Shown here in pieces: positions 1-64,000 of a DNA stretch of 64,000 nt. Every line of letters starts with the position of its first letter. Positions within the stretch are counted from its first letter, which is position 1. The stretch covers positions 124,001-188,000 of the forward strand of contig NZ_FOFI01000002.1 of assembly GCF_900110605.1 (NCBI RefSeq), read 5' to 3'. This stretch comes from Epilithonimonas lactis. GTDB taxonomy: Bacteria; Bacteroidota; Bacteroidia; Flavobacteriales; Weeksellaceae. Made by a program: the position numbers and the translations under genes. The notes under the pieces were generated by a model that was given only the letters and a program-made list of their open reading frames with translations, ran no database searches and was not told where the DNA came from.

Positions 1-246
1 CAATTCAATATCTATGTCGGCGATAAGGAAGACCAATCGGAAAGCCTGAACCACAGCGGAATGATTGCCCTCGTTGACCAAGAAGGAAATCTCCGTTCCA
101 GATTTGATGAGAACAACAGCCCGATTTTATACTACTCTGGCTTGAATTATGAAGACCCAGAAGGTAAGACAACTTCGCTCACAGGAAAATACCATCCCGA
201 CCGTGAGAAGTTGATAGAAGACATTCGAAAATTATTAAAACAATAA
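1..246 (+). CDS. SCO1/SenC family copper-binding protein, C-terminal fragment
   Basis: The reading frame is open from the first base of the window, so only the last 81 residues of the gene are present. They match the C-terminal part of SCO proteins, thioredoxin-fold proteins outside the cytoplasm that deliver copper to the CuA site of cytochrome oxidase or act as thiol oxidoreductases. The segment N-H-S followed by A-L-V-D-Q-E-G (fragment residues 17-27) is the SCO copper-ligand histidine and the beta-hairpin after it. The Cys-x-x-x-Cys part lies outside the window. The protein ends in a helix (IEDIRKLLK), as is usual for the family. The gene is followed 76 bp later by a secreted superoxide dismutase and then by copper-linked genes, which supports a copper or redox role. 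An internal ATG at base 61 is not the start, because the frame continues upstream with family-like sequence. Confidence 0.8.
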   Translation, partial: QFNIYVGDKEDQSESLNHSGMIALVDQEGNLRSRFDENNSPILYYSGLNYEDPEGKTTSLTGKYHPDREKLIEDIRKLLKQ

Positions 247-322
247 AATGCTGATGGCGGTTGGCTTTTTGCTACTAGCTTTTTGCATTTAAAAATTTAA
301 ATATTAATCTAAATCCAATATT

Positions 323-991
323 ATGAAAATCAAGAAATTATTTCTCGCAAGTGCGCTTTCTGTAGCCACTTTTGCGACGGCACAATTTAAACAAACACCT
401 TTGCCTTACGCCTACAATGCTTTGGAAGGTTCGATTGACGCAGAGACAATGGAAATCCACTATTCCAAGCACGCCGCGACCTACGTTTCCAATCTGAACA
501 AGGCCGTCGCCGGAACACCATTGGAAAAAGAAAGCATCACCAAAATCCTTTCCCACATTTCCAAAGAAAGTCCAGCCGTGAGAAACAACGCCGGTGGACA
601 CTACAACCACGAATTGTTCTGGACTGTTCTAACACCTGAGAAAAACACGCAACCATCAGCAAAGTTGACGAAAGCCATCAACGAATCTTTCGGAAGTTTG
701 GACGCTTTGAAAGAAAAATTGAGCAAAGCTGGCGCAGACCGTTTCGGTTCTGGTTGGGCTTGGTTGGTCGTGACGGCTGACAAAAAACTGGCAGTCACTT
801 CCAGCGGAAATCAGGACAATCCATTGATGGATATTGCCGAGGTCAAAGGAACGCCAATCTTGGGCATCGATGTTTGGGAACACGCGTATTACCTGAAATA
901 TCAGAACAAAAGAGCCGATTATTTGACCGCTTTCTGGAACGTGACCAACTGGAAAGAAGTGAGCAAACGCTACGAAGAAGCCACAAAATAA
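323..991 (+). CDS. secreted superoxide dismutase, Mn/Fe family
   Basis: This 222-residue protein disproportionates superoxide to oxygen and hydrogen peroxide. Residues 1-20 form a signal peptide ending ATA|Q, so the enzyme works in the periplasm or outside the cell rather than in the cytoplasm. The four metal ligands are visible: H46 (in MEIH), H96 (in [10 protein letters not shown]), D183 and H187 (in DVWEH). The combination of a Gly in the GGH motif and Q164 in GNQD resembles the manganese-type arrangement, but metal choice cannot be settled from sequence. The start is the ATG directly before the basic, hydrophobic leader. It lies between a SCO gene and a Cys-rich exported protein. Hydrogen peroxide made here could feed the peroxidase-type di-haem protein encoded at 2382-3458; this link is inference. 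Confidence 0.93.
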
Positions 992-998
992 GCCCTCC

Positions 999-1364
999 TT
1001 GAAATTAATTTGCAACATATTCCTCATCCTTTATCTGGTGTGCAAACCCGCATTTCCACTGGCGGAATATGTTGTAAATTATAATCAAATCCAAGTGCTC
1101 TGCGTCAACAAAGCGCGACCAGAACTCAATTGCAACGGAAAATGCTACCTCGGTAAAGAACTCGCAAAATCAACCGAATCCGATAATTCACCGCTTTCCA
1201 AAGGCAAAAATCAAGTCCAAAAAGTATTGGATTTCTACATTCCGACTGAGATTTTCAAAGCCTCAATCGAACACAATTTTTCCCTCCTAAACCTGACTTT
1301 CACATACAAAACAGGTTACACCTTCCTCTTTCTGAGCCACATTTTCAGACCACCAATTTTTTAG
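999..1364 (+). CDS. small exported Cys-rich protein with CNGKC motif, function unknown
   Basis: This 121-residue protein starts at a TTG codon 7 bases after the superoxide dismutase stop, so the two are probably co-transcribed. Residues 1-22 are a hydrophobic signal or anchor segment. The centre holds C35-V-N-K, then C45-N-G-K-C49-Y-L, three closely placed cysteines that could bind metal or form a disulfide. A second hydrophobic stretch lies near the C-terminus (about residues 100-115), and the protein ends FRPPIF. I recall similar small proteins with a CxNK...CNGKCxL pattern beside copper genes of Bacteroidota, but I know of no assigned function. No ATG start is available upstream in frame, so the TTG is the best choice. 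A dispersed hairpin repeat follows immediately. Confidence 0.62.
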   Translation: MKLICNIFLILYLVCKPAFPLAEYVVNYNQIQVLCVNKARPELNCNGKCYLGKELAKSTESDNSPLSKGKNQVQKVLDFYIPTEIFKASIEHNFSLLNLTFTYKTGYTFLFLSHIFRPPIF

Positions 1365-1383
1365 TTGAACATATCAATCATTT

Positions 1384-1527
1384 GGGCGATTCCCTCTCCA
1401 AAGCTAAGGCCTTAGCTCGGGTCGGGCTGTCCGCTACTATCTTTTTGTCTTGCCACATGAGTCTATAAAACGACGTTTGGTCAAAAGACAAAAAGGATAT
1501 CCGCTATCATCCCTATCGCGGGATTCG
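1384..1527. repeat. intergenic hairpin repeat, family A copy 1
   Basis: This non-coding stretch holds nested inverted repeats. A perfect 16-base palindrome AGCTAAGGCCTTAGCT lies at 1402-1417. A second stem pairs 1439-1451 (ATCTTTTTGTCTT) with 1485-1498 (AAGACAAAAAGGAT). The same plan, with a stem of the type ATCTTTTTTG/CAAAAAAGGAT flanked by CCGCT-like words, occurs at 40921-41040. Such elements resemble dispersed intergenic repeats I recall from flavobacterial genomes. It sits between the Cys-rich gene and the mbnP-like gene and could act as a terminator or mRNA-stabilising hairpin. Confidence 0.65.
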
Positions 1528-1561
1528 GTATAAAATCAACGTTTCAACTAAAAAATCAACA

Positions 1562-2389
1562 ATGAAAATTTACAAATTTTTATCACTAATTCTTATTGCC
1601 TTTACCTTAATCACAATCTCATCCTGTTCCAACAACGAAGATGACGACATTCCAAACACAGAACCCGGAAATCTCCAACTCAAATTCGAAAACGGATTCA
1701 ACAATCTTGGAAACATCGTCCTGAATCAAACCACGCAAACTTCATCCAGCGGACAAAAACACCAATTTTCTACTTTGAAATATGTCATCAGCAACATTTC
1801 CCTCATCGATGAGAACGGCAACGAGTTCAAATACCATTACAACAATCCTGACAAAGGCGCCTTCATCATCAATCAAGCCGATGCAAAAGGCGGAATCGTT
1901 TATGCTAACCTCACAGAAATCCCAAAAGGAAACTACAGGAAAATCAAACTCGGATTGGGAATCAGCCCAACGGCATATTTGATTGGACAAGACGGACAAG
2001 GGATTTTCTGGGAAAAAGCCAAGCAGGAAGGAATGGCTTGGTCGTGGTCAGCCGGCTACATTTTCGCAAAGCTCGAAGGCAAATATGGAACAACTTCCGC
2101 CTACACAGAATTTATGAACCACACAGGAAATATGGGCGACACAACCATCAACGGAACCGCAGACCTTTACCGAGAAGTTGTTTTGGATTTGCCAACAACC
2201 GCGAGAGTCAGCAAAGACATCACGCCATCGATTCATATTCTAGCAGATTTCAATCAATATCTAAGTGGACAAACTGCATTGATATTAAACCAAACCAACC
2301 AAATGGCGATGGGAAGCAGTCCGCATCTGGTGAGCGTGAGCAACAACTTAATCCAAATGTTCAAAGTTGACCACGTTCATAATGATTAA
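1562..2389 (+). CDS. mbnP: MbnP family copper-associated lipoprotein
   Basis: This 275-residue protein resembles the MbnP family, periplasmic proteins first described with methanobactin (copper chelator) operons but widespread elsewhere. In characterised members a partner di-haem enzyme (MbnH) oxidises a conserved tryptophan to kynurenine. Residues 1-22 form a lipoprotein signal with lipobox ISSC (C22), followed by an acidic linker. The beta-rich body has the family pattern with LKYVISNISL and the aromatic segment M158-A-W160-S-W162-S-A-G-Y166, the likely site of the modified tryptophan. The C-terminus carries VDHVHND, possible metal-binding histidines. Its end overlaps the start of the mbnH-like gene by 8 bases (ATGATTAA), so translation is probably coupled. 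There is no methanobactin precursor gene nearby, so the role here is probably copper handling or a periplasmic redox process. Confidence 0.78.
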   Translation: MKIYKFLSLILIAFTLITISSCSNNEDDDIPNTEPGNLQLKFENGFNNLGNIVLNQTTQTSSSGQKHQFSTLKYVISNISLIDENGNEFKYHYNNPDKGAFIINQADAKGGIVYANLTEIPKGNYRKIKLGLGISPTAYLIGQDGQGIFWEKAKQEGMAWSWSAGYIFAKLEGKYGTTSAYTEFMNHTGNMGDTTINGTADLYREVVLDLPTTARVSKDITPSIHILADFNQYLSGQTALILNQTNQMAMGSSPHLVSVSNNLIQMFKVDHVHND

Positions 2390-3458
2390 TCCATTTCAAA
2401 AATTCCAGAGAGGCCGATTCCGTTCTCTTTGGATTTTCCTTGTTTTCATTTCAGGAATTCTAACATCTTGTTCCGACGAAATTGAAGGCGAAGTTTTCGA
2501 GGAAGACAAAGCTTACAACCTAGAAATTCCAAATTATTTTCCGGCTTTGGCTTTTGACATTGAGAAAAATCCAGTCACAGTCAACGGCGTTGCGTTGGGA
2601 AAGAAATTATTTTATGAAGGAAAATTATCCCGAAACAATACGATTTCCTGTGGATTTTGTCACATTCAGGAATATGCTTTCACGCACCACGGACATCCAG
2701 TCAGTCACGGCATCGATGACAAATTGGGAATGCGAAATGCGCCCGCAATTCAAAATATGGCCTGGCTGAAAAATTACACTTGGGACGGCGTGAGTCATAA
2801 TCTGGATGAGCGTTCGTTGGTTCCCATCACGACAGATTTTGAAATGGACAGCTCGATTCCGGAAGTGATTTCGAAGTTAAGTGCAGATGCGAATTATAAA
2901 AAAATGTTTAAATCGGCTTTTGGCGACGACCAAATCAATGGCGAAAGAATTCTGAAAGCTTTGTCGCAATTTATGGTCACAATGGTTTCTGCAGATTCAA
3001 AATACGACCAGGTCAAAAATGGAAAAGCGAGTTTTACGAATGAAGAATCTCAGGGAAAAACTCTGTTCGAAAATAAATGTTCGAGTTGTCATTCAGGCGA
3101 ATTATTTACCGATGAAAGTTACCGAAATACAGGAATGTACTACAATTCGCAATACGATGACCGCGGGAGATATCGCGTGACTTTGGATTGGAATGATAAT
3201 ATGAAATTCCGTGTTCCAAGTTTGAGAAATGTAGAATTGACCGCGCCTTATATGCACGACGGCAGATTCTACTCTTTGGAAGCTGTTCTGAATTTCTATT
3301 CCGACAATGTGGAAAATCAACCAAACCTCGACCCTATTTTAAAACAAAACAATCACATCGGAATTGCAATGACAAACTTGGAAAAACAGTATATCATCGC
3401 TTTCTTGAAAACCTTGACCGACCAGAATTTCATCAACAACAAAAAATTTGCAGAATAA
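2382..3458 (+). CDS. mbnH: MbnH-like di-haem cytochrome c peroxidase family lipoprotein
   Basis: This 358-residue protein belongs to the bacterial di-haem peroxidase/MauG superfamily. Two c-type haem motifs are visible: C90-GF-C93-H94 and C233-SS-C236-H237. The N-terminus is a lipoprotein signal with lipobox LTSC (C30). Classical members reduce hydrogen peroxide; MauG and MbnH members instead use high-valent haem to oxidise a partner protein. Its pairing with an MbnP-like gene, with an 8-base overlap, favours the MbnH role. The start is the ATG at 2382; a TTG 15 bases upstream would give a longer frame deep inside mbnP and without benefit to the signal peptide. The stop TAA overlaps the ATG of the next gene by one base. 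Whether it acts as peroxidase or as tryptophan oxidase cannot be read from sequence alone. Confidence 0.83.
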   Translation: MINPFQKFQRGRFRSLWIFLVFISGILTSCSDEIEGEVFEEDKAYNLEIPNYFPALAFDIEKNPVTVNGVALGKKLFYEGKLSRNNTISCGFCHIQEYAFTHHGHPVSHGIDDKLGMRNAPAIQNMAWLKNYTWDGVSHNLDERSLVPITTDFEMDSSIPEVISKLSADANYKKMFKSAFGDDQINGERILKALSQFMVTMVSADSKYDQVKNGKASFTNEESQGKTLFENKCSSCHSGELFTDESYRNTGMYYNSQYDDRGRYRVTLDWNDNMKFRVPSLRNVELTAPYMHDGRFYSLEAVLNFYSDNVENQPNLDPILKQNNHIGIAMTNLEKQYIIAFLKTLTDQNFINNKKFAE

Positions 3459-4408
3459 TGAAGAAGCTAATTTTAATTTTATTTTCAATCTTTAATATTT
3501 TAATTTCAGCAATTGAGAAAGACAGTCTATACATTCCGAAATATGATAATCAGAATCTTTTGAAAACTCAGGAATTCTTTTGTGACGCTTGCGGTTGCGG
3601 TGCAGGAAATGGTTCGTCTGGCTTCGAATCTTTGTTGAATCCGCAATTCATTGGCATCAAATATTTTTCGCAACATTACAAAGCGAAGGAAAATCTCTTC
3701 ACAAATGAGTTGACGCAAGACCAATATTTCAACACGATTCAGATTTGGGGAAAGATTCCGATTACGGAAAAGCTGAGTGTTTATGGAAGTTTGCCATTTC
3801 AGTTTCACGAGAAGAAGACTTTGCAAGGCGACATTAGAATCAGCGGAATCGGCGATGCGAGTTTGATGGGAATTTATCAAATCCTTGATTCTAAAAATAC
3901 GTTTCATCAACTCAATGGCGGATTTGGTGTGAAAATTCCGATTGGAAAATTTGATGAGAGAGGAATTTCGGGTGTAAATCCAAGTTTTCAATTGGGAACG
4001 GGAAGTTGGGATTATCAATTGGCTCTTAATTATAAATTTCAGGAAAATCTTTTCGCATTGCTCATCAATACAGATTATACCATTAAAACTGAGAACAAGA
4101 AACATTACCAATTTGGGAATCAATGGAATTATGCAATGACAGGATTTCAGCGGATTTGGAGAAATGAGAACAGTATTATTTCAGGAAAGTTGGGATTGCA
4201 AGGCGAAGTTTACGATTGGAACAAACAGTTTGGCGAAGTGATGCCGAGAACTGCCGGAAGTGCACTTTATGGAAAAATCGGTTTCGAAGCTTCGTATAAA
4301 AAATGGAGCGTCGGCAGTGAAGTAATGTTGCCAGCTTACACCAATTTGGCAAGTGGTGATATTGAGGCTAAATCTAGGTTTGGATTGTTTGTGAACTTTG
4401 GAATTTGA
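3458..4408 (+). CDS. outer membrane beta-barrel protein with CDACGCG motif
   Basis: This 316-residue protein has a signal peptide (residues 1-18) and alternating hydrophobic strands through to a C-terminal aromatic strand (RFGLFVNFGI), typical of an outer membrane barrel of the transporter type. Just after the signal lies C42-DA-C45-G-C47-G, a compact Cys cluster that looks like a metal- or haem-related site facing the periplasm. Its ATG overlaps the mbnH stop by one base (TAATG), so it forms one translational unit with mbnP and mbnH. A reasonable inference is a channel or docking barrel for the copper/redox pair. I do not know an experimentally studied homologue. The gene is the last of the plus-strand locus; 145 bp separate it from deoD. 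Confidence 0.68.
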   Translation: MKKLILILFSIFNILISAIEKDSLYIPKYDNQNLLKTQEFFCDACGCGAGNGSSGFESLLNPQFIGIKYFSQHYKAKENLFTNELTQDQYFNTIQIWGKIPITEKLSVYGSLPFQFHEKKTLQGDIRISGIGDASLMGIYQILDSKNTFHQLNGGFGVKIPIGKFDERGISGVNPSFQLGTGSWDYQLALNYKFQENLFALLINTDYTIKTENKKHYQFGNQWNYAMTGFQRIWRNENSIISGKLGLQGEVYDWNKQFGEVMPRTAGSALYGKIGFEASYKKWSVGSEVMLPAYTNLASGDIEAKSRFGLFVNFGI

Positions 4409-4553
4409 AAATTCATTAAAATAAATATTCTCGCAGATTTAGCAAATTTGGCAGATTTAAGATAGCAGATCATCATTAGTAAATTATACTTTTCTGCGTT
4501 TGGCTCAGATTGGAAATTAATTTTATATTCACGGTCTTAAAAAAATTCATAAA

Positions 4554-5261
4554 ATGAGTGTTCACATTAGTGCTAAAAAAGGAGAAATCGCAAAAACCGT
4601 TTTGATGCCGGGCGATCCATTGAGAGCTAAATATATTGCTGATAATTTCTTGACCGATGCCAAATTGGTAAGTCAAACGAGAAATATTTTCTTCTACACC
4701 GGACTTTACAAAGGAAAGGAGATCACCGTTGGTGCCAGCGGAATGGGATTCCCAAGTATCGGAATCTATTCTTTTGAACTGTTCACAGAATATGAAGTTG
4801 ATACGATTATCAGGATTGGAACTTGCGGCGCTTATTCCACCGATCTGAAATTATTTGATATTCTAAATGTAGAAAATGCGGCAAGTGAAAGTACGTATGC
4901 AAAATTTGCCTGGGGAATCGAAGAAGAGTTGATCTCCAACCAAGGCGTTGCCTTTGATAAGATCAATGAAACAGCAAAAGAATTAGGACTTGATGCGAAG
5001 GCCACAAACATCCATTCCAGCGACATTTTCTACAGAAAAGATCCAGCTGTTCCGGAAATTGCCGTAAAACACAATTGTCCTGCAGTAGAAATGGAAGCTT
5101 TTGCATTGTTTGCGAATGCTAAACATTTGGGTAAAAATGCCGCTACGATTCTGACTGTTTCGGATATCATCCCAACGCATGAGCAAATCTCTGCAGACCA
5201 AAGAGAACAAGCACTGAGAACAATGATGGAGTTGTCATTGGAAACCGCTTTGAAGTTTTAA
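4554..5261 (+). CDS. deoD: purine nucleoside phosphorylase, DeoD type
   Basis: This enzyme cleaves purine (deoxy)nucleosides with phosphate to the free base and (deoxy)ribose-1-phosphate in cytoplasmic salvage. The 235-residue length equals the E. coli hexameric enzyme, and the active-site positions align without gaps: H4, G20-D21, R24, R43, R87 and T90 for phosphate and ribose binding, the AVEMEAF segment for the ribose, and D204 and R217 for base protonation. A possible promoter is TTTG at 4499-4502 with TATATTCA at 4524-4531 (21-base spacing). The gene stands alone and is followed by a strong bidirectional terminator shared with the convergent protease gene. The upstream 145 bp contains short degenerate words such as GCAGATTTAGC and GGCAGATTTAAG. 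Confidence 0.96.
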   Translation: MSVHISAKKGEIAKTVLMPGDPLRAKYIADNFLTDAKLVSQTRNIFFYTGLYKGKEITVGASGMGFPSIGIYSFELFTEYEVDTIIRIGTCGAYSTDLKLFDILNVENAASESTYAKFAWGIEEELISNQGVAFDKINETAKELGLDAKATNIHSSDIFYRKDPAVPEIAVKHNCPAVEMEAFALFANAKHLGKNAATILTVSDIIPTHEQISADQREQALRTMMELSLETALKF

Positions 5262-5285
5262 ATTGAACTTGATATCATTAAAATA

Positions 5286-5319
5286 AAAAACGCCTTATGA
5301 CAATTCATAAGGCGTTTTT
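5286..5319. terminator. bidirectional intrinsic terminator between deoD and the M4 protease gene
   Basis: A perfect stem pairs AAAAACGCCTTATGA with TCATAAGGCGTTTTT around a four-base loop. It has a T-run on either strand, fitting two convergent genes. Confidence 0.9.
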
Positions 5320-5339
5320 GTATGATCAGAGATCTCGAA

Positions 5340-7889
5340 TTACTTCTTGATCACTTTTACAGAGTTGCTTTCTGTTTCAGAATTCACTTTCAGGATATAA
5401 GTTCCGTTCACCATTTGGCTCATATCCAAAGAAGCATTCTTCACATTATTGACGTTGAATCTTTGGATCAGCTGTCCAGCCACGTTGTACACTTCGACAT
5501 TCTTCAGATTGGAATTATTTTTATTCTGAATGGTCACAAAGCCAGAAGTTGGATTTGGAAACACCTGGATGCTATTTTTCTTCTGAGCATCTTCAACAGC
5601 AAGCGTAGCACAGTTGTAAATATAGATCTCGTCTAGATACCAACCTTCAATCCCGTTACAGCCATCAGTTCCCAGTTCAAATCGGAATTTGATGTTCGAG
5701 CCAGAAGTCACACCGATTTTAGAAAGGTCGATCACACTTTGTCCCCAACTTCCACCTAGAGATCCGCCATCCGTTCCTGTATAGGCACGTTGACCTTTCA
5801 GTGGATTATCACTTCCAGAAGCAGCCAGTGCACTATTGTAACCATTTTGTGTAAACGCGGTCATTGGTAGCAAGGTCCAAGCACCACCATCCAGGCTGTA
5901 CTTGATATTCCCACCATCCCATGTAGATTCCATCGCAATGTAATGGTTGAATGCCATTTCGTAATTACCACTTGTAAAGGCAGGGAAAGTGATTTGTGGA
6001 CTTTCTAGACGCAGAATACCATTTTGCAGATCCGAAGCACAATCGCCATTGATCGGATCAACTCCAAAAATTGCCTTTCCAGCTCTTTCTTTTGGTAAAT
6101 TTTCCTTAATGGTCCAGTCTCTAGCTTCCCATGTCGACGGTTTTGTAGGCACATTGGAAACAGTCCAGTTACCTAAGCCATTTTCCCAATCTTCTTTGAA
6201 CAGCGGATTGGACGTGGCTACGGCACATAGCTCTGGCACAGCTTTTAAAATTGGTGTGTAGTTACATTGTGTAGCCGGAGACAATCTCAGTTGTACTGAC
6301 AGTATCCCATTTTTCACATTTTGAACATCAGCAAGTGTAAAAGCTTGACCTGTCAATCCTGCAGCAGAAGTGGTCGTAGATAGACCTTCTAGGTTGATTC
6401 CGATAAGGTCATTGGCTGCAGCTTCTAAGGCATCAGCAAAGTTGGCGAAATCACTGGTCGGTGTCAGATAATTTTTCTGAGCTCTCCACCAAAGATGGGC
6501 TGCTTTTACAAATCCCATTCCTGCCATTGTGTAGCCATTGTAAGTTCCACCATCCACAAGGAGCGCATACAAATGGTTAGTGACGCCAGAATTGGTATGG
6601 ACACCACCGCTATCTGTTGTGCCACAGAAATAATTTGAGGTATCCAAAACTCTTCCTGGATCACCATTACAGTTTGGGTTCCACATATCGCGGATCGGTG
6701 CTCCAAAAGCAGTTGCATCTTCACCCATTTTCCAACGGATTGAGCCAGATGAGCAAGCAGTGGTAGTTCTCACGTTTAGGTTTTCGCCTTCGTCCTCATA
6801 ATTATTTAGGATGTCGATGGTTTCTCCCCAAACATCTGAGTAAGATTCATTGAGTGCACCTGACTGGTATTGATAGATCAAACCACTGGTATATTCTGTA
6901 TAAGCATGTCCCCATTCGTGAGCGACCACATCATCGGCAGCAGTTCCGGTACAGTAATTAGCTGTTACGCCGTTCCAGTTGGCATTAGGACAATTGATAT
7001 TTGGATTGTTGTTGATGGTCACCATCGCTGCGTCGGCACTGTTATAAGAAACATAGCCAAATGCATTTTTAAAGAAGTTATAAACGTGTTCAGAGGTCAC
7101 TACTTCATTCTGCTGCCATTTGTCAAGCGTTCCAGGAAAAGCATCTCCTTCTTTCCATTTCAAGTTGGTAGCATTGGTATTGGTCTCATATAGTTTTCTC
7201 TCAATAGGATGAATACCCGTGAACTGTTCTACCAATTCTCCTGTGTGGGCGTCTATAAAAAGAAATTCTCTCACATCATTTTTATTGGTCACTTCTACTT
7301 CATAAGCGAGATAAGAAGTGACTACTCCACCTTGAACCAAATTTTTCGGGAATATCAAAAGATTGTTTTTCCCGATTTCCAGAGGAACATTGTTATTGGT
7401 CAAATTTTGTTTTGTAACCAGACCTTTTGCGATACTCGCAGCCTGCTCAGAGGAAATATCCGGCGTTGCATTGACCTTGATATTAGAGATCGCATTACCA
7501 TTGATGGATGTCAGTTCTTCTTTTCCATTAAAATGAAATTTCAAGATTCCATCATAAACAGGCACACCTTGGTGCTGTTGTCTGTAGATCACGTTCTTCA
7601 ACCCGTAGTTGTCCACATTTTCTTCTACAAAAACAAGATCATTGACCGATCTTAGATTGAAAGCTTTGAAGTTTTCTGCCAAGAACTCCGCTGTTTTCGC
7701 TTTTGCGCCGGCAGACCTTAGCTGAGGTGAAGTCGAATTTCCGAAACGGATAAAGTTGGGATTGGAGGTGCTGTTACTGATTGTAACGCTGGCATTGGTT
7801 TCTTTTTTAAGTTTTGTAAGTTCTTTTGATTCCTGGGCAAATGTACATAGATAGCCTAATGCTAGAACCAGAGATAGAGTTTTCTTCAT
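5340..7889 (-). CDS. secreted M4 (thermolysin-like) metalloprotease with T9SS sorting domain
   Basis: This 849-residue pre-pro-protease is exported by a Sec signal (MKKTLSLVLALGYLCTFA|Q) and then probably by the type IX system. After the signal come a thermolysin/fungalysin-type propeptide (about residues 20-230), the M4 catalytic domain with zinc site H324-E-W-G-H328 and third ligand E348 in GALNESYSD, and a C-terminal beta-sandwich region of MAM or carbohydrate-binding type (about 570-770). The end is a type A sorting domain (VFPNPTSGFVTIQNK to the final VKVIKK). The ATG at 7889 is chosen because a -7 box TATATTTG lies at 7910-7917; the longer frame from 7934 would start upstream of that promoter. 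It digests extracellular protein, for nutrition or virulence. It is monocistronic, with a terminator just past the stop codon. Confidence 0.93.
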   Translation of the reverse strand: MKKTLSLVLALGYLCTFAQESKELTKLKKETNASVTISNSTSNPNFIRFGNSTSPQLRSAGAKAKTAEFLAENFKAFNLRSVNDLVFVEENVDNYGLKNVIYRQQHQGVPVYDGILKFHFNGKEELTSINGNAISNIKVNATPDISSEQAASIAKGLVTKQNLTNNNVPLEIGKNNLLIFPKNLVQGGVVTSYLAYEVEVTNKNDVREFLFIDAHTGELVEQFTGIHPIERKLYETNTNATNLKWKEGDAFPGTLDKWQQNEVVTSEHVYNFFKNAFGYVSYNSADAAMVTINNNPNINCPNANWNGVTANYCTGTAADDVVAHEWGHAYTEYTSGLIYQYQSGALNESYSDVWGETIDILNNYEDEGENLNVRTTTACSSGSIRWKMGEDATAFGAPIRDMWNPNCNGDPGRVLDTSNYFCGTTDSGGVHTNSGVTNHLYALLVDGGTYNGYTMAGMGFVKAAHLWWRAQKNYLTPTSDFANFADALEAAANDLIGINLEGLSTTTSAAGLTGQAFTLADVQNVKNGILSVQLRLSPATQCNYTPILKAVPELCAVATSNPLFKEDWENGLGNWTVSNVPTKPSTWEARDWTIKENLPKERAGKAIFGVDPINGDCASDLQNGILRLESPQITFPAFTSGNYEMAFNHYIAMESTWDGGNIKYSLDGGAWTLLPMTAFTQNGYNSALAASGSDNPLKGQRAYTGTDGGSLGGSWGQSVIDLSKIGVTSGSNIKFRFELGTDGCNGIEGWYLDEIYIYNCATLAVEDAQKKNSIQVFPNPTSGFVTIQNKNNSNLKNVEVYNVAGQLIQRFNVNNVKNASLDMSQMVNGTYILKVNSETESNSVKVIKK

Positions 7890-7909
7890 TTTTAAATTTT
7901 CTTTAAAAA

Positions 7910-7917
7910 CAAATATA
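7910..7917 (-). promoter_or_regulatory. Bacteroidetes -7 promoter box of the M4 protease gene
   Basis: The minus strand reads TATATTTG, a match to TAnnTTTG, with a TTG 23 bases upstream. Transcription would start near 7903, about 13 bases before the chosen ATG. Confidence 0.6.
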
Positions 7918-7970
7918 AGCATTATTCCATGCAATTAAATCAATGATATAGCACAAATAATAACAAATTG

Positions 7971-9347
7971 TTAAAAACTTAAACCTGAAATGTTCATCTG
8001 TAATTGTGCCTTGGTATCGATGATAATCGTAATGTACTTTTCCGATAACAGGAATTGCGTTGGTTTCAGATCCAAAACATTTCCTTGCAGTTTGATGCCT
8101 TTCACATATTCTTTGTTGAAGTTTTCGACCATACTTTTTCTGGACGCATTCTCGATGTCCAAAAGTGGAATGCCATAATCCTTCTCAATCATTCTTCGGA
8201 TCTTGCCTTCAAACAAAACAGTTAAAGCTTTCTGAAAGAAATTCTTTGTTTTAAGATTGAAATCCGTGACATCTAGTTTTATCTTATGTTCTTCCGCGCT
8301 GTAGAATGGTTTTCCTTTGATGAAAGCCGTTCCATTCACTTCACCAGTGGTTTGCGCTTCTATTACAACGTTTTCTTTCTCTTTATAGACCTTGATATCT
8401 GTGATCTTCACTTTTTGATCTTCGCTGCTCATCGCAAATTCTTTATTAAGGAATTGTTGTTTGGCAATCCTTGTGGCTTCATCAAAACTGATATTTGCAG
8501 TCGTTTGAAGATTGAAGATGTTTTGAAGATTTGGATTCAATGTAAAATTAGGAATCGTGTTGACATCTCTAGTCGCCAAAGGAACTTGCCCAACATAAGT
8601 TTCGGAATAAAGGTCAATTCCGATGGTCATTTTGATCTTATCCTGAAAAACCTGAAGTGGCGACATATAAGTACTTTGAGGCGATATCTTCAGCCAAGTG
8701 TTGTACTCCTCCGAAACATTGATGGGTTTTGAAAATTGATTCCAAGCCATCACAAGATAAGGCTGAAGGTTGAACTGCGATTTGATCTGCTGATCGATAA
8801 TGGTCGTGAATTTATTCTGTTGTTCTTTCAACGTACTTTCAATTAGTGGTGCAATCGGGATCTTAATTTTCCCGTAATCCAAAACCGGTTTTTGTGTCCA
8901 AACAAATCCTGCCGTTGTGGTTTTGGTATTCAATCTCCAATCGGATGAGGCCGAAATATTCGTAATGAAGTTCATTATCAAATTGAAATTCGTGTCCTGG
9001 TAAACATAATATCCGAAAGTTCCATAGCCTTTTTGTGCCCATATTTTCAACGGAACAGAGATCATCAATCGATTTCCTGTCAAGGCTTTGATGGCGATGT
9101 TGCCTTGCTTCTCAACTTTCACTTTGAACTGGTCATTGTTATTGTCCGTGTAGGATTGATCCTCGTACAAAACACCTTTCACAGATTGATTGATCAAACT
9201 ATTGATCTCCGAAATCGGAAGTGAAACCGGCAACGTGATATTCGATTTGATCTTTGGCAACGTGTAAACCGGCTCTGCTGATTGGGAAAAAGCAATGAAA
9301 CTGATCAATAAAAAATATAAGGATGTGAACTTTCGAATTGGATTCAT
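7971..9347 (-). CDS. DUF4403 family exported protein
   Basis: This 458-residue protein begins with a signal peptide ending about residue 22 (IAFSQ). The remainder fits DUF4403, an uncharacterised family of secreted or envelope proteins in Bacteroidota and Proteobacteria. Visible features are an opening SNITLPVSLPISEINSLIN segment, repeated beta-rich blocks such as LMISVPLKIWAQKGYG, and alternating strand and helix through to residue 458. No catalytic motif is evident and there is no T9SS tail. A -7 box TAATTTTG lies at 9373-9380, about 26 bases before the ATG, so it has its own promoter although it lies 81 bp upstream of the M4 protease gene on the same strand. Its function is unknown; the lipid-binding tubular-domain idea is only a fold-level guess. 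Confidence 0.75.
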   Translation of the reverse strand: MNPIRKFTSLYFLLISFIAFSQSAEPVYTLPKIKSNITLPVSLPISEINSLINQSVKGVLYEDQSYTDNNNDQFKVKVEKQGNIAIKALTGNRLMISVPLKIWAQKGYGTFGYYVYQDTNFNLIMNFITNISASSDWRLNTKTTTAGFVWTQKPVLDYGKIKIPIAPLIESTLKEQQNKFTTIIDQQIKSQFNLQPYLVMAWNQFSKPINVSEEYNTWLKISPQSTYMSPLQVFQDKIKMTIGIDLYSETYVGQVPLATRDVNTIPNFTLNPNLQNIFNLQTTANISFDEATRIAKQQFLNKEFAMSSEDQKVKITDIKVYKEKENVVIEAQTTGEVNGTAFIKGKPFYSAEEHKIKLDVTDFNLKTKNFFQKALTVLFEGKIRRMIEKDYGIPLLDIENASRKSMVENFNKEYVKGIKLQGNVLDLKPTQFLLSEKYITIIIDTKAQLQMNISGLSF

Positions 9348-9372
9348 AACTGTTTTAATGAAATTTAAAACG

Positions 9373-9407
9373 CAAAATTAATGGTTTTTATTGATGCTAA
9401 AAACAAA
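9373..9407 (-). promoter_or_regulatory. promoter of the DUF4403 gene
   Basis: The minus strand carries TTTG (9404-9407) and TAATTTTG (9373-9380) separated by 23 bases. The upstream box overlaps the hairpin at 9405-9436. Confidence 0.5.
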
Positions 9408-9436
9408 AGAGAGCAGGGAAATCCTACTCTCTTTTT
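9405..9436. terminator. hairpin terminator between GH97 and DUF4403 genes
   Basis: AAAAGAGAGCAGG pairs with CCTACTCTCTTTT with one mismatch around a five-base loop, with T-runs on both strands. Confidence 0.7.
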
Positions 9437-9561
9437 GACATTTAATAACTATTCAAATTGAAAAAAACATAATCTTGCAAGTTTGATGAATAGGACATTT
9501 GCAAAGGCATCTAAAAACGCACGCACGTTTTGCTAAAAACCTCCTTACCTTTTAATGAAAT

Positions 9562-9592
9562 CGTCCGTATCATTTTTTTAAAAATACGGACG
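9562..9592. repeat. CGTCCGTAT inverted repeat
   Basis: CGTCCGTAT (9562-9570) pairs with ATACGGACG (9584-9592); the plus strand continues into TTTTTATA. It abuts the hairpin repeat at 9600, so it may be part of that element or a terminator remnant. Confidence 0.5.
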
Positions 9593-9599
9593 TTTTTAT

Positions 9600-9672
9600 A
9601 GGTCGCTCCTCTGGAGCTCCGCTTGTAATAATCAAATTGTTCTACCAACAGATTACCGCTCTGCGGTTTTGC
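9600..9672. repeat. twin-hairpin REP-like repeat, single copy
   Basis: Two small palindromes are arranged in a row: GCTCC-TCT-GGAGC and ACCGC-TCT-GCGGT, both 5-bp stems with the same TCT loop, linked by a T-rich spacer with TTCTACCAACAGATT. The same unit occurs 2.6 times in tandem at 53803-54105. The 345-bp gap 9348-9692 holds this element, two other hairpins and the DUF4403 promoter, and no gene. Confidence 0.8.
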
Positions 9673-9692
9673 CTTTAAAATTAATTATCTTT

Positions 9693-11699
9693 TTAAAGCT
9701 TCGTCAAAATCATCGCAACACCACCACTTCTCGCCAAGTCAACTGACAAAATTGTTTTGCTGTCCACTTCTTTCTCCTCGATGATGATTGGATAAGGATT
9801 CGTTTCGTAATCTGCACCTTTCCCGTCTCGGAAGATTTTCGCTTTGTATTTTTTATTTGGATCCAGGAACTTCAGATCTAGTTTTACAGTTCTTGCATCT
9901 TTGTTGGTAATGCTTCCCAGGAACCAATTATCGGTCGCTTTATCTCTTCTGGCAATCGTCACAAACTCTCCAATCTTCGCATCTGGCACAACTGTTTTGC
10001 TCCAATCTGTCGGGCAAGAGGTGATGAATTCGAAAGCTGGATTGTTCTCATAATTCTCGATCATATCGGACGCCATTTGAAGCGGACTGTAGATGATAAC
10101 CGACAATGCCAACTGCTTAGCCAAGGTCGTGTGGACCTTCGTATTTGGCAAGACAGGATTTGTGAAATTGAAAGTTCCCGGCGTGAAGTCGATTGGGCCA
10201 GCCAAACCTCTCGTAAAAGGAATGATGGTCGTATGTTCCGGCGGATTGCCACCGTCTTTGGACCAAGCATCCCATTCCTGACCTCTCACGCCTTCCTGCG
10301 TCATCAGATTCGGAAGTGTTCTTTGCAAACCAGTAGGCATTACGGGTTCGTGATTATCGATCATTATTTTGTGCTTCGCCGCTTCCTCAATGACTTTTCT
10401 GTAATGGCGAACGCCGTATTGGCTGCTGTGTGGTTGTTTGCCATCCAATTTCCCACCAACATAACCTGTTTTCACGACATCAACACCGAATTTCTTGTAA
10501 TAAGCAAAAGCATCGCTCATCTGGTTTTCGTAATTCACGGTGTTTCCTGCTGTTTCGTGGTGACCAATCAAGGTTACGTTTTTGGACTTCGCGTAATCTG
10601 TGATCTTCTTGATGTCAAAATCTGGATATGGTTCTGTAAATTTAAAATCTTTCCAGTCTTCCCAACCTTTGTTCCAGCCTTCTACCAAAACGCCTGAGAA
10701 CTTATGTTTCGCCGCAAAGTCAATATATCTTAAAACATTCTCGGTATTTGCACCGTGTTTTGGTCCGGCTTTCCAAGTGTACTTTTCCATATGGATCGCC
10801 CACCAAATCCCGATGTAGCGTCCAGGTTTGATCCAGGAGACATCTCCAAGTTTGTTTGGTTCGTTCAGATTCAACATCAATCTTGAAATCATCAGGTCAC
10901 CTGCAGAATTGGCGATGATCATTGTTCGCCAAGGTGTGTTGAAAGGCGCTTTTGCAAACATTTTCTCGCCAGTTGCCCAAGGTGTGAGATAACTTTTTAG
11001 TTTGGTTGAATTTCCAACTTTCGCAAGATTCATTGACGCGTAATCGGTTAGATTTGCTTGATGAATGGTGAGGAACAAGCCTGACCTGGTTTCCATCGTC
11101 AAAGGCGTTGCAACTGTGTCTATCTTTGAAATTGGATTGGACTTGAACAAGCCTTCGTAAAATTCTGTATTGTAAGGAATCGACCAGGTTTTGTGGTCCT
11201 CAGGAAAATTGAATTCCGTCAACTCATCCATTATCACAAATTCATTCAGATTCTTCTGTTTAGGAAACTCGTATCGGAAACCGAAACCGTCGTCATAAAC
11301 TTTAAAATCGATGATGAATTCTCTGGAAAGCTTTGAATTGTCCTTAACCAAGACCTTCATCTCGTTGTAATGGTTTCGAACCTCGATCTCTTCGCCCCAC
11401 GGTTGCTTCCAGGTTTCATCAAATTTAGAATGGGTAATATTTTTCACAGAAAGATTGTCCTTAAGCGAACCATCCTTCAAATCAAATCCTAGAAAAGATG
11501 GATTTAAAATTGACTTTCCTTCTTTGGAAACTTTGTAATAGATCTTGGATTTGTCCAATCCTACTTCCAAGACGATTTTCCCATCGGGTGATGTGACTTT
11601 GTTATTCTTGAGAATTTGTGCAAATGTCATCTGGGAAAACCCCATCAACACGGCAAACAGACAGAAGACCTTGAGCAGATCTTTGCGGTGTAATTTCAT
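9693..11699 (-). CDS. glycoside hydrolase family 97 (SusB-like alpha-glucosidase)
   Basis: This 668-residue enzyme has a signal peptide (residues 1-27, ending TFA|Q) and the GH97 layout: an N-terminal beta-sandwich (about 30-280), a (beta/alpha)8 barrel (about 290-560) and a C-terminal beta domain. Family landmarks include VLVEGWNKGWEDW, the glycine-rich VVKTGYVGG, and H450-E451-P-V-MPTG followed by RTLPN. The HEPV form with a glutamate is that of the inverting, SusB-like branch; the retaining branch uses an aspartate nucleophile instead. It probably acts in the periplasm on alpha-glucosides or related sugars. No SusC/SusD pair, regulator or second glycosidase lies nearby, so it is not in a complete polysaccharide utilisation locus. 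A -7 box TATTTTTG lies at 11735-11742. There is no T9SS tail. Confidence 0.88.
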   Translation of the reverse strand: MKLHRKDLLKVFCLFAVLMGFSQMTFAQILKNNKVTSPDGKIVLEVGLDKSKIYYKVSKEGKSILNPSFLGFDLKDGSLKDNLSVKNITHSKFDETWKQPWGEEIEVRNHYNEMKVLVKDNSKLSREFIIDFKVYDDGFGFRYEFPKQKNLNEFVIMDELTEFNFPEDHKTWSIPYNTEFYEGLFKSNPISKIDTVATPLTMETRSGLFLTIHQANLTDYASMNLAKVGNSTKLKSYLTPWATGEKMFAKAPFNTPWRTMIIANSAGDLMISRLMLNLNEPNKLGDVSWIKPGRYIGIWWAIHMEKYTWKAGPKHGANTENVLRYIDFAAKHKFSGVLVEGWNKGWEDWKDFKFTEPYPDFDIKKITDYAKSKNVTLIGHHETAGNTVNYENQMSDAFAYYKKFGVDVVKTGYVGGKLDGKQPHSSQYGVRHYRKVIEEAAKHKIMIDNHEPVMPTGLQRTLPNLMTQEGVRGQEWDAWSKDGGNPPEHTTIIPFTRGLAGPIDFTPGTFNFTNPVLPNTKVHTTLAKQLALSVIIYSPLQMASDMIENYENNPAFEFITSCPTDWSKTVVPDAKIGEFVTIARRDKATDNWFLGSITNKDARTVKLDLKFLDPNKKYKAKIFRDGKGADYETNPYPIIIEEKEVDSKTILSVDLARSGGVAMILTKL

Positions 11700-11734
11700 T
11701 AATACTATTTTTAAGGTTTATATATATATATCTA

Positions 11735-11742
11735 CAAAAATA
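11735..11742 (-). promoter_or_regulatory. -7 promoter box of the GH97 gene
   Basis: The minus strand reads TATTTTTG about 36 bases before the ATG; no clear upstream TTG at the usual distance was found. Confidence 0.4.
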
Positions 11743-11764
11743 CACTATTGAAATCAACCCATAA

Positions 11765-11794
11765 AAAAAACCATCTCTAAAAAGAGATGGTTTT
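11765..11794 (-). terminator. terminator of the ribosomal protein operon (after rplQ)
   Basis: The arms CCATCTCT and AGAGATGG pair perfectly around a short A/T loop. On the minus strand the stem is followed by eight T residues, about 22 bases past the rplQ stop codon. Confidence 0.9.
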
Positions 11795-11815
11795 GTATTT
11801 AAAAACTTAGAATTC

Positions 11816-12334
11816 TTATTCTTCAGTTTTTTCTTCTGTAGAAGTTTCAGCAGCAGGCGTTTCTTCAACTTTAGCTTCAGTAGCTTCCACAGCAGCAGTT
11901 TCCTTTTTAGGAGCTGCAGTAGATCTTCTACTTCTTCTGGTTGTTTTCTTCTCTTCTGCGTTTGGATTGTAGATCTCGTTGAAATCTACCAACTCGATCA
12001 TTGCCATATCGGCAGCATCACCAAGTCTGAAACCAGTTTTGATGATTCTTGTGTAACCACCGTTTCTTTCAGCGATTTTAGGAGCTACAGTTCTGAACAA
12101 TTCAGTCACAGCTTCTTTACTTTGTAGGTAAGAGAAAACTGTTCTTCTATTGTGCGTTGTATCTTCTTTAGCTTTTGTAAGGAGTGGTTCCACGTAAACT
12201 CTTAAAGCTTTCGCTTTAGCAACAGTAGTGTTGATTCTTTTATGTTCAATTAGTGAACAAGCCATATTAGCAAGCATTGCTTTTCTATGCGGGGCTGTTC
12301 TCCCTAAGTGATTTATTTTCTTTCCGTGTCTCAT
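11816..12334 (-). CDS. rplQ: 50S ribosomal protein L17
   Basis: L17 lies near the exit of the peptide tunnel on the large subunit. The first 115 or so residues are the conserved core ([43 protein letters not shown]). The remaining 55 residues form a low-complexity tail rich in Ala, Glu, Lys and Thr, which makes the protein longer (172 residues) than the roughly 125 residues of E. coli; such tails are common in Bacteroidota. It is the last gene of the run and is separated from rpoA by 8 bases, with a strong terminator behind it. Confidence 0.97.
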
Positions 12335-12342
12335 TGTAAGGA

Positions 12343-13338
12343 TTATTTATCAGCGTCTAACTTATATTTTGCAACATCAAACCCGAAATTAAGTCCTTTT
12401 GAGTGAACCAATTCTTCAAGTTCTGTTAAAGATTTTTTACCAAAATTTCTGAATTTCATCAAATCAGATTTACTGAAAGATACCAACTCTCCAAGCGTTT
12501 CTACTTCAGCTGCTTTCAGACAGTTTAGGGCTCTTACAGAAAGATCCATATCTGCTAATTTTGACTTAAGAAGTTGTCTTGTGTGAAGGGTCTCTTCATC
12601 ATATTGGATAGAAGCTTTTACAGCCTCAGTCTCTAATGTGATTCTCTCATCGGAGAACAACATAAAGTGATAGATCAAGATCTTAGAAGCTTCTGTTAAA
12701 GCGTTCTGAGGTGTGATAGATCCATCAGTTTCAATATCCAATACTAATTTTTCGTAATCTGTTTTTTGCTCTACACGGTAATTTTCGATACTATATTGTA
12801 CTTTCTTGATAGGTGTAAAGATAGAGTCGATAGCAATAGTGCCAACAGGCGCATTGTTTGATTTGTTCTGATCAGACGGAACATATCCTCTTCCTTTTTC
12901 TACGTTGAAAGTAATTTCAAACGTTACATCTTTAGCCAAAGTTGCGATAACCAAATCTGGGTTAAGGATCTCAAAATTAACAATCGAGTCTCCTAGATCT
13001 CCAGCAGTTACGACTTCCTTCCCAGTGATCTTTGCAGTGATCTGCTCGCTTCCTGGATTTTCAGTTTTTGCTTTAAGACGAAGTTGTTTAAGATTAAGAA
13101 TGATTTCAGTAACATCTTCGATCACTCCTGGTATAGTTGAAAATTCGTGCTCTACGCCTTCTATTTTGATAGATGAAATAGCATATCCTTCCAGAGAAGA
13201 TAGTAAAACTCTTCTCAATGCATTACCGATTGTAAGCCCGAAACCTTGTTCAAGAGGTCTGAATTCAAATTGACCTTTAAAATCAGTCGAGTTTAAAAGG
13301 ATTACTTTATCGGGTTTTATAAATGTTAAAATTGCCAT
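12343..13338 (-). CDS. rpoA: DNA-directed RNA polymerase subunit alpha
   Basis: The alpha subunit dimerises to nucleate RNA polymerase assembly and contacts promoter DNA and activators. The N-terminal domain (about 1-230) holds [28 protein letters not shown]; the C-terminal domain (about 250-331) holds the helix-hairpin-helix with [12 protein letters not shown], which carries the DNA-contacting arginine, and [16 protein letters not shown]. The ATG at 13338 ([12 protein letters not shown]) is used because Bacteroidota alpha subunits begin this way; the frame extends 5 codons further without conservation. It sits between rpsD and rplQ in the usual order, 331 residues long. Confidence 0.97.
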
Positions 13339-13369
13339 AGTCTGGTTGAGCAAAAATTTGAAAAAATTA

Positions 13370-13978
13370 TTATTTAGAGTATAATTCGACGATTAACTGT
13401 TCTTTGATGTCCTCAGGAATCTGAATTCTCTCAGGAGCAGTTGTAAAAGTACCAGTTTTTTTCTCGTCATTGAATTGTAACCACTCATAATTTGCTTTGT
13501 AAGCTAGAGCGTCAGCAATTACTTCAAGAGATTTTGATTTCTCTCTGATCGCAATCACGTCACCAGCTTTTAGCAAATAAGAAGGAATGTTTACCAGCTC
13601 TCCGTTCACAGTGATGTGTCTGTGAGAAACTAGTTGTCTAGCTCCAGCTCTGGTTTTAGCAAAACCTAATCTGAAAACGACGTTATCCAATCTTGATTCG
13701 CAAAGTTGCAATAGGACTTCACCTGTTACCCCTTTACTTCTATGAGCTTTGTCGAAAAGGTTAGCAAATTGTTTCTCAAGGATACCGTACGTGTACTTAG
13801 CTTTTTGCTTTTCCATCAACTGTACTGCATACTCAGATTTCTTTGATCCTCTTCTTTTGTTTGCACCGTGTTGTCCAGGTGGTTGATTTTTTCTTTTCTC
13901 GAAGTTTTTGTCATCTCCGAAAATTGCTTGACCAAATTTTCTAGCAATTTTTGTTTTAGGGCCAATATATCTTGCCAT
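13370..13978 (-). CDS. rpsD: 30S ribosomal protein S4
   Basis: S4 is a primary binder of 16S rRNA and helps start small-subunit assembly. The 202-residue protein has the N-terminal segment with PPGQHG and a central S4 RNA-binding domain (about residues 93-155, [32 protein letters not shown]). The N-terminal region has none of the zinc-binding cysteines seen in some bacteria, so this is the zinc-free form. In other bacteria S4 represses its own operon; no leader could be recognised here. It lies 31 bases upstream of rpoA. Confidence 0.97.
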
Positions 13979-14002
13979 TGTTTTAGATTTGAGGTTAAAA
14001 GA

Positions 14003-14392
14003 TTATACTCTTCTTCTTTTAGGTGGACGACATCCGTTGTGTGGCATAGGCGTCACGTCAACGATCTCGCTTACTTCAATCCCTGAGTTGTGTAGTGTTC
14101 TGATTGCAGACTCTCTACCAGCACCTGGACCTTTTACAAACACCTTAACTCTTCTAAGACCAGCTTCGAAAGCTACCTGAGAACAGTTTTCTGCAGCCAT
14201 TTGAGCTGCGAATGGAGTATTCTTTTTAGAACCTCTGAAACCCATTTTACCGGCAGAAGCCCAAGAGATAACTTCTCCTGCTTTATTTGTTAAAGAAATG
14301 ATGATGTTATTGAAAGAAGCTTGAATATGCGCTTCACCAATAGCCTCAACTTTTACTTTTCTTTTCTTAACTACTTTTGTTTGTTTTGCCAT
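14003..14392 (-). CDS. rpsK: 30S ribosomal protein S11
   Basis: S11 lines the platform of the small subunit near the mRNA exit path. The 129-residue sequence shows the family core: [56 protein letters not shown] and the C-terminal [17 protein letters not shown]. The start follows rpsM by 12 bases and the gene ends 24 bases before rpsD. The length and motifs are ordinary. Confidence 0.98.
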
Positions 14393-14404
14393 AATTCCTA
14401 ACGA

Positions 14405-14782
14405 TTATTTACTTGCTTTTTTCTTGTTAGCAACTGTTTTTCTCTTTCCTTTACGGGTTCTAGAGTTGTTTTTCGTTCTCTGGCCTCTTAAAGGTAGTCC
14501 TAGTCTGTGACGTATTCCTCGTTGGCATCCAATGTCCATCAATCGCTTGATGTTCAATTGCACTTCAGAACGTAATTCTCCTTCAACTTTGATGTTGTCC
14601 AAGATATACCCTCTGATTGCTGCCAATTCATCGTCATTCCATTCGTTGACTTTCTTGTCTTCGCTGATTCCAGCGCTTTTCAAAATTTCTGAAGCTGTTC
14701 TTCTTCCAACACCGTAGATGTAAGTAAGACCGATAACGCCTCTTTTGTTCTTTGGTAAATCAATACCTGAAATTCTCGCCAT
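14405..14782 (-). CDS. rpsM: 30S ribosomal protein S13
   Basis: S13 sits in the head of the small subunit and contacts the P-site tRNA and bridges to L5. The 125-residue protein starts [24 protein letters not shown] and has the helix-two-turn-helix region, the basic [33 protein letters not shown] tail (written here in overlapping parts: [15 protein letters not shown], then [11 protein letters not shown]) that reaches the tRNA. It follows the small rpmJ gene by 14 bases. Confidence 0.98.
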
Positions 14783-14796
14783 AATTTAATTGGTTC

Positions 14797-14913
14797 TTAA
14801 CCTTGTCTTTGTTTAAATTTAGGGTTCTTTTTGTTGATCACGAAAAGCACGCCTTTTCTACGTACAATCTTGCAATCAGCACTTCTTTTTTTGATAGATG
14901 CTCTAACCTTCAT
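14797..14913 (-). CDS. rpmJ: 50S ribosomal protein L36, zinc-free form
   Basis: This 38-residue protein reads [19 protein letters not shown], then [20 protein letters not shown]36 stabilises 23S rRNA near the peptidyl transferase region. Of the four zinc ligands of the usual Cys4/His form only C14 remains: the first Cys position is Ser, the third is Asn and the His is Phe. It is therefore the zinc-independent type, as in other Bacteroidota. It sits in the expected place between infA and rpmJ's normal neighbour rpsM, with gaps of 10 and 14 bases. Confidence 0.95.
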
Positions 14914-14923
14914 TTTGTTATTT

Positions 14924-15139
14924 TTAATATCTAAAAGTTATTCTCCCTTTAGTTAAGTCATAAGGAGAGAGTTCGAGTCTTACCTTGTCTCCAGGTAAGA
15001 GTTTAATATAATGCATTCTCATTTTACCAGAAATATGGGCAATCAATACGTGCCCATTTTCTAGCTCTACACGGAACTGCGCGTTCGAAAGTGCTTCCGT
15101 GATCACGCCGTCTTGTTCTATATGTTTCTGTTTAGCCAT
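14924..15139 (-). CDS. infA: translation initiation factor IF-1
   Basis: IF-1 binds the A site of the 30S subunit during initiation. The 71-residue protein is a single OB fold (S1-like), with the family core [45 protein letters not shown] and the end [12 protein letters not shown]. It follows secY by 8 bases, an arrangement typical of Bacteroidota spc/alpha clusters, and is translated before rpmJ. Confidence 0.97.
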
Positions 15140-15147
15140 TTATTCTA

Positions 15148-16527
15148 TTAAAGGTTTGATGATCTTGATAATTTAGATTGCATCAACCCATCATAATGAT
15201 GGTTCAGCAGATAGGTGTTAATTTGTTGAACGGTATCCAAGATAACGCCCACCATGATTAACAACGATGTTCCCCCAAAAAATAGGGCAAATCTATCTGT
15301 CTGAACAAACGCTCCGTGCACTACTGCCGGAAGGACTGCAAAGATAGATAAAAAAATTGCACCTGGCAAGGTTATCTTGGATAAAATATCATCCAGGTAA
15401 TCTGCCGTTTCTTTTCCGGGTCTTACTTTCGGGATCAACCCACCATTACGCTTTAGATCATCAGCCATCTGATTTACAGGAATGGTAATTGCCGTATAGA
15501 AAAATGAGAAAATTATAATTAGTAATGCAAACAATACATTGTACTGCCAGCTAAAAACATTTTTGAAACCTGCCAAAAATGTATTGGATTCGTCAACTTT
15601 TGTAAGCAATCCCGGAACAAACATCAATGCTTGTGCAAAGATGATCGGCATTACACCTGCGGCATTCACCTTCAATGGGATCCATTGTCTGGCGCCATCC
15701 ATCAAGTTTCTGCTTACGCCACCTCTTGCCTGAGCTCTACTTACATACTGGATCGGAATTTTTCTTACCGCAACTGATAATACAATTGCTAAAAGAACTA
15801 CCAATAACCAGAAAATAATCTCCACCAAGATCATGATGCTTCCCAATCCACCTTTACCATTCTGTGTCAAAACTTCCTGATAAAATGCTGTTGGAAGGTC
15901 CGCAAGGATACCCACCATAATCAAAATAGAAATACCATTACCAATCCCTTTGTCCGTAATCTTCTCTCCTAGCCACATTGCAAATACAGAACCTGCTACC
16001 AGGATAATGATACTTGGCAACCAGAACATCACCGAGTTTGGATCGATGTAGTATGCGGATGCAAATTGTGAATAAGGCAAGAAAAATTGCGTTACCGATG
16101 TCAAATAAGAAGGCGCCTGTACAAGACAAACCGCGATTGTAAGCCATCTGGTGATCTGGTTCAAAGTGTTTCTTCCACTTTCTCCATCTTTTTGTAACTT
16201 CTGAAGGTAAGGGATCGCCATACCCATCAACTGTACAATGATCGATGCAGAAATGTACGGCATAATTCCTAATGCCATAACGGAAGCACGGCTAAATGCT
16301 CCACCTGTGAAAGAAGACAATAAACCCAAAAGGCCGGCACCTTGTTGGTTCCCGCCTTGGTTTTTGTAATGTTGAAGTAAGTTTCCTACTTCTGCAGTGT
16401 TGATTGCAGGAAGAGAAACATACGATGCGAATCTATACACAAGGACCAACAAAAGCGTCAAGACGATTTTATCTCTAAGCTCTTTTAGGCTCCAAATGTT
16501 TTTAAGTGTTTGTATAAATTCTTTCAT
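15148..16527 (-). CDS. secY: preprotein translocase subunit SecY
   Basis: SecY is the channel of the Sec translocon in the cytoplasmic membrane; it exports the many signal-peptide proteins encoded in this window. The 459-residue sequence has about ten membrane segments, an amphipathic N-terminus (FIQTLKNIWSLKELRDKI), the plug and pore region near GLLGLLSSFTGGAFSRASVMALGIMPYISASI (shown in parts: SFTGGAFSRASVMALGIMPY), the long cytosolic loop with RKIPIQY and RGGVSRN, and the C-terminal GTSLLIMVGVILDT. It lies between rplO (10 bases) and infA. Length is close to the family average. Confidence 0.97.
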   Translation of the reverse strand: MKEFIQTLKNIWSLKELRDKIVLTLLLVLVYRFASYVSLPAINTAEVGNLLQHYKNQGGNQQGAGLLGLLSSFTGGAFSRASVMALGIMPYISASIIVQLMGMAIPYLQKLQKDGESGRNTLNQITRWLTIAVCLVQAPSYLTSVTQFFLPYSQFASAYYIDPNSVMFWLPSIIILVAGSVFAMWLGEKITDKGIGNGISILIMVGILADLPTAFYQEVLTQNGKGGLGSIMILVEIIFWLLVVLLAIVLSVAVRKIPIQYVSRAQARGGVSRNLMDGARQWIPLKVNAAGVMPIIFAQALMFVPGLLTKVDESNTFLAGFKNVFSWQYNVLFALLIIIFSFFYTAITIPVNQMADDLKRNGGLIPKVRPGKETADYLDDILSKITLPGAIFLSIFAVLPAVVHGAFVQTDRFALFFGGTSLLIMVGVILDTVQQINTYLLNHHYDGLMQSKLSRSSNL

Positions 16528-16537
16528 TAGTCAATAA

Positions 16538-16990
16538 TTAAAGAGTCGTGATTGCTTTACCTCCAGCTTTGTTGATTGCTTCCTCAGCCGATTTAGTAAA
16601 CTTATCAGCAGTGATAGAAATACCAGATTTCAAGTCACCTCTTCCTAAGATCTTTACTAATTCGTTTTTAGATGCAAGACCGTTTTCTACCAATACGTCT
16701 CTAGTGATCTCACCAGTGATGTTTTTAGTATCGATCAAAGTTTGGATCGTATCAAGATTGATCGCTCTGAACTCTTTTCTATTAACATTTTTGAAACCGA
16801 ATTTTGGTAATCTTCTTTGCAAAGGCATCTGTCCACCTTCGAAACCGATTTTCTGAGAATAACCAGCTCTAGCTTTTTGACCTTTATGCCCTTTTGTTGA
16901 AGTACCTCCGTATCCACTTCCCTGACCTCTACCAATTCTTTTTGTGCTGAATGTAGAACCAGTTGATGGTTTTAAATTATTTAAATTCAT
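16538..16990 (-). CDS. rplO: 50S ribosomal protein L15
   Basis: L15 is a late-assembling large-subunit protein with a long flexible N-terminal arm. The 150 residues show the arm (NLNNLKPSTGS, RIGRGQGSGYGGTSTKGHKG, QKARAGYSQKIGFEGGQMPL) and a globular C-terminal part ending NKAGGKAITTL. It is 10 bases upstream of secY. The 86-bp space between it and rpmD is the second largest inside the spc part and holds an inverted repeat. Confidence 0.97.
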   Translation of the reverse strand: MNLNNLKPSTGSTFSTKRIGRGQGSGYGGTSTKGHKGQKARAGYSQKIGFEGGQMPLQRRLPKFGFKNVNRKEFRAINLDTIQTLIDTKNITGEITRDVLVENGLASKNELVKILGRGDLKSGISITADKFTKSAEEAINKAGGKAITTL

Positions 16991-17021
16991 TGTTGTATTG
17001 TAATTGAGATTATAGATTAAA

Positions 17022-17070
17022 AGATAAGAGATAAGAGACGTCCTGATCAGAGTCTCTTCTCTCTATGTCT
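17022..17070. repeat. imperfect inverted repeat in the rpmD-rplO spacer
   Basis: AGATAAGAGATAAGAGAC (17022-17039) is largely complementary to the segment GTCTCTTCTCTCTATGTCT (17052-17070). In the transcript it could fold into a hairpin between the two genes; there is no T-run after it, so a processing or stability role is more likely than termination. Confidence 0.5.
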
Positions 17071-17076
17071 AATGTC

Positions 17077-17253
17077 TTATTTCTGAACTTCTAGTAAGTG
17101 GCTTACAGCAGCTATCATTCCTAAGATGGAAGGTGTAGCTTCGTGCTCTACTACTTGGTGAAGTTTTTTGAATCCTAAAGCTTCAAGCGTTCTTTTTTGG
17201 GTCTTAGATCTATTAATAGCGCTTCTAACTTGTTTTACTCTAATTGTTGCCAT
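17077..17253 (-). CDS. rpmD: 50S ribosomal protein L30
   Basis: This 58-residue protein, too short to be found easily, reads MATIRVKQVRSAINRSKTQK, then RTLEALGFKKLHQVVEHEAT, then PSILGMIAAVSHLLEVQK. L30 is a small peripheral protein of the large subunit with a beta-alpha-beta-alpha-beta fold; the RTLEALGFKKLHQ helix is diagnostic. It lies 11 bases downstream of rpsE and 86 bases before rplO, the usual order of the spc operon. Confidence 0.95.
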   Translation of the reverse strand: MATIRVKQVRSAINRSKTQKRTLEALGFKKLHQVVEHEATPSILGMIAAVSHLLEVQK

Positions 17254-17264
17254 TATTATATTTA

Positions 17265-17783
17265 TTAACCGTTAAACACTTTATCTAAAGAAACTCCTCT
17301 CATTCTTGCAATCTCTTCTGGTCTTCTGATGTCCAACAATGCGTTGAAAGTAGCTTTCACCACATTGTGCGGGTTAGAAGAACCTTTAGATTTTGACAAT
17401 ACATCGTGTACACCTGCAGATTCTAGTACTGCACGTACTGCACCACCAGCGATAAGTCCTGTACCGTGAGACGCAGGTCTCAAGAAGATATCAGCACCAC
17501 CGTATCTTGCAGAAGTCTGGTGAGGAATTGTATGGTTGATCACAGGAACTTTCACTAAGTTTTTCTTAGCATCTTCTACCGCTTTCGCGATTGCAGAAGC
17601 AACTTCTTTAGATTTACCCAGTCCGTAACCGATGATCCCGTCCTCGTTTCCTACAACAACAATTGCAGAAAATCCGAAAGCTCTACCACCTTTGGTCACT
17701 TTAGTTACTCTGTTAACATCAACTAGACGATCTTTTAATTCTAATCCTCCAGGTTTAACTCTTTCTATATTACTATCTACCAT
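17265..17783 (-). CDS. rpsE: 30S ribosomal protein S5
   Basis: S5 acts in decoding accuracy and contacts the mRNA entry site. The 172-residue form from the ATG at 17783 ([20 protein letters not shown]) is chosen; the open frame reaches 17840 but would overlap the end of rplR. The N-terminal double-stranded-RNA-binding domain holds [20 protein letters not shown] and the C-terminal domain holds [21 protein letters not shown]. The sequence around the classical spectinomycin-related loop (VTKGGR) is intact. It follows rplR by 19 bases. Confidence 0.97.
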
Positions 17784-17802
17784 GTTTTCTGAATTTTTAA
17801 AA

Positions 17803-18156
17803 TTAGAATTTAAGACCAGCTTCTCTAGCACCGTCAGCAAGAGCTTTCACTCTACCGTGATACACGAATCCGTTTCTGTCAAATACAATATTCTCGATAC
17901 CAGCTGCTTTTGCTTTCTCAGCAATTGCTTTACCTACTGCTGTAGATACTTCTGTTTTTGTACCCTTAGCGTCTACTCCTTTATCTCTAGAGGAAGCAGA
18001 TACTAATGTTTTACCTTCTTTATCATCTACTAATTGTGCGTAGATCTCTTTATTACTTTTGAATACAGACAATCTTGGTAATGTAGCAGATCCTGAGATC
18101 TTACCTCTTACTCTTCTTTTGATTCTGTTTCTCTTCTCAACTTTTGTTAATGCCAT
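17803..18156 (-). CDS. rplR: 50S ribosomal protein L18
   Basis: L18 binds 5S rRNA together with L5 and helps dock it on the large subunit. The 117-residue protein has the basic N-terminus ([27 protein letters not shown], given in parts: [20 protein letters not shown]) and the conserved end [26 protein letters not shown] (in part: [20 protein letters not shown]). It lies between rplF (11 bases) and rpsE. Confidence 0.97.
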
Positions 18157-18167
18157 TTTCTTAAATT

Positions 18168-18713
18168 TTATGCAGATTTACCGGCTTTTCTTCTAATGAT
18201 TTCACCTACGAACCTAACACCTTTTCCTTTGTACGGCTCAGGCTTTCTGAAAGATCTGATCTTTGCAGCCACCATTCCAAGAAGTTGATTATCGTAAGAA
18301 GATAATGTAACGATCGGGTTTTTCCCTTTTTCAGTCAATGTATCTAGTGTTACTTCTTTTGGAAGTTCTAGAACGATACCGTGAGAGAATCCAAGAGCCA
18401 ATTCTAATCTTTGGCCGTTGTGAGACGCTCTGTATCCAACTCCTACCAATTCTAATTTCTTAGTAAATCCTGTAGTAGTACCAACAATCATATTGTTGAT
18501 AAGCGCGCGGTACAAACCGTGAAGCGCTTTGTGCTCTTTTGAGTCAGAAGGTCGGCTGAACGTAAGTACGCCGTCTTCCTGTGTGAAGGTGATCCCTCCT
18601 GTAAGTTCCTGGATCAATTCGCCCTTTGGACCTTTAACTGTTACAACGTTATCTTTTTGAGAGATTGTAACACCAGCAGGAACTTCTATAATTGCTTTAC
18701 CAATTCTTGACAT
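18168..18713 (-). CDS. rplF: 50S ribosomal protein L6
   Basis: L6 sits near the factor-binding site of the large subunit. The 181-residue protein begins [17 protein letters not shown] and ends with the family signature [24 protein letters not shown] (parts: [10 protein letters not shown] and RRKAGK). It has two copies of the L6 fold (about residues 1-80 and 85-175). The gene follows rpsH by 18 bases. Confidence 0.97.
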
Positions 18714-18731
18714 TTTCCTTGTTTTAAAAAA

Positions 18732-19130
18732 TTAATATACGTAGCAAATTACTTCACCTCCTACTTTCTCTTGTCTCGCTTTTTTATCTGTCATTACTCC
18801 TCTAGAAGTAGAGATAATAGCTACACCTAGTCCGTTAAGTACTCTTGGAAGTTCTGTAGAACCTTTGTACTGTCTTAGACCTGGTCTAGAAGCTCTTTGG
18901 ATAGACTTGATAGCCGGCTTGCTAGTTTGCTTGTCGTACTTAAGAGCGATTTTGATAGTTCCTTGAACCGCGCTATCCTCGAACTTGTAGTTCAAGATGT
19001 AACCTTGGTCAAAAAGAATTTTCGTAAGCTCTTTTTTGATTTTTGATGCAGGAATTTCCACCACTTTGTGGCCTGCGCTTTGTGCGTTCCTTACTCTTGT
19101 TAGGAAATCTGAAATTGGATCTGTTACCAT
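18732..19130 (-). CDS. rpsH: 30S ribosomal protein S8
   Basis: S8 binds the central domain of 16S rRNA and, in E. coli, represses the spc operon by binding its mRNA. The 132-residue protein begins MVTDPISDFLTRVRNAQSAG and ends with the family signature ISTSRGVMTDKKARQEKVGGEVICYVY (part: STSRGVMTDKKARQEKVGGE). In this window a 349-bp gap separates it from rpsN, with a hairpin after rpsN and a good -7 box at 19350-19357, so rpsH appears to open its own transcript with a leader of about 210 bases. That leader is a candidate site for feedback control. Confidence 0.97.
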   Translation of the reverse strand: MVTDPISDFLTRVRNAQSAGHKVVEIPASKIKKELTKILFDQGYILNYKFEDSAVQGTIKIALKYDKQTSKPAIKSIQRASRPGLRQYKGSTELPRVLNGLGVAIISTSRGVMTDKKARQEKVGGEVICYVY

Positions 19131-19349
19131 TTCTTTGTTTTAAATTATTGGTTAATGACAATCAGTATTGAAAAGACTTGAAGATTAAAGACTTATATGG
19201 ATCCGAATAATTCTTCGCCTGATCTCTTTACCTTCAGTATCTAAACAACTTAATTGTCACTTTGATTTTCTTAATTTCATTATATTCTAATAAACAAAGT
19301 CAAAAAGAATAATTGTCACCCAGGGAAATAATAATTTTCTGAGCGGGTG
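19131..19349 (-). promoter_or_regulatory. long untranslated leader upstream of rpsH
   Basis: No gene is visible on either strand in the 349-bp space 19131-19479. Reading the minus strand from the promoter, the RNA would begin near CACCCGCTCAG, which can pair with CTGGGTG about 20 bases later, and continues as an AT-rich leader to the rpsH ATG. A regulatory role, for example S8 feedback, is inference. Confidence 0.4.
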
Positions 19350-19357
19350 CAAAAGTA
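19350..19357 (-). promoter_or_regulatory. -7 promoter box upstream of rpsH
   Basis: The minus strand reads TACTTTTG preceded by a T-run, a full match to TAnnTTTG. No upstream TTG lies at 17-23 bases, so the assignment rests on the -7 box and on position. Confidence 0.5.
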
Positions 19358-19430
19358 CAAAAAAAATTAATAGTATTTATTTTTTTCTTTGTCCTTGAGT
19401 CATTTCAATTTATCCTCTATTTATTAAAAT

Positions 19431-19464
19431 ACAGCTGACTTATAAAAATATAGAAGTCAGCTGT
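19431..19464 (-). terminator. hairpin after rpsN, probable terminator or attenuator
   Basis: ACAGCTGACTT pairs perfectly with AAGTCAGCTGT around a 12-base AT-rich loop, 16 bases past the rpsN stop codon. On the minus strand the tail is ATTTTAAT, a weak T-run, so termination may be partial. Confidence 0.6.
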
Positions 19465-19479
19465 AAAAATTTTAATTGC

Positions 19480-19749
19480 TTACCAACTAGCTTTTTTCAC
19501 GCCTGGGATAAGTCCATTGTTTGCCATTTCTCTGAAAGTTACTCTGGAAATTCCGAATGTTCTCATATATCCTCTAGGTCTTCCTGTCAATTTACATCTG
19601 TTGTGTAATCTTACAGGAGAAGCATTTTTAGGTAACTTCTGTAGTGCATCATAATCTCCAGCTTCTTTCAAAGCTTTTCTTTTTTCAGCATATTTAGCTA
19701 CAGTAGCTTCTCTTTTGCGCTCACGCGCTTTCATTGATTCTTTAGCCAT
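19480..19749 (-). CDS. rpsN: 30S ribosomal protein S14, zinc-free form
   Basis: S14 is a late small-subunit head protein. The 89-residue sequence is the long form without the CxxC...CxxC zinc ribbon; it has [20 protein letters not shown] at the start and the signature [23 protein letters not shown] (part: [20 protein letters not shown]) near the end. It follows rplE by a single base, which suggests coupled translation, and is the last gene before the hairpin and 349-bp gap. Confidence 0.97.
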
Positions 19750-19750
19750 C

Positions 19751-20302
19751 TTAGTTCTTTTTGAACGGTAAACCGAAGTGAGTTAATAATGATTTTGCTT
19801 CTTTGTCAGTTTTCGCAGTCGTTACGAAAGTGATGTCCATCCCTTGGATCTTCTTCACTTTGTCGATCACGATCTCTGGGAAGATAATTTGCTCAGTGAT
19901 TCCTAAGTTATAATTACCTCTACCGTCGAAACCATCAGCCTTGATACCAGAAAAATCTCTAATTCTTGGTAGTGCAGAAGATGTCAATCTGTCTAAGAAT
20001 TCATACATTTTATCAGCTCTAAGAGTTACTCTAGCTCCGATCGGCATTCCTTTTCTTAGTTTGAAAGCAGCCTCATCTTTTTTAGATAAAGTACCTACAG
20101 CTTTTTGTCCAGTGATTGCAGTCAATTCTTCTACAGCATAATCCACGATCTTTTTATCTTGAACAGCTGCACCAAGTCCTTGGCTGACAACAATCTTCAA
20201 TAATTTAGGAACCTGCATTACAGATTTGTACCCAAATTCTTCCATCATTGCAGGAACAATCGTGTCTTTATATTGTTGTTTTGGTCTTACTATATATTCC
20301 AT
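19751..20302 (-). CDS. rplE: 50S ribosomal protein L5
   Basis: L5 binds 5S rRNA and contacts S13 and the P-site tRNA at the top of the ribosome. The 183-residue protein has the [12 protein letters not shown] segment near residue 36, [25 protein letters not shown] (part: [18 protein letters not shown]) and the C-terminal [22 protein letters not shown]. It follows rplX by 12 bases and abuts rpsN. Confidence 0.97.
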
Positions 20303-20314
20303 CGTAAATTTTAA

Positions 20315-20635
20315 TTATAAAGTTTCTCCAGTAGTTTTCGCTACTCTTACTTTTTTGTCTCCTTCTACTTTGGTTCCAGTCTTAGTAGCTTTCCCGTCTT
20401 TGTCAACAAGTGCTACGTTTGAAATGTGTAAAGAAGCTTCTTTTTCAACAATTCCACCTTGAGGGTTGGAAGCAGACGGCTTAACGTGTTTTTTCACGAT
20501 GTTGATACCTGCAACAATCACTCTTGGATCTTTACCTTCTTTTCTGATTACTTCAAGAACTTCACCTTTGCTACCTTTATTTTTTCCAGTAGTTACCAGT
20601 ACGTTGTCTCCTCTTTTTATTTTAACTTTTGTCAT
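20315..20635 (-). CDS. rplX: 50S ribosomal protein L24
   Basis: L24 starts large-subunit assembly by binding the 5' end of 23S rRNA. The KOW motif is at residues about 6-33 (KRGDNVLVTTGKNKGSKGEV). The 106-residue length is normal, with a lysine-rich C-terminal third. It lies between rplN (19 bases) and rplE (12 bases). Confidence 0.96.
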   Translation of the reverse strand: MTKVKIKRGDNVLVTTGKNKGSKGEVLEVIRKEGKDPRVIVAGINIVKKHVKPSASNPQGGIVEKEASLHISNVALVDKDGKATKTGTKVEGDKKVRVAKTTGETL

Positions 20636-20654
20636 TTTTTCTAAAATTTTAAAA

Positions 20655-21023
20655 TTAAAGTACTTCAGGAGCTAATGAAATAACCTTCATATATTCTTTG
20701 TCTCTCAACTCACGAGCAACCGGTCCGAAAACACGTGTTCCTCTCATCTCTCCTCCAGCGTTTAGCAAAACACAAGCGTTGTCTTCGAATTTGATGTATG
20801 AACCATCTTTTCTACGTACTGCTTTTTTAGTTCTTACTACTACCGCTTTAGATACTTGACCTTTTTTTGCGTTTCCTGATGGTGTAGAATCTTTGATAGT
20901 CACTACAATTTTATCACCAACAGAAGCATATCTTCTTCTAGTACCACCTAGAACTCTGATCACTAGTACTTCTTTAGCACCTGTGTTATCAGCAACTTTT
21001 AATCTTGATTCGGTTTGTAACAT
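20655..21023 (-). CDS. rplN: 50S ribosomal protein L14
   Basis: L14 forms intersubunit contacts and is a binding site for the silencing factor RsfS. The 122-residue protein has the typical start [20 protein letters not shown], the signature [18 protein letters not shown] and the C-terminal [19 protein letters not shown]. Its ATG overlaps the rpsQ stop by one base, so the two are probably translationally coupled. Confidence 0.97.
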
Positions 21024-21277
21024 TATTTAGCTTTTTCTATGATTCTTACTAATCTCCATCTTTTGCTTTTACTCAAAGGTCTAGTTTCTGTAATCAAAAC
21101 TGTATCGCCCTCTGTGCACTCGTTGTTCTCATCATGTGCAGTATATTTTTTCGTTTTCAAAACGAATTTACCGTACATTGGATGCTTTACTCTCGTAGTT
21201 TCACTAACAACAATAGTCTTTTCCATTTTATTGCTGGAAACTATTCCGATTCTTTCTTTTCTTAAATTTCTGTCCAT
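21023..21277 (-). CDS. rpsQ: 30S ribosomal protein S17
   Basis: S17 is an early-assembling OB-fold protein of the small subunit. The 84 residues start [20 protein letters not shown] and contain the signature [20 protein letters not shown] and [20 protein letters not shown]. It overlaps rplN by one base and follows rpmC by 12 bases. Confidence 0.97.
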
Positions 21278-21289
21278 TGTAAAAAGGAA

Positions 21290-21475
21290 TTATTGTTTGT
21301 TAGTTAACTCTGTGTTAAGTCTTGCGATTGATTTTCTCAAATCTCTGATTAAGATCGGATTCTCAAGTGGACTGATCTTGTGAGCTATCTTCGTTTTCGC
21401 GTAGTTAGCTTTAGCTTCAGCCAATTGGTTTTGTAGATCCTCTTTGCTTAAATTTTTGATGTCAGCGTTTTTCAT
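21290..21475 (-). CDS. rpmC: 50S ribosomal protein L29
   Basis: L29 is a small two-helix protein at the tunnel exit, next to the trigger factor and SRP docking site. The 61 residues form a helical hairpin: NLSKEDLQNQLAEAKANYAK then ISPLENPILIRDLRKSIARL. It lies between rplP (11 bases) and rpsQ (12 bases), the standard order. Confidence 0.96.
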   Translation of the reverse strand: MKNADIKNLSKEDLQNQLAEAKANYAKTKIAHKISPLENPILIRDLRKSIARLNTELTNKQ

Positions 21476-21486
21476 TTTAATAGAGA

Positions 21487-21912
21487 TTATAGAGGTTTAA
21501 CAAAATCATTAGCAACTACGAACTTGGTAACGATCGGTAACTTCTGAGCAGCAAGCCTAAGCGCTTCTTTTGCTACTTCGTAAGGTACTCCACCAACTTC
21601 GAACATAATTTTACCAGGTTTCACTACGGCTACCCAATATTCTACAGCACCTTTACCTTTACCCATCCTTACTTCGGCTGGTTTCTTGGTAATAGGCTTG
21701 TCTGGGAATATTTTGATCCATAACTGACCCTCTCTTTTCATATATCTTGTCGCAGCGATACGAGCTGCTTCAATTTGTCTTGCAGTAATCCAAGCTCCTT
21801 CAGTAGCTTTGATCCCGAAAGTTCCGTAAGCGAGTTGATTCCCTCTTTGGGCAATCCCCTTCATCTTCATCTTATGAACTCTACGGAATTTGGTTCTTTT
21901 TGGTTGTAACAT
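21487..21912 (-). CDS. rplP: 50S ribosomal protein L16
   Basis: L16 lies at the A-site side of the large subunit and helps position tRNA. The 141-residue protein starts [20 protein letters not shown] and contains the loop [20 protein letters not shown], whose arginine is hydroxylated in some bacteria. The 76-bp space before it (21913-21988), which separates it from rpsC, is AT-rich with degenerate TTTAGATTTT words and no visible gene. Confidence 0.97.
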
Positions 21913-21988
21913 AATTTTAAATTTTAGATTTTAGAATTTAGATTTTAAAAAAGTAACGGTCATTTAAAAACTGGCCTCTAAAATTTTA

Positions 21989-22741
21989 TTAATTATTTCT
22001 TCTTGGTTTTCTGTCGCCTCCTCTGTTCTCTCTGTCTCCGCCTCTGTCATTTCTGTCATTACGTCCTCCAGAAGGTGCTTTTTTCTGTTGTCCTACAAGT
22101 GGAGTAAGGTCTCTTTTACCGTACACTTCTCCCTTCATGATCCAAACTTTCACTCCTAATTTACCATACTGGGTCAATGCTTCACCGATGTGATAATCGA
22201 TATCTGCACGGAAAGTAGATAAAGGAATTCTTCCGTCTTTGAAGTTTTCAGAACGTGCCATCTCAGCGCCATTCAATCTTCCAGAGATTTGAACTTTGAT
22301 ACCTTCTGCACCCATTCTCATTGTAGAAGCGATCGCCATTTTCACAGCTCTTCTGTAAGAGATACGGTTTTCAATTTGCTTCGCAATGCTGTCAGCAACA
22401 AGTACTGCATCTAGCTCAGGTCTTTTGATCTCGAAGATATTGATCTGGATATCTTTTCCAGTCAATTTTTTCAACTCTTCTTTTAGTTTGTCAACCTCTT
22501 GTCCTCCTTTACCTATAATTAAACCTGGTCTAGCAGTTGTGATAGTTACAGTTACTAATTTAAGTGTTCTCTCAATATATATTTTTGAAATACCACCTTT
22601 AGCTAATCTTGCTTCAAGGTATCTTCTGATTTTGTAATCTTCAGCGATTCTATCACCGTAGTTTTTACCTCCATACCAGTTAGAATCCCATCCTCTGATG
22701 ATACCTAATCTGTTACCGATTGGATTTGTCTTCTGTCCCAT
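21989..22741 (-). CDS. rpsC: 30S ribosomal protein S3
   Basis: S3 forms part of the mRNA entry channel and has helicase-like function with S4 and S5. The 250-residue protein has the KH domain with [18 protein letters not shown] (about residues 75-92), the C-terminal S3 domain ending [13 protein letters not shown], and a low-complexity tail of Gly, Arg, Asp and Asn (about 218-250). The tail is longer than in E. coli. It follows rplV by 8 bases. Confidence 0.97.
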
Positions 22742-22749
22742 ACCTTGAA

Positions 22750-23145
22750 TTAATTTTTAGTACCTAAGATTAATGTAATGTGGTTAGATCTCTTTCTGAT
22801 TCTGTAACCTCTACCTTGTGGTGCTGGTCTTAGTCTCTTCAATTGTCTTGCGCTATCCACAAATATTTCTTTTACAACTAGGTTTGCCTCCTCGATGTCA
22901 GCACCTTCGTTTTTTGATTGCCAGTTAGCAATTGCAGAAAGTAATACTTTTTCCAATTTCTCAGAAGCACCTTTCTTAGAATATTTTAGAATAGACAAAG
23001 CTTTTTCTACCTCTACTCCTCTAATGATATCAGCAACTAATCTCATTTTTCTTGGAGAAGATGGGCAGTCGTTGTGCAACGCTTTTGCCACATCTTGGTT
23101 TGCTATTTTACGTGCTAATGCACTTTCTCTTTTTCTTGATCCCAT
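22750..23145 (-). CDS. rplV: 50S ribosomal protein L22
   Basis: L22 lines the peptide tunnel with an extended loop, a site of macrolide-resistance mutations. The 131 residues contain the core helix [20 protein letters not shown] and the loop with [20 protein letters not shown], which looks unaltered. It lies between rpsS (2 bases) and rpsC (8 bases). Confidence 0.97.
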
Positions 23146-23147
23146 GA

Positions 23148-23426
23148 TTATCTACCTCCTTTATTTTTGTTACCACCGTGACCTCTGAAAGATCTTGTCG
23201 GAGAAAATTCGCCTAGCTTGTGTCCTACCATGTTTTCTGTAACATAAACCGGGATAAAGGATTTCCCGTTGTGTACTGCGATAGTTTGACCTACGAAGTC
23301 TGGAGAGATCATAGACGCTCTAGACCAAGTTTTGATTACAGTCTTTTTATTAGACTCTATATTTGCCTGAACCTTTTTATCTAAAGTATGATGAATAAAT
23401 GGTCCTTTTTTAAGTGATCTTGCCAT
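23148..23426 (-). CDS. rpsS: 30S ribosomal protein S19
   Basis: S19 pairs with S13 in the head of the small subunit. The 92-residue protein has [20 protein letters not shown] at the start and the signature [20 protein letters not shown] near the end. Gaps of 2 bases to both rplB and rplV indicate a tightly packed operon. Confidence 0.98.
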
Positions 23427-23428
23427 AA

Positions 23429-24250
23429 TTATTTACGTTTAGATATGATATGACGGTTAGACGCTTTGTTTTTCTTTCTAGTTTTGTAACCTTTAGCTGG
23501 CATACCGTTTCTAGATCTTGGGTGACCTCCAGAAGAACGTCCTTCACCACCTCCCATTGGGTGATCTACAGGGTTCATTACTACTGGTCTTGTTCTAGGT
23601 CTTCTTCCTAACCATCTGCTTCTACCAGCCTTACCTGATACAGTCAACTGATGGTCTGAGTTAGAAACAGATCCAACCATTGCATAGCACTCAGTAAGGA
23701 TCATTCTAGATTCTCCTGAAGGCAATTTAACGATTGCATATTTTCCGTCTCTTGAAGTTAATTGAGCGGATGATCCAGCACTTCTAGCAAGAGTAGCACC
23801 TTGTCCTGGTTTCAATTCGATACAAGAGATCACAGTTCCTAGTGGAATGCTTTTCAGCTTCATTGCGTTACCAACATTTGGCTCTACGCTTTCTCCTGAG
23901 ATGATTACTTGATCTACTTTGATCCCGTTTGGAGCGATGATATATCTCTTCTCTCCGTCTGCGTACTCCACCAATGCGATGAAAGCAGTTCTATTTGGAT
24001 CATATTCTACAGTTTTTACCGTTGCTTCAACATCATGTTTGTTTCTTTTGAAGTCGATAATTCTGTATTTCTTTTTGTGTCCACCGCCGGTGTAACGCAT
24101 GGTCATTTTACCAGTTTGGTTACGTCCACCTGACTTACTAATACCAACTGTTAGAGATTTCTCTGGTTTGTTGGTAGTAATTTCCTCAAAGTTGTTTACA
24201 ACTCTGAATCTCTGTCCCGGGGTGATAGGTTTTAATTTTCTAACAGACAT
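23429..24250 (-). CDS. rplB: 50S ribosomal protein L2
   Basis: L2 is needed for subunit association and peptidyl transferase function. The 273-residue protein has the N-terminal OB-like domain, the SH3-like domain, and the C-terminal signature [20 protein letters not shown] that contains the conserved histidine reaching toward the active centre. The basic tail [18 protein letters not shown] completes it. It lies 20 bases after rplW. Confidence 0.98.
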
Positions 24251-24270
24251 TACTCTTATTTATAAATTAA

Positions 24271-24561
24271 TTAATTAGTTGCGAAAATATCAATAACTTC
24301 TCCAGCTGCCAATGTTACGATAGCTTTTTTCAATTTATTGGTTTTCCCAACTTGAAGTCCTTGTTTAGTGTTTTTAGTAGAAACTTTAGGCGCATAAATC
24401 ATCGTTCTAACGTCCGCTACTTTTACACCATAATGTGCTTCGATAGCACTTTTGATCTGAATCTTATTTGCTTTTGGAGCAACTAAGAAAGAATAAGCAC
24501 CTCTCAACTCTGTAAGATAGTTTGCTTTTTCTGAAATGATTGGTTTAATAATAAGTGACAT
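24271..24561 (-). CDS. rplW: 50S ribosomal protein L23
   Basis: L23 is the docking site of trigger factor and SRP at the tunnel exit. The 96 residues start MSLIIKPIISEKANYLTELR and include the signature NKIQIKSAIEAHYGVKVADV. It is 3 bases after rplD, in the usual rplC-rplD-rplW-rplB order. Confidence 0.96.
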   Translation of the reverse strand: MSLIIKPIISEKANYLTELRGAYSFLVAPKANKIQIKSAIEAHYGVKVADVRTMIYAPKVSTKNTKQGLQVGKTNKLKKAIVTLAAGEVIDIFATN

Positions 24562-24564
24562 GAT

Positions 24565-25194
24565 TTATTTCTTTAAGTTTTCCTGAAATTTTTCTACTGC
24601 ATCTTCCAAGAAGATAATCTCACCTGCGTTGATCAAGTCGTAAGAAGAGATCTCGTTGTAAGTTAAAACTCTCGTTTTAGGTAAGTTTCTTGAAGATAAA
24701 TATACATTCTTGTTAGACTCAGGAAGTACGAATAATGATTTTTTACCTGTAAGGGTCAAAGCATCCAACAATGTGATGAATTCTTTGGTCTTAGGCGCAT
24801 CAAAACTGAAACTTTCCAATACTCTAACACTGTTATCTTTCAATTTTTGAGAAAGTACAGATTTCTTAGCTAATCTTTTCAAAGATTTGTTCAATTTGAA
24901 ACGGTAATCTCTTGGCTTTGGACCAAAAACTCTACCTCCACCTTTGAAAGTTGGCGACTTGATATCACCATATCTAGCAGACCCAGAACCTTTTTGCTTC
25001 TTCAGCTTTCTAGTAGAACCTGTGATCTCGCTTCTTTCTTTTGATTTGTGAGTACCTTGACGCTGAGCAGCAAGATATTGTTTAACCTCTAAGTAAACCG
25101 CGTGCTGGTTTGGCTCAATTCCGAAAACTGTTTCGTCAAGAGTTACTTTTCTTCCGGTTTCTTTTCCTGATGTATTTAATACTACTAGTTCCAT
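24565..25194 (-). CDS. rplD: 50S ribosomal protein L4
   Basis: L4 lines the tunnel and in E. coli controls the S10 operon by attenuation and translation block. The 209-residue protein has the long loop with [33 protein letters not shown] and the C-terminal alpha/beta domain. The loop shows no obvious macrolide-resistance change. Its start overlaps the end of rplC by 10 bases. Confidence 0.97.
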
Positions 25195-25811
25195 TTTCTG
25201 ATAATTACATAAGAATTTTTCGCTCCCGGAATAGCACCTTTTACTACTAAAAGATTTTGTTCCTCATCTACTTTTAACACCTGAAGGTTTTGAACAGTTA
25301 CCTGCTTACCTCCCATTCTGCCTGCCATTCTCATCCCCTTGAATACTCTAGATGGATCTGAACCCGCACCGATAGAACCTGGAGCTCTAAGTCTGTTGTG
25401 CTGTCCGTGAGTTGCCTGCATTACACCTCCAAAGCCGTGTCTTTTAACAACACCTTGGAAACCTTTACCTTTTGAAGTCCCTGTAACATCCACGAATTCT
25501 CCTTCGCCGAATAATTTCACAGTTACATCTTCTCCTACTGTTACTTGGTCTACGAATTCTCTGTAGAATTCTACCAACTTAGCTTTAGGAGTTGAACCAG
25601 CCTTTTTAAAGTGGCCAGCTAACGCTTTACCAACGTTCTTCTCACTCTTGTCATCGAAACCTAACTGAACAGCTTTGTAACCGTCCTTCTCAATGGTTCT
25701 GACCTGTAAAACCGAGCATGGACCTGCTTGAATAACGGTACAAGGCAAGTTTTTGCCGTTCTCGTCAAACAGAGATGTCATCCCGATTTTTTTTCCAATA
25801 ATACCTGACAT
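25185..25811 (-). CDS. rplC: 50S ribosomal protein L3
   Basis: L3 reaches the peptidyl transferase centre and is one of the first large-subunit proteins to bind. The 208-residue protein starts [20 protein letters not shown] and has [24 protein letters not shown] and [20 protein letters not shown]. It is the first gene of the S10-like run here: rpsJ, normally just upstream, lies 7.8 kb away. A consensus promoter at 25910-25940 gives it its own start of transcription. Confidence 0.97.
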
Positions 25812-25909
25812 TATTTATATATATCTATTATATTAAAACTTAACATTTTAGCGGTCTTCGTAATGTACTATGTTTGAAATAGGCATACTCCTTCCCTAAA
25901 ATGAGTGTG

Positions 25910-25940
25910 CAAATGTAAGAATATTTTTTATATTGACAAA
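25910..25940 (-). promoter_or_regulatory. promoter of the rplC-rplQ ribosomal operon
   Basis: On the minus strand TTTG (25937-25940) and TACATTTG (25910-25917) are separated by 19 bases, a full match to the Bacteroidetes housekeeping promoter. Transcription would start near 25903, leaving a leader of about 90 bases. The rest of the 215-bp gap 25812-26026 shows nothing else clear. Confidence 0.8.
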
Positions 25941-26026
25941 TAAATATTGGGAAATTATTTGATAATTTGTGAGTTACGTGATTTTGGGAAAATATTCTCC
26001 TGGAAAGGATGTTTTGAATGACGGAT

Positions 26027-26479
26027 TTATAATTCAGGATTTTTGTCCTGATACTTATTCTTGTGTTTTTTCACAGCCGCATCTATAGAATAACATTTAT
26101 GGATATTCTCCGCGTGTTTGGACAATTCGGCGATTTTGACAAAGTAATCATGAAGTTGGTCCAGTTCTTTCTCAGTAAGGTCTTCGATATCAACCATTCT
26201 GTTACTTGCCTGTTTGCTGGCCGCGATGAGTTCATTCAGTTTGAGCTGGATTGCCTTCCCATCTTTGTTCTGTGCTTTTTGGATCAGGAAAACCATCAGA
26301 AATGTAATAATGGTTGTCCCGGTATTGATAACCAACTGCCAGGTTTCGGAATAATTGAAGATCGGACCGCTACCTGCCCACAGTATAACGATGAGAACCG
26401 CACCGATAAACGCATAAGAACTTCCCGTAAAAGTCGTGGCCCAGTTCGAGAATCTTTCAAACAAATTTTTATTGTTCAT
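26027..26479 (-). CDS. low-affinity iron permease family membrane protein
   Basis: This 150-residue protein matches the bacterial low-affinity iron permease (Fet4-like) family in outline: a short N-terminus (NNKNLFERFSNWATTFTGS), a membrane segment SSYAFIGAVLIVILWAGSGP, a second WQLVINTGTTIITFLMVFLI, and a soluble, charged C-terminal half with LTEKELDQLHDYF. Many members are annotated by similarity only; iron transport is not shown. The ATG at 26479 is preferred to the longer frame because a -7 box TAACTTTG lies at 26489-26496, inside the longer frame. It is the first gene of the accessory block between rplC and rpsJ. Confidence 0.72.
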   Translation of the reverse strand: MNNKNLFERFSNWATTFTGSSYAFIGAVLIVILWAGSGPIFNYSETWQLVINTGTTIITFLMVFLIQKAQNKDGKAIQLKLNELIAASKQASNRMVDIEDLTEKELDQLHDYFVKIAELSKHAENIHKCYSIDAAVKKHKNKYQDKNPEL

Positions 26480-26488
26480 TTTTATTTT

Positions 26489-26496
26489 CAAAGTTA
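26489..26496 (-). promoter_or_regulatory. -7 box of the iron-permease-like gene
   Basis: The minus strand reads TAACTTTG ten bases before the ATG, so the transcript would be almost leaderless. No upstream TTG was found. Confidence 0.45.
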
Positions 26497-26596
26497 AACA
26501 TTCGTCGTGATGCATTTTTGAATTTTATTTCCTGGGAATTCCTTTTGCCTTTTCATTTTAATGATTAATATTAATGATGCTTAATAACAGATTTCT

Positions 26597-27586
26597 ATGA
26601 AGAGAACTTTTCATCTTCTTTTTTTTATTTTGTTAATGACCAGCTGCTCTAAAACTGACATTGATAATGACCACGGTTTTTACTACTGGCGATCAAAATT
26701 AATCTTGACCGAAAACGAACAGCAACTTCTTAATAACAGCAAAGCCCCAAATCTCTACACCAGATTCTTTGATGTCGTGAAGGAGAATGATCAATTCTTG
26801 GAAGTCGGCGTGATTTCTATTGACAAAGATCTTTCCATTAATAAAAAGATCGTTCCCGTCATTTTCATTACCAATGAAACTTGGTTCAACATCCAACCAA
26901 ATGACATCGAACTTATGGCTGATCAGATCAATGAGCATATTAATAGGATCAAATCAAACAACAATCTCGATCTGGCAAACGAAATTCAGATCGACAGCGA
27001 CTGGACCACTTCTACAAAAGTTGATTATTTTAAATTCCTACAAACTCTCAAAAGAGTTTCAAAGAAAAATGTGACCTGTACCTTAAGGCTTCATCAAGTC
27101 AAAGATAAATTGCAAACGGGAATTCCGCCGGTTGAGAAGATGTACCTGATGTGTTATGCCACTTCTTCCCCACTCGAAAATCAAAAACAGAATTCTATCC
27201 TGGATGTGAAGACTTTGAAATCCTATCTTAAACACTTGGATGATTATCCTATAAAATTAGATGTCGCTCTGCCGATCTATTCTTGGGGAATCGTGACGAA
27301 TCATGTTGGAAAGAAAAAACTCATTAATGCCTTAACGGCAGAAGAATTGATGCAAAATAAAAACTTCAGGAAGATTAATGACAATAACTTTGAAGTTCTG
27401 AAAGACGATTTCTATTTCGGAATGTATCTCAACAAAGGTTTCAAGATCAAGGTGGAGGAAATTCCGGAGAAAGATATTCTGGAAAGTATTAATTTCATCA
27501 ATGAAAAACTAGATTACAAACCACTCCTTATATATTATCATCTCGACGAGAGATTCACCAAAAACTATAATACCCTTTTCCAATGA
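26597..27586 (+). CDS. uncharacterised lipoprotein, possible TIM-barrel glycosidase-like
   Basis: This 329-residue protein has a lipoprotein signal (lipobox MTSC, C17). The body has a succession of beta-alpha units: IVPVIFITNETWF, ANEIQIDSDWTTSTKVDYFK, VTCTLRLHQVKDK, EKMYLMCYATSSPL, and KLDVALPIYSWGIV. Strands ending in acidic or aromatic residues suggest a TIM-barrel such as the GH18-like or related families, but no catalytic DxxDxDxE motif is seen and I do not recognise the family with certainty. It overlaps the next gene by 4 bases (ATGA), so the two proteins are probably made together and may work together at the cell surface or periplasm. Confidence 0.6.
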   Translation: MKRTFHLLFFILLMTSCSKTDIDNDHGFYYWRSKLILTENEQQLLNNSKAPNLYTRFFDVVKENDQFLEVGVISIDKDLSINKKIVPVIFITNETWFNIQPNDIELMADQINEHINRIKSNNNLDLANEIQIDSDWTTSTKVDYFKFLQTLKRVSKKNVTCTLRLHQVKDKLQTGIPPVEKMYLMCYATSSPLENQKQNSILDVKTLKSYLKHLDDYPIKLDVALPIYSWGIVTNHVGKKKLINALTAEELMQNKNFRKINDNNFEVLKDDFYFGMYLNKGFKIKVEEIPEKDILESINFINEKLDYKPLLIYYHLDERFTKNYNTLFQ

Positions 27587-30099
27587 AAAAACTAATTCTG
27601 ACCGCCGCTCTATTTTTAGGTTTTCAAGAAAGTTCAAAAGCTTGTTCGTGGTACGACCCGGATCACGAATATTTCAACCTGTTTGCGCAAGAGATCATTC
27701 ACAACAAAACCTATGAACCTTTTCTGCTTACTTACAGCAGTCATTTCTACGGTTATAATTATGATGGAAAAATAGACAAAAATGTTCCCGACGAGAACAT
27801 CGAATCTTGGGTCAAATACTTTGACAACAAACTGACCTACGAAGAAACCAACGCCTTGGTCACCAAAGTGGACATCAAACATTTGAACAGTCTTAAGAAA
27901 GGTCAGCTGACCCATCCATTATTTCAGAAACTTGGGAAAGGTTTTTACACCAAATATCAGGAAGCGGTGGATTATCTGATCCAGGCAAAATATATGGAAC
28001 CTTATATGCGGATCAACTATGTTGAGAATCCGGATGCTTACTATTACAGAGACGAAAAGACTGTCGTCAAGAATGCGACTCAACTTAATTATGAAAAAAC
28101 GAACGCTGCACTGATCTCACTTTACAAAGCTGCAACCAATCCGGAAATCAAACTGAGATATGCCTATCAACTCGTGCGCTTCAACCATTATTCCAGAAAA
28201 TATCAGTCGGCGATCAATGATTTCCAAACTTATGTGGAACCTTTGAAGCTGAAAAACCATATGTATTACTACGCGTTGGACCAAAAAGCCGGTGCCGAAC
28301 GCGGACTGAAACAATTTGACAAAGCGAACTGGGATTTCTTCCAGGTCTTCAAGAATACGAAGAACAAAAAAGAAAGCGCCTACAATTCCATGTTTTTGGC
28401 GACGGACAAAGACTTCAATAAGATCCTTGCCCAAACCAAAATGCCTGAAGACAAAAATATGGCCTACTTTCTCCTTGCCTACAACTCCTTCAACAATCCC
28501 GTTCCGATCATGAACAAGATGATCGAGAACAACACAGAATCTGACATTCTAAAAGTCTTGACCGTGCGAGCCATCAATCAATTGGAAAGAAATTATCTGG
28601 TCGTGAATCCTTACTGTAATGACAAAGATTGCGACCATTTCCGAAATAAGAGATTGCCACTTTATGCACCAGACAATTATGCTAATCAATCAAAAGATTT
28701 CGCCAAAGATCTGGAGGCGACCATTGTCCTTGCAAAAAATAAAAAAGGCGCGGATGAATTCTGGCAACTTTGCGAAGCCTACATCAAATTCCTGAACACC
28801 GATTACAAAGGCAGCCAAAACGTCCTTTCCAAAATCAAAACATCAGATAAGGAATATTTGGCGGAGATCGAGAAATTCAAAATGTTGAATGAGATCGTTT
28901 CACAACCTACGATCACGCCGGCTTTTGAAAACTCATTGATGACAAAATATGCGAAGATCATCCAAGAGAAAGGCGATTATAGAGATTGGACGTACATGCC
29001 TTCTACGAAAGACTTTGTGGTGGACATTCTTGCCAACCGTTATTTCATCGAGAAACAGGATGCCAAATCTTTTCTGATGAACAACAATCTCTCCGACCTG
29101 CAATACAATCCGAATTCTGACCTCGTGAAAAAGGTGGAAGAGTTCTACAAAAAGCCAAACAAAACGGCGTTCGAAAATTACCTGGTGAAGAAAATGGAAG
29201 ACATTGCCGATCCGGAATCTTTCTTCAATGTGATCTATGGCGACCGGGCGATGCGATTGGCAGACTTCACGAAGGCGAAAGCTTTTTATTCTAAGGCCAA
29301 GAACTACAAAGGCATCCCAAGAATGCTGGCCGACTGGAAAGACGATGGCAAAACCTACGTAGAAAAACCAATGGTCTTTGAAAATGGTGCTTACAATGGT
29401 TTCAATAATATCTCGTCTTTGGTTTTCGGACACAATGTTTGGGAAAGTTTCCAGAGTAAGCCAGAAGAATCGATGAAGGCGGAAGGACTTTCCAATTTTC
29501 CATTCATAAAAAACAAAATGAACAAGATCGAGCTGGCAGATGCGATGATCCAGTTGGAAAATATTGGGAAGGGTAATGATGACAAAGCCAGATTGGCCAA
29601 TCAGCTTTTGGGAAATCTGCTTTACAACACATCGATCTTGGGATATTTCCGAGAGCTTTTTGTGATGGATGTCGATAACTACAATGGACCGAAGTTCCAA
29701 TTTGGGAATGAGTTGCAGTCACCGTTTTATTTGTATTATAAAAACTTTTCCAGCAGAAGTTATGTGGAGCCAGACAACTTTGATCTCGCCATCAATTATT
29801 ATAAAAAAGCTTTGACCTTATCAAAAGACAAAGAAAACCAAGCCCGAATTCTTTTCCAAATGGCGAGCGCCGAGCAAGGTAAATATTACCAATGGGAAGC
29901 CAACAATCCACTCGAAGTGAAATACGATGACCCGAAATACGAAGAGAAATCTAAACAAAACGAGCTCTTTGCCATCAAGACCAAGAATGAAAAATTCCGA
30001 ACCTCGTTTGCACAACTGAAAGCCAACTATAGCCAAACAGCAACTTATAAAAATCTCCAGAGCAGTTGTCTGTATTTTGGATATTATACACGAAAGTAA
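27583..30099 (+). CDS. large exported helical (TPR-like) protein, function unknown
   Basis: This 838-residue protein begins with a signal peptide that ends just before C21-SWYDPDHEYF. The rest is mainly helical with paired aromatic-rich helices (for example SYKAATNPEIKLRYAYQLVR in the region about residues 180-200, and DNFDLAINYYKKALTLSKD near 730), as in TPR-type scaffolds. Cysteines at VNPYCNDKDCDHF could form a disulfide. There is no T9SS tail. Its start overlaps the preceding lipoprotein gene by 4 bases and a strong terminator follows, so the two genes form a closed unit. I recall similar unnamed gene pairs in Bacteroidota, but no function. Confidence 0.6.
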   Translation: MKKLILTAALFLGFQESSKACSWYDPDHEYFNLFAQEIIHNKTYEPFLLTYSSHFYGYNYDGKIDKNVPDENIESWVKYFDNKLTYEETNALVTKVDIKHLNSLKKGQLTHPLFQKLGKGFYTKYQEAVDYLIQAKYMEPYMRINYVENPDAYYYRDEKTVVKNATQLNYEKTNAALISLYKAATNPEIKLRYAYQLVRFNHYSRKYQSAINDFQTYVEPLKLKNHMYYYALDQKAGAERGLKQFDKANWDFFQVFKNTKNKKESAYNSMFLATDKDFNKILAQTKMPEDKNMAYFLLAYNSFNNPVPIMNKMIENNTESDILKVLTVRAINQLERNYLVVNPYCNDKDCDHFRNKRLPLYAPDNYANQSKDFAKDLEATIVLAKNKKGADEFWQLCEAYIKFLNTDYKGSQNVLSKIKTSDKEYLAEIEKFKMLNEIVSQPTITPAFENSLMTKYAKIIQEKGDYRDWTYMPSTKDFVVDILANRYFIEKQDAKSFLMNNNLSDLQYNPNSDLVKKVEEFYKKPNKTAFENYLVKKMEDIADPESFFNVIYGDRAMRLADFTKAKAFYSKAKNYKGIPRMLADWKDDGKTYVEKPMVFENGAYNGFNNISSLVFGHNVWESFQSKPEESMKAEGLSNFPFIKNKMNKIELADAMIQLENIGKGNDDKARLANQLLGNLLYNTSILGYFRELFVMDVDNYNGPKFQFGNELQSPFYLYYKNFSSRSYVEPDNFDLAINYYKKALTLSKDKENQARILFQMASAEQGKYYQWEANNPLEVKYDDPKYEEKSKQNELFAIKTKNEKFRTSFAQLKANYSQTATYKNLQSSCLYFGYYTRK

Positions 30100-30114
30100 G
30101 TTTCAATTAAATAT

Positions 30115-30148
30115 AAAAAGCCGCTTCAATTTTGGAGGCGGCTTTTTG
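30115..30148 (+). terminator. terminator after the 27583 gene
   Basis: AAAAGCCGCTTC pairs with GAGGCGGCTTTTT (one G-T pair) and is followed by TTTTTGTTTT. The rest of 30100-30338 is AT-rich with no gene; TATATTCG near 30285 may be a weak -7 box for the next gene. Confidence 0.85.
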
Positions 30149-30338
30149 TTTTCTATGATTTGAAGGATGAAACTCAATATTGTCATTAAGGAAGAATCTG
30201 TTCAATTGAGATTCGTATAAATAACAATCTATAGTAATTTTCATCTCATAATATAATATCTACAATTAGTAACACACATTGTTGTTATATTCGTTTTTAA
30301 TCTTTTTCTTTGTGATCAAACTAATAATTTTTGAGAAT

Positions 30339-30887
30339 ATGAGAAGACTAGTATATGCATTAGCCCTGTTTGTAGGAATCCACGTCCAATCGCAGGAAAA
30401 AACGAGCGTAGAGAAATCTGTTACCGGGATCCAAGTGGGATTTTTCGGTGCTGAGTTTTATAATGAAGCGAGACTTGCTGATCATTTTACGTTGAGAAGT
30501 CAGTTAGAATTGTACCCATCTATTTGGGGTGGCGACATGTACAGCAAAACAGGATTTGCTTTGACCCCAGCTATTTCTTTGACTCCAAAGTTCTATTACA
30601 ATCTTCAAAAAAGAACAGATGCAGGAAAAAACACCACGAATAATTCTGGAAACTACCTTGCTTTGAAAGTTGAATATATCCCGGATTGGTTTGTGATATC
30701 AAATACCAAGAATCTTTCTGTAAGCGAAACAATATCTGTGGTCCCAACTTGGGGATTGAGAAGGAACTTTGCGAAGCATTTCAACTATGAGTTCAAAGCA
30801 GGTTTGGGTATTGGAAAGATTTTGAAGAAGGGTTATTCTACACAGGTCATTCCTGATCTTAGCTTTAAAGTTGGCTACGATTTTTAA
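30339..30887 (+). CDS. small outer membrane beta-barrel-like protein, function unknown
   Basis: This 182-residue protein has a signal peptide (MRRLVYALALFVGIHVQSQ) and alternating beta-strand segments such as LADHFTLRSQLELYPSIW, NYLALKVEYIPDWFVI and the final LSFKVGYDF, a barrel-type C-terminal strand. The ATG at 30339 is chosen because it directly starts the signal peptide; the longer frame from 30279 begins with a hydrophobic run that is probably untranslated. No family could be named. It is monocistronic, with its own terminator. Confidence 0.6.
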   Translation: MRRLVYALALFVGIHVQSQEKTSVEKSVTGIQVGFFGAEFYNEARLADHFTLRSQLELYPSIWGGDMYSKTGFALTPAISLTPKFYYNLQKRTDAGKNTTNNSGNYLALKVEYIPDWFVISNTKNLSVSETISVVPTWGLRRNFAKHFNYEFKAGLGIGKILKKGYSTQVIPDLSFKVGYDF

Positions 30888-30913
30888 GAACAAACGATTT
30901 TAATAATGATCAG

Positions 30914-30941
30914 AACCTTAATTTCAATTGAGGTTTTTTTG
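30914..30941 (+). terminator. terminator after the 30339 gene
   Basis: AACCTTAATT pairs with AATTGAGGTT apart from one mismatch and is followed by a T-run on the plus strand. Confidence 0.65.
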
Positions 30942-30976
30942 TTAAGAATTAAACTTAGAAAATTTAAATTATACAT

Positions 30977-31010
30977 AAAAAAGCCGCTTCGGAAATCCTG
31001 AAGCGGCTTT
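30977..31010. terminator. terminator of the M12-like protease gene
   Basis: AAAGCCGCTTC pairs perfectly with GAAGCGGCTTT around a nine-base loop; on the minus strand it continues with six T residues, 22 bases past the protease stop codon. Confidence 0.85.
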
Positions 31011-31032
31011 GGTTTTAGAGAAATTGAAATGA

Positions 31033-33309
31033 TTATTCTTTTACGAATTTGGTTTTCACAACCGTTCCCTTATCATCTACATTTAGGAAGTAAACGCCTT
31101 TTGCTAATTTGTTCACAGCTACCTTTCCTGTTCCAAGATTCCCTTTGGAAACCAATTGTCCTGCTGCATTGAAGATCTCATAGTTTGAGTTCAAAGTCAC
31201 ATTAGAGACATTTAAAACATCTTTTACTGGATTTGGGAAGATCTGAATTGACTTGTTGGTAACATCAGAAACAGCCAATGTTGAACTTACCGTTGCAGGC
31301 TTAACTGCATAGAAAACGTTCCCAATAGCAGAAACTCTGACATGTCCGGACTTCCCTACCAAACTTGCTGGGATTGCCACACTTGCAGAACCAGAATTAG
31401 CAACCGAAGCGGCCAATGTGGTCCAACTTGTACCAGCATCGGATGTGAAATCAATTTTTACGTTGGCCACATTGTAAGGAGAAGCCGTTGTTCCCGAAAC
31501 TACCCAAGTAATGGTTGAGTTGGCACCAGCGATCAAAGTTGGAATAGTGTTGACCGTGAAGGCTGCCGCAGTTCCTACCTGTATGTTCTGTGTGGTGTAT
31601 GCCGTTTGGGTATCAACACCTTTGTTATCTCTTACAGTAACGCGGAATTTTGTTTGGTTAGCCGTGGTATTTCTGGCCACTGAAGAAGTGGATTCAAAAT
31701 CATCAACATTTCTTACAGCACCGCCAAGAACTGTCGCTAGTTTTGGAAAATATCTTGTAGGAGATGAAGTTGGCAACCAAGATCTGAAAGAAGCACCTCT
31801 GGTAGTACTTCCAATAGTGGCAGCTCCATCACCAGTTCCGGACACCTTACCAATACCATTTGCCAAATTACTATGATCTACCTCTTCCCAACAATAACTA
31901 AGTGCATCGCCGTCTGAATCTGTAGCCTCAGCTGTCAAAACAAAAGCTGTTGAACGTGGAATTGTGTAAGTAGTTGCTGTCATAGCGGTAACGACTGGCG
32001 GATTATTAGTAATATCAGTTTCAACATCTACTGTTTTGGAAGTAAGATTTGTCTGAACCTGATCGATACTTACTGTATGAAAATATGGATCTGAATTATT
32101 CTGGACATCGGTGTTTGCTCCGGTGATGCCAGCATAACCCATAATAGTTGAACCAGAACCTGGCTCTACATTGACACCTTCTCCTTCATTAAAACTAAAA
32201 GTATGATTAGCTCCCAATTGATGGCCAAACTCGTGGGCTACATAATCGATATCAAAAGTGTCACCCAAAGGTCCACCGCCAGACGGAGAAGTTATGCCAC
32301 TTCCTTTATAATTATTTGGAGAGATATATGCATAATATGCACCTGTTCCATTTACCTGACAATCACTTTGCGCAGCGGTATAAGAAGTTGTTGATGTATC
32401 ATTACTACCAATACAACCAATGCAACCTGCATTACCACCGCCGCCAGTTGCTCCAAAAAGATGTCCAATATCAAAACTAGAACTTGTCACACCGTAGGCT
32501 CCACCATTTAGCGTGGTCATCAACTCATAGTTCCATTTGCACATTTGGCTTGCATTACTGTATGGATCTGTAGATGCGTTGGTGAATATCAGGGCTGGAG
32601 CATTAATCATATTCAGATGAAGATTGAATTCCTTTTCAAATACACCATTGACTCTTGTCATCGTCGCATTCATCTGTGTTAAAGCTCCTGCGGTTCCACC
32701 AAAATAGGCCGTGTATTCTGAAGTTACAGACAAAGCTAATCTCAGCGTATGGAATTTTTTGTTACCTGCTTTACTTGCAATACCTTCATCCATTAATTTT
32801 TTCAGACCTTCTACAGATTCCAAACTCTCCTTTGTATTACAACTGAAGATTCCTTCTTTCTTTGATTTACCCTTGATGGAGTAAAAAGTCTTGCTCTCAG
32901 TAGCTGGTTCTATAAATTCATATTTACCATTACTGATCATCATAGACTGGAAATCGTTTGGCGCCACACTGAATCTCACATATTTCGTAGGATCATCTAT
33001 TCCAACACCGACATAAGATCCCAACTGGTATTGATTTGCCAATGCCTCGTCCATCACGGGGAAGCTGCTGACAGCGAACCTTTCAATTTTGCCATCGATT
33101 GTCGGCATACTGACCGTCACTGTTCCTGCGGCATTTCCAACTTTATCGGCTGCAAGCAATTGTCCACGGATGGCACTGATGTCTAATTTGTAATAAACTG
33201 AGTTATCACTTTTTCGATTTACTTCTACATTAGGTGTTGCTTTGCTCCATTGTGCATTCATCAGGGATAGGCCACCTAAGAAAAGTAAAGTAGTTAATTT
33301 TTTATTCAT
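31033..33309 (-). CDS. secreted M12-type (reprolysin-like) zinc metalloprotease with T9SS sorting domain
   Basis: This 758-residue protein carries a signal peptide (MNKKLTTLLFLGGLSLMNA|Q), a prodomain (about 20-190), and a metzincin catalytic domain with the zinc motif H359-E-F-G-H363-QLGAN-H369 and the downstream Met-turn STIMGYAG. A PKD/cadherin-like beta domain (about 435-640, NNPPVVTAM and ATDSDGDALSYCW) follows, then a type A T9SS sorting domain (IQIFPNPVKDVLNVSN to KTKFVKE). It is probably secreted and may digest proteins or host matrix. The ATG at 33309 fits the signal peptide and lies downstream of a -7 box at 33329-33336; the longer frame would start above it. Confidence 0.9.
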   Translation of the reverse strand: MNKKLTTLLFLGGLSLMNAQWSKATPNVEVNRKSDNSVYYKLDISAIRGQLLAADKVGNAAGTVTVSMPTIDGKIERFAVSSFPVMDEALANQYQLGSYVGVGIDDPTKYVRFSVAPNDFQSMMISNGKYEFIEPATESKTFYSIKGKSKKEGIFSCNTKESLESVEGLKKLMDEGIASKAGNKKFHTLRLALSVTSEYTAYFGGTAGALTQMNATMTRVNGVFEKEFNLHLNMINAPALIFTNASTDPYSNASQMCKWNYELMTTLNGGAYGVTSSSFDIGHLFGATGGGGNAGCIGCIGSNDTSTTSYTAAQSDCQVNGTGAYYAYISPNNYKGSGITSPSGGGPLGDTFDIDYVAHEFGHQLGANHTFSFNEGEGVNVEPGSGSTIMGYAGITGANTDVQNNSDPYFHTVSIDQVQTNLTSKTVDVETDITNNPPVVTAMTATTYTIPRSTAFVLTAEATDSDGDALSYCWEEVDHSNLANGIGKVSGTGDGAATIGSTTRGASFRSWLPTSSPTRYFPKLATVLGGAVRNVDDFESTSSVARNTTANQTKFRVTVRDNKGVDTQTAYTTQNIQVGTAAAFTVNTIPTLIAGANSTITWVVSGTTASPYNVANVKIDFTSDAGTSWTTLAASVANSGSASVAIPASLVGKSGHVRVSAIGNVFYAVKPATVSSTLAVSDVTNKSIQIFPNPVKDVLNVSNVTLNSNYEIFNAAGQLVSKGNLGTGKVAVNKLAKGVYFLNVDDKGTVVKTKFVKE

Positions 33310-33328
33310 ATTGTTAAAATTAGGGCAA

Positions 33329-33336
33329 CAAATGTA
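33329..33336 (-). promoter_or_regulatory. -7 box of the M12-like protease gene
   Basis: The minus strand reads TACATTTG 19 bases before the ATG. The 320-bp gap 33310-33629 otherwise holds only the rpsJ terminator. Confidence 0.5.
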
Positions 33337-33525
33337 GCAATTTAATGACAATTTCCGTATTTAATTTTAATAATTATAAATATTTCATAAACAATTTTTA
33401 TTTTCAGCACAAACTCCGCAATTTAACTTTAACTATCATAATTAATTATTGTAATAAATATCTTAAGAATAATATGAACTATCACCAGAAAAGCTAATCA
33501 AACAAAATTTCATTAAATAATTAAC

Positions 33526-33557
33526 AAAAAAATCCGCTCTCTTGCGAGAACGGATCT
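33526..33557 (-). terminator. terminator of the rpsL-rpsG-fusA-rpsJ operon
   Basis: On the minus strand ATCCG-TTCTC and GAGAG-CGGAT form a stem around a GCAA loop followed by seven T residues. It lies about 72 bases past the rpsJ stop and shows that the str operon ends here rather than running into rplC. Confidence 0.85.
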
Positions 33558-33629
33558 AATATAGTTGCAAAGTGTTTTGCGATTGCTGAAAAACTTCCGA
33601 CTTCCGTCATCCATCTTCCAACGCATTCA

Positions 33630-33935
33630 TCACACTTTAATTTCTACGTCAACTCCTGAAGGAAGTTCTAATTTCATTAGAGCATCTACAGTTTTAGAAG
33701 AAGAAGAGTAGATATCCATCAATCTCTTGTGAGCTGACAATTGGAACTGCTCTCTTGCTTTCTTGTTTACGTGCGGAGATCTTAGTACTGTAAAGATTCT
33801 CTTGTTCGTTGGCAATGGAATTGGTCCGTTTACAACAGCACCAGTAGCCTTTACCGTTTTTACGATTTTCTCAGCAGACTTGTCCACCAAGTTGTAATCG
33901 TAAGATTTTAGTTTTATTCTGATTCTTTGTGACAT
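33630..33935 (-). CDS. rpsJ: 30S ribosomal protein S10 (NusE)
   Basis: S10 is a small-subunit head protein that also joins the NusB antitermination complex. The 101 residues start [20 protein letters not shown] and contain [18 protein letters not shown] and the end [14 protein letters not shown]. It is 17 bases downstream of fusA and followed by a terminator. In most bacteria it directly precedes rplC; here the two are 7.8 kb apart. Confidence 0.98.
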
Positions 33936-33952
33936 TTCTTTGATTTAAAAAA

Positions 33953-36070
33953 TTAACCTTTTGCTTTAGCAATGATATCTTCAGCAACGTTTTGAGGAGT
34001 AGCCTGGTACTTCTCTAATTCCATAGAAGAAGTAGCTCTTCCTGATGAAAGTGTTCTTAGAGTCGTAACATATCCGAACATTTCAGATAATGGAACTGAA
34101 CCTTTGATAACAACGGCACCGTTCTTTTCTTCTTGTCCACTGATCGTACCTCTTCTCTTGTTAAGGTCACCAATGATGTTACCCATATATTCTTCTGGAG
34201 TTACAACCTCCAATTTCATAATAGGCTCCATGATCACTGGCTTAGCAGCACGTCCCGCTTCTTTAAATCCTAATTTTGCAGCTAATTCGAAAGAAAGTGC
34301 ATCAGAATCCACCGCGTGGAAAGATCCGTCTTTAAGAGTAACTTTAATACCTTCAACTTCGAAACCAGCCAAAGGACCGTTCTTCATTGCAGCTTTAAAG
34401 CCTTTTTCAATAGCAGGAACAAATTCTCTAGGAACGTTACCACCTTTGATCTCATTGATGAATTCTAAACCAATTTTACCTTCGTCAGCTGGTCCAAGAT
34501 CGAATACGATATCTGCAAATTTACCTTTACCACCAGATTGTTTTTTGTAAACTTCTCTATGGCTGGCAACTTTTGTAAGATTTTCTTTGTACTCTACTTG
34601 AGGCTGTCCTTGGTTAACTTCAACTTTGAATTCTCTCTTCATACGGTCAACAATGATATCCAAGTGAAGCTCACCCATACCAGAAATGATCGTTTGTCCA
34701 GAAGCTTCGTCAGTTCTCACTGTGAAAGTAGGATCCTCTTCAGCCAATTTAGCTAGAGCGTTACCCATCTTATCCTGGTCAGCTTTAGTTTTAGGCTCAA
34801 CAGCGATACCAATTACCGGATCTGGGAAAACCATCGATTCTAGAACGATAGGGTTTTTCTCGTCACACATAGTATCACCAGTTTTGATAGATTTGAAACC
34901 TACCGCTGCACCAATATCTCCTGCTTCAATATATTCTACAGGATTTTGCTTGTTAGCGTGCATCTGATAGATTCTAGAGATTCTTTCTTTATCTCCTGAA
35001 CGGGTGTTCAAGATGTAAGAACCTGCATCTAGTCTTCCAGAGTATGCTCTGAAGAATGCCAATCTTCCTACAAAAGGATCGGTAGCAATCTTAAATGCCA
35101 AAGCCGCGAAAGGCTCTTTTACGTCTGGTTTTCTAGTGATCTCAGCGTCAGTTCTTGGGTCTGTACCTTTGATATCATCTTTATCCAATGGAGAAGGCAA
35201 GTATTTACATACTGCATCCAACATAAACTGTACTCCCTTATTTTTGAATGAAGAACCACAAGTCATTGGGATAATAGAAAGATCGATAGTCGCTTTTCTA
35301 AGTGCTTCGTTGATTTCTTCTTCAGAGATAGAATCTGGATCTTCGAAGAATTTCTCCATCAAAGTATCATCGTAGTCAGCCACAGCTTCTACTAGTTTCT
35401 CTCTGTATTCCAGAACTTCAGCTTTCATATCCTCAGGAATTGGAACTACCTCGAAAGTAGCACCTTGTCCTGCCTCATCCCAGATGATCGCTCTATTTTT
35501 GATCAAGTCAACAACACCTTTGAAATCTTCTTCAGCACCGATTGGCAAAACGATTGGAACTGCGTTTGATCCCAACATCGTCTTAACCTGGTTTACCACG
35601 TTAAGGAAGTCAGCACCTTGACGGTCCATTTTGTTTACGAATCCCATTCTCGCAACTTTGTAGTTGTCAGCAAGTCTCCAGTTTGTTTCAGACTGAGGCT
35701 CTACTCCATCTACTGCAGAGAAAAGGAAAACCAATCCATCCAATACTCTCAAAGATCTGTTAACCTCTACTGTGAAGTCAACGTGTCCTGGTGTATCGAT
35801 GATGTTGAAGTGGTAAGGTTTAGTTTCAGGAAGTACTTTACCCTGGTCTGTTGGGAAATTCCAAGAACAAGTAGTTGCAGCAGAAGTAATGGTGATACCT
35901 CTTTCTGCTTCCTGCTCCATCCAGTCCATTGTAGAAGCACCATCGTGAACCTCACCAATTTTGTGATTTACTCCAGTATAGAATAAAATCCTTTCTGTAG
36001 TGGTAGTTTTACCAGCATCAATGTGCGCAGCAATACCAATATTTCTTGTAAATTTAAGATCTCTACTCAT
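33953..36070 (-). CDS. fusA: translation elongation factor G
   Basis: EF-G drives GTP-dependent translocation. The 705-residue protein has the G1 loop [19 protein letters not shown], the switch region with [43 protein letters not shown], and the domain IV-V sequence with [11 protein letters not shown] and [19 protein letters not shown]. It is intact and of usual length. It lies between rpsG (6 bases) and rpsJ (17 bases). Confidence 0.98.
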
Positions 36071-36076
36071 TTCTAA

Positions 36077-36553
36077 TTAGAATTTAAAGTGTGAGAAAGC
36101 CTTGTTAGCTTCCGCCATTTTGTGAGTATCAGATTTTTTCTTGTAAGCTGCACCCTCTTCTCTTGAAGCTGCTACAACCTCGTTAGCCAATTTCAAAGCC
36201 ATTGATTTATCATTTCTCTTTTTAGAGTAAAGGATCAACCATTTCATAGCCATAGAAATTTTTCTATCAGCTCTGATCGGCATTGGGATCTGGAAGTTAG
36301 CACCACCTACTCTTCTAGAACGTACTTCTACGTGAGGCATAACGTTTGTCAATGCATCTTTCCAGATTTCAAGGGCAGTCTTTTCAGTTTCTCCTTTTTT
36401 AGTTTCTACGATGTCTAGTGCGTCATAGAATATTTTGAATGCGATAGATTTTTTACCATCTAGCATCAAGTTGTTTACGAATCTAGTTACCAATTGATCA
36501 TTAAACTTTGGATCTGGTAACAACGGTCTTTTTTTCGCTTTTGTCTTTCTCAT
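36077..36553 (-). CDS. rpsG: 30S ribosomal protein S7
   Basis: S7 nucleates assembly of the small-subunit head and in E. coli represses the str operon. The 158 residues have [20 protein letters not shown] at the start, [20 protein letters not shown] and [20 protein letters not shown]. It is 23 bases after rpsL. Confidence 0.98.
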
Positions 36554-36576
36554 TGTTTCTGTACCTTATTTAATGA

Positions 36577-36987
36577 TTACTTTTTCTTTCCTTTAGCTGG
36601 TGCCGCCGCCTGACCTGGTTTTGGTCTCTTAGCTCCATACTTGGATCTTCTTTGCGTTCTTCCACTTACACCTGCAGTGTCCAGTGCTCCTCTTACGATA
36701 TGATAACGTACTCCCGGTAGGTCTTTCACCCTTCCGCCGCGTACCAATACTATCGAGTGCTCTTGAAGATTATGTCCTTCGCCCGGGATATAGGCGTTGA
36801 TCTCTTTACCGTTTGAAAGTCTTACCCTTGCAACTTTTCTAAGTGCAGAGTTAGGTTTCTTAGGAGTGGTAGTATATACTCTCGTACATACACCTCGTCT
36901 TTGTGGACAAGAATCAAGGGCAGCCGATTTACTCTTCTTGGTGAGTGCGACTCTTCCTTTTCTAACTAATTGTTGAATAGTAGGCAT
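36577..36987 (-). CDS. rpsL: 30S ribosomal protein S12
   Basis: S12 controls decoding accuracy. The 136-residue protein has [20 protein letters not shown], the [20 protein letters not shown] segment and the [16 protein letters not shown] loop. K43 in the PKKPNS motif and the lysine of GGRVKDLPG are wild type, so the sequence shows none of the classical streptomycin-resistance changes. A lysine/alanine-rich tail ([11 protein letters not shown]) is added. It heads the str operon, with a promoter at 37012-37041. Confidence 0.98.
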
Positions 36988-37011
36988 TTAATTGCTTTTT
37001 ATTTTAGGGTG

Positions 37012-37041
37012 CAAAATTATGAATAATTTTTTAATCCACAA
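37012..37041 (-). promoter_or_regulatory. promoter of the rpsL-rpsG-fusA-rpsJ operon
   Basis: On the minus strand TTG (37039-37041) and TAATTTTG (37012-37019) are 19 bases apart, a good match to the Bacteroidetes promoter. The predicted leader is short, under 20 bases. Confidence 0.75.
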
Positions 37042-37115
37042 GTAGTTAGAATAAAAAATTATGCAGAATCAAATAATATTTATTGATTCAGAATCAAACC
37101 ATTGATGTTGACCCG

Positions 37116-38489
37116 TTATTTTAGAATAAGTTCTGAAGTGTAGAGAACTTGTGATCTGTCTTTGATGGTATCATATTTCAGCCATTTGATCTTTGGATTG
37201 ATGGTTCCGGCAATGGACTGCTTCACATCACCTTTTTGATTGTTGGTGTGCTTGTATTGGAACGTCTTGTTTATAATGGGAATGTGATAGGTGGTCAGCG
37301 CATCTGCTCCACCTCGATCATCATTATACAAATATTTTTTGTGACTGAATTTTGGCATCTGAGGTTCTATCTGATTCCGGTTTTCAAAATAATTCACCGG
37401 ATTCTTCAAACTATATAAAGTAAAGAAGGCGACAAAAAAACAGGCAACACGGAAAATAACTTTATCCGTATTAGAATTTTTAAAATATAATATCAAGAAT
37501 GAAAAGAACAGACACACATTGGCAGCGGCCATCATCCTGGTGTTCATCTCTTCGATCTGCTGGAAACAACCTGACACGAGCAGAGACAAAGCATAACCAA
37601 CTGCGACGGTCCACAACAAGGCGTGGAAATAATATGAACTACTTGCTTTTGCTCTTTTAAAATATCTTAGAAAGTATAAAAACACAAAAACATCGGTCAT
37701 CAAAACGAAAAATTGTACAACCAAACTCGCCATACTATTCGAAGATGGCTTCAGACCAATATAAGGGTCAATGGCATTCGCTGTTCCAAATAGATCTCTT
37801 ATTATATAGATAGGAAGAATTTCTTCTGGTTTTCCTCTTAGATTTTCGCCTGTAAAACTTCCGAAAATATTATAGTTAAACAAAAGATAGCCCGCGATCC
37901 CTAAACCTGACAAAAGAAGAAATAGAATCATTCCTCTAATTTGCATTTTGTCTTTGCCTTTGAAAAATAGATAGACCGAAAATGCGCCAATTGACAAATA
38001 GACATAGATCCCCGAATATCTGGAGACAAACATTGCCAACATAATGAGAGATGCAATCAAAATATTTTTATAAGAATTGCGATGTTCCAAAAGGATCTTG
38101 TTCAAATAATACAAAAGGAAATAAAGCAGGAACACAAAAAGACCTTCAGAAATAGCAATCGAAAAGACAAACAAGATCGTTTTACCTGTCATCAACAAAA
38201 CCGTCTCTTTGAAATAAAAGCTTTTGAAATAAGAAAACAGCAAGATCACAACGAGCATAGACGTATTGAGAAATTTTGCCGCCCAAAAATAATCGCCGAA
38301 GACCTCAAAGAAGCCACGGAGCATGGCCGGATAGCCTAAAGGAAAAAGATTGGTGACAGGATCTGGCAGATCGCTCGCAATTTCAAAATAAGAAAGACTG
38401 TCAGCATACACGCCGCCCGAAGGCAGAAAGAAACTGTGAATGAAATTTAAAATGATGATCAGTACAGCCAGAACGATATATTTTGCCAT
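37116..38489 (-). CDS. multi-pass membrane protein, possibly a GT-C-type glycosyltransferase
   Basis: This 457-residue protein has about ten hydrophobic segments and a soluble C-terminal end (about 380-457). Near the N-terminus it shows FLPSGGVYADSLSYFEIASD, where an acidic residue in the first outside loop (ADSLSYF) resembles the catalytic Asp of GT-C glycosyltransferases such as ArnT and mannosyltransferases. That similarity is only suggestive. The ATG at 38489 is chosen over a TTG 24 bases upstream. It stands alone between rpsL and a divergent dps gene. Confidence 0.55.
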   Translation of the reverse strand: MAKYIVLAVLIIILNFIHSFFLPSGGVYADSLSYFEIASDLPDPVTNLFPLGYPAMLRGFFEVFGDYFWAAKFLNTSMLVVILLFSYFKSFYFKETVLLMTGKTILFVFSIAISEGLFVFLLYFLLYYLNKILLEHRNSYKNILIASLIMLAMFVSRYSGIYVYLSIGAFSVYLFFKGKDKMQIRGMILFLLLSGLGIAGYLLFNYNIFGSFTGENLRGKPEEILPIYIIRDLFGTANAIDPYIGLKPSSNSMASLVVQFFVLMTDVFVFLYFLRYFKRAKASSSYYFHALLWTVAVGYALSLLVSGCFQQIEEMNTRMMAAANVCLFFSFLILYFKNSNTDKVIFRVACFFVAFFTLYSLKNPVNYFENRNQIEPQMPKFSHKKYLYNDDRGGADALTTYHIPIINKTFQYKHTNNQKGDVKQSIAGTINPKIKWLKYDTIKDRSQVLYTSELILK

Positions 38490-38566
38490 TGATTTGCTAT
38501 TAGTCAAAGGCAATATTAAGGATTTTTTTGATATTTATTTTTAAAATTAGACATAGCCAGCTTCTA

Positions 38567-38574
38567 TACTTTTG
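38567..38574 (+). promoter_or_regulatory. -7 box of the dps gene
   Basis: TACTTTTG lies about 55 bases before the dps ATG; no TTG at the usual distance upstream. Confidence 0.4.
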
Positions 38575-38628
38575 TCCAGACTTCGGCATCATATTTTCTT
38601 ATCTTGTTCATATTTTTAAAATTAAATT

Positions 38629-39105
38629 ATGAAAAATTCTGTATTGATCGGACTCAATGAAAACGATTGCAAAAACATTTCGGACAAACTTAATATCTTA
38701 CTGGCCAATTATTCGGTCTTCTACCAAAACACGAGAGGATCGCATTGGAACATCAAAGGTCACCAATTCTTTACCCTTCATCCAAAATTCGAAGAGCTAT
38801 ACAACAGCCTTGTCCTGAAAATCGATGAAATTGCCGAAAGAATCCTGACACTTGGCGCAACGCCAGCACACAATTATTCGGACTACCTTCAGGTATCAAC
38901 CATCAAAGAAAGCAAAGAAGTTTCTGACGGAAATAAAAGCGTGGAGATCATTCTTGAATCCTTCAAAGTGGTGATTGACCTTCAAAGAGAACTTCTGGAC
39001 ATCACAGATGAGGCCGGCGACGAGGGAACCAACTCACAAATGAGCGACTACATCACAGAACAGGAGAAAGAAGTTTGGATGTACAACTCCTATCTTGGAA
39101 AATAA
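38629..39105 (+). CDS. dps: Dps family ferritin-like DNA-protection protein
   Basis: Dps forms a 12-subunit shell that oxidises and stores iron using hydrogen peroxide and so protects DNA. The 158-residue protein has the inter-subunit ferroxidase ligands with exact family spacing: H39 (RGSHWN), H51 (LHPKFEELY), D66 and E70 (KIDEIAERI). The four-helix bundle core is complete. The N-terminus is short, without the lysine-rich DNA-binding tail of E. coli Dps. It is transcribed alone and ends with a terminator. Dps genes are usually induced by oxidative stress or iron; no operator is recognisable here. Confidence 0.93.
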   Translation: MKNSVLIGLNENDCKNISDKLNILLANYSVFYQNTRGSHWNIKGHQFFTLHPKFEELYNSLVLKIDEIAERILTLGATPAHNYSDYLQVSTIKESKEVSDGNKSVEIILESFKVVIDLQRELLDITDEAGDEGTNSQMSDYITEQEKEVWMYNSYLGK

Positions 39106-39125
39106 AATTCACATCTTACGAATAC

Positions 39126-39160
39126 AGATCCAGCTTCAATCATGCTGGATCTTTCTTTTG
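39126..39160 (+). terminator. terminator after dps
   Basis: AGATCCAGC pairs with GCTGGATCT around a nine-base loop and is followed by TTCTTTT. Confidence 0.8.
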
Positions 39161-39249
39161 AAAGAACACCACGTATCGAACTTTGTTTCAGTCATTTAAA
39201 ATTAACCATTAATTTTTTGTAAAACGGTACAACTAATTCTATTATCTAT

Positions 39250-39257
39250 TATATTTG
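39250..39257 (+). promoter_or_regulatory. -7 box of the 39278 LRR gene
   Basis: TATATTTG matches TAnnTTTG and places transcription about 14 bases before the TTG start codon. Confidence 0.5.
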
Positions 39258-39277
39258 CGTTTTAATTTTGAACACAC

Positions 39278-40915
39278 TTGAGAAAAATTCTATTCTTTTT
39301 ACTGATTTCCAATTTATTCTTCGCACAATGGAGCATCTCCAATGCTGAAAGAAGCACGCTAGTCAACATCTACAATTCCACCGATGGTGAACATTGGAAC
39401 AGAACCTGGGACTTGGAAAAAGATCCTAGAACCTGGTTTGGCGTAGGTATCAAGAATGGTGTGGTCGCAGAACTCAACCTCGCTGGCAATGCGCTTAGTG
39501 GCTACTTCCCGACCTATGTCACTTCCCTTACAAAGCTTACAAAACTAGACCTCAGCAACAACAAACTGACTGGCGAAGTACCCATGGGAATTTCGTCCCT
39601 CAACACATTGTTAAGATTAGACGTTAGCAACAACAGATTGATCGGCAATCCAACCACTTCACTTTCTGGACTCGTAAATCTAGAGGATCTTGGATTGGGC
39701 GGAAATAATTTTACCATTGCAGATGTCAACGCGTTACTTCAGAACTTCAACAACATCAAAATTCTGAATATTGCCAATCTGGAATTGCTCAGCATCCCGG
39801 CAAAAATCGCTGCTTTTTCTAACCTTGAGACTTTGATCCTGGACAACAATCCAATTCCTGCCAATGCCTATGGAAACATTGCAGGACTTACAAAACTGAA
39901 AACACTTTCCTTGTCAGGAACTGGTTTGACTCAGATTCCTACTCAGGTTTCGCAACGCACACAACTTACTAGCCTCAACCTCAGCAACAACGCTTTGACG
40001 GAGCAAAATACGACAACACTTTCCAACCTTATCAATCTGGAATGGCTGTCTTTGGAAAACAATCAGCTTTCACAGATTCCCGCACAACTTTCCCAGTTGA
40101 AGAAACTAGAGTCTCTGAACTTGGGCAGAAACAAGATCAGTGGCGGAATTTCCACGCTTACCGGATTATCAAGTCTTCAGCAGTTATTCCTGAACAACAA
40201 TCAGATCTCTGGCACTTTTCCGTCGGCATTGCTGGGAATGAAAAAACTGATGATGGTAAATCTCAACAGCAACCAATTGACAGGAGAACTTCCGGATCAG
40301 CTTCCAAAGATCACCCATATTTCCAACAACCGTTTTACAAGATCAAATCTATCGGATTACATTACAGACTTTGCGGAACAGACCGAACTCAACTATTCAC
40401 CTCAGCGCTACGATCAGGAAAAGATCGTGCTAGCGATCGCTGGTCAAACTGCCAAGCTGGATCAATCGTTATCAGGCGATTACACCTTCTCTTGGTTCAA
40501 AGATCTAGACCAGAAACTAAGTGCAACCTCTGCAGACCTTAATTTTGACAACGTCCAGAATACTGACTTTGCCGTTTATACCGCTGAAGCCTACACGTAT
40601 TCTACGCTTCAGAACAACATTTTCTTCGATCTTTCGCTTTTCCGCGAACCGATCACCTTGGGCGATGCGCTTGGAACCTTAGGAACCTCTGAGCTGAAAG
40701 ACCTCAGTATTTACCCGAATCCCACGGCAGATTACATCAACATTCTCAACGTGAAGCACGAGATCCAGAAAGTTGCAATTTTTGACCTTACAGGAAAACA
40801 AATGCTGTCCGACAACAAACAAAGGATCAATGTGTCCAAGCTGCCTTCTGGCGTTTATGTACTTTCCGTGAAAACCGAAGTTGGCATCAAAACCTTCAAA
40901 TTCATCAAACAATAA
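39278..40915 (+). CDS. secreted leucine-rich repeat protein with T9SS sorting domain
   Basis: This 545-residue protein starts at TTG (MRKILFFLLISNLFFA|QW signal peptide), the only start consistent with the promoter box 20 bases upstream. After a short N-terminal region with GEHWNRTWDLEKDPRTWFGV come about a dozen LRR units of 22-24 residues (for example LTKLDLSNNKLTGEVP and LEWLSLENNQLSQIPA) spanning about residues 70-370. The end is a type A T9SS sorting domain (LSIYPNPTADYINILN to TFKFIKQ). LRR surfaces bind other proteins or polysaccharides; the ligand is not known. The repeats resemble the plant-like, xxLxGxxP kind. Confidence 0.87.
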   Translation: MRKILFFLLISNLFFAQWSISNAERSTLVNIYNSTDGEHWNRTWDLEKDPRTWFGVGIKNGVVAELNLAGNALSGYFPTYVTSLTKLTKLDLSNNKLTGEVPMGISSLNTLLRLDVSNNRLIGNPTTSLSGLVNLEDLGLGGNNFTIADVNALLQNFNNIKILNIANLELLSIPAKIAAFSNLETLILDNNPIPANAYGNIAGLTKLKTLSLSGTGLTQIPTQVSQRTQLTSLNLSNNALTEQNTTTLSNLINLEWLSLENNQLSQIPAQLSQLKKLESLNLGRNKISGGISTLTGLSSLQQLFLNNNQISGTFPSALLGMKKLMMVNLNSNQLTGELPDQLPKITHISNNRFTRSNLSDYITDFAEQTELNYSPQRYDQEKIVLAIAGQTAKLDQSLSGDYTFSWFKDLDQKLSATSADLNFDNVQNTDFAVYTAEAYTYSTLQNNIFFDLSLFREPITLGDALGTLGTSELKDLSIYPNPTADYINILNVKHEIQKVAIFDLTGKQMLSDNKQRINVSKLPSGVYVLSVKTEVGIKTFKFIKQ

Positions 40916-40920
40916 TTTTT

Positions 40921-41040
40921 TAGGAGCTTTATCCCGCTTTCCACTATATCTTTTTTGTGATGGCGAAAGACGTTTAGTATCTTTTCCGAGCATTTCCATC
41001 GCCACCACAAAAAAGGATGCCGTTGCAATCGGGGCTATGG
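40921..41040. repeat. intergenic hairpin repeat, family A copy 2
   Basis: ATCTTTTTTGTGATGGCGA (40948-40966) pairs with TCGCCACCACAAAAAAGGAT (40999-41018), differing by one base and one bulge. The flanks TCCCGCTTTCCACT and TGCCGTTGCAATCGGGGC resemble those of the element at 1384-1527. It occupies the space after the LRR gene and could serve as a terminator. Confidence 0.7.
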
Positions 41041-41083
41041 GTTTCCTCATAAAATTACGCTTGGCAAAAATCTCACCACCACC

Positions 41084-41143
41084 CAATCTCCTCGTCCCCA
41101 ATCTCTTCGTCTCCAATCTCTTCGTCTCCAATCTCCAATCTCC
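41084..41143. repeat. 15-bp tandem repeat
   Basis: The unit CAATCTCTTCGTCTC is repeated three times (first copy with two changes), followed by a partial copy. It lies between the hairpin repeat and icmF and may vary in copy number between strains. The reading frames through it are low-complexity and not genes. Confidence 0.75.
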
Positions 41144-41213
41144 CAAACATCCATCTTCCATCCCATTGCCATTTCCCAAAAAATATTATCTTTGGAAACA
41201 TCGATTTTAAGAA

Positions 41214-44200
41214 ATGGAAAACCAAAAATATACACCGACAAACAAAGTAAGAATCGTCACCGCAGCTTCGTTATTCGACGGGCACGATGCAGCCATCAAT
41301 ATTATGCGCCGTGTGATTCAGGGAACAGGATGCGAAGTCATTCACCTTGGCCACGATAAATCTGCTGAAGAGGTTGTAAACACAGCAATTCAGGAAGACG
41401 CGAACGCCATTGCACTGACTTCCTATCAAGGTGGTCACAACGAATATTTCAAATACATCTACGACCTTTTAAGAGAAAAAAACTCTCCGCAAATTAAAAT
41501 TTTCGGTGGTGGCGGCGGTGTGATTCTGCCCGAAGAAATCGAAGATATTATGTCTTACGGAATCGACAGAATATATTCCCCGGACGACGGCCGCGAACTT
41601 GGTCTTCAGGGAATGATCGACGATTTGGTGAAAAAATCAGACTTTGCGACAGGAAAAGAAGTGACTGCTGAAGATTTGGATAATATCAGTTTCGAAAACT
41701 CTACAAGCATCGCTAAAATAATTTCTGCCGTTGAGAACTTTTCAGAAGAAAAACCGGATTTGGTAAAAGCCATTGACGAAAAATCAAAAGATTTAAATAT
41801 TCCAATCATCGGAATCACAGGAACTGGTGGAGCGGGAAAATCATCTTTGACAGATGAATTGGTAAGACGTTTCTTACGTTCAAATCCGGGTAAAAAGATT
41901 GCGATTATTTCTATCGACCCTTCAAAAAAGAAAACAGGAGGTGCATTGTTGGGAGATAGAATCCGTATGAATGCGATTAATGACCCCAGAGTTTATATGC
42001 GTTCGATGGCGACAAGAGAAAACAATGTTTCTGTTTCTCCGTTCATTCATTCAGCATTAAATGTGTTGAAACTGGCTCATCCAGATGTTATCATTTTGGA
42101 AACCTCGGGTATCGGACAATCCGGTTCGGAAGTTTCAGATTTTGCGGATGTTTCAATGTACGTGATGACGCCTGAATACGGAGCTTCCACACAGTTGGAA
42201 AAAATCGATATGTTGGATTATGCTGATTTGGTTGCATTAAATAAATCTGACAAACGTGGCGCGCTCGATGCGCTTCAGGCGGTAAGAAAACAGTTCCAGA
42301 GAAACCATTTGTTGTGGGAAAGTCCATTGGATGATATGCCGGTTTATGCGACAAAAGCATCCCAGTTTAATGACCACGGAACTACTGATTTGTACAACAG
42401 ATTAATTGAAAAAGTTAATGCTAAATATTCTGATTTAAATCTAAAAGGATTTGTTGAACAGGAAGTTTCGGAAGATATCACGATTATTCCTCCAAAAAGA
42501 GTCCGTTATCTTTCTGAAATCGTTGAAAACAACAGACAGTACGACGCCAATGTTGAAAAACAGGCAGAACTAGCAAGGAAAATGTATCACATTGAAGGCG
42601 TAAAAAGTTTCCTTTTAAACGAAACTCTGGATGCTGAATATCAGAAGGCAGAAAAAGACCTTCAACAGGAAAACATCGACTTCTTAAAAAATTGGGATGA
42701 CACGAAACAGGCTTTCAAAGCTGAGTTTTACTCTTATTTCGTTCGTGGAAAAGAAATCAAGGTAGAAACCTCAACAGAATCTTTATCTCATTTAAAAATT
42801 CCAAAAATATCTCTTCCAAAGTACACCGATTGGGGAGATTTGATTAAATGGAAGGGTCAGGAAAATCTTCCGGGCGGATTTCCTTACACCGCAGGAATTT
42901 ATCCTTTCAAAAGAACCGGAGAAGACCCGACAAGAATGTTCGCAGGAGAAGGCGGACCGGAAAGAACCAACAGAAGATTCCACTATGTATCTGCGGAAAT
43001 GGATGCAAAACGCCTATCAACAGCATTTGATTCTGTGACGTTATACGGACAGGACCCTGCCCTACCACCAGATATTTATGGTAAAATCGGAAATGCGGGA
43101 GTTTCTATCGCAACATTAGATGATGCTAAAAAACTGTATTCCGGATTTGATTTGGTGAATGCAATGACATCAGTTTCAATGACCATCAACGGACCTGCGC
43201 CGATGTTGCTGGCTTTCTTTATGAACGCTGCCATCGACCAGAATGTTGAAAAATATATTGCTGAACATCAATTAGAAGCAAATATTGAAAAAGCTTTAAA
43301 AGCAAAATTCGACGACAAAGGTTTGGAAAGACCAAAATACAATGGCGAATTACCACCTTCAAACAATGGCTTAGGTTTAAAATTATTAGGTTTAACGGGT
43401 GACGAAGTGATTCCTGCGGAAGCTTATGCTGAAATCAAAGCTAAAACCATTGCTACCGTTCGTGGAACTGTTCAGGCAGACATATTAAAAGAAGACCAGG
43501 CGCAGAACACGTGTATTTTCTCTACTGAATTTGCGTTGAGACTGATGGGTGACGTTCAGGAATATTTTATCACGGAAAAAGTGAGAAACTTCTACTCAGT
43601 TTCTATTTCCGGTTATCACATTGCAGAAGCAGGTGCGAATCCGGTTTCTCAGTTGGCATTTACATTGGCAAACGGTTTCACGTATGTTGAATATTATCTG
43701 TCAAGAGGAATGGATATCAATGATTTTGCGCCGAACCTATCCTTCTTTTTCTCCAACGGTATCGACCCTGAATATTCAGTGATCGGACGTGTGGCGAGAA
43801 GAATCTGGGCAAAAGCAATGAAACTGAAATACGGTGCAGACGAGAGAAGTCAAATGCTGAAATATCACATTCAGACTTCAGGTCGTTCACTTCACGCTCA
43901 GGAAATTGATTTTAATGATATCAGAACGACGCTTCAGGCATTGTATGCAATTTACGATAACTGTAATTCACTACACACCAATGCTTATGACGAGGCGATC
44001 ACCACTCCGACTGAGCAGTCTGTAAGAAGAGCGATGGCCATTCAGTTGATTATCAATAAAGAATTAGGTTTGGCGAAAAACGAAAACCCGCTCCAGGGTT
44101 CATTTATTATTGAAGAACTGACAGATTTGGTAGAAGAAGCTGTGTATGCAGAATTCGACAGAATTACAGAAAGAGGCGGTGTTTTGGGTGCGATGGAAAC

Positions 44201-44561
44201 GATGTATCAGCGTTCCAAAATCCAGGAAGAATCGATGCATTACGAATGGCTGAAACACACCGGAGAATATCCAATTATCGGTGTAAATACTTTCTTAGGA
44301 AAAGACGGTTCGCCAACGGTTCGTCCGGGAGAAGTGATTCGTTCGACCGAGGAAGAAAAGCAGGTGCAGATTGAAACGCTTCATAATTTCCAGAAATCCA
44401 ATGAAGATAAATCTGAAGCTGCCCTGAAAACGCTTCAACACGCTGCCATCAATCAGCAGAATTTATTTAATGTGATGATGGATGCTGTAAAATACTGTTC
44501 GCTTGGGCAGATTACCAACGCTTTGTTTGAAGTGGGTGGGAAATATAGAAGGAACATGTAA
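41214..44561 (+). CDS. icmF: fused isobutyryl-CoA mutase (IcmF) with B12, GTPase and mutase domains
   Basis: This 1115-residue enzyme interconverts isobutyryl-CoA and n-butyryl-CoA using adenosylcobalamin. Domain order is that of IcmF: a cobalamin-binding domain (about 10-140, with H24 in FDGHD and the GGGGG turn), a MeaI-type G3E GTPase chaperone domain (Walker A GTGGAGKS at 203-210, then [18 protein letters not shown]), a linker, and the mutase substrate domain (about 540-1115). The segment [20 protein letters not shown] with Phe in the substrate site favours the C4 (isobutyryl-type) substrate over methylmalonyl-CoA. It is a single gene, without the separate mutase subunits or an epimerase near it. 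It probably serves branched-chain amino acid or fatty acid metabolism. Confidence 0.9.
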
Positions 44562-44587
44562 GAAAATGATTTTCAGGTAATTGTTTA

Positions 44588-44625
44588 AAAATAAAACCTC
44601 AAGGATCTCTTGAGGTTTTATTTTT
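44588..44625. terminator. bidirectional terminator between icmF and the 44642 gene
   Basis: AATAAAACCTCAAG pairs with CTTGAGGTTTTATT (overall perfect, apart from the loop GATCT) and has T-runs on both strands between convergent genes. Confidence 0.85.
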
Positions 44626-44641
44626 AAAGTATAGTATATTT

Positions 44642-45409
44642 TTAGTTAGGACTGATCAGTACAATGTTCAGCGATGCATCTGAAACATTTGCGATTTGAC
44701 CGTCCGAGTAAATGTAAAGTCTTAGAAGATCACCCTTGTTGAAGTAGGCAATTCTGTTATACAGCATTGTCCATCTGTTTGAACTGCCTGAAATTGTGGC
44801 ATTTGTATCCCAAATCCCTTCAGGAATATCAGAATTTGCCGTATGAACTGCCTGATAAATGTTTCTGCTGACACTACCATCAACTAATCTGACAGTTGAT
44901 TTGATAAGATAAGTCCCAGAATTTGGGACGGTGTAAGTGTAATTCGTAGGATTCCAGACACCTCCACCAATATTTTTGCTTACTGCTGCCAAGGGAACGG
45001 TATTAAAAGCTCCAGCGGCAATGGTAGCAGCGGTGTTACCACCAAGGCCATTTCCAAGCGAAGCTACAAAAACTGCAGATCCGGCTTTTGCAACAACAGA
45101 TTGCCATGCTGCACCATCGTAGTAATAATATCCAACGGTAGTAACCTGGGCTGTGGAAGCCACAGTGGAACCGCCTGCAATACTAGTAATATACAGCATT
45201 GCTCCCTCATGAGCACTTGTGTATCCTGTCTTAACATTCAATTGTGCTAAAGTGATTCTTGGCGCACGTATACCATCCAATGTTGTAGTGGTACCCGCAG
45301 CACCATTTACATCTAAAGTTATCAATGGATTTGGTGAATTAATTCCCACATTTTGTGCTTGCATGAAGCCCATCATCAAAACCAAGACCACGTAAAATAA
45401 TTTTTTCAT
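44642..45409 (-). CDS. secreted beta-rich structural protein, function unknown
   Basis: This 255-residue protein has a signal peptide (KKLFYVVLVLMMGFMQA|Q) followed by VGINSPNPLITLDVNGA, a type of start seen in many Bacteroidota surface proteins that resemble phage-tail-fibre stalks. The C-terminal half (about 115-255) is a beta-sandwich with YTVPNSGTYLIKSTVRLV and RLYIYSDGQIAN, reminiscent of C1q/TNF-like heads. There is no T9SS tail. The ATG at 45409 is chosen over a TTG one codon upstream. The promoter at 45430-45460 gives an 11-14 base leader. Confidence 0.6.
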   Translation of the reverse strand: MKKLFYVVLVLMMGFMQAQNVGINSPNPLITLDVNGAAGTTTTLDGIRAPRITLAQLNVKTGYTSAHEGAMLYITSIAGGSTVASTAQVTTVGYYYYDGAAWQSVVAKAGSAVFVASLGNGLGGNTAATIAAGAFNTVPLAAVSKNIGGGVWNPTNYTYTVPNSGTYLIKSTVRLVDGSVSRNIYQAVHTANSDIPEGIWDTNATISGSSNRWTMLYNRIAYFNKGDLLRLYIYSDGQIANVSDASLNIVLISPN

Positions 45410-45429
45410 CAATTAAAAATTTGCAACTG

Positions 45430-45460
45430 CGAAGATAATTTAACATTAGTAAATCAGCAA
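45430..45460 (-). promoter_or_regulatory. promoter of the 44642-45409 gene
   Basis: On the minus strand TTG (45458-45460) and TATCTTCG (45430-45437) are separated by 20 bases, a fair match with one deviation in the -7 box. Confidence 0.5.
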
Positions 45461-45461
45461 G

Positions 45462-45475
45462 TGTAATGCATTACA
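45462..45475. promoter_or_regulatory. 14-bp perfect palindrome next to the promoter
   Basis: TGTAATGCATTACA lies one base upstream of the -33 box of the minus-strand gene, a position suited to a regulator-binding site. A further inverted repeat TTATACAAA/TTTGTATAA is at 45509-45517 and 45537-45545. The 324-bp gap otherwise holds no gene. Confidence 0.45.
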
Positions 45476-45713
45476 ATTATATTAATTAATAATTTAAACA
45501 AACTTGTTTTATACAAAAATGAAAAATATAACATGATTTGTATAAAGAGATTTACAGTACTAACAATCGAATTTTTATGACTTTATAAAATTGTATAATT
45601 ATAGGAGATTTTACAGAAAAAAATGAAGTGTTATGCAAAATCAACTTAGTACAGCTATCATTTTAAACTATTTATGATCAAAAACTCAGAGAAAATTTTA
45701 TGAGGTTTTTTTG

Positions 45714-45721
45714 TACTTTTG
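45714..45721 (+). promoter_or_regulatory. -7 box of the 45737 gene
   Basis: TACTTTTG matches TAnnTTTG 16 bases before the ATG at 45737. The longer frame starting at the TTG at 45719 overlaps this box and is therefore not the start. Confidence 0.6.
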
Positions 45722-45736
45722 GCAAAACTTGTAACC

Positions 45737-48700
45737 ATGAAGAAAATTTACTTCTTATTTAGTTTAATCACAGGACTCTTACTCCATGCTCAAAACAATT
45801 CGCTAGGCACCAAAAAATTTCTCCAAGTTAATACTTACAATGGCGGTCAGATTTTAAATACGATCTTTGATTTTGATGGAAACCACATATCTGTGGGTTA
45901 TGCAAATGGTTCATATACTTTTTTAAATGAGGCTATGCCAACCATAGGTCTGGATGACTTGTATATTGCGAAAACCAATAAGTTTACTAAAGAAAAAATT
46001 TGGTTGAAAACGTTTAATGCTGGTACTAAAGGTAAAATACGTCCAGTTACTATAAATGTAGATTCCGAAAATAATATCTATGTAGCTTGTACACTTCAAG
46101 GACAGATACTGATAAATGGTGAAACCTTTTCTACAACATCACCTCGAACAAGTATAAAATTGTTATTAAAGTTAAGTAGCTCAGGCGACGTTATATGGGG
46201 TAAAAATATAGAGCATTCTATTTCCAACTCGGCCTCCATTCATATAGAAAACCAAAACCTAGTCCTTTTTAATGGCTCAACTACTTTTTCAATCTTTAAC
46301 AAAGATTCTGGTGATTTGATGCTTACAAAGTCTCTTTCAAATCTAAACATATCAACGGTCAAACTAAAAAACAGTCAGATTTATCTGGGTGCACGTACCA
46401 TGGCTGATATACAGATTTTAGGCAAAACTATTCTCCGACAGAATGCGATCATAATCAGGACTGATTTGAATTTTACGGAAGACGCATTCATAAGGTTCTA
46501 TCCTCAAAATAGCCCTGATACAACTTCGTCCGCAATAAGAATAAATGATATAATGATTGATGAGGATAATGCGGTCTACTATGCCGCTACATATCCATCC
46601 ACAACAATTATTTCTTCAGAAAATCATAGCGGTACAATAGTAAATGGAGCCACAACTAGTAGTTCAGGTTCAAAAAATCTATGGTTAGGAAAGTACAATC
46701 CTGAATTAACCGTCTCGGCATGGTTTTATGGAAGTGCATTTAATAACCTATCAACAAATAGTTTTTTCGATGGTGTAAAATTATACAAAGGTGAAGAGGG
46801 AAGCCTGCATTTTATAATGAACAGCCCAAAGTCTTCAATAACTTATAAAGGTGAATATATTTCTTTCCAGGAAAGGGGAATGATTTCTATTAAAAATGAT
46901 GGGACTTTGATCTCATCTTCTGATTTTGTATCGCCTTTCGACCTAGGCTCAAATCGAGCTGACATTTCTATCTACATTGACAATGGTGATACTTTTACGA
47001 GTTTTTCGCAGAATCCAAATTCTTATATATCAAAAAAAGCTTTCAATGAAAAGGATTTTAGCAATTACCATACCTACAGCAGTTCTGGAAACTATGGATA
47101 TTTAAGCAGTAGGGAACTTTTTAAAGTCTATGAAAATGGTGAAATTTTTAATTCATATATTACAAATGGAAAAATTTTAAATTATTTCGGACAGGAAAAC
47201 GAAAGCGCAGTCAACAACAATATAATTTCAAAGATATCTACAACAGGCAATCTGGAATGGATGATAAAAGCAGATGGAATAATAGATAATTATTCAGGAT
47301 ATTGGATTGAAGGTCATCGTTTAGATATTAACACCGAAAAAGAAGTGGTTTCTGTTTTCAATTGCTACAAAGATGATTTTTCAAATTGTAAGATTACAGA
47401 TAGTCAGGGACACTCGCAAGAATTTGAATATGCAAGAGCAAGCATATCAAAGTTTGACCAAACTGGTGCTTTCAAATGGTCAAAAGATCTTGCGTACGGA
47501 ATATATTGGCCTGGACCACTATCAACAAGAGATATCTCTGCGTATTACGATAACGAAGGTAATATCATCATAGTTGGAAAAACTTCATCATCACAACTGC
47601 TTTACGGTGGAGAGTATTTGCAAGTCAATGGAAATGGCTTTTTTATACTAAAACTCGATGCGAACGGAAACAAACTTTTCTTTAAGTCCTTTCCTTACCA
47701 AACAAACTCAGAATTGTTTACAAGATTTGACCAGCAGAATAATATCTTTATGTTCTTCAATGTCGAAAATCAGAATAGTGATATGTATTTTGATAATGTA
47801 ACTGTCCCTCAGAACGGCCAAAACAGTAATAAGTTTGTGCTTTTGAAGATGAATCCACAAGGTACTGTTTTAGGTGCGAAAAATTATCTATCTAGTGGTG
47901 TCCCGAATACAGATTACCAAAGTACAGCTGTAAAGTTCGATGGCGACGATTTCGTACTTTACGGTCATACTTACAGTAACATGAATTTACAAAACGAAAC
48001 TTTCACCAATCCTTATCCTAATTCTTCGAGCTACTCCACAGCATTGATTTCAAAAGTTAATATTAACGGCGATGTTCTTTGGTCACACCCTTTTTTTTCA
48101 TCCGATTATTCAAATTCACCATTTAGTGAAACAAAAAATTTGAATTCAAACAATCTTGATTTTGACTCAGATAAAAATATTTATTTAGTTGATATCTGGA
48201 ACCAATCCATCAATTACAGAGGCCAAGAAATTCCCTTGACAGGTTATAAAAGTATGTTTTTCAAATTAGATGCTTTCGGCAATTTGAAATATCATAAAGA
48301 AATTGATGACCCAAGTTCCAATACATATCTCAGTATTTATGGGAAAGATAAAGTTGCAATCATTGGAAATAGCACATCTAATTTTGTATTGGATAATCTG
48401 GTAAATGACCAAGGTGGTTTTAATAATTATATTTTATTCTTAGAAAAGGAGGAGTTAGCCACTCAAGAATTTCAAAAAAACATCTTTAATCTCTACCCAA
48501 ATCCAACATCAGACTTCATCCACATCGATACTAAAGAAAAAATCAACAGTATTGAGGTATATGATGCAACCGGAAGAAAAGTAGATTCTAAGATTAATCA
48601 CGAAAATCAGGTTGATGTCACAAAGCTTTTAAAAGGCCTGTATTATATCAGAATAAATACCGATGCAAAAAGTCTGACTTCAAAATTTATTAAGAATTAA
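45737..48700 (+). CDS. large secreted T9SS cargo protein with beta-propeller-like repeats
   Basis: This 987-residue protein has a signal peptide (MKKIYFLFSLITGLLLHA|Q) and ends in a type A T9SS sorting domain (FNLYPNPTSDFIHIDTKEK to LTSKFIKN). Between them are repeated blocks of about 50-60 residues in the style ISKISTTGNLEWMIKADG, SKFDQTGAFKWSKDLAYG and LKLDANGNKLFFKSF, in which a statement of the form xKxDxxGxxxW/F recurs, as in SBBP or PQQ-like beta-propeller repeats. No catalytic site is visible. The protein is probably anchored at or released from the cell surface. It has its own promoter and terminator. Confidence 0.8.
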   Translation: MKKIYFLFSLITGLLLHAQNNSLGTKKFLQVNTYNGGQILNTIFDFDGNHISVGYANGSYTFLNEAMPTIGLDDLYIAKTNKFTKEKIWLKTFNAGTKGKIRPVTINVDSENNIYVACTLQGQILINGETFSTTSPRTSIKLLLKLSSSGDVIWGKNIEHSISNSASIHIENQNLVLFNGSTTFSIFNKDSGDLMLTKSLSNLNISTVKLKNSQIYLGARTMADIQILGKTILRQNAIIIRTDLNFTEDAFIRFYPQNSPDTTSSAIRINDIMIDEDNAVYYAATYPSTTIISSENHSGTIVNGATTSSSGSKNLWLGKYNPELTVSAWFYGSAFNNLSTNSFFDGVKLYKGEEGSLHFIMNSPKSSITYKGEYISFQERGMISIKNDGTLISSSDFVSPFDLGSNRADISIYIDNGDTFTSFSQNPNSYISKKAFNEKDFSNYHTYSSSGNYGYLSSRELFKVYENGEIFNSYITNGKILNYFGQENESAVNNNIISKISTTGNLEWMIKADGIIDNYSGYWIEGHRLDINTEKEVVSVFNCYKDDFSNCKITDSQGHSQEFEYARASISKFDQTGAFKWSKDLAYGIYWPGPLSTRDISAYYDNEGNIIIVGKTSSSQLLYGGEYLQVNGNGFFILKLDANGNKLFFKSFPYQTNSELFTRFDQQNNIFMFFNVENQNSDMYFDNVTVPQNGQNSNKFVLLKMNPQGTVLGAKNYLSSGVPNTDYQSTAVKFDGDDFVLYGHTYSNMNLQNETFTNPYPNSSSYSTALISKVNINGDVLWSHPFFSSDYSNSPFSETKNLNSNNLDFDSDKNIYLVDIWNQSINYRGQEIPLTGYKSMFFKLDAFGNLKYHKEIDDPSSNTYLSIYGKDKVAIIGNSTSNFVLDNLVNDQGGFNNYILFLEKEELATQEFQKNIFNLYPNPTSDFIHIDTKEKINSIEVYDATGRKVDSKINHENQVDVTKLLKGLYYIRINTDAKSLTSKFIKN

Positions 48701-48705
48701 AAATC

Positions 48706-48734
48706 AAAACCGCAGAACTTCCTGCGGTTTTTTA
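48706..48734 (+). terminator. terminator after the 45737 gene
   Basis: AAAACCGCAG pairs with CTGCGGTTTT around a six-base loop and is followed by TTTTATTT. Confidence 0.85.
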
Positions 48735-48789
48735 TTTGACTAATTATCGGTTTCATTTTTGATAATATCCAAAACAATAAAATCAAATT

Positions 48790-49995
48790 ATGAAACTCAA
48801 ATCTCCCGAACCATTCTGGCTCGTCAAAGACGGCATCAAACATTCCTATCCTTCGCTGAGAGAAAATATCGAAACCGAAATCCTGATCATCGGCGGTGGG
48901 ATCACAGGTTCTTTTCTCGCACATCAAATGATAAAAGACGGATTCGAAACTGTTTTGGTGGACCGACGAGAGATTGGAAATGGAAGTACGAGTGCAACGA
49001 CATCGATGTTACAATATGAGATCGATGTTCCACTTTTCGAACTCTCAGAGATGATCGGGAAAGAAGGCGCAGAAAAAGCGTATTGGGCGTGTTATGATTC
49101 CATCGATACTTTGGGAAAAGTGGCCAAGCAGATCAAATCTGAATGTGGTTTTAAGAAAAAGGAATCGCTTTACTTTGCAGCGTTTAAAAAAGATGTTCCG
49201 AATTTGAAAAAAGAATTCGAAGCCAGAAAAGTAGCGAAGTTTCCTGTGAAATGGCTTTCTTCCGAGGAAATCAGTAAGACATTTAAAATTGAAAATACGT
49301 TTGGCGGAATCCTTTCCGAACAAGGCGGAAGCATCGATGCCTTTTGCCTGGCGCACGACATTCTTCATTATAATTATAAAAAAGGACTCCAAGTTTTTGA
49401 TAAGACCGACATTATTAAATTTGATCATAAAAAAAATAGCGTCACCGCAACCACAGAATTTGGAAATAAAATCAAAGCCAAGAAAGTCATCTTCTGCAAC
49501 GGTTTCGAAAGTACAGAGATCATCAAAGATGATTTTGTAAATCTCCTATCAACTTACGCCATCGTTGGCGAACAAAACGAGAAAAACCACCAGGAACTAA
49601 ATGACCTTTTAGTTTGGAACACGGCGGAACCTTACATTTATATGCGAACTACAGACGACAATCGGGTTTTGATTGGTGGTGAAGATGAGGAGTTTGTGAA
49701 TGCTAAAAAACGAGATTCTTTACTTATTGATAAAGAACAAAAACTCGTTAAAAAATTAAATAAATATTTGCCTGATAATGATTTCCGAACGGATTTTGTC
49801 TGGGCAGGAACTTTCGGCGAAACAAAAGACGGATTGCCTTATATCGGCGAACATCCAGACTTTCCGAGTGCTTATTTTGTTTTAGGATTTGGCGGAAACG
49901 GAATTACTTTTTCGGTCATCGGAATGGAAATGGCGTCGCAGTTTTTGAAAGGTAAAAAACACGAATTATCAAAATATTTCAAGTTCCGAAGATAA
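48790..49995 (+). CDS. FAD-dependent oxidoreductase of the DAO family
   Basis: This 401-residue protein has the dinucleotide-binding motif in ILIIGGGITGSFLAH (about residues 32-46) followed by the acidic strand end VLVDRREIGNGST, the D-amino-acid-oxidase/glycine-oxidase type fold, and the C-terminal FAD-contact region with VWAGTFGETKDGLPYIG and VLGFGGNGITFS. Members oxidise secondary or primary amines of amino acids. The true substrate cannot be told. It lacks a signal peptide, so it is cytoplasmic. The gene lies between a terminator and a DUF1801 gene 56 bases downstream. Confidence 0.85.
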   Translation: MKLKSPEPFWLVKDGIKHSYPSLRENIETEILIIGGGITGSFLAHQMIKDGFETVLVDRREIGNGSTSATTSMLQYEIDVPLFELSEMIGKEGAEKAYWACYDSIDTLGKVAKQIKSECGFKKKESLYFAAFKKDVPNLKKEFEARKVAKFPVKWLSSEEISKTFKIENTFGGILSEQGGSIDAFCLAHDILHYNYKKGLQVFDKTDIIKFDHKKNSVTATTEFGNKIKAKKVIFCNGFESTEIIKDDFVNLLSTYAIVGEQNEKNHQELNDLLVWNTAEPYIYMRTTDDNRVLIGGEDEEFVNAKKRDSLLIDKEQKLVKKLNKYLPDNDFRTDFVWAGTFGETKDGLPYIGEHPDFPSAYFVLGFGGNGITFSVIGMEMASQFLKGKKHELSKYFKFRR

Positions 49996-50051
49996 TCTTT
50001 GAGAAAATCTCGTATATCATTTTAATTTTTAACTTTGATTAAAACCATAGA

Positions 50052-50417
50052 ATGATGAAAAACTTCGAAGATTACTTCTCCCAGTTTGATCCCAAAATCA
50101 TAGACAAGCTGGAAACCATCAGAACTGCGATCAGAAACGAAATTCCGGAAGGTGAAGAGTGCATCAAATACCTGATGCCCACCTTTGTCTTTCAAGGTAA
50201 AAATATGATCCATTTCGCAGCGTTTACCAATCATATCGGACTTTATCCTGGTCCAGAAGCGATTTCATTCTACGAAAAAGAATTGTCGAATTACAAAACG
50301 TCGAAAGGCGCAATTCAGATTCCGTTGGATCAAGATGTTCCATTAGAATTAATAAAAAAAATCGTGCAACACAGCAAGGAGCGGATTCTCAAAACCACAA
50401 AAACCACTAATAAATAG
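50052..50417 (+). CDS. DUF1801 / YdhG-like protein
   Basis: This 121-residue protein fits the DUF1801 family, small cytoplasmic proteins with an alpha/beta fold; some relatives have been called iron chaperones. Visible pattern: EDYFSQFDPKIIDKLETIR (N-terminal helix), EECIKYLMPTFVFQGKNMIH, HIGLYPGPEAISFYEKEL, and GAIQIPLDQDVPLELIKKIV. Two start codons (ATGATG) are adjacent and either could be used. It lies 56 bases behind the oxidoreductase and converges with the DUF4252 gene 14 bases away. Confidence 0.75.
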   Translation: MMKNFEDYFSQFDPKIIDKLETIRTAIRNEIPEGEECIKYLMPTFVFQGKNMIHFAAFTNHIGLYPGPEAISFYEKELSNYKTSKGAIQIPLDQDVPLELIKKIVQHSKERILKTTKTTNK

Positions 50418-50431
50418 TGGCTGTTGAAAAA

Positions 50432-50956
50432 TTAATTTCTATTGATCTTGATTTGATTTTTCTCTGTGGCGTTGATGATCTTTGAAATATCATCTGCTGT
50501 GAATTTCCCTGTCACATCCACGAAGATCGTTTCGTCTTTGTCATCTCTCACCGTGATGATCATTCGTTTGATGACGTCATTGGTTTGCTGTGCATTCAGG
50601 CTGATGAGATTTCCTTCTTGTTTCAAAGACATCCATTCTTCATAATTATTGTTGGTCAGATATTTCTGAAACTCAGCTTTGACAGGCGTTGTAGAGCTTT
50701 CAACAATTAGGACCTTCACATCTTTGATTTTCTTTACCAGATCGATTACTTCCTGACTTTCGCCATCTTCCTTCATCGCATTTTTCACGTAAGACCTTGC
50801 GAGAAACGTCGGAACATTGACACTGAGATAGGTCGAATTATTTTTGAATCCTGGATTGTCAAAGAAATCGGTGTGAACTTTTCTGTGAGAGACCATACAC
50901 GACTGTAGAAAAAAACCGACAACCGCTAAAATGATAATGTATAAGAATCGTAACAT
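50432..50956 (-). CDS. DUF4252 lipoprotein
   Basis: This 174-residue protein has a lipoprotein signal (FFLQSC, C20) and a DUF4252 domain across the remainder, with the pattern YLSVNVPTFLARSYVKNAMK, KVLIVESSTTPVKAEFQKYL and RMIITVRDDKDETIFVDVTG. DUF4252 proteins are found in Bacteroidota, often in operons with an ECF sigma factor and anti-sigma factor, and their function is unknown. The gene follows the second DUF4252 gene by 12 bases and is the last of the sigma-factor operon. Confidence 0.78.
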   Translation of the reverse strand: MLRFLYIIILAVVGFFLQSCMVSHRKVHTDFFDNPGFKNNSTYLSVNVPTFLARSYVKNAMKEDGESQEVIDLVKKIKDVKVLIVESSTTPVKAEFQKYLTNNNYEEWMSLKQEGNLISLNAQQTNDVIKRMIITVRDDKDETIFVDVTGKFTADDISKIINATEKNQIKINRN

Positions 50957-50968
50957 AATTTTAAGTTT

Positions 50969-52237
50969 TTAATTAATGGAATTGATGCTTGCACCGGTCA
51001 CTTCCTGAGCAGATTTGGTCACTTTCGACGGATTTCCTTTGTATTGGATGGATGCTGCAGAACTTGCGCTCGCTGTAATGCTTTCCGTGGTATTGACTTT
51101 CACACTCGATCCTGACGATGCATCTACCACCGCAGACTTTGTCACAAAATCACCTGCAGAAACCGAACTTCCACTGCTTGCGCTGATGACGCTGGAGTTT
51201 GCTGTCCCTGATAACTTCAAAGAACTTCCGCTGCTTGCATCGATGGCGATCGATTTTGTATCCAGATTGATCTTCGCATTGGATCCAGATTCTACTTCCA
51301 AAGCACTGTTGGTAGAGATCTTGAAAGTTCCTGAGATCAATGAACCCGAATTACAGCTGATCGCAAGTGTTGATTCGTTGACTGGCGTTATGGCCTTGAA
51401 CGATGCTCCAGATTTGGTTACGAGTCTTGACAATTTCGGATTGGAAACCACCACTTTCAAATTATTGAAGTTCAGATTCTTCACGCCTTTGTTTCTCACA
51501 AAGATCTTCAAAACACCGTTTTCCACTTCAGTCACTACATATTGTTGCTTGTCAGCTTCAGTTTTTACCGTTACATTTCGCGTTGGATTTTGACTAAATT
51601 CCACTTCTACACCCGACGAAACTTCGATTCCATTAAATTCGGAAACCGTTCTCACACTTCCAACATTCGTATTGTTTGAAGTGATGGTTGAAACTGGATT
51701 TACCGAAGTTACATTCTGCGTTTCCGCCATTAGATTGCTGACATCATCCATCGAGATCTTTCCGTCCAGCATCATCAGAACCGAACTATCTTCTGACATA
51801 ATATTGAGGATCAGATTGTCCATCACATTGGCCGAGATATCCTGCGCCATGAATTTGATCTTGTTGTCCCGGCTATTCACAGTGACCAGTTCCTCATATT
51901 TCATATTCTTGAGAGAGGCTGCAATTTCTTTTTCGATCTTGCCAGATTGGAGAAGCATTTTCTGATCATTAGAATCTCCACTTGCCGATTTGTTTGGTTT
52001 TTCCAGGATCAGCATTTTCAGTCCGTTCACTTTTCCGAGAAGTGGTTGGATCTTGCCCAATTCTGCATCATCGATTTTCAGATTGTTCAGAAGTTTGAAC
52101 ATCGGTTTCGCGATCTTGATCGAGGTCACACCTTCCGTATCCTGATAATGGTCGAAGAGTTCATTTAGTTTGTCCGACTGTCCAAAAATATTGGTTGACA
52201 GTAGAAATAGTACGAATAATATTGATATTTTTTTCAT
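50969..52237 (-). CDS. DUF4252 domain fused to a GIN adhesin-like (DUF2807) domain
   Basis: This 422-residue exported protein (signal MKKISILFVLFLLSTNIFG|Q) joins two domains. Residues 20-175 match DUF4252 (VTSIKIAKPMFKLLNN, LKMLILEKP, MLDGKISMDDVSNL). Residues about 200-410 match the DUF2807/head GIN domain, a right-handed beta-helix-like fold, with EFNGIEVSSGVEVEFSQNPT, LVVSNP-type strands and the repeating SSGSS-rich segment (IDASSGSSLKLSGTANSSVI, ASSGSSVSAGDF, DASSGSSVKVN). The fusion suggests that the DUF4252 part senses or processes something at the surface and the GIN part binds a ligand; this is inference. It is 93 bp downstream of the anti-sigma gene, and that gap holds a 12-bp palindrome. 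Confidence 0.78.
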   Translation of the reverse strand: MKKISILFVLFLLSTNIFGQSDKLNELFDHYQDTEGVTSIKIAKPMFKLLNNLKIDDAELGKIQPLLGKVNGLKMLILEKPNKSASGDSNDQKMLLQSGKIEKEIAASLKNMKYEELVTVNSRDNKIKFMAQDISANVMDNLILNIMSEDSSVLMMLDGKISMDDVSNLMAETQNVTSVNPVSTITSNNTNVGSVRTVSEFNGIEVSSGVEVEFSQNPTRNVTVKTEADKQQYVVTEVENGVLKIFVRNKGVKNLNFNNLKVVVSNPKLSRLVTKSGASFKAITPVNESTLAISCNSGSLISGTFKISTNSALEVESGSNAKINLDTKSIAIDASSGSSLKLSGTANSSVISASSGSSVSAGDFVTKSAVVDASSGSSVKVNTTESITASASSAASIQYKGNPSKVTKSAQEVTGASINSIN

Positions 52238-52278
52238 TTTGATATTTGTTTGCTTAAGGACAATGCAACGCCATTTTG

Positions 52279-52290
52279 ACTAGATCTAGT
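52279..52290. promoter_or_regulatory. 12-bp perfect palindrome upstream of the DUF4252-GIN gene
   Basis: ACTAGATCTAGT lies in the 93-bp gap between the anti-sigma gene and the DUF4252-GIN gene. It may be a binding site or chance. Confidence 0.3.
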
Positions 52291-52330
52291 TTGAAAACAT
52301 TTTCGTTGGCGATTACATTTGATTTTAAAA

Positions 52331-53071
52331 TTAATAATTAAGAATCCTGTAAAAATCAACTTGATCTTTGGCAGATTCTGCGTGGTTTATGGTTTGGGTA
52401 ACGTTACTTGCAAAATAATTAAAAGCATTCTCTGTAACCGCGATGGCTTCTCCTTCATCATAAATTGGTTTTCCATTGATTATTACGTAGTTCGGATTGT
52501 AATCCGAGATAGATTCTGTCGGAACTTGAATCTGCTTTTGTTCTTTATTTGATTGATTTTCCTGTTGCGCCATCAGTTTCTCAAACTCTTTTCGGACAAG
52601 TTCTTTTACTACTTTTTCATTTGCAGTTTTGTCAACTTTCTGACTTTCCTGATTTGCTAAAACTGGTTTCGGCGTTGAATTTTCTTCGATTGTTTCTTCA
52701 ACTGGTAAAACTGGATCTACAATTTCTTTCTTAGGAACATCTGGATTTTTAGCGATCGCAGGTTCAATTTTCTGAGGCTGATTGAACATCCAAAACGCGC
52801 TGATTCCCATTAATAAAACCAAACTCGCTGCCATCCAATACATTTTGTAAGAGGTTTTCTTGATTGGAAGTGCCACTATTTTCGGTTCATCTGTTTTCTT
52901 CAAGAAATCCTCGAAGCTGATATCCAGTTTTTCCTGTTTCTCCTCTTTTAGGAATGAGAAATAAGGGTTTTCGCTTTCATTTTTAAGGAACAATTCCTCT
53001 TCTGGCGTCAGCTCTTCGCCTTCAAAGAATTTAGATTCCCAATCCTTGTATTTGTCGGTTTTCATACGCAT
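52331..53071 (-). CDS. probable anti-sigma factor, single-span membrane protein
   Basis: This 246-residue protein overlaps the 3' end of the ECF sigma gene by 41 bases. Residues 1-70 are hydrophilic with acidic helices (KDWESKFFEGEELTPEEELF, LKKTDEPKIVALP), a position fitting the cytosolic sigma-binding domain. One membrane segment lies at about 76-95 (YWMAASLVLLMGISAFWMF). The outside part is a proline/glutamate-rich linker followed by a small C-terminal domain. It lacks a recognisable zinc-type (HxxxCxxC) anti-sigma motif, so the role rests on position and topology. Confidence 0.68.
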   Translation of the reverse strand: MRMKTDKYKDWESKFFEGEELTPEEELFLKNESENPYFSFLKEEKQEKLDISFEDFLKKTDEPKIVALPIKKTSYKMYWMAASLVLLMGISAFWMFNQPQKIEPAIAKNPDVPKKEIVDPVLPVEETIEENSTPKPVLANQESQKVDKTANEKVVKELVRKEFEKLMAQQENQSNKEQKQIQVPTESISDYNPNYVIINGKPIYDEGEAIAVTENAFNYFASNVTQTINHAESAKDQVDFYRILNY

Positions 53072-53549
53072 AGAGTTTGTTAATTGATTCTTTCACTTTT
53101 TGTCTTGCTCTCATCAGGTTTACGCGGACTGCATTTTCTTCCATTTCCATAATGCCCGCAATCTCTGAGATCTCATATTCTTCTACATCTTTCAGGTGAA
53201 TGACCATCTTTTGTTTATCCGGCAGTTGGGAAATGAATCCCAAGATCTGCTCTTTCATATTATTGGTTTCGATCTGGTAAAGTTCCGACGTGTGTTTGGT
53301 CTGGCTTGCAAATCCCAATTTCACTTCGTGGTGTTTCAGGCGGTTCAGACATTCATTTTTTACACTTCTCATCGCGAAACTTTTCAGATTCTCTACAACC
53401 AGGAGTTCTTCTTTCTTTTGCCAGAACTTCATCATCAGGTCCATTACCACATCTTCGGCTTCATCTGCACTCATCAGAAATTTTTTCGCAAAACGGAACA
53501 TCTCATTCTTGAGACTGTAAACCGTTGATTGAAATATTTCTTGAGTCAT
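53031..53549 (-). CDS. RNA polymerase ECF sigma factor
   Basis: This 172-residue protein is a group 4 (ECF) sigma factor: region 2 at about residues 10-80 (EMFRFAKKFLMSADEAEDVV, MKFWQKKEELLVVENLKSFA) and region 4 at about 110-165 (LPDKQKMVIHLKDVEEYEIS, EIAGIMEMEENAVRVNLMRARQK in part). It probably drives transcription of its own operon. A promoter is visible at 53616-53643. It heads the operon with the anti-sigma gene and two DUF4252 genes. Confidence 0.9.
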   Translation of the reverse strand: MTQEIFQSTVYSLKNEMFRFAKKFLMSADEAEDVVMDLMMKFWQKKEELLVVENLKSFAMRSVKNECLNRLKHHEVKLGFASQTKHTSELYQIETNNMKEQILGFISQLPDKQKMVIHLKDVEEYEISEIAGIMEMEENAVRVNLMRARQKVKESINKLYAYENRQIQGLGI

Positions 53550-53615
53550 ATTGATTCTTTTGATGTTTGAAATTCAAAGTTTTAAGTTTTGAATCCTTCT
53601 GAGTTCTTGGTTGTT

Positions 53616-53643
53616 TAAAAGTAAGACATTTGTAATGTAACAA
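53616..53643 (-). promoter_or_regulatory. promoter of the sigma/anti-sigma operon
   Basis: On the minus strand TTG (53641-53643) and TACTTTTA (53616-53623) are 17 bases apart. The region also holds the ATTACA/TGTAAT words that could be operator half-sites. Confidence 0.45.
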
Positions 53644-53745
53644 TTATTACATCAAATATAAAAAAAGAACGTTGATTATTAATAATGTATTGATAATCAA
53701 TTTATTAATTTTAAATTTTTATTTAATTTTAGATATATATAATGA

Positions 53746-53778
53746 AACCCCTTCAGAGTTTGAAACTCTGAAGGGGTT
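53746..53778. repeat. 33-bp perfect hairpin (CCCCTTCAGAGTTT type)
   Basis: A perfect 16-bp stem with a one-base loop: AACCCCTTCAGAGTTT and its reverse complement. It resembles a dispersed intergenic repeat known from Bacteroidota genomes by its CTTCAGAGTTTGAAACTCTGAAG core. It could act as a terminator, but there is no gene reading into it. Confidence 0.75.
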
Positions 53779-53802
53779 GTATCGATTGTCTTAATAGTTT
53801 TT

Positions 53803-54105
53803 GCAGGTCGCTCCTCTGGAGCTTTGCTAATATTGACTTTTTTTCTACCAACAGGTTACCGCTCTGCGGTTTTGCATTGAAACGCTAAAAAGGTTGTTGC
53901 GATTTTAGATGCTTTTTGCAGGTCGCTCCTCTGGAGCTTTGCTAATGTTGACGTTTTTTTTCTACCAATAGATTACCGCTCTGCGGTTTTGCATTGAAAC
54001 GCTAAAAAGGTTGTTGCGATTTTAGATGCTTTTTGCAGGTCGCTCCTCTGGAGCTTTGCTAATATTGACTTTTTTTCTACCAATAGGTTACCGCTCTGCG
54101 GTTTT
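53803..54105. repeat. tandem array of 116-bp REP-like units
   Basis: Units start at 53803, 53918 and 54035 with GCAGGTCGCTCCTCTGGAGC. The first two are full length (115 and 117 bp) and nearly identical; the third stops after the second hairpin. Each carries the two hairpins with TCT loops seen at 9600-9672 and the tail TTGCATTGAAACGCTAAAAA. It is the core of the 822-bp gene-free stretch 53550-54371. Confidence 0.9.
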
Positions 54106-54239
54106 CAGAGGACTGCTTTTCTGATAAAATTGTCAATCGTCTTTTTAAAGTTTACGACTTTTTTCTCTCTGAGAATCCAAGCGTTAAAGATTCATTTTAC
54201 AAGGTAGGTCTGATCTAAGAGAAATGTTGACGACTTGCG

Positions 54240-54364
54240 AAGCGCGCCCCGACTTGAATGGAGCTCTTTTTCTGGCATTGCGACGACAGAATTTCGATTG
54301 GAAGACTTAGCCTCAATCGCAATGACAGAAAAAAGCGGGAATGGAAGGCGGAAAAAGGCGCCCA
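54240..54364. repeat. inverted-repeat element with TCGCAATGACAG arms
   Basis: TTTTTCTGGCATTGCGA (54267-54283) pairs with TCGCAATGACAGAAAAA (54317-54333) with one mismatch. Flanks are GC-rich (GCGCGCCCCGACTTGAATGG on the left, GCGGGAATGGAAGGCGG on the right). It lies next to the serine hydrolase stop codon and may terminate it or be a dispersed repeat. Confidence 0.7.
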
Positions 54365-54371
54365 AATAATT

Positions 54372-55631
54372 CTACAATTCTCCGGTGGCTGCTGCTGCTG
54401 TATCTTTCTCATTGCCTCCTGCAGGATTCATCGTTTTGTTGAATTTTTCCAATTCTAAAGGAAAATCCTCAAACAATCCTGACAGTGATAGAGCGGAATA
54501 AACCTTACCGGAATATTTGTTTCCTATTGCAATGATGGTCACTTTCGATTTCAGAAGATGGGCAAAAACTGAATTGGTCCCGTGCCACCAACCGTTGTGA
54601 TAGGTGAGTTTTTCGCCGTTATCAAAATTCTTCATTCGGAAGCCTAAGCCGTAATTGTTGACGCCTTTTTTCTCGTTGCTGTAAGGTTCAAAGATCTTGG
54701 CTGCCAGTTCGGGTTTCAGGAAATCTTTGGAATATAGTGCGACAGAAAAATTAAGCAAGTCTCGTGGCGTCGTGTAAACGTTTTTGTCTCCGTAAATCAG
54801 ATCCAGCTTATCTAATGGGTAAAGTCTGTAACCACTGAAAAATGATTGAGACGCTGTCGGAATATCTTTCTTTTGGAAGATGTAAGTGTGATTCATCTTC
54901 AAAGGTTTGAAGACGATCTCCTGCATGGCTTCTGGGAAAGGTGTTGCAGTAACTTTTTCAACAATGAGTGCGAGAAGTGCAAAATTGGTATTGCAATACA
55001 TAAATCCCGTGTTGGACATCTTTGCAAGATCCGGCTTGTACTTGATGAGCATATCCAGCACATCCTGATTGGTAAGAAATTCTTTTTTAAGTTCTTCCGG
55101 CGCAGGTTTTATGCCTTGATCGAAATGTTCGTATTTTGGAAGTCCACTTCTTTGTGACAAAAGACTGAAAACGGTAATGTCAGTGTATGGGAATTTGGGG
55201 AAAAATTTGGTCAGGTTGTCTTCTAGTTTCAGTTTGCCAGCGTCGATCAGCTTCAGAACGGCCATTGCGGTCATCGTTTTGCTGACGGAAGCCACGTGAA
55301 GTGCTGTGTTCTCATCGATTGGCATTTGTTTGCCTTCTCTACCAAATCCTCGGTACTGCTCGAAGATGATCTTGTTTCCTTTTGCAACGAGAACACCGCC
55401 ACTCAGATCGCCTTGTTCCCAGATCTTTTGATAATAATTATTGATTTTCGGTAGAATATTTGGCTTTTCCAACAAGACCGATTCTTCTGGTGTGAAGACT
55501 TTTTCTAGATCGACGTTCCCATAATTTGGAAATTTTGATTTCTCTACATTGTTTTCCTTCTCCGTTTTTTTGCTGCAAGATACTATTGACAATACAACTA
55601 AAACCGGGGCAATTACTTTTCTAAAATTCAT
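54372..55631 (-). CDS. serine hydrolase lipoprotein, class C beta-lactamase / D-Ala-D-Ala peptidase family
   Basis: This 419-residue protein has a lipoprotein signal (lipobox SIVSC, C19 from the ATG at 55631) and the beta-lactamase-fold motifs: S115-V-S-K118 (nucleophile and general base), Y212-C-N214 (YxN) and the third motif HNGWWHGTN around residue 352. Members are DD-peptidases, esterases or class C-like enzymes; sequence does not show lactamase activity. The C-terminal tail GGNEKDTAAAATGEL is low-complexity. The ATG at 55631 is used rather than a TTG 9 bases upstream. It stands alone and ends at the repeat island. Confidence 0.85.
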   Translation of the reverse strand: MNFRKVIAPVLVVLSIVSCSKKTEKENNVEKSKFPNYGNVDLEKVFTPEESVLLEKPNILPKINNYYQKIWEQGDLSGGVLVAKGNKIIFEQYRGFGREGKQMPIDENTALHVASVSKTMTAMAVLKLIDAGKLKLEDNLTKFFPKFPYTDITVFSLLSQRSGLPKYEHFDQGIKPAPEELKKEFLTNQDVLDMLIKYKPDLAKMSNTGFMYCNTNFALLALIVEKVTATPFPEAMQEIVFKPLKMNHTYIFQKKDIPTASQSFFSGYRLYPLDKLDLIYGDKNVYTTPRDLLNFSVALYSKDFLKPELAAKIFEPYSNEKKGVNNYGLGFRMKNFDNGEKLTYHNGWWHGTNSVFAHLLKSKVTIIAIGNKYSGKVYSALSLSGLFEDFPLELEKFNKTMNPAGGNEKDTAAAATGEL

Positions 55632-55882
55632 TATATCCAAACTTCTTTAAGTTTCGCAAGTTAACATAAAATGAAATTTTGACCGAGTGGAATTATCTTA
55701 ACATTTGTTAAATATGAAGTAGTTCTTCTAAATGTTCCATATTAAGATATAGATTTTATAGTTGATTATAATTTCAAATCAAATTCAAAAAAAATAGAAA
55801 TTGGCACGGATTTTTTTTCTGAGCTCAAATTTTTCGAATCAATTAGAAATGCAAAATGAGCCTATACTGATTTTGCGTATGT

Positions 55883-57565
55883 TTAGTTTTTAATAAATTT
55901 CTGAGAAATGATTCTGCCCTCTTTAGTCATTGCTGATATGATGTAACTACCTTTTGGGAAATTTGCAAGGTTGACAGATTTTGCCACTTCTGAAATTCGT
56001 TTCACTTCCCTTCCCGATAAATCTGTGATCTTAATATTGCTAACCTCTTCTGAAAAATGCAGAATATCTTTTACTGGATTTGGAAATATACTAAATAATG
56101 CTTTTTGATTTTCACTTACAGCCAAATAGATACAGTTGACATTGTACGTTGCGGTGGCATCTTTGATCCAGCTAAGGTTTGACTGAGCATGAGGGATACT
56201 ATTCACCTCGATGCACTTGAGTTTGGGATTGGCATCAGCATACATTGTTGAAAAATTTAATATATCCCCCGTTTTGAGACTAAGTTTAGTTAATGCATTA
56301 TTTCTACAATTTAAACTTTTTAAATTCGAAAGACCATTCACATTGATACTTGTAAGCTGATTATTATGACACACTACAAAAGTTAATCCATAAACATTAC
56401 CAAAATTCAAACTTGACAACAAATTGTCATTACAAATAAGAGACACTAAACTGTTATTTTTGCTTACATCCAAATCAGTTAGTTTATTAAAATCACAATA
56501 GAGACTTTGTAAAACACTATTCTTGCTAATATCCAAACTCGCTAATTCATTAGATTTGCACAATAGATTTTTTAGAACGGTACAATTCTTTACATCCAAG
56601 CTCACTAGTTTATTATCCTTACAATCCAGATCGGTCAACGCTTTATTTCCAGTCACATTCAAATTTGTCAATTGATTCGAATTACACTTTAGACTTACTA
56701 ATGCTGTACTTTTGCTTAAATCCAAAGTTGTTAATCTGTTATTAAAACATTCTACTACATTTAATAAAACATTACGACTGAGATCCAAATGTGTTAATTG
56801 GTTATTATTACACTTTAATCTTCTCAGATTTGTACTCTTGTTTACATCGAAACTACTTAATTGATTAAAAGAACAATACAATTCTGATAATGCGGGATTT
56901 TTGCTCACATCCAGGCTAGTTAAATTATTAGTAGAACATTCCAAATAATTCAAAGAAGGTTGTATACTAAAATCTAGATTATTAATTTTGTTTGATGAAC
57001 AATCTACATACACTAATGCCTTATTCTTGCTCAAATCGAGGGTGGCAATTTGATTGGACGAACAAGAGAGTGTAGATATTAATGTATTCTTAGTGAGATC
57101 CAAGCTTGTGAGTTGGGTATTATTACATTCCAAATGTTGTAGTGCAGTATTCTTACTTAAATCCAAATTCTTTAATGGATTCCCACTAACCCTGATATGG
57201 GTGAGAGCAGTATTATGACTTAAATCCAAATTGGTGATCTTGCTATCAAGACAACTTAGAGAAACTAATGCAGTATTTTGGCTTAGATCCAAACTGGTCA
57301 GGGAAATATAATTACAGGTTAGTCCTGTAATTTTTTTAAAAACTTCAATACCAGCAAGGGAGGTAATAGCTCTTGTACCACTAGCATTTATTGAACCCGT
57401 AAACACTTCTGCTTCTGACAGTTGGATCTCAGAGTCGCCATTGGTATTAAGTGCACTATTGCGAAGCAATGCATCCTTGAAGTTGGCATCTGGAATTTCA
57501 ACGACTTGTGCAAAGACACAATTGGCTAGCACCAATAACAATAGAAAATAAAAGTTTCGTATCAT
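55883..57565 (-). CDS. secreted cysteine-ladder leucine-rich repeat protein with T9SS sorting domain
   Basis: This 560-residue protein has a signal peptide (residues 1-19, FA|Q), a short cap VVEIPDANFKDALLRNSALN, and then about 17 repeats of 21 residues with the pattern (x)LxxLDLSKNTALxxLxCxxN. All but one of the first 16 carry a cysteine at the same place (for example LQHLECNN, LVSLKCNS, LTDLDCKD), giving a buried cysteine ladder along the solenoid. A type A T9SS sorting domain follows (FSIFPNPVKDILHFSEE to ISQKFIKN). The regular pattern indicates a single LRR spiral; the ligand is unknown. Such proteins occur in many Bacteroidota. Confidence 0.87.
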   Translation of the reverse strand: MIRNFYFLLLLVLANCVFAQVVEIPDANFKDALLRNSALNTNGDSEIQLSEAEVFTGSINASGTRAITSLAGIEVFKKITGLTCNYISLTSLDLSQNTALVSLSCLDSKITNLDLSHNTALTHIRVSGNPLKNLDLSKNTALQHLECNNTQLTSLDLTKNTLISTLSCSSNQIATLDLSKNKALVYVDCSSNKINNLDFSIQPSLNYLECSTNNLTSLDVSKNPALSELYCSFNQLSSFDVNKSTNLRRLKCNNNQLTHLDLSRNVLLNVVECFNNRLTTLDLSKSTALVSLKCNSNQLTNLNVTGNKALTDLDCKDNKLVSLDVKNCTVLKNLLCKSNELASLDISKNSVLQSLYCDFNKLTDLDVSKNNSLVSLICNDNLLSSLNFGNVYGLTFVVCHNNQLTSINVNGLSNLKSLNCRNNALTKLSLKTGDILNFSTMYADANPKLKCIEVNSIPHAQSNLSWIKDATATYNVNCIYLAVSENQKALFSIFPNPVKDILHFSEEVSNIKITDLSGREVKRISEVAKSVNLANFPKGSYIISAMTKEGRIISQKFIKN

Positions 57566-57770
57566 AATGAACTAATTTAATAAACTGATTTACAACTACT
57601 TTATTTGAAAAATATTACGATGAAAAATATTTGGTAAATGTAGTTCATTCGAGATGAGTACACAACACATTGCCACATACTATGTTTTTTCTAACCTTTT
57701 TATGCAATAAATATGAAATATATCCTCTAAGTTGTCTCAAGAAAGTAACAAATCATTAAAAGATAATTGA

Positions 57771-58703
57771 CTACGATTTGAAATCAGCTAAAATTTTATC
57801 TACAATCACCTGAGCCAATTTGATTTTGCTTTGATGTGTCCATCCTCCGATGTGTGGCGTAACAATCACTTTTTCAGAATCTAATAGGAATCGCAAATCT
57901 TGATTTTCTACTTCGAGATTTTCAAAAGAAGATTTTTCATATTCTAAAACATCCAGACAAGCACCGAGAACTTTACCGCTTTGAATCGCTTCTACTAAAG
58001 CTTTAGTTTTCAGATTTTTCCCACGGGCCGTATTGACGAAGTAGAAATTCTTTTCCATTTTTGAAATGAAGTTTTCATCGATCAGATAATTTGTTTCATT
58101 GGTCAAAGGAATGTGAAGGCTTAAAATATCGGCTCTTTTTTGAAGCTCATCCAAGGAAACCTGCGTGGCAAATTCATCAGAAAGACCTGGCAAAATATCG
58201 TGGAAAATGACCTCAACACCAAAACCAGAAAGTCTCTTAGCAGTTGCCTTTCCCATATTTCCGTAACCAATGATGCCGAAAGTTTTGCCTAGCAGTTCAT
58301 CGCCTCGGTTTTCCTCACGTTTCCAAATCCCATTCTTCACCTCGTTGGAAGCAATGAATAGTCTGTTCATCAAGATCAACAACATCCCGACAACGTGTTC
58401 CGCCACAGAGTCGCGGTTGCCTTCTGGGGAATTGATCAGCTTGATGTTTAATTTTTCGGTAGTTTCGATATCAATATTTTCCATTCCTGCGCCTACTCTA
58501 GCAATGAATTTGAGATGAGAAGCCTTGATTAGGAAATTCTTGTCCAATGGAATTCTGCTTCGGATAATGATGCCTTCGTAATCCTGTATCTTTTCCAACA
58601 CCTCATCATAAGTTGAAATGTGGTCTTCTTCTACCACAAAGCCTTTAGCAGTAAGTTGTTCAGAAATGAGAGGATGATTTTTATCGAGCTGAAGGATTTT
58701 CAT
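57771..58703 (-). CDS. D-isomer specific 2-hydroxyacid dehydrogenase
   Basis: This 310-residue cytoplasmic enzyme reduces 2-keto acids or oxidises D-2-hydroxy acids with NAD(P). The Rossmann motif is GIIGYGNMGKATAKRL (about residues 143-158). Catalytic residues visible are R (ARVGAGMENID region and NTARG), E in LDVLEYE, and H in VTPHIGG. It resembles phosphoglycerate dehydrogenase-like proteins but lacks the regulatory ACT domain of full-length SerA, so the substrate is undecided. The ATG at 58703 is the first. The gene lies 61 bases downstream of the thioesterase gene on the same strand, with a terminator between them. Confidence 0.87.
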   Translation of the reverse strand: MKILQLDKNHPLISEQLTAKGFVVEEDHISTYDEVLEKIQDYEGIIIRSRIPLDKNFLIKASHLKFIARVGAGMENIDIETTEKLNIKLINSPEGNRDSVAEHVVGMLLILMNRLFIASNEVKNGIWKREENRGDELLGKTFGIIGYGNMGKATAKRLSGFGVEVIFHDILPGLSDEFATQVSLDELQKRADILSLHIPLTNETNYLIDENFISKMEKNFYFVNTARGKNLKTKALVEAIQSGKVLGACLDVLEYEKSSFENLEVENQDLRFLLDSEKVIVTPHIGGWTHQSKIKLAQVIVDKILADFKS

Positions 58704-58726
58704 TGTATGTTGATAAAATTAGATGT

Positions 58727-58751
58727 AAAAAAAGGGCTAATGAAAGCCCGT
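58727..58751 (-). terminator. terminator of the acyl-CoA thioesterase gene
   Basis: On the minus strand GGGCTTTCATTAGCCC forms a small hairpin followed by seven T residues, just past the stop codon of the gene upstream. Confidence 0.75.
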
Positions 58752-58764
58752 TTATATTTGATGA

Positions 58765-59283
58765 TTATTCTCCTAAGAACAATTTTTTGAGTTCCACAGA
58801 ATCAGTCGGTTTCATTCTTCCGGAAAGGATCAATGACAATTCTTTTCTTCTCAACGCTGCTTCATAGCGTTCTATTTCCAAGTCTGTTTCTGGTTCTATA
58901 TGAGGAATCGGAATCGGTCGATTGAACTCGTCCACCGCTACGAAAGTGTAGATCCCAGTGTTGGTGTGTGTTTTTGTCTGATTGATCGGATCGTCCAACC
59001 AAACATCTACATAGATCTCCATCGACGTAGAAAATGCTCTGGAAACTTTGGATTCCAAAACCACAATTCCACCTTCTGGAATAGGATGATTGAAAGAAAC
59101 GTGATTTACAGAAGCTGTTACAACACGTCTTTCGCAATGTCTGGTCGCTGAGATCGAAGCTGCGCGATCCATTCTTGACAACAGCTCGCCTCCGAAAAGA
59201 TTTCTTAATGAATTGGTTTCGTTGGGCAGGACGATGTTCGTCATTACCGTAAGGCTATCTATTGGTTTTTTGGATTTTTGCAT
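58765..59283 (-). CDS. acyl-CoA thioesterase, hotdog fold
   Basis: This 172-residue protein has the hexameric hotdog thioesterase layout: NETNSLRNLFGGELLSRMDRAASISATRHC (parts: GGELLSRMDRAASISATRHC), TASVNHVSFNHPIPEGGIVV and the strand KVSRAFSTSMEIYVDVW. Such enzymes hydrolyse medium- to long-chain acyl-CoA and control fatty acid pools. It overlaps the 3' end of the HU-CCDC81 gene by 29 bases (59255-59283), so they may be co-transcribed. The ATG at 59283 matches the family N-terminus. Confidence 0.86.
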   Translation of the reverse strand: MQKSKKPIDSLTVMTNIVLPNETNSLRNLFGGELLSRMDRAASISATRHCERRVVTASVNHVSFNHPIPEGGIVVLESKVSRAFSTSMEIYVDVWLDDPINQTKTHTNTGIYTFVAVDEFNRPIPIPHIEPETDLEIERYEAALRRKELSLILSGRMKPTDSVELKKLFLGE

Positions 59284-59935
59284 TCGTTGTTGGTTTTATA
59301 CTATCTATTTTAGTTGAGTCTTGTTTGGGAATTGTCAGAACTTTCTTTGGTTCAGCTTTCTTGACCATCTTTTGAGTCGGGATCTTTGATGATCTTCCGA
59401 ATATCAATTGTTGATCCCCGAAAAAAAACAGAGAAACAATTCCTAATATCACAATTCCCAAGAATGTCCAAATGACATTTTTATTAAAGGCATAATGATC
59501 AGAAACAATATTTTTCTTTGGAAACGTCTTCTTCAAGGTTTGCAGGTTGATGGCTTCCAATCCGAACACATCATCTGCATGGTCCGTCATTTTAATGAGC
59601 CTATTATCATTATCCAGTTTGAATTGTCCTAGATTTTCCAGATAAAGATGATTGTCAGCCTGCAATTTTTGGAACCATTTCGCAATCTCATTCTTCAGAT
59701 CCATCTGAACTATAAATAGATTGGAATTGGTAACTTCAGAAATATACTTGGCCAGTTGATTATTTAACACCGATGGTTGGTACTGGAACTTCACGACCTC
59801 TTTTGGCGGTGTGATGATAGAATTTGCCGCATCGATCTTCGCAGATTCTTTGGTAAGTTCGAAAACGCCAAGATCTGGGACTTCTGCCTTGTGATGCTTC
59901 AGAAGATATTGATATATATGATGTTCAAAATTCAT
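59255..59935 (-). CDS. HU-CCDC81 domain membrane protein
   Basis: This 226-residue protein has two tandem CCDC81-type prokaryotic HU domains (about residues 1-70, MNFEHHIYQYLLKHHKAEVP and LGVFELTKESAKID; and about 72-130, NLFIVQMDLKNEIAKWFQKL and YLENLGQFKLD), then one membrane segment (about 156-175, NVIWTFLGIVILGIVSLFFF) and a short lysine-rich tail. Similar proteins in Bacteroidota often end with a SPOR domain and act at division; that domain is absent here. It lies upstream of and overlaps the thioesterase gene. The ATG at 59935 is used rather than a TTG 9 bases upstream. Confidence 0.75.
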   Translation of the reverse strand: MNFEHHIYQYLLKHHKAEVPDLGVFELTKESAKIDAANSIITPPKEVVKFQYQPSVLNNQLAKYISEVTNSNLFIVQMDLKNEIAKWFQKLQADNHLYLENLGQFKLDNDNRLIKMTDHADDVFGLEAINLQTLKKTFPKKNIVSDHYAFNKNVIWTFLGIVILGIVSLFFFGDQQLIFGRSSKIPTQKMVKKAEPKKVLTIPKQDSTKIDSIKPTTNAKIQKTNR

Positions 59936-59976
59936 TTGGCACAAAACTACATAATTTTTGAGGTTGTAGAAAATAT

Positions 59977-60004
59977 AAAAGGCTGCTTTTTACGGCAGCC
60001 TTTC
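59977..60004 (-). terminator. hairpin after the 60029 gene
   Basis: AAAAGGCTGC pairs with GGCAGCCTTT; on the minus strand it is followed by TTTTATATTTTC, suited to terminate the small T9SS gene. Confidence 0.75.
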
Positions 60005-60028
60005 GAAATTGATATGAATAATTAAGGT

Positions 60029-60703
60029 CTAGTTTGCAAACTTTACAACTTCTGAAACATTGTTACCAGAAATCTGAACCAAGAATAATCCTTTTTGATT
60101 AAGATTAAGGTCAATCGGATTTCCGTTGGCGTTTGCTTTCATTGTTTTGATCACTTTTCCACCAAAGTCATAAACTGTAAGGTCTATGTTTCCTTTTGCT
60201 GATGTGAATAGTTTTCCAGCTGCAACCTGCGATTTTGCTTTGCCATTGCTAGCATCCGAAACTGCCAAAGTTGTCAACGTTGTTGGTCCTTGGATAGAAG
60301 AATCTACCGATTGTTTTGATGCACCGTTTTGCATATCTTTAAAAACAATTCCTACCTTTTGAACAGTTGTACCTGCAGCCACTGTATTGTTGCTATTAGT
60401 AAAGGTTTTTGTATTTAAATCAATCGTTCCTACGTAAGCACCAGCTACAGAATCCCAATTCATTGTAACAGTTGAATTGCTCCAGGCATCATCGAAAGAG
60501 GTACCTGCGGAGTTGTCTGCAGTTGTGATCCAAGTATGAACATAAAAAGTTGGAACTTCAAATCCTGGATCGTAGAACGAATAGTCATTGGCAGCGCCAT
60601 AGGTCAATTTGAAAACACCCGGGCTAGTGATTTGGGTAGTAAGTTGTGCCGATACAGCAACACTCGCAACTAAAGCAAGTGCTAAAGAATAAATTTTTCT
60701 CAT
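60029..60703 (-). CDS. small secreted protein with T9SS type sorting domain
   Basis: This 224-residue protein has a signal peptide (MRKIYSLALALVASVAVSA|Q), a single beta-rich domain (about 22-150, with TWITTADNSAGTSFDDAWSN, a carbohydrate-binding-module-like look) and a C-terminal sorting domain of the FNF/K type (VYDFGGKVIKTMKANANG to VSEVVKFAN). The sorting domain is less classical than the others here because it lacks the FPNP motif. The binding role is a guess. A promoter is not evident. Confidence 0.7.
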   Translation of the reverse strand: MRKIYSLALALVASVAVSAQLTTQITSPGVFKLTYGAANDYSFYDPGFEVPTFYVHTWITTADNSAGTSFDDAWSNSTVTMNWDSVAGAYVGTIDLNTKTFTNSNNTVAAGTTVQKVGIVFKDMQNGASKQSVDSSIQGPTTLTTLAVSDASNGKAKSQVAAGKLFTSAKGNIDLTVYDFGGKVIKTMKANANGNPIDLNLNQKGLFLVQISGNNVSEVVKFAN

Positions 60704-60863
60704 TATTGTTAATTTTTAAGGTCTATATAAAGCCATCCAAATACTTCTCACAAAAGCAATTTGAACTGTCTGTAAAACTAACATTAATTTTTTATTAACA
60801 AATAAAAATCTAACTTTTCAACTATAAAACACTTTAATAAACTGATTATCAATTATAAAAAAT

Positions 60864-62966
60864 TTAATTTATCTTAATAGAAACCCCAAACATGAAGTTA
60901 ATTCCGGCCTGAGCGAAGTAATACGGTCCACTAAAACCATTGTTGACATACTTAGTATCTGTGAAATTATTTAATAAGAATCTCAAAACGACTTCATTTT
61001 TTGCCAGAGGTAATTTATAGGAAACATTAAAATCTGGAACCAAATAATCCTCTAATTGGTTTACTTTGTCGCCGGAATTATCCAAGAATTGCTTACCAAC
61101 ATATTGCGCAGTCACTCCCACGTTGAAATCTTTAAATGGAGAATATGTGACATTTCCATTCGCAATCACATTGGGAGAAAAGGAAATATCTGTTTTTCCA
61201 TAATTCACCAGACCTTCATCGGTCTCGGAGATGAATTCTTTATTTTTATTAGAACTCAAAGTCGTGTTTGCAGACAGCTGCAATTTGTCCGAAAGTTTTG
61301 CTAAAACACCCAACTCAATTCCTGCTCTGTAACTTTTCCCGCTATTGGTTCTGATGAACTCGCCGACATTGTTGATCTGACCATTCAAAACCAATTGGTC
61401 TTCGTAATACATATAATAGGCATTTGCCGTAAATGCCACTTTCCCCACTTGCTTCTCCAATCCAGCTTCGAAGTCATGAAGCGTTTCTGCCTTCGTATCA
61501 GGATTTGCGAAAAGATCATCACGATTTGGTTCGCGGTGCGCATTGGCATAGGAAAGAAATATTTTTCCGTTTCCGATATTATAGTTAACACCAGCTTTCG
61601 GATTGAAGAACGTCCATTTTCTGTCCAGGTCTGCACCTTCAGAATCGCCAGCCAATTGGATCTTTGTATCATAATCGATATTCCTCAACTGAAGATCTCC
61701 GAAGATCTCAAATTGCCCCAACTTATAGATCGCTTTTGCAAAACCCGAAACTTCATTTTTAATCGAACGGTTTCTGTAATATTCCGACTCCTGAATTTGT
61801 GGAAAGAAAACGCCCGTCACATTTCCAAAGTGCTTTCCGTAATACTGATTGGCAACGGCACCGACATTCAGATCGAGGTTTCCTAGTTTACCATACAAAG
61901 TGGAGATTACACCGTAGAAATCATTGTCCAGCCATTTTTTTCTGATAAAATCCGAATATTCTTCCTCCGTACCATTGACCGCTTGGTTGGGCAAACTGTA
62001 TCTCGCGAACGGATCACCTTGTTTATAATTCTCATAGAATCCTTTTCCTTTGGTGTAATGCGCCGTGGTCTCGAGTTTCCACGCGTCAGAAAAACGTTGG
62101 TTCCATAGGAATTGATAATGATTTTGTCTGTAATTGTCGGTCTCATTATCATAATACCCTGTGATGTTTTCCCAATTTGCATCGTAGATCGCTCCGGAAT
62201 AATTGAATCTCGGATTCGTCTCCCAAGTGGCCTTATCGATTCCATTCCACGCTTGGTACGTTTTTTCTTTACCTCCGAATGCCAAAAACCTCAACTCTGT
62301 ATTTTTCTCTTGGAACAAAGCGGAGAAGTTATAGGAATGCAGATCAGAAAAAGCCCTGTCAATAAAACCATCAGAATGGATGTGCGTGTACCTTCCCATC
62401 ACAGACAATCGGTTTTTCCAGAACTTCCCGGAATTGACCTCAGCCGAATATTTGTAGGTATTGAACGAGCCATAAGAATCATCCGTTCTCACAGAAAATG
62501 TATCCGAAGGATCTCTGGAAATGACATTGACGCTCGCTCCAAAGGCCGAAACACCGTTGGACGAACTTCCCACACCACGCTGAATCACAATTTGGGAGGC
62601 CGAGCTGGTCAAATCCGGAACATTCACAAAAAAAGTACCCTGCGATTCGGAATCATTATAAGGAACGCCATTCAACATTACATTGATACTTGTTCCAGCC
62701 GTTCCTCTGATCCTTAAACCTGTGTAACCTACACCATTTCCTGCGTCGGAAGTAGAGATGACGGACATTTGGTTTTTCAAAAGTATTGGCAGATCTTGGC
62801 CAAGATTCTTATCCGCAAGTTCCTTATCAACATTGATAATGGATTTAGCGACCGGCGTTCGTTTGGTGAATTCTACAGCTTTAATGCTTGTAACTTGTAC
62901 AGAATCTGTAGTTTGTGAAAAATAAAATGGAGCAATGAACACTCCTAAAAAAAGTAAACCTTTCAT
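60864..62966 (-). CDS. TonB-dependent outer membrane receptor, probably for thiamine
   Basis: This 700-residue receptor has a signal peptide (KGLLFLGVFIAPFYFSQ), a plug domain (about 30-150; PILLKNQMSVISTSDAGNG, GLRIRGTAGTSINVMLNGVP and QIVIQRGVGSSSNGVSAFGA), and a 22-strand barrel ending AGINFMFGVSIKIN. There is no N-terminal CarboxypepD_reg domain, so it is not SusC-like. The ATG at 62966 is chosen since it starts the signal peptide; the frame runs to 63092. A TPP riboswitch precedes it at 63104-63174, which makes uptake of thiamine or a thiamine precursor the most likely job. A ligand cannot be proven from the sequence. Confidence 0.85.
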   Translation of the reverse strand: MKGLLFLGVFIAPFYFSQTTDSVQVTSIKAVEFTKRTPVAKSIINVDKELADKNLGQDLPILLKNQMSVISTSDAGNGVGYTGLRIRGTAGTSINVMLNGVPYNDSESQGTFFVNVPDLTSSASQIVIQRGVGSSSNGVSAFGASVNVISRDPSDTFSVRTDDSYGSFNTYKYSAEVNSGKFWKNRLSVMGRYTHIHSDGFIDRAFSDLHSYNFSALFQEKNTELRFLAFGGKEKTYQAWNGIDKATWETNPRFNYSGAIYDANWENITGYYDNETDNYRQNHYQFLWNQRFSDAWKLETTAHYTKGKGFYENYKQGDPFARYSLPNQAVNGTEEEYSDFIRKKWLDNDFYGVISTLYGKLGNLDLNVGAVANQYYGKHFGNVTGVFFPQIQESEYYRNRSIKNEVSGFAKAIYKLGQFEIFGDLQLRNIDYDTKIQLAGDSEGADLDRKWTFFNPKAGVNYNIGNGKIFLSYANAHREPNRDDLFANPDTKAETLHDFEAGLEKQVGKVAFTANAYYMYYEDQLVLNGQINNVGEFIRTNSGKSYRAGIELGVLAKLSDKLQLSANTTLSSNKNKEFISETDEGLVNYGKTDISFSPNVIANGNVTYSPFKDFNVGVTAQYVGKQFLDNSGDKVNQLEDYLVPDFNVSYKLPLAKNEVVLRFLLNNFTDTKYVNNGFSGPYYFAQAGINFMFGVSIKIN

Positions 62967-63103
62967 TCTTAAAAAAATTTTGTTTGTTAAAATTATTTTA
63001 GAATAAAAGGGGCGACTATAGATATAAATGATGAATGATAGTTGATAAATGATTCTTCTGCAGATGATCAAGTATCGTTGATGATTTATCATTTATAATG
63101 ATG

Positions 63104-63174
63104 TATCCCTAAACAGCATTATCTGTTCCAGGTTCATTGGGTATAATCTCAGCTTGTTACAGCACCCCTTAAAT
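63104..63174 (-). ncRNA. TPP riboswitch (THI element)
   Basis: On the minus strand the conserved aptamer blocks occur in order: GGGGTGC, GCTGAGA, ATACCCAATGAACCTG, GGAACAGATAATGCTG and TTTAGGGAT. This is the standard TPP (thiamine pyrophosphate) aptamer. About 138 bases separate it from the receptor ATG; they contain TGATAAAT and ATTTATCA words that could pair as an expression platform. It should lower receptor expression when TPP is plentiful. Confidence 0.93.
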
Positions 63175-63205
63175 TTCTGACTGCGAAATTACAAATATTT
63201 TTGAA

Positions 63206-63874
63206 TTAATAGGCTTTATTGTTTTTATCCACGTAAAAATAATTCTTTCCGTCTTTTGAAACTTCAAAAAGACGAGCCGTTTTCCAGGAAAGATTCATTT
63301 TGATGTCGGCGTAAACAAAAGGAATAATGACTTTATTTTGCTTGTCAACAATCCCAAACTTATTGTTCCGAATTGCGATCATCATTGGATTTTCCCTGTC
63401 ACTTTCCAGAACATACAACATCTGATATTGTGGGTAGATGTCAAAATCTTTGTAGCCTCCAAGGTCGATGTTGTCTTTGCTCACCAATCCGTACATTCCG
63501 TTCAGTGTGAAGGCTTTAAATCTAGGCATTTCGTAAGGTTGGGAACATTTTCCGAGATCTGCTTTTTTATATTGATAAACTCGTTTTCCTTTTTTATTGA
63601 TGCGGTAAGAAATACTATTTTTCTCAACAGTCGCATAATCAGCGGAGCCGAAAACTCTGGCGTTTTTATTTGGGGAATTCAGCAGGTTGCAATCTTCAGA
63701 AAAGAACATCGCAATGTGATATTCTGGCGTGATTATCATCTTACCTTGTTGGCTCACATATCCAGATTTTCCATCGATTTTTTGAGGGATCAATTCAGGT
63801 AAATGTTCTTCCTTCATTTGGGAAAAAGCTGTAAGGAAACAGCTCATTAAAAGTAAGCTAAAAAGTTTTTTCAT
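63206..63874 (-). CDS. WG-repeat exported protein
   Basis: This 222-residue protein has a signal peptide (MKKLFSLLLMSCFLTAFSQ) and WG-like repeats: GKSGYVSQQGKMIITPEYH, NGMYGLVSKDNIDLGGYKDF and NNKFGIVDKQNKVIIPFVYA. WG (KWG) repeats form a scaffold in Bacteroidota and other proteins, of unknown role. The ATG at 63874 starts the signal. It lies upstream of the riboswitch on the same strand, but the riboswitch has its own transcript start, so they are probably separate units. The 126 bases from 63875 to the window end show no certain gene. Confidence 0.75.
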   Translation of the reverse strand: MKKLFSLLLMSCFLTAFSQMKEEHLPELIPQKIDGKSGYVSQQGKMIITPEYHIAMFFSEDCNLLNSPNKNARVFGSADYATVEKNSISYRINKKGKRVYQYKKADLGKCSQPYEMPRFKAFTLNGMYGLVSKDNIDLGGYKDFDIYPQYQMLYVLESDRENPMMIAIRNNKFGIVDKQNKVIIPFVYADIKMNLSWKTARLFEVSKDGKNYFYVDKNNKAY

Positions 63875-64000
63875 CGAAACGTGTGTTTAGAGATATAAAA
63901 TAAAATCTTTGTAAAAGTCTGTGTTTTTCAGCAACGAAAATAGTAAAACTATTATTAATACAAGAAAAATGAAGATCTTGCTCCCGAAAAAACGTTTTAA

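Follow-up and report, generated by a model that had tools for sequence, protein, structure and literature searches.

Why does a bacterium of the Chryseobacterium group (phylum Bacteroidota) carry an MbnP-MbnH gene pair next to genes for a SCO protein, a superoxide dismutase (SOD) and short ORFs with a CNGKC motif (CNG)? Inspection of the ORF lists for the window (the whole analyzed stretch of 64,000 nucleotides from Epilithonimonas lactis) and for the contig stretch upstream of it revealed no methanobactin synthesis gene, in agreement with the sequence-only reading that preceded this work. We estimate at roughly 50% the probability that the locus is a conserved operon for copper acquisition organized in two modules, with leader switches and a modified MbnP. 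What is established here comprises the genes present, how they are conserved, their motifs, the fold match and, in some of the relatives, a stem showing compensatory changes. The features are as follows, L003 denoting coordinates on the same contig with a further 12 kb taken beyond the window start:

L003:10852-11220, CNG1, a CNGKC ORF outside the window, ahead of SCO
L003:11295-11570, YHS lipoprotein (Pfam YHS, 56 bits), outside the window, ahead of SCO
L003:11551-12246, full gene for SCO (SCO1/SenC; Pfam SCO1-SenC, 106 bits)
1..246, plus strand, C-terminal 81 codons of SCO, the only portion of this gene inside the window
323..991, plus strand, SOD, an Fe/Mn superoxide dismutase (Sod_Fe_N 94 bits, Sod_Fe_C 139 bits)
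999..1364, plus strand, CNG2, a CNGKC leader-like ORF (121 aa, TTG start, C-x9-CNGKC, terminal FRPPIF)
1356..1369, plus strand, 5' arm of a stem (final two CNG2 codons, stop codon and five bases)
1416..1535, minus strand, Flavo-1 RNA motif (52.1 bits to RF01705), on the antisense strand of the gap separating CNG2 from MbnP
1543..1556, plus strand, 3' arm of the stem, terminating 5 nt upstream of the MbnP start codon
1562..2389, plus strand, MbnP lipoprotein (PF20243, 120 bits, cut-off 27; lipobox C22, W160/W162, H187)
2382..3458, plus strand, MbnH, a dihaem MauG-type lipoprotein (CCP_MauG, 173 bits; two CxxCH)
3458..4408, plus strand, putative outer-membrane barrel (Phenol_MetA_deg, 32 bits; N-terminal CDxCGC, here CDACGC)

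The window opens within the operon because CNG1, the YHS gene and most of SCO lie on the preceding contig stretch; with that stretch included, the gene order is CNG1, YHS, SCO, SOD, CNG2, MbnP, MbnH, barrel. The six plus-strand genes described earlier lie where they had been placed and the last three indeed overlap, MbnP and MbnH by 8 nt and MbnH and the barrel gene by 1 nt, the MbnH start being placed at ATG 2382 instead of the TTG given by the ORF list. The MbnP, MbnH and SCO proteins were matched to families in profile searches that left the CNGKC ORF without one, and the copper context of the locus is supported. CNG2 is only 7 nt behind SOD and is thus an internal gene. A promoter ahead of CNG1 was considered and rejected: there is one TANNTTTG site at L003:10829, but this motif is rarer over the stretch than in shuffles (14 vs 25). 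The operon is bordered by a terminator-like stem (L003:10743-10766), but stems of this kind are no commoner than in shuffles (5 vs 5.9).

The identities of MbnP and MbnH, proposed earlier from sequence, are supported by the Pfam scores given above. For MbnP, the score of 32.6 against the equivalog cut-off of 140 bits of NCBIfam TIGR04052 indicates a divergent branch outside that equivalog; MbnH is likewise below the cut-off of TIGR04039 (234.5 of 362.85 bits), yet this is its best-scoring family. W160 and W162, the WxW motif named previously as the candidate site, and H187 are invariant in all 19 rows of the MbnP alignment. In work ascribed to Manesis in 2021, the first Trp of the MbnP WxW reportedly turns into Kyn. 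Comparison of five predicted MbnP models, two of them poor (pLDDT 64 and 58), with solved structures yielded a match to the MbnP fold (7l6g), a structure that the sequence profile reaches at an E-value of 0.042 only. The best match of MbnH among solved proteins is 6e1c, labelled 'Di-heme enzyme', which we take to be MbnH of Methylosinus trichosporium. It is conceivable that the MbnH-like protein acts merely as an ordinary peroxidase and leaves the MbnP WxW unmodified here, considering that both proteins fall below the equivalog cut-offs and that CCP_MauG includes ordinary peroxidases; nevertheless, given the invariant WxW and H187, the MbnP fold match, the 6e1c match and the pairing of MbnP with MbnH in 78 of 80 loci, we judge this explanation improbable. 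The same genome encodes a single MbnP and a second dihaem CCP_MauG protein (L004:6176-7342), which shares 40 percent identity with MbnH across 260 residues and whose gene lies beside genes that by eye are SusC/SusD-like.

After the lipid-bearing cysteine, MbnH reads SDEIE, close to SDDFE, the export signal proposed for Flavobacterium johnsoniae (PMC5080379). Under our own lipobox rule, which misplaces the cysteine in some MbnH and was passed by 66 of 83 MbnP and 60 of 86 MbnH (the remainder being excluded), at least two acidic residues at positions +2 to +7 are present in 53/66 MbnP and 41/60 MbnH, compared with 2/22 YHS proteins and 34/109 other lipoprotein-like ORFs; in the window MbnP, the acidic run begins only at +5. 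These acidic N-termini hint that the two proteins may be exposed on the cell surface, where CorA is also located (PMC3912023). The periplasm had been proposed as the common site of SOD, MbnH and MbnP; for the latter two this is doubtful because their N-termini tend to be acidic and export-signal-like, and in SOD a signal peptide was recognized by eye.

Conservation of the gene order in relatives is borne out. Among the best 80 of 325 loci, which were retained from the search for related loci, all eight genes are complete and in the same order in 72 (65 + 4 + 3). The exceptions are three Elizabethkingia loci without YHS-SCO-SOD at this place, L087 and L089, in which the CNG2 is a better match to CNG1, L113 with CNG2 to barrel only, L128 on a short contig that stops ahead of the barrel gene, and L141 in which SOD is missing. 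The nearest named loci, from Epilithonimonas and Chryseobacterium sp. FH1, share 92-95 percent identity in MbnP. On a wider scale, MbnP was matched in 141 of 246 genomes of the family, 5 of them weakly, and Pfam MbnP and CNG in 78 and 110, respectively, of 296 genomes of the phylum.

A close look at 40 family and 40 phylum MbnP loci, with neighbors counted on the same strand within 6.5 kb, delineates the module. MbnH adjoins MbnP in 39/40 loci of either sample; CNG is nearby in 38/40 family and 23/40 phylum loci, the barrel gene in 30/40 and 15/40, each time with CNG present, and SOD in 18/40 and 0/40. A receptor-like gene is found near MbnP in 6/40 loci of each sample, alongside a YtkA-like lipoprotein in 5 and 6 of them, respectively ('TBDT' and 'YtkL' are our own profile labels, and the receptor-like members in L057 and L204 lack a Pfam match), and 5/40 family and 19/40 phylum loci contain neither barrel nor receptor. 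By a hand count, the barrel is encoded in 26 of the 296 phylum genomes at E<=1e-20 (48 at 1e-3), 24 of these 26 barrels being near MbnP and 25 near CNG. In L198 to L202, a barrel-family gene comes directly after CNG without an adjoining MbnP-MbnH pair, and the two genes are perhaps an independent unit (L201 and L202 have low barrel scores, and an MbnP-like ORF of 18 bits lies next to the genes in L198). L057, L059 and L063 retain CNG1-YHS-SCO-SOD-CNG2, followed by a lipoprotein gene, a receptor-like gene, a divergent MbnP and MbnH; the arrangement resembles a cassette exchange behind a retained leader, with MbnP-MbnH-barrel swapped out. Elsewhere in the phylum, four MbnP-MbnH loci (L160, L173, L187 and L188) have a second MbnH-like dihaem gene nearby.

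SOD, whose best solved relatives are 5a9g and 6gsb, had been cast as the partner of MbnH: MbnH would draw on periplasmic H2O2 from SOD, and MbnP, once modified, would supply SCO or the barrel. An ortholog, counted at E below 1e-109, is encoded in 128 of the 246 family genomes, and MbnP lies within 6 kb in 97 of them and is missing in 19; in the other 12, it is farther away (at a distance of about 7 kb in two) or sits on a different contig. Family-wide, the odds ratio of co-presence is 19. H2O2 diffuses, so that a loose effect is conceivable. However, 27 of 136 MbnP genomes lack the SOD ortholog (five weak MbnP matches, E 6e-7 to 7e-4, were excluded before this count, and one of them is in G236, which is among the 19 genomes scored as MbnP-less). 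Furthermore, SOD follows YHS-SCO in 18 of these 19 genomes, namely in 17 of the 18 retrieved loci and in G082 (L206), the remaining case being L233, where SOD stands alone. The family-wide association follows genus: within g20 (Chryseobacterium), SOD is present in 97 of 99 genomes, 15 of these without MbnP, and does not track MbnP. Because SOD stands behind YHS-SCO with or without MbnP, it belongs to the SCO module; the linkage counts led us to reject it as a dedicated peroxide source for MbnH, and the model as a whole appears unlikely.

CNG2 matches no Pfam or NCBIfam family at an E-value of 1, and no sensible Pfam family was found among 17 CNG members scanned at an E-value of 10. A hydrophobic start comes first, then a cysteine and CxG(K)C; a free linker leads on to an end resembling IF[RHK]PPxx, and the three cysteines are invariant. 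All 110 collected CNG contain CxxxC and a PP within the last 14 residues, 1-9 residues from the end and followed by exactly two residues in 70; the PP is preceded by R, H or K in 98/110, so that the motif is [RHK]PP rather than the proven RAPP/RGPP. As controls, 1158 other genes and 252 other short ORFs were examined, of which 14 and 10, respectively, have a PP in this C-terminal stretch. Since this set was collected with a whole-length profile, and a second set of 149 was chosen with PP required, we ran an N-terminal control: a model built from residues 1 to 75 of 49 CNG recovers 61 further members, every one ending in PP. TTG stands at the fitted start in 91 of the 149 CNG of named loci.

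The gap behind CNG is long (median 126 nt to MbnP, 137 to YHS, 205 to the YtkA-like gene and 53 to the barrel gene), whereas genes inside the modules mostly abut, apart from a SCO-SOD gap of 107. By our proxy, 77 of 106 CNG genes have no same-strand neighbor in the 60 nt upstream, whereas 29 have one, which is SOD in 15. By the rules for CutF-like ORFs of PMC9973294, applied with a hydrophobicity proxy instead of SignalP for the exported N-terminus, 107/109 CNG are shorter than 150 aa, 109/109 have PP in the last 15 residues, 106/109 have an exported N-terminus and in 108/109 the next 1000 nt include a gene on the same strand. In other loci, eight large genes that follow CNG or lie in its vicinity encode TonB receptors by Pfam; PepSY_TM accompanies CNG and a TonB receptor in L202 and L216, and in L217 the next gene after CNG encodes a DJ-1/PfpI protein.

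These data bear on a rival reading in which the CNG proteins are exported copper carriers, with the three cysteines binding Cu(I) and passing it between SCO, the barrel and MbnP and the PP being structural. The hydrophobic N-terminus, the invariant cysteines and the copper or metal-transport genes next to CNG fit such a role, which we regard as possible albeit somewhat doubtful. The PP close to the end in 110/110, at exactly two residues in 70, the free linker, the long gap and the position in cis in 108/109 suit a leader better than a carrier, and the leader ORF reading, although unproven, is preferred.

Across the gap behind CNG2, a repeat search detected a perfect 14-bp inverted repeat (1356-1369/1543-1556), the 5' arm of which begins after the second of two proline codons (1350-1355) and spans the CNG2 stop codon. 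The arms pair at -13.8 kcal/mol, equaled by 3 of 2000 shuffles, and the minimum-energy fold of the gap contains the stem, which encloses the Flavo-1 motif. In a Flavobacterium transcriptome paper, Flavo-1 occurred on either strand and had no clear role; the sequence of the gap partly matches 15 other places in the genome. In 76 CNG2-MbnP pairs, own arms average -11.4 compared with -9.1 for swapped arms (0/5000 permutations as low), and 53/76 pass the 5 percent mark of the shuffles, as opposed to the SCO-SOD control (-4.8 own, -4.9 swapped, 0/62 passing); the relatedness of the loci inflates all these statistics, the 5' arm overlaps codons, and, as swapped arms pair well too, part of the signal is shared AT-rich sequence. 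An anchor is present in 66 of the 76 loci; in 40 of these 66, no more than one of 13 positions is mismatched, and positions 9 to 12 (counted from 0), paired in 58, 52, 46 and 44 loci, respectively, display exchanges on both sides, for example A-T to G-C at position 9 in 10 loci.

The distribution of the stem is patchy. It is weak (above -6 kcal/mol) in 9 of the 76 pairs, including the near relatives L077, L078 and L105; between CNG1 and YHS it reaches -9 or lower in only 12/71, nearly all from the clade of the window; and, in a comparison with less certain starts, a z-score below -2 is found for 25/98 CNG pairs vs 24/426 other pairs and for 1 of 15 phylum MbnP loci, so that a phylum-wide stem was not found. 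A conserved fold of the entire CNG gap was not obtained either (energy 0 on a gappy alignment), the signal residing in the two-arm comparison only. In L059, where a lipoprotein gene takes the position of MbnP, the same stem precedes that gene, and this links the stem to CNG2.

We propose the following tentative model. Module 1 (CNG1-YHS-SCO-SOD) would deal with copper and oxidant in the periplasm, and module 2 (CNG2-MbnP-MbnH-barrel) would gather copper: MbnH, with peroxide, may oxidize W160 of MbnP to kynurenine, the modified MbnP, probably at the cell surface, would hold copper, and the copper could go inward via the CDxCGC barrel. Each module would be headed by a CNGKC ORF acting as a copper-sensing leader, the Cys motif of which meets or misses copper during synthesis, while the ribosome would pause on the codons for [RHK]PP, which end two residues short of the stop. 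Going by the usual ribosome footprint, about 10 nt of the 5' arm would be covered if the P and A sites held the proline codons 1350-1355. For CruR of Bordetella pertussis, a pause with two proline codons in these sites has been described (PMC12992588). With the 5' arm of the masking stem covered, the MbnP start would be free, so that pausing would switch MbnP on; the pause would be relieved by copper on the Cys motif, and module 2 would thereby be turned off. This sign of the response is suggested by analogy with CruR and with the copper-repressed CorA and MopE; the opposite sign, as in CutF, is possible.

More generally, we would give even odds to the proposal that CNGKC ORFs are metal-reading leaders of Bacteroidota, of the CruR/DUF2946 design albeit with no detected kinship, positioned ahead of outer-membrane and periplasmic metal genes (MbnP-MbnH-barrel, YtkA-like lipoprotein and receptor-like gene, TonB receptors and PepSY_TM, YHS-SCO), with an [RHK]PP pause that opens a start-masking stem in this lineage and two switches in series here. 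The MbnP-MbnH pair is already known elsewhere, and the copper-reading CNG switches are the new proposal; in a literature search that left most subscription journals out of reach, neither this operon nor the CNGKC family was the subject of a retrieved paper. Little is known of copper uptake and sensing in Bacteroidota, and a 2025 survey of RAPP/RGPP leader ORFs places them among the groups without such ORFs for copper genes (PMC12992588), a gap that would close if CNG are leaders with a different end motif. The CNG family of 1168 matched proteins (all 120 listed names are 'hypothetical' or 'uncharacterized', one kinase label excepted) would then acquire a testable function, and kynurenine copper sites would have a Bacteroidota setting beyond methanotrophs.

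Among the known systems, MbnP/MbnH of Methylosinus trichosporium (7l6g and 6e1c) share with the present pair the MbnP fold, the GMAWxWxAG motif and the adjoining dihaem protein, and differ in the distant sequence and in the neighbors, which here are CNG, the barrel gene and the SCO module, with no mbn gene among the listed ORFs. MbnP-MbnH pairs have been reported widely outside the methanobactin producers (PMC3621798). CorA/CorB and MopE/SACCP of methanotrophs each combine a kynurenine-bearing copper protein of the cell surface with a dihaem peroxidase that is transcribed together with it, and they are copper-repressed (PMC3912023); the surface kynurenine protein and dihaem partner proposed here would resemble them; neither CorA nor MopE is among the MbnP sequence-profile matches or the rows of the solved-structure fold match. 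CutF of Rhodobacter capsulatus is a short exported ORF with a signal peptide, CxxxC and a Pro-rich C-terminus, which acts in cis directly upstream of a gene whose start is masked by a stem (PMC9973294). CNG has the same design, likened by features and rules, not by sequence, and is followed by MbnP or YHS, whereas the next gene after CutF encodes a multicopper oxidase. Bacteroidota account for 40 percent (normalized) of the rule-based list of CutF-like ORFs, so that CNG proteins may be in the supplement of PMC9973294, in the available text of which MbnP does not occur.

CruR, a DUF2946 protein, is encoded at the head of copper operons in which TonB receptor, PepSY and MbnPH-like genes occur, and has long gaps behind it, CXXC, RAPP and Rho-dependent control (PMC9426467). 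Kinship of CNG to this family was rejected for lack of signal (PF11162 in 0/17 members at an E-value of 10; hhalign against five DUF2946-type proteins, Prob 0.1). Of the 296 phylum genomes, 5 contain DUF2946 itself at the cut-off and 8 at E 0.001, and the seven proteins retrieved all end in RAPP or RGPP; in a single case, G484 (L243), such a protein directly precedes MbnP-MbnH-YtkA-like-receptor, in the usual place of CNG. CruR and CNG share the place at the head of operons and the long gap behind, and differ in that CruR has RAPP, CXXC and Rho-dependent control, whereas CNG has [RHK]PP and no DUF2946 match.
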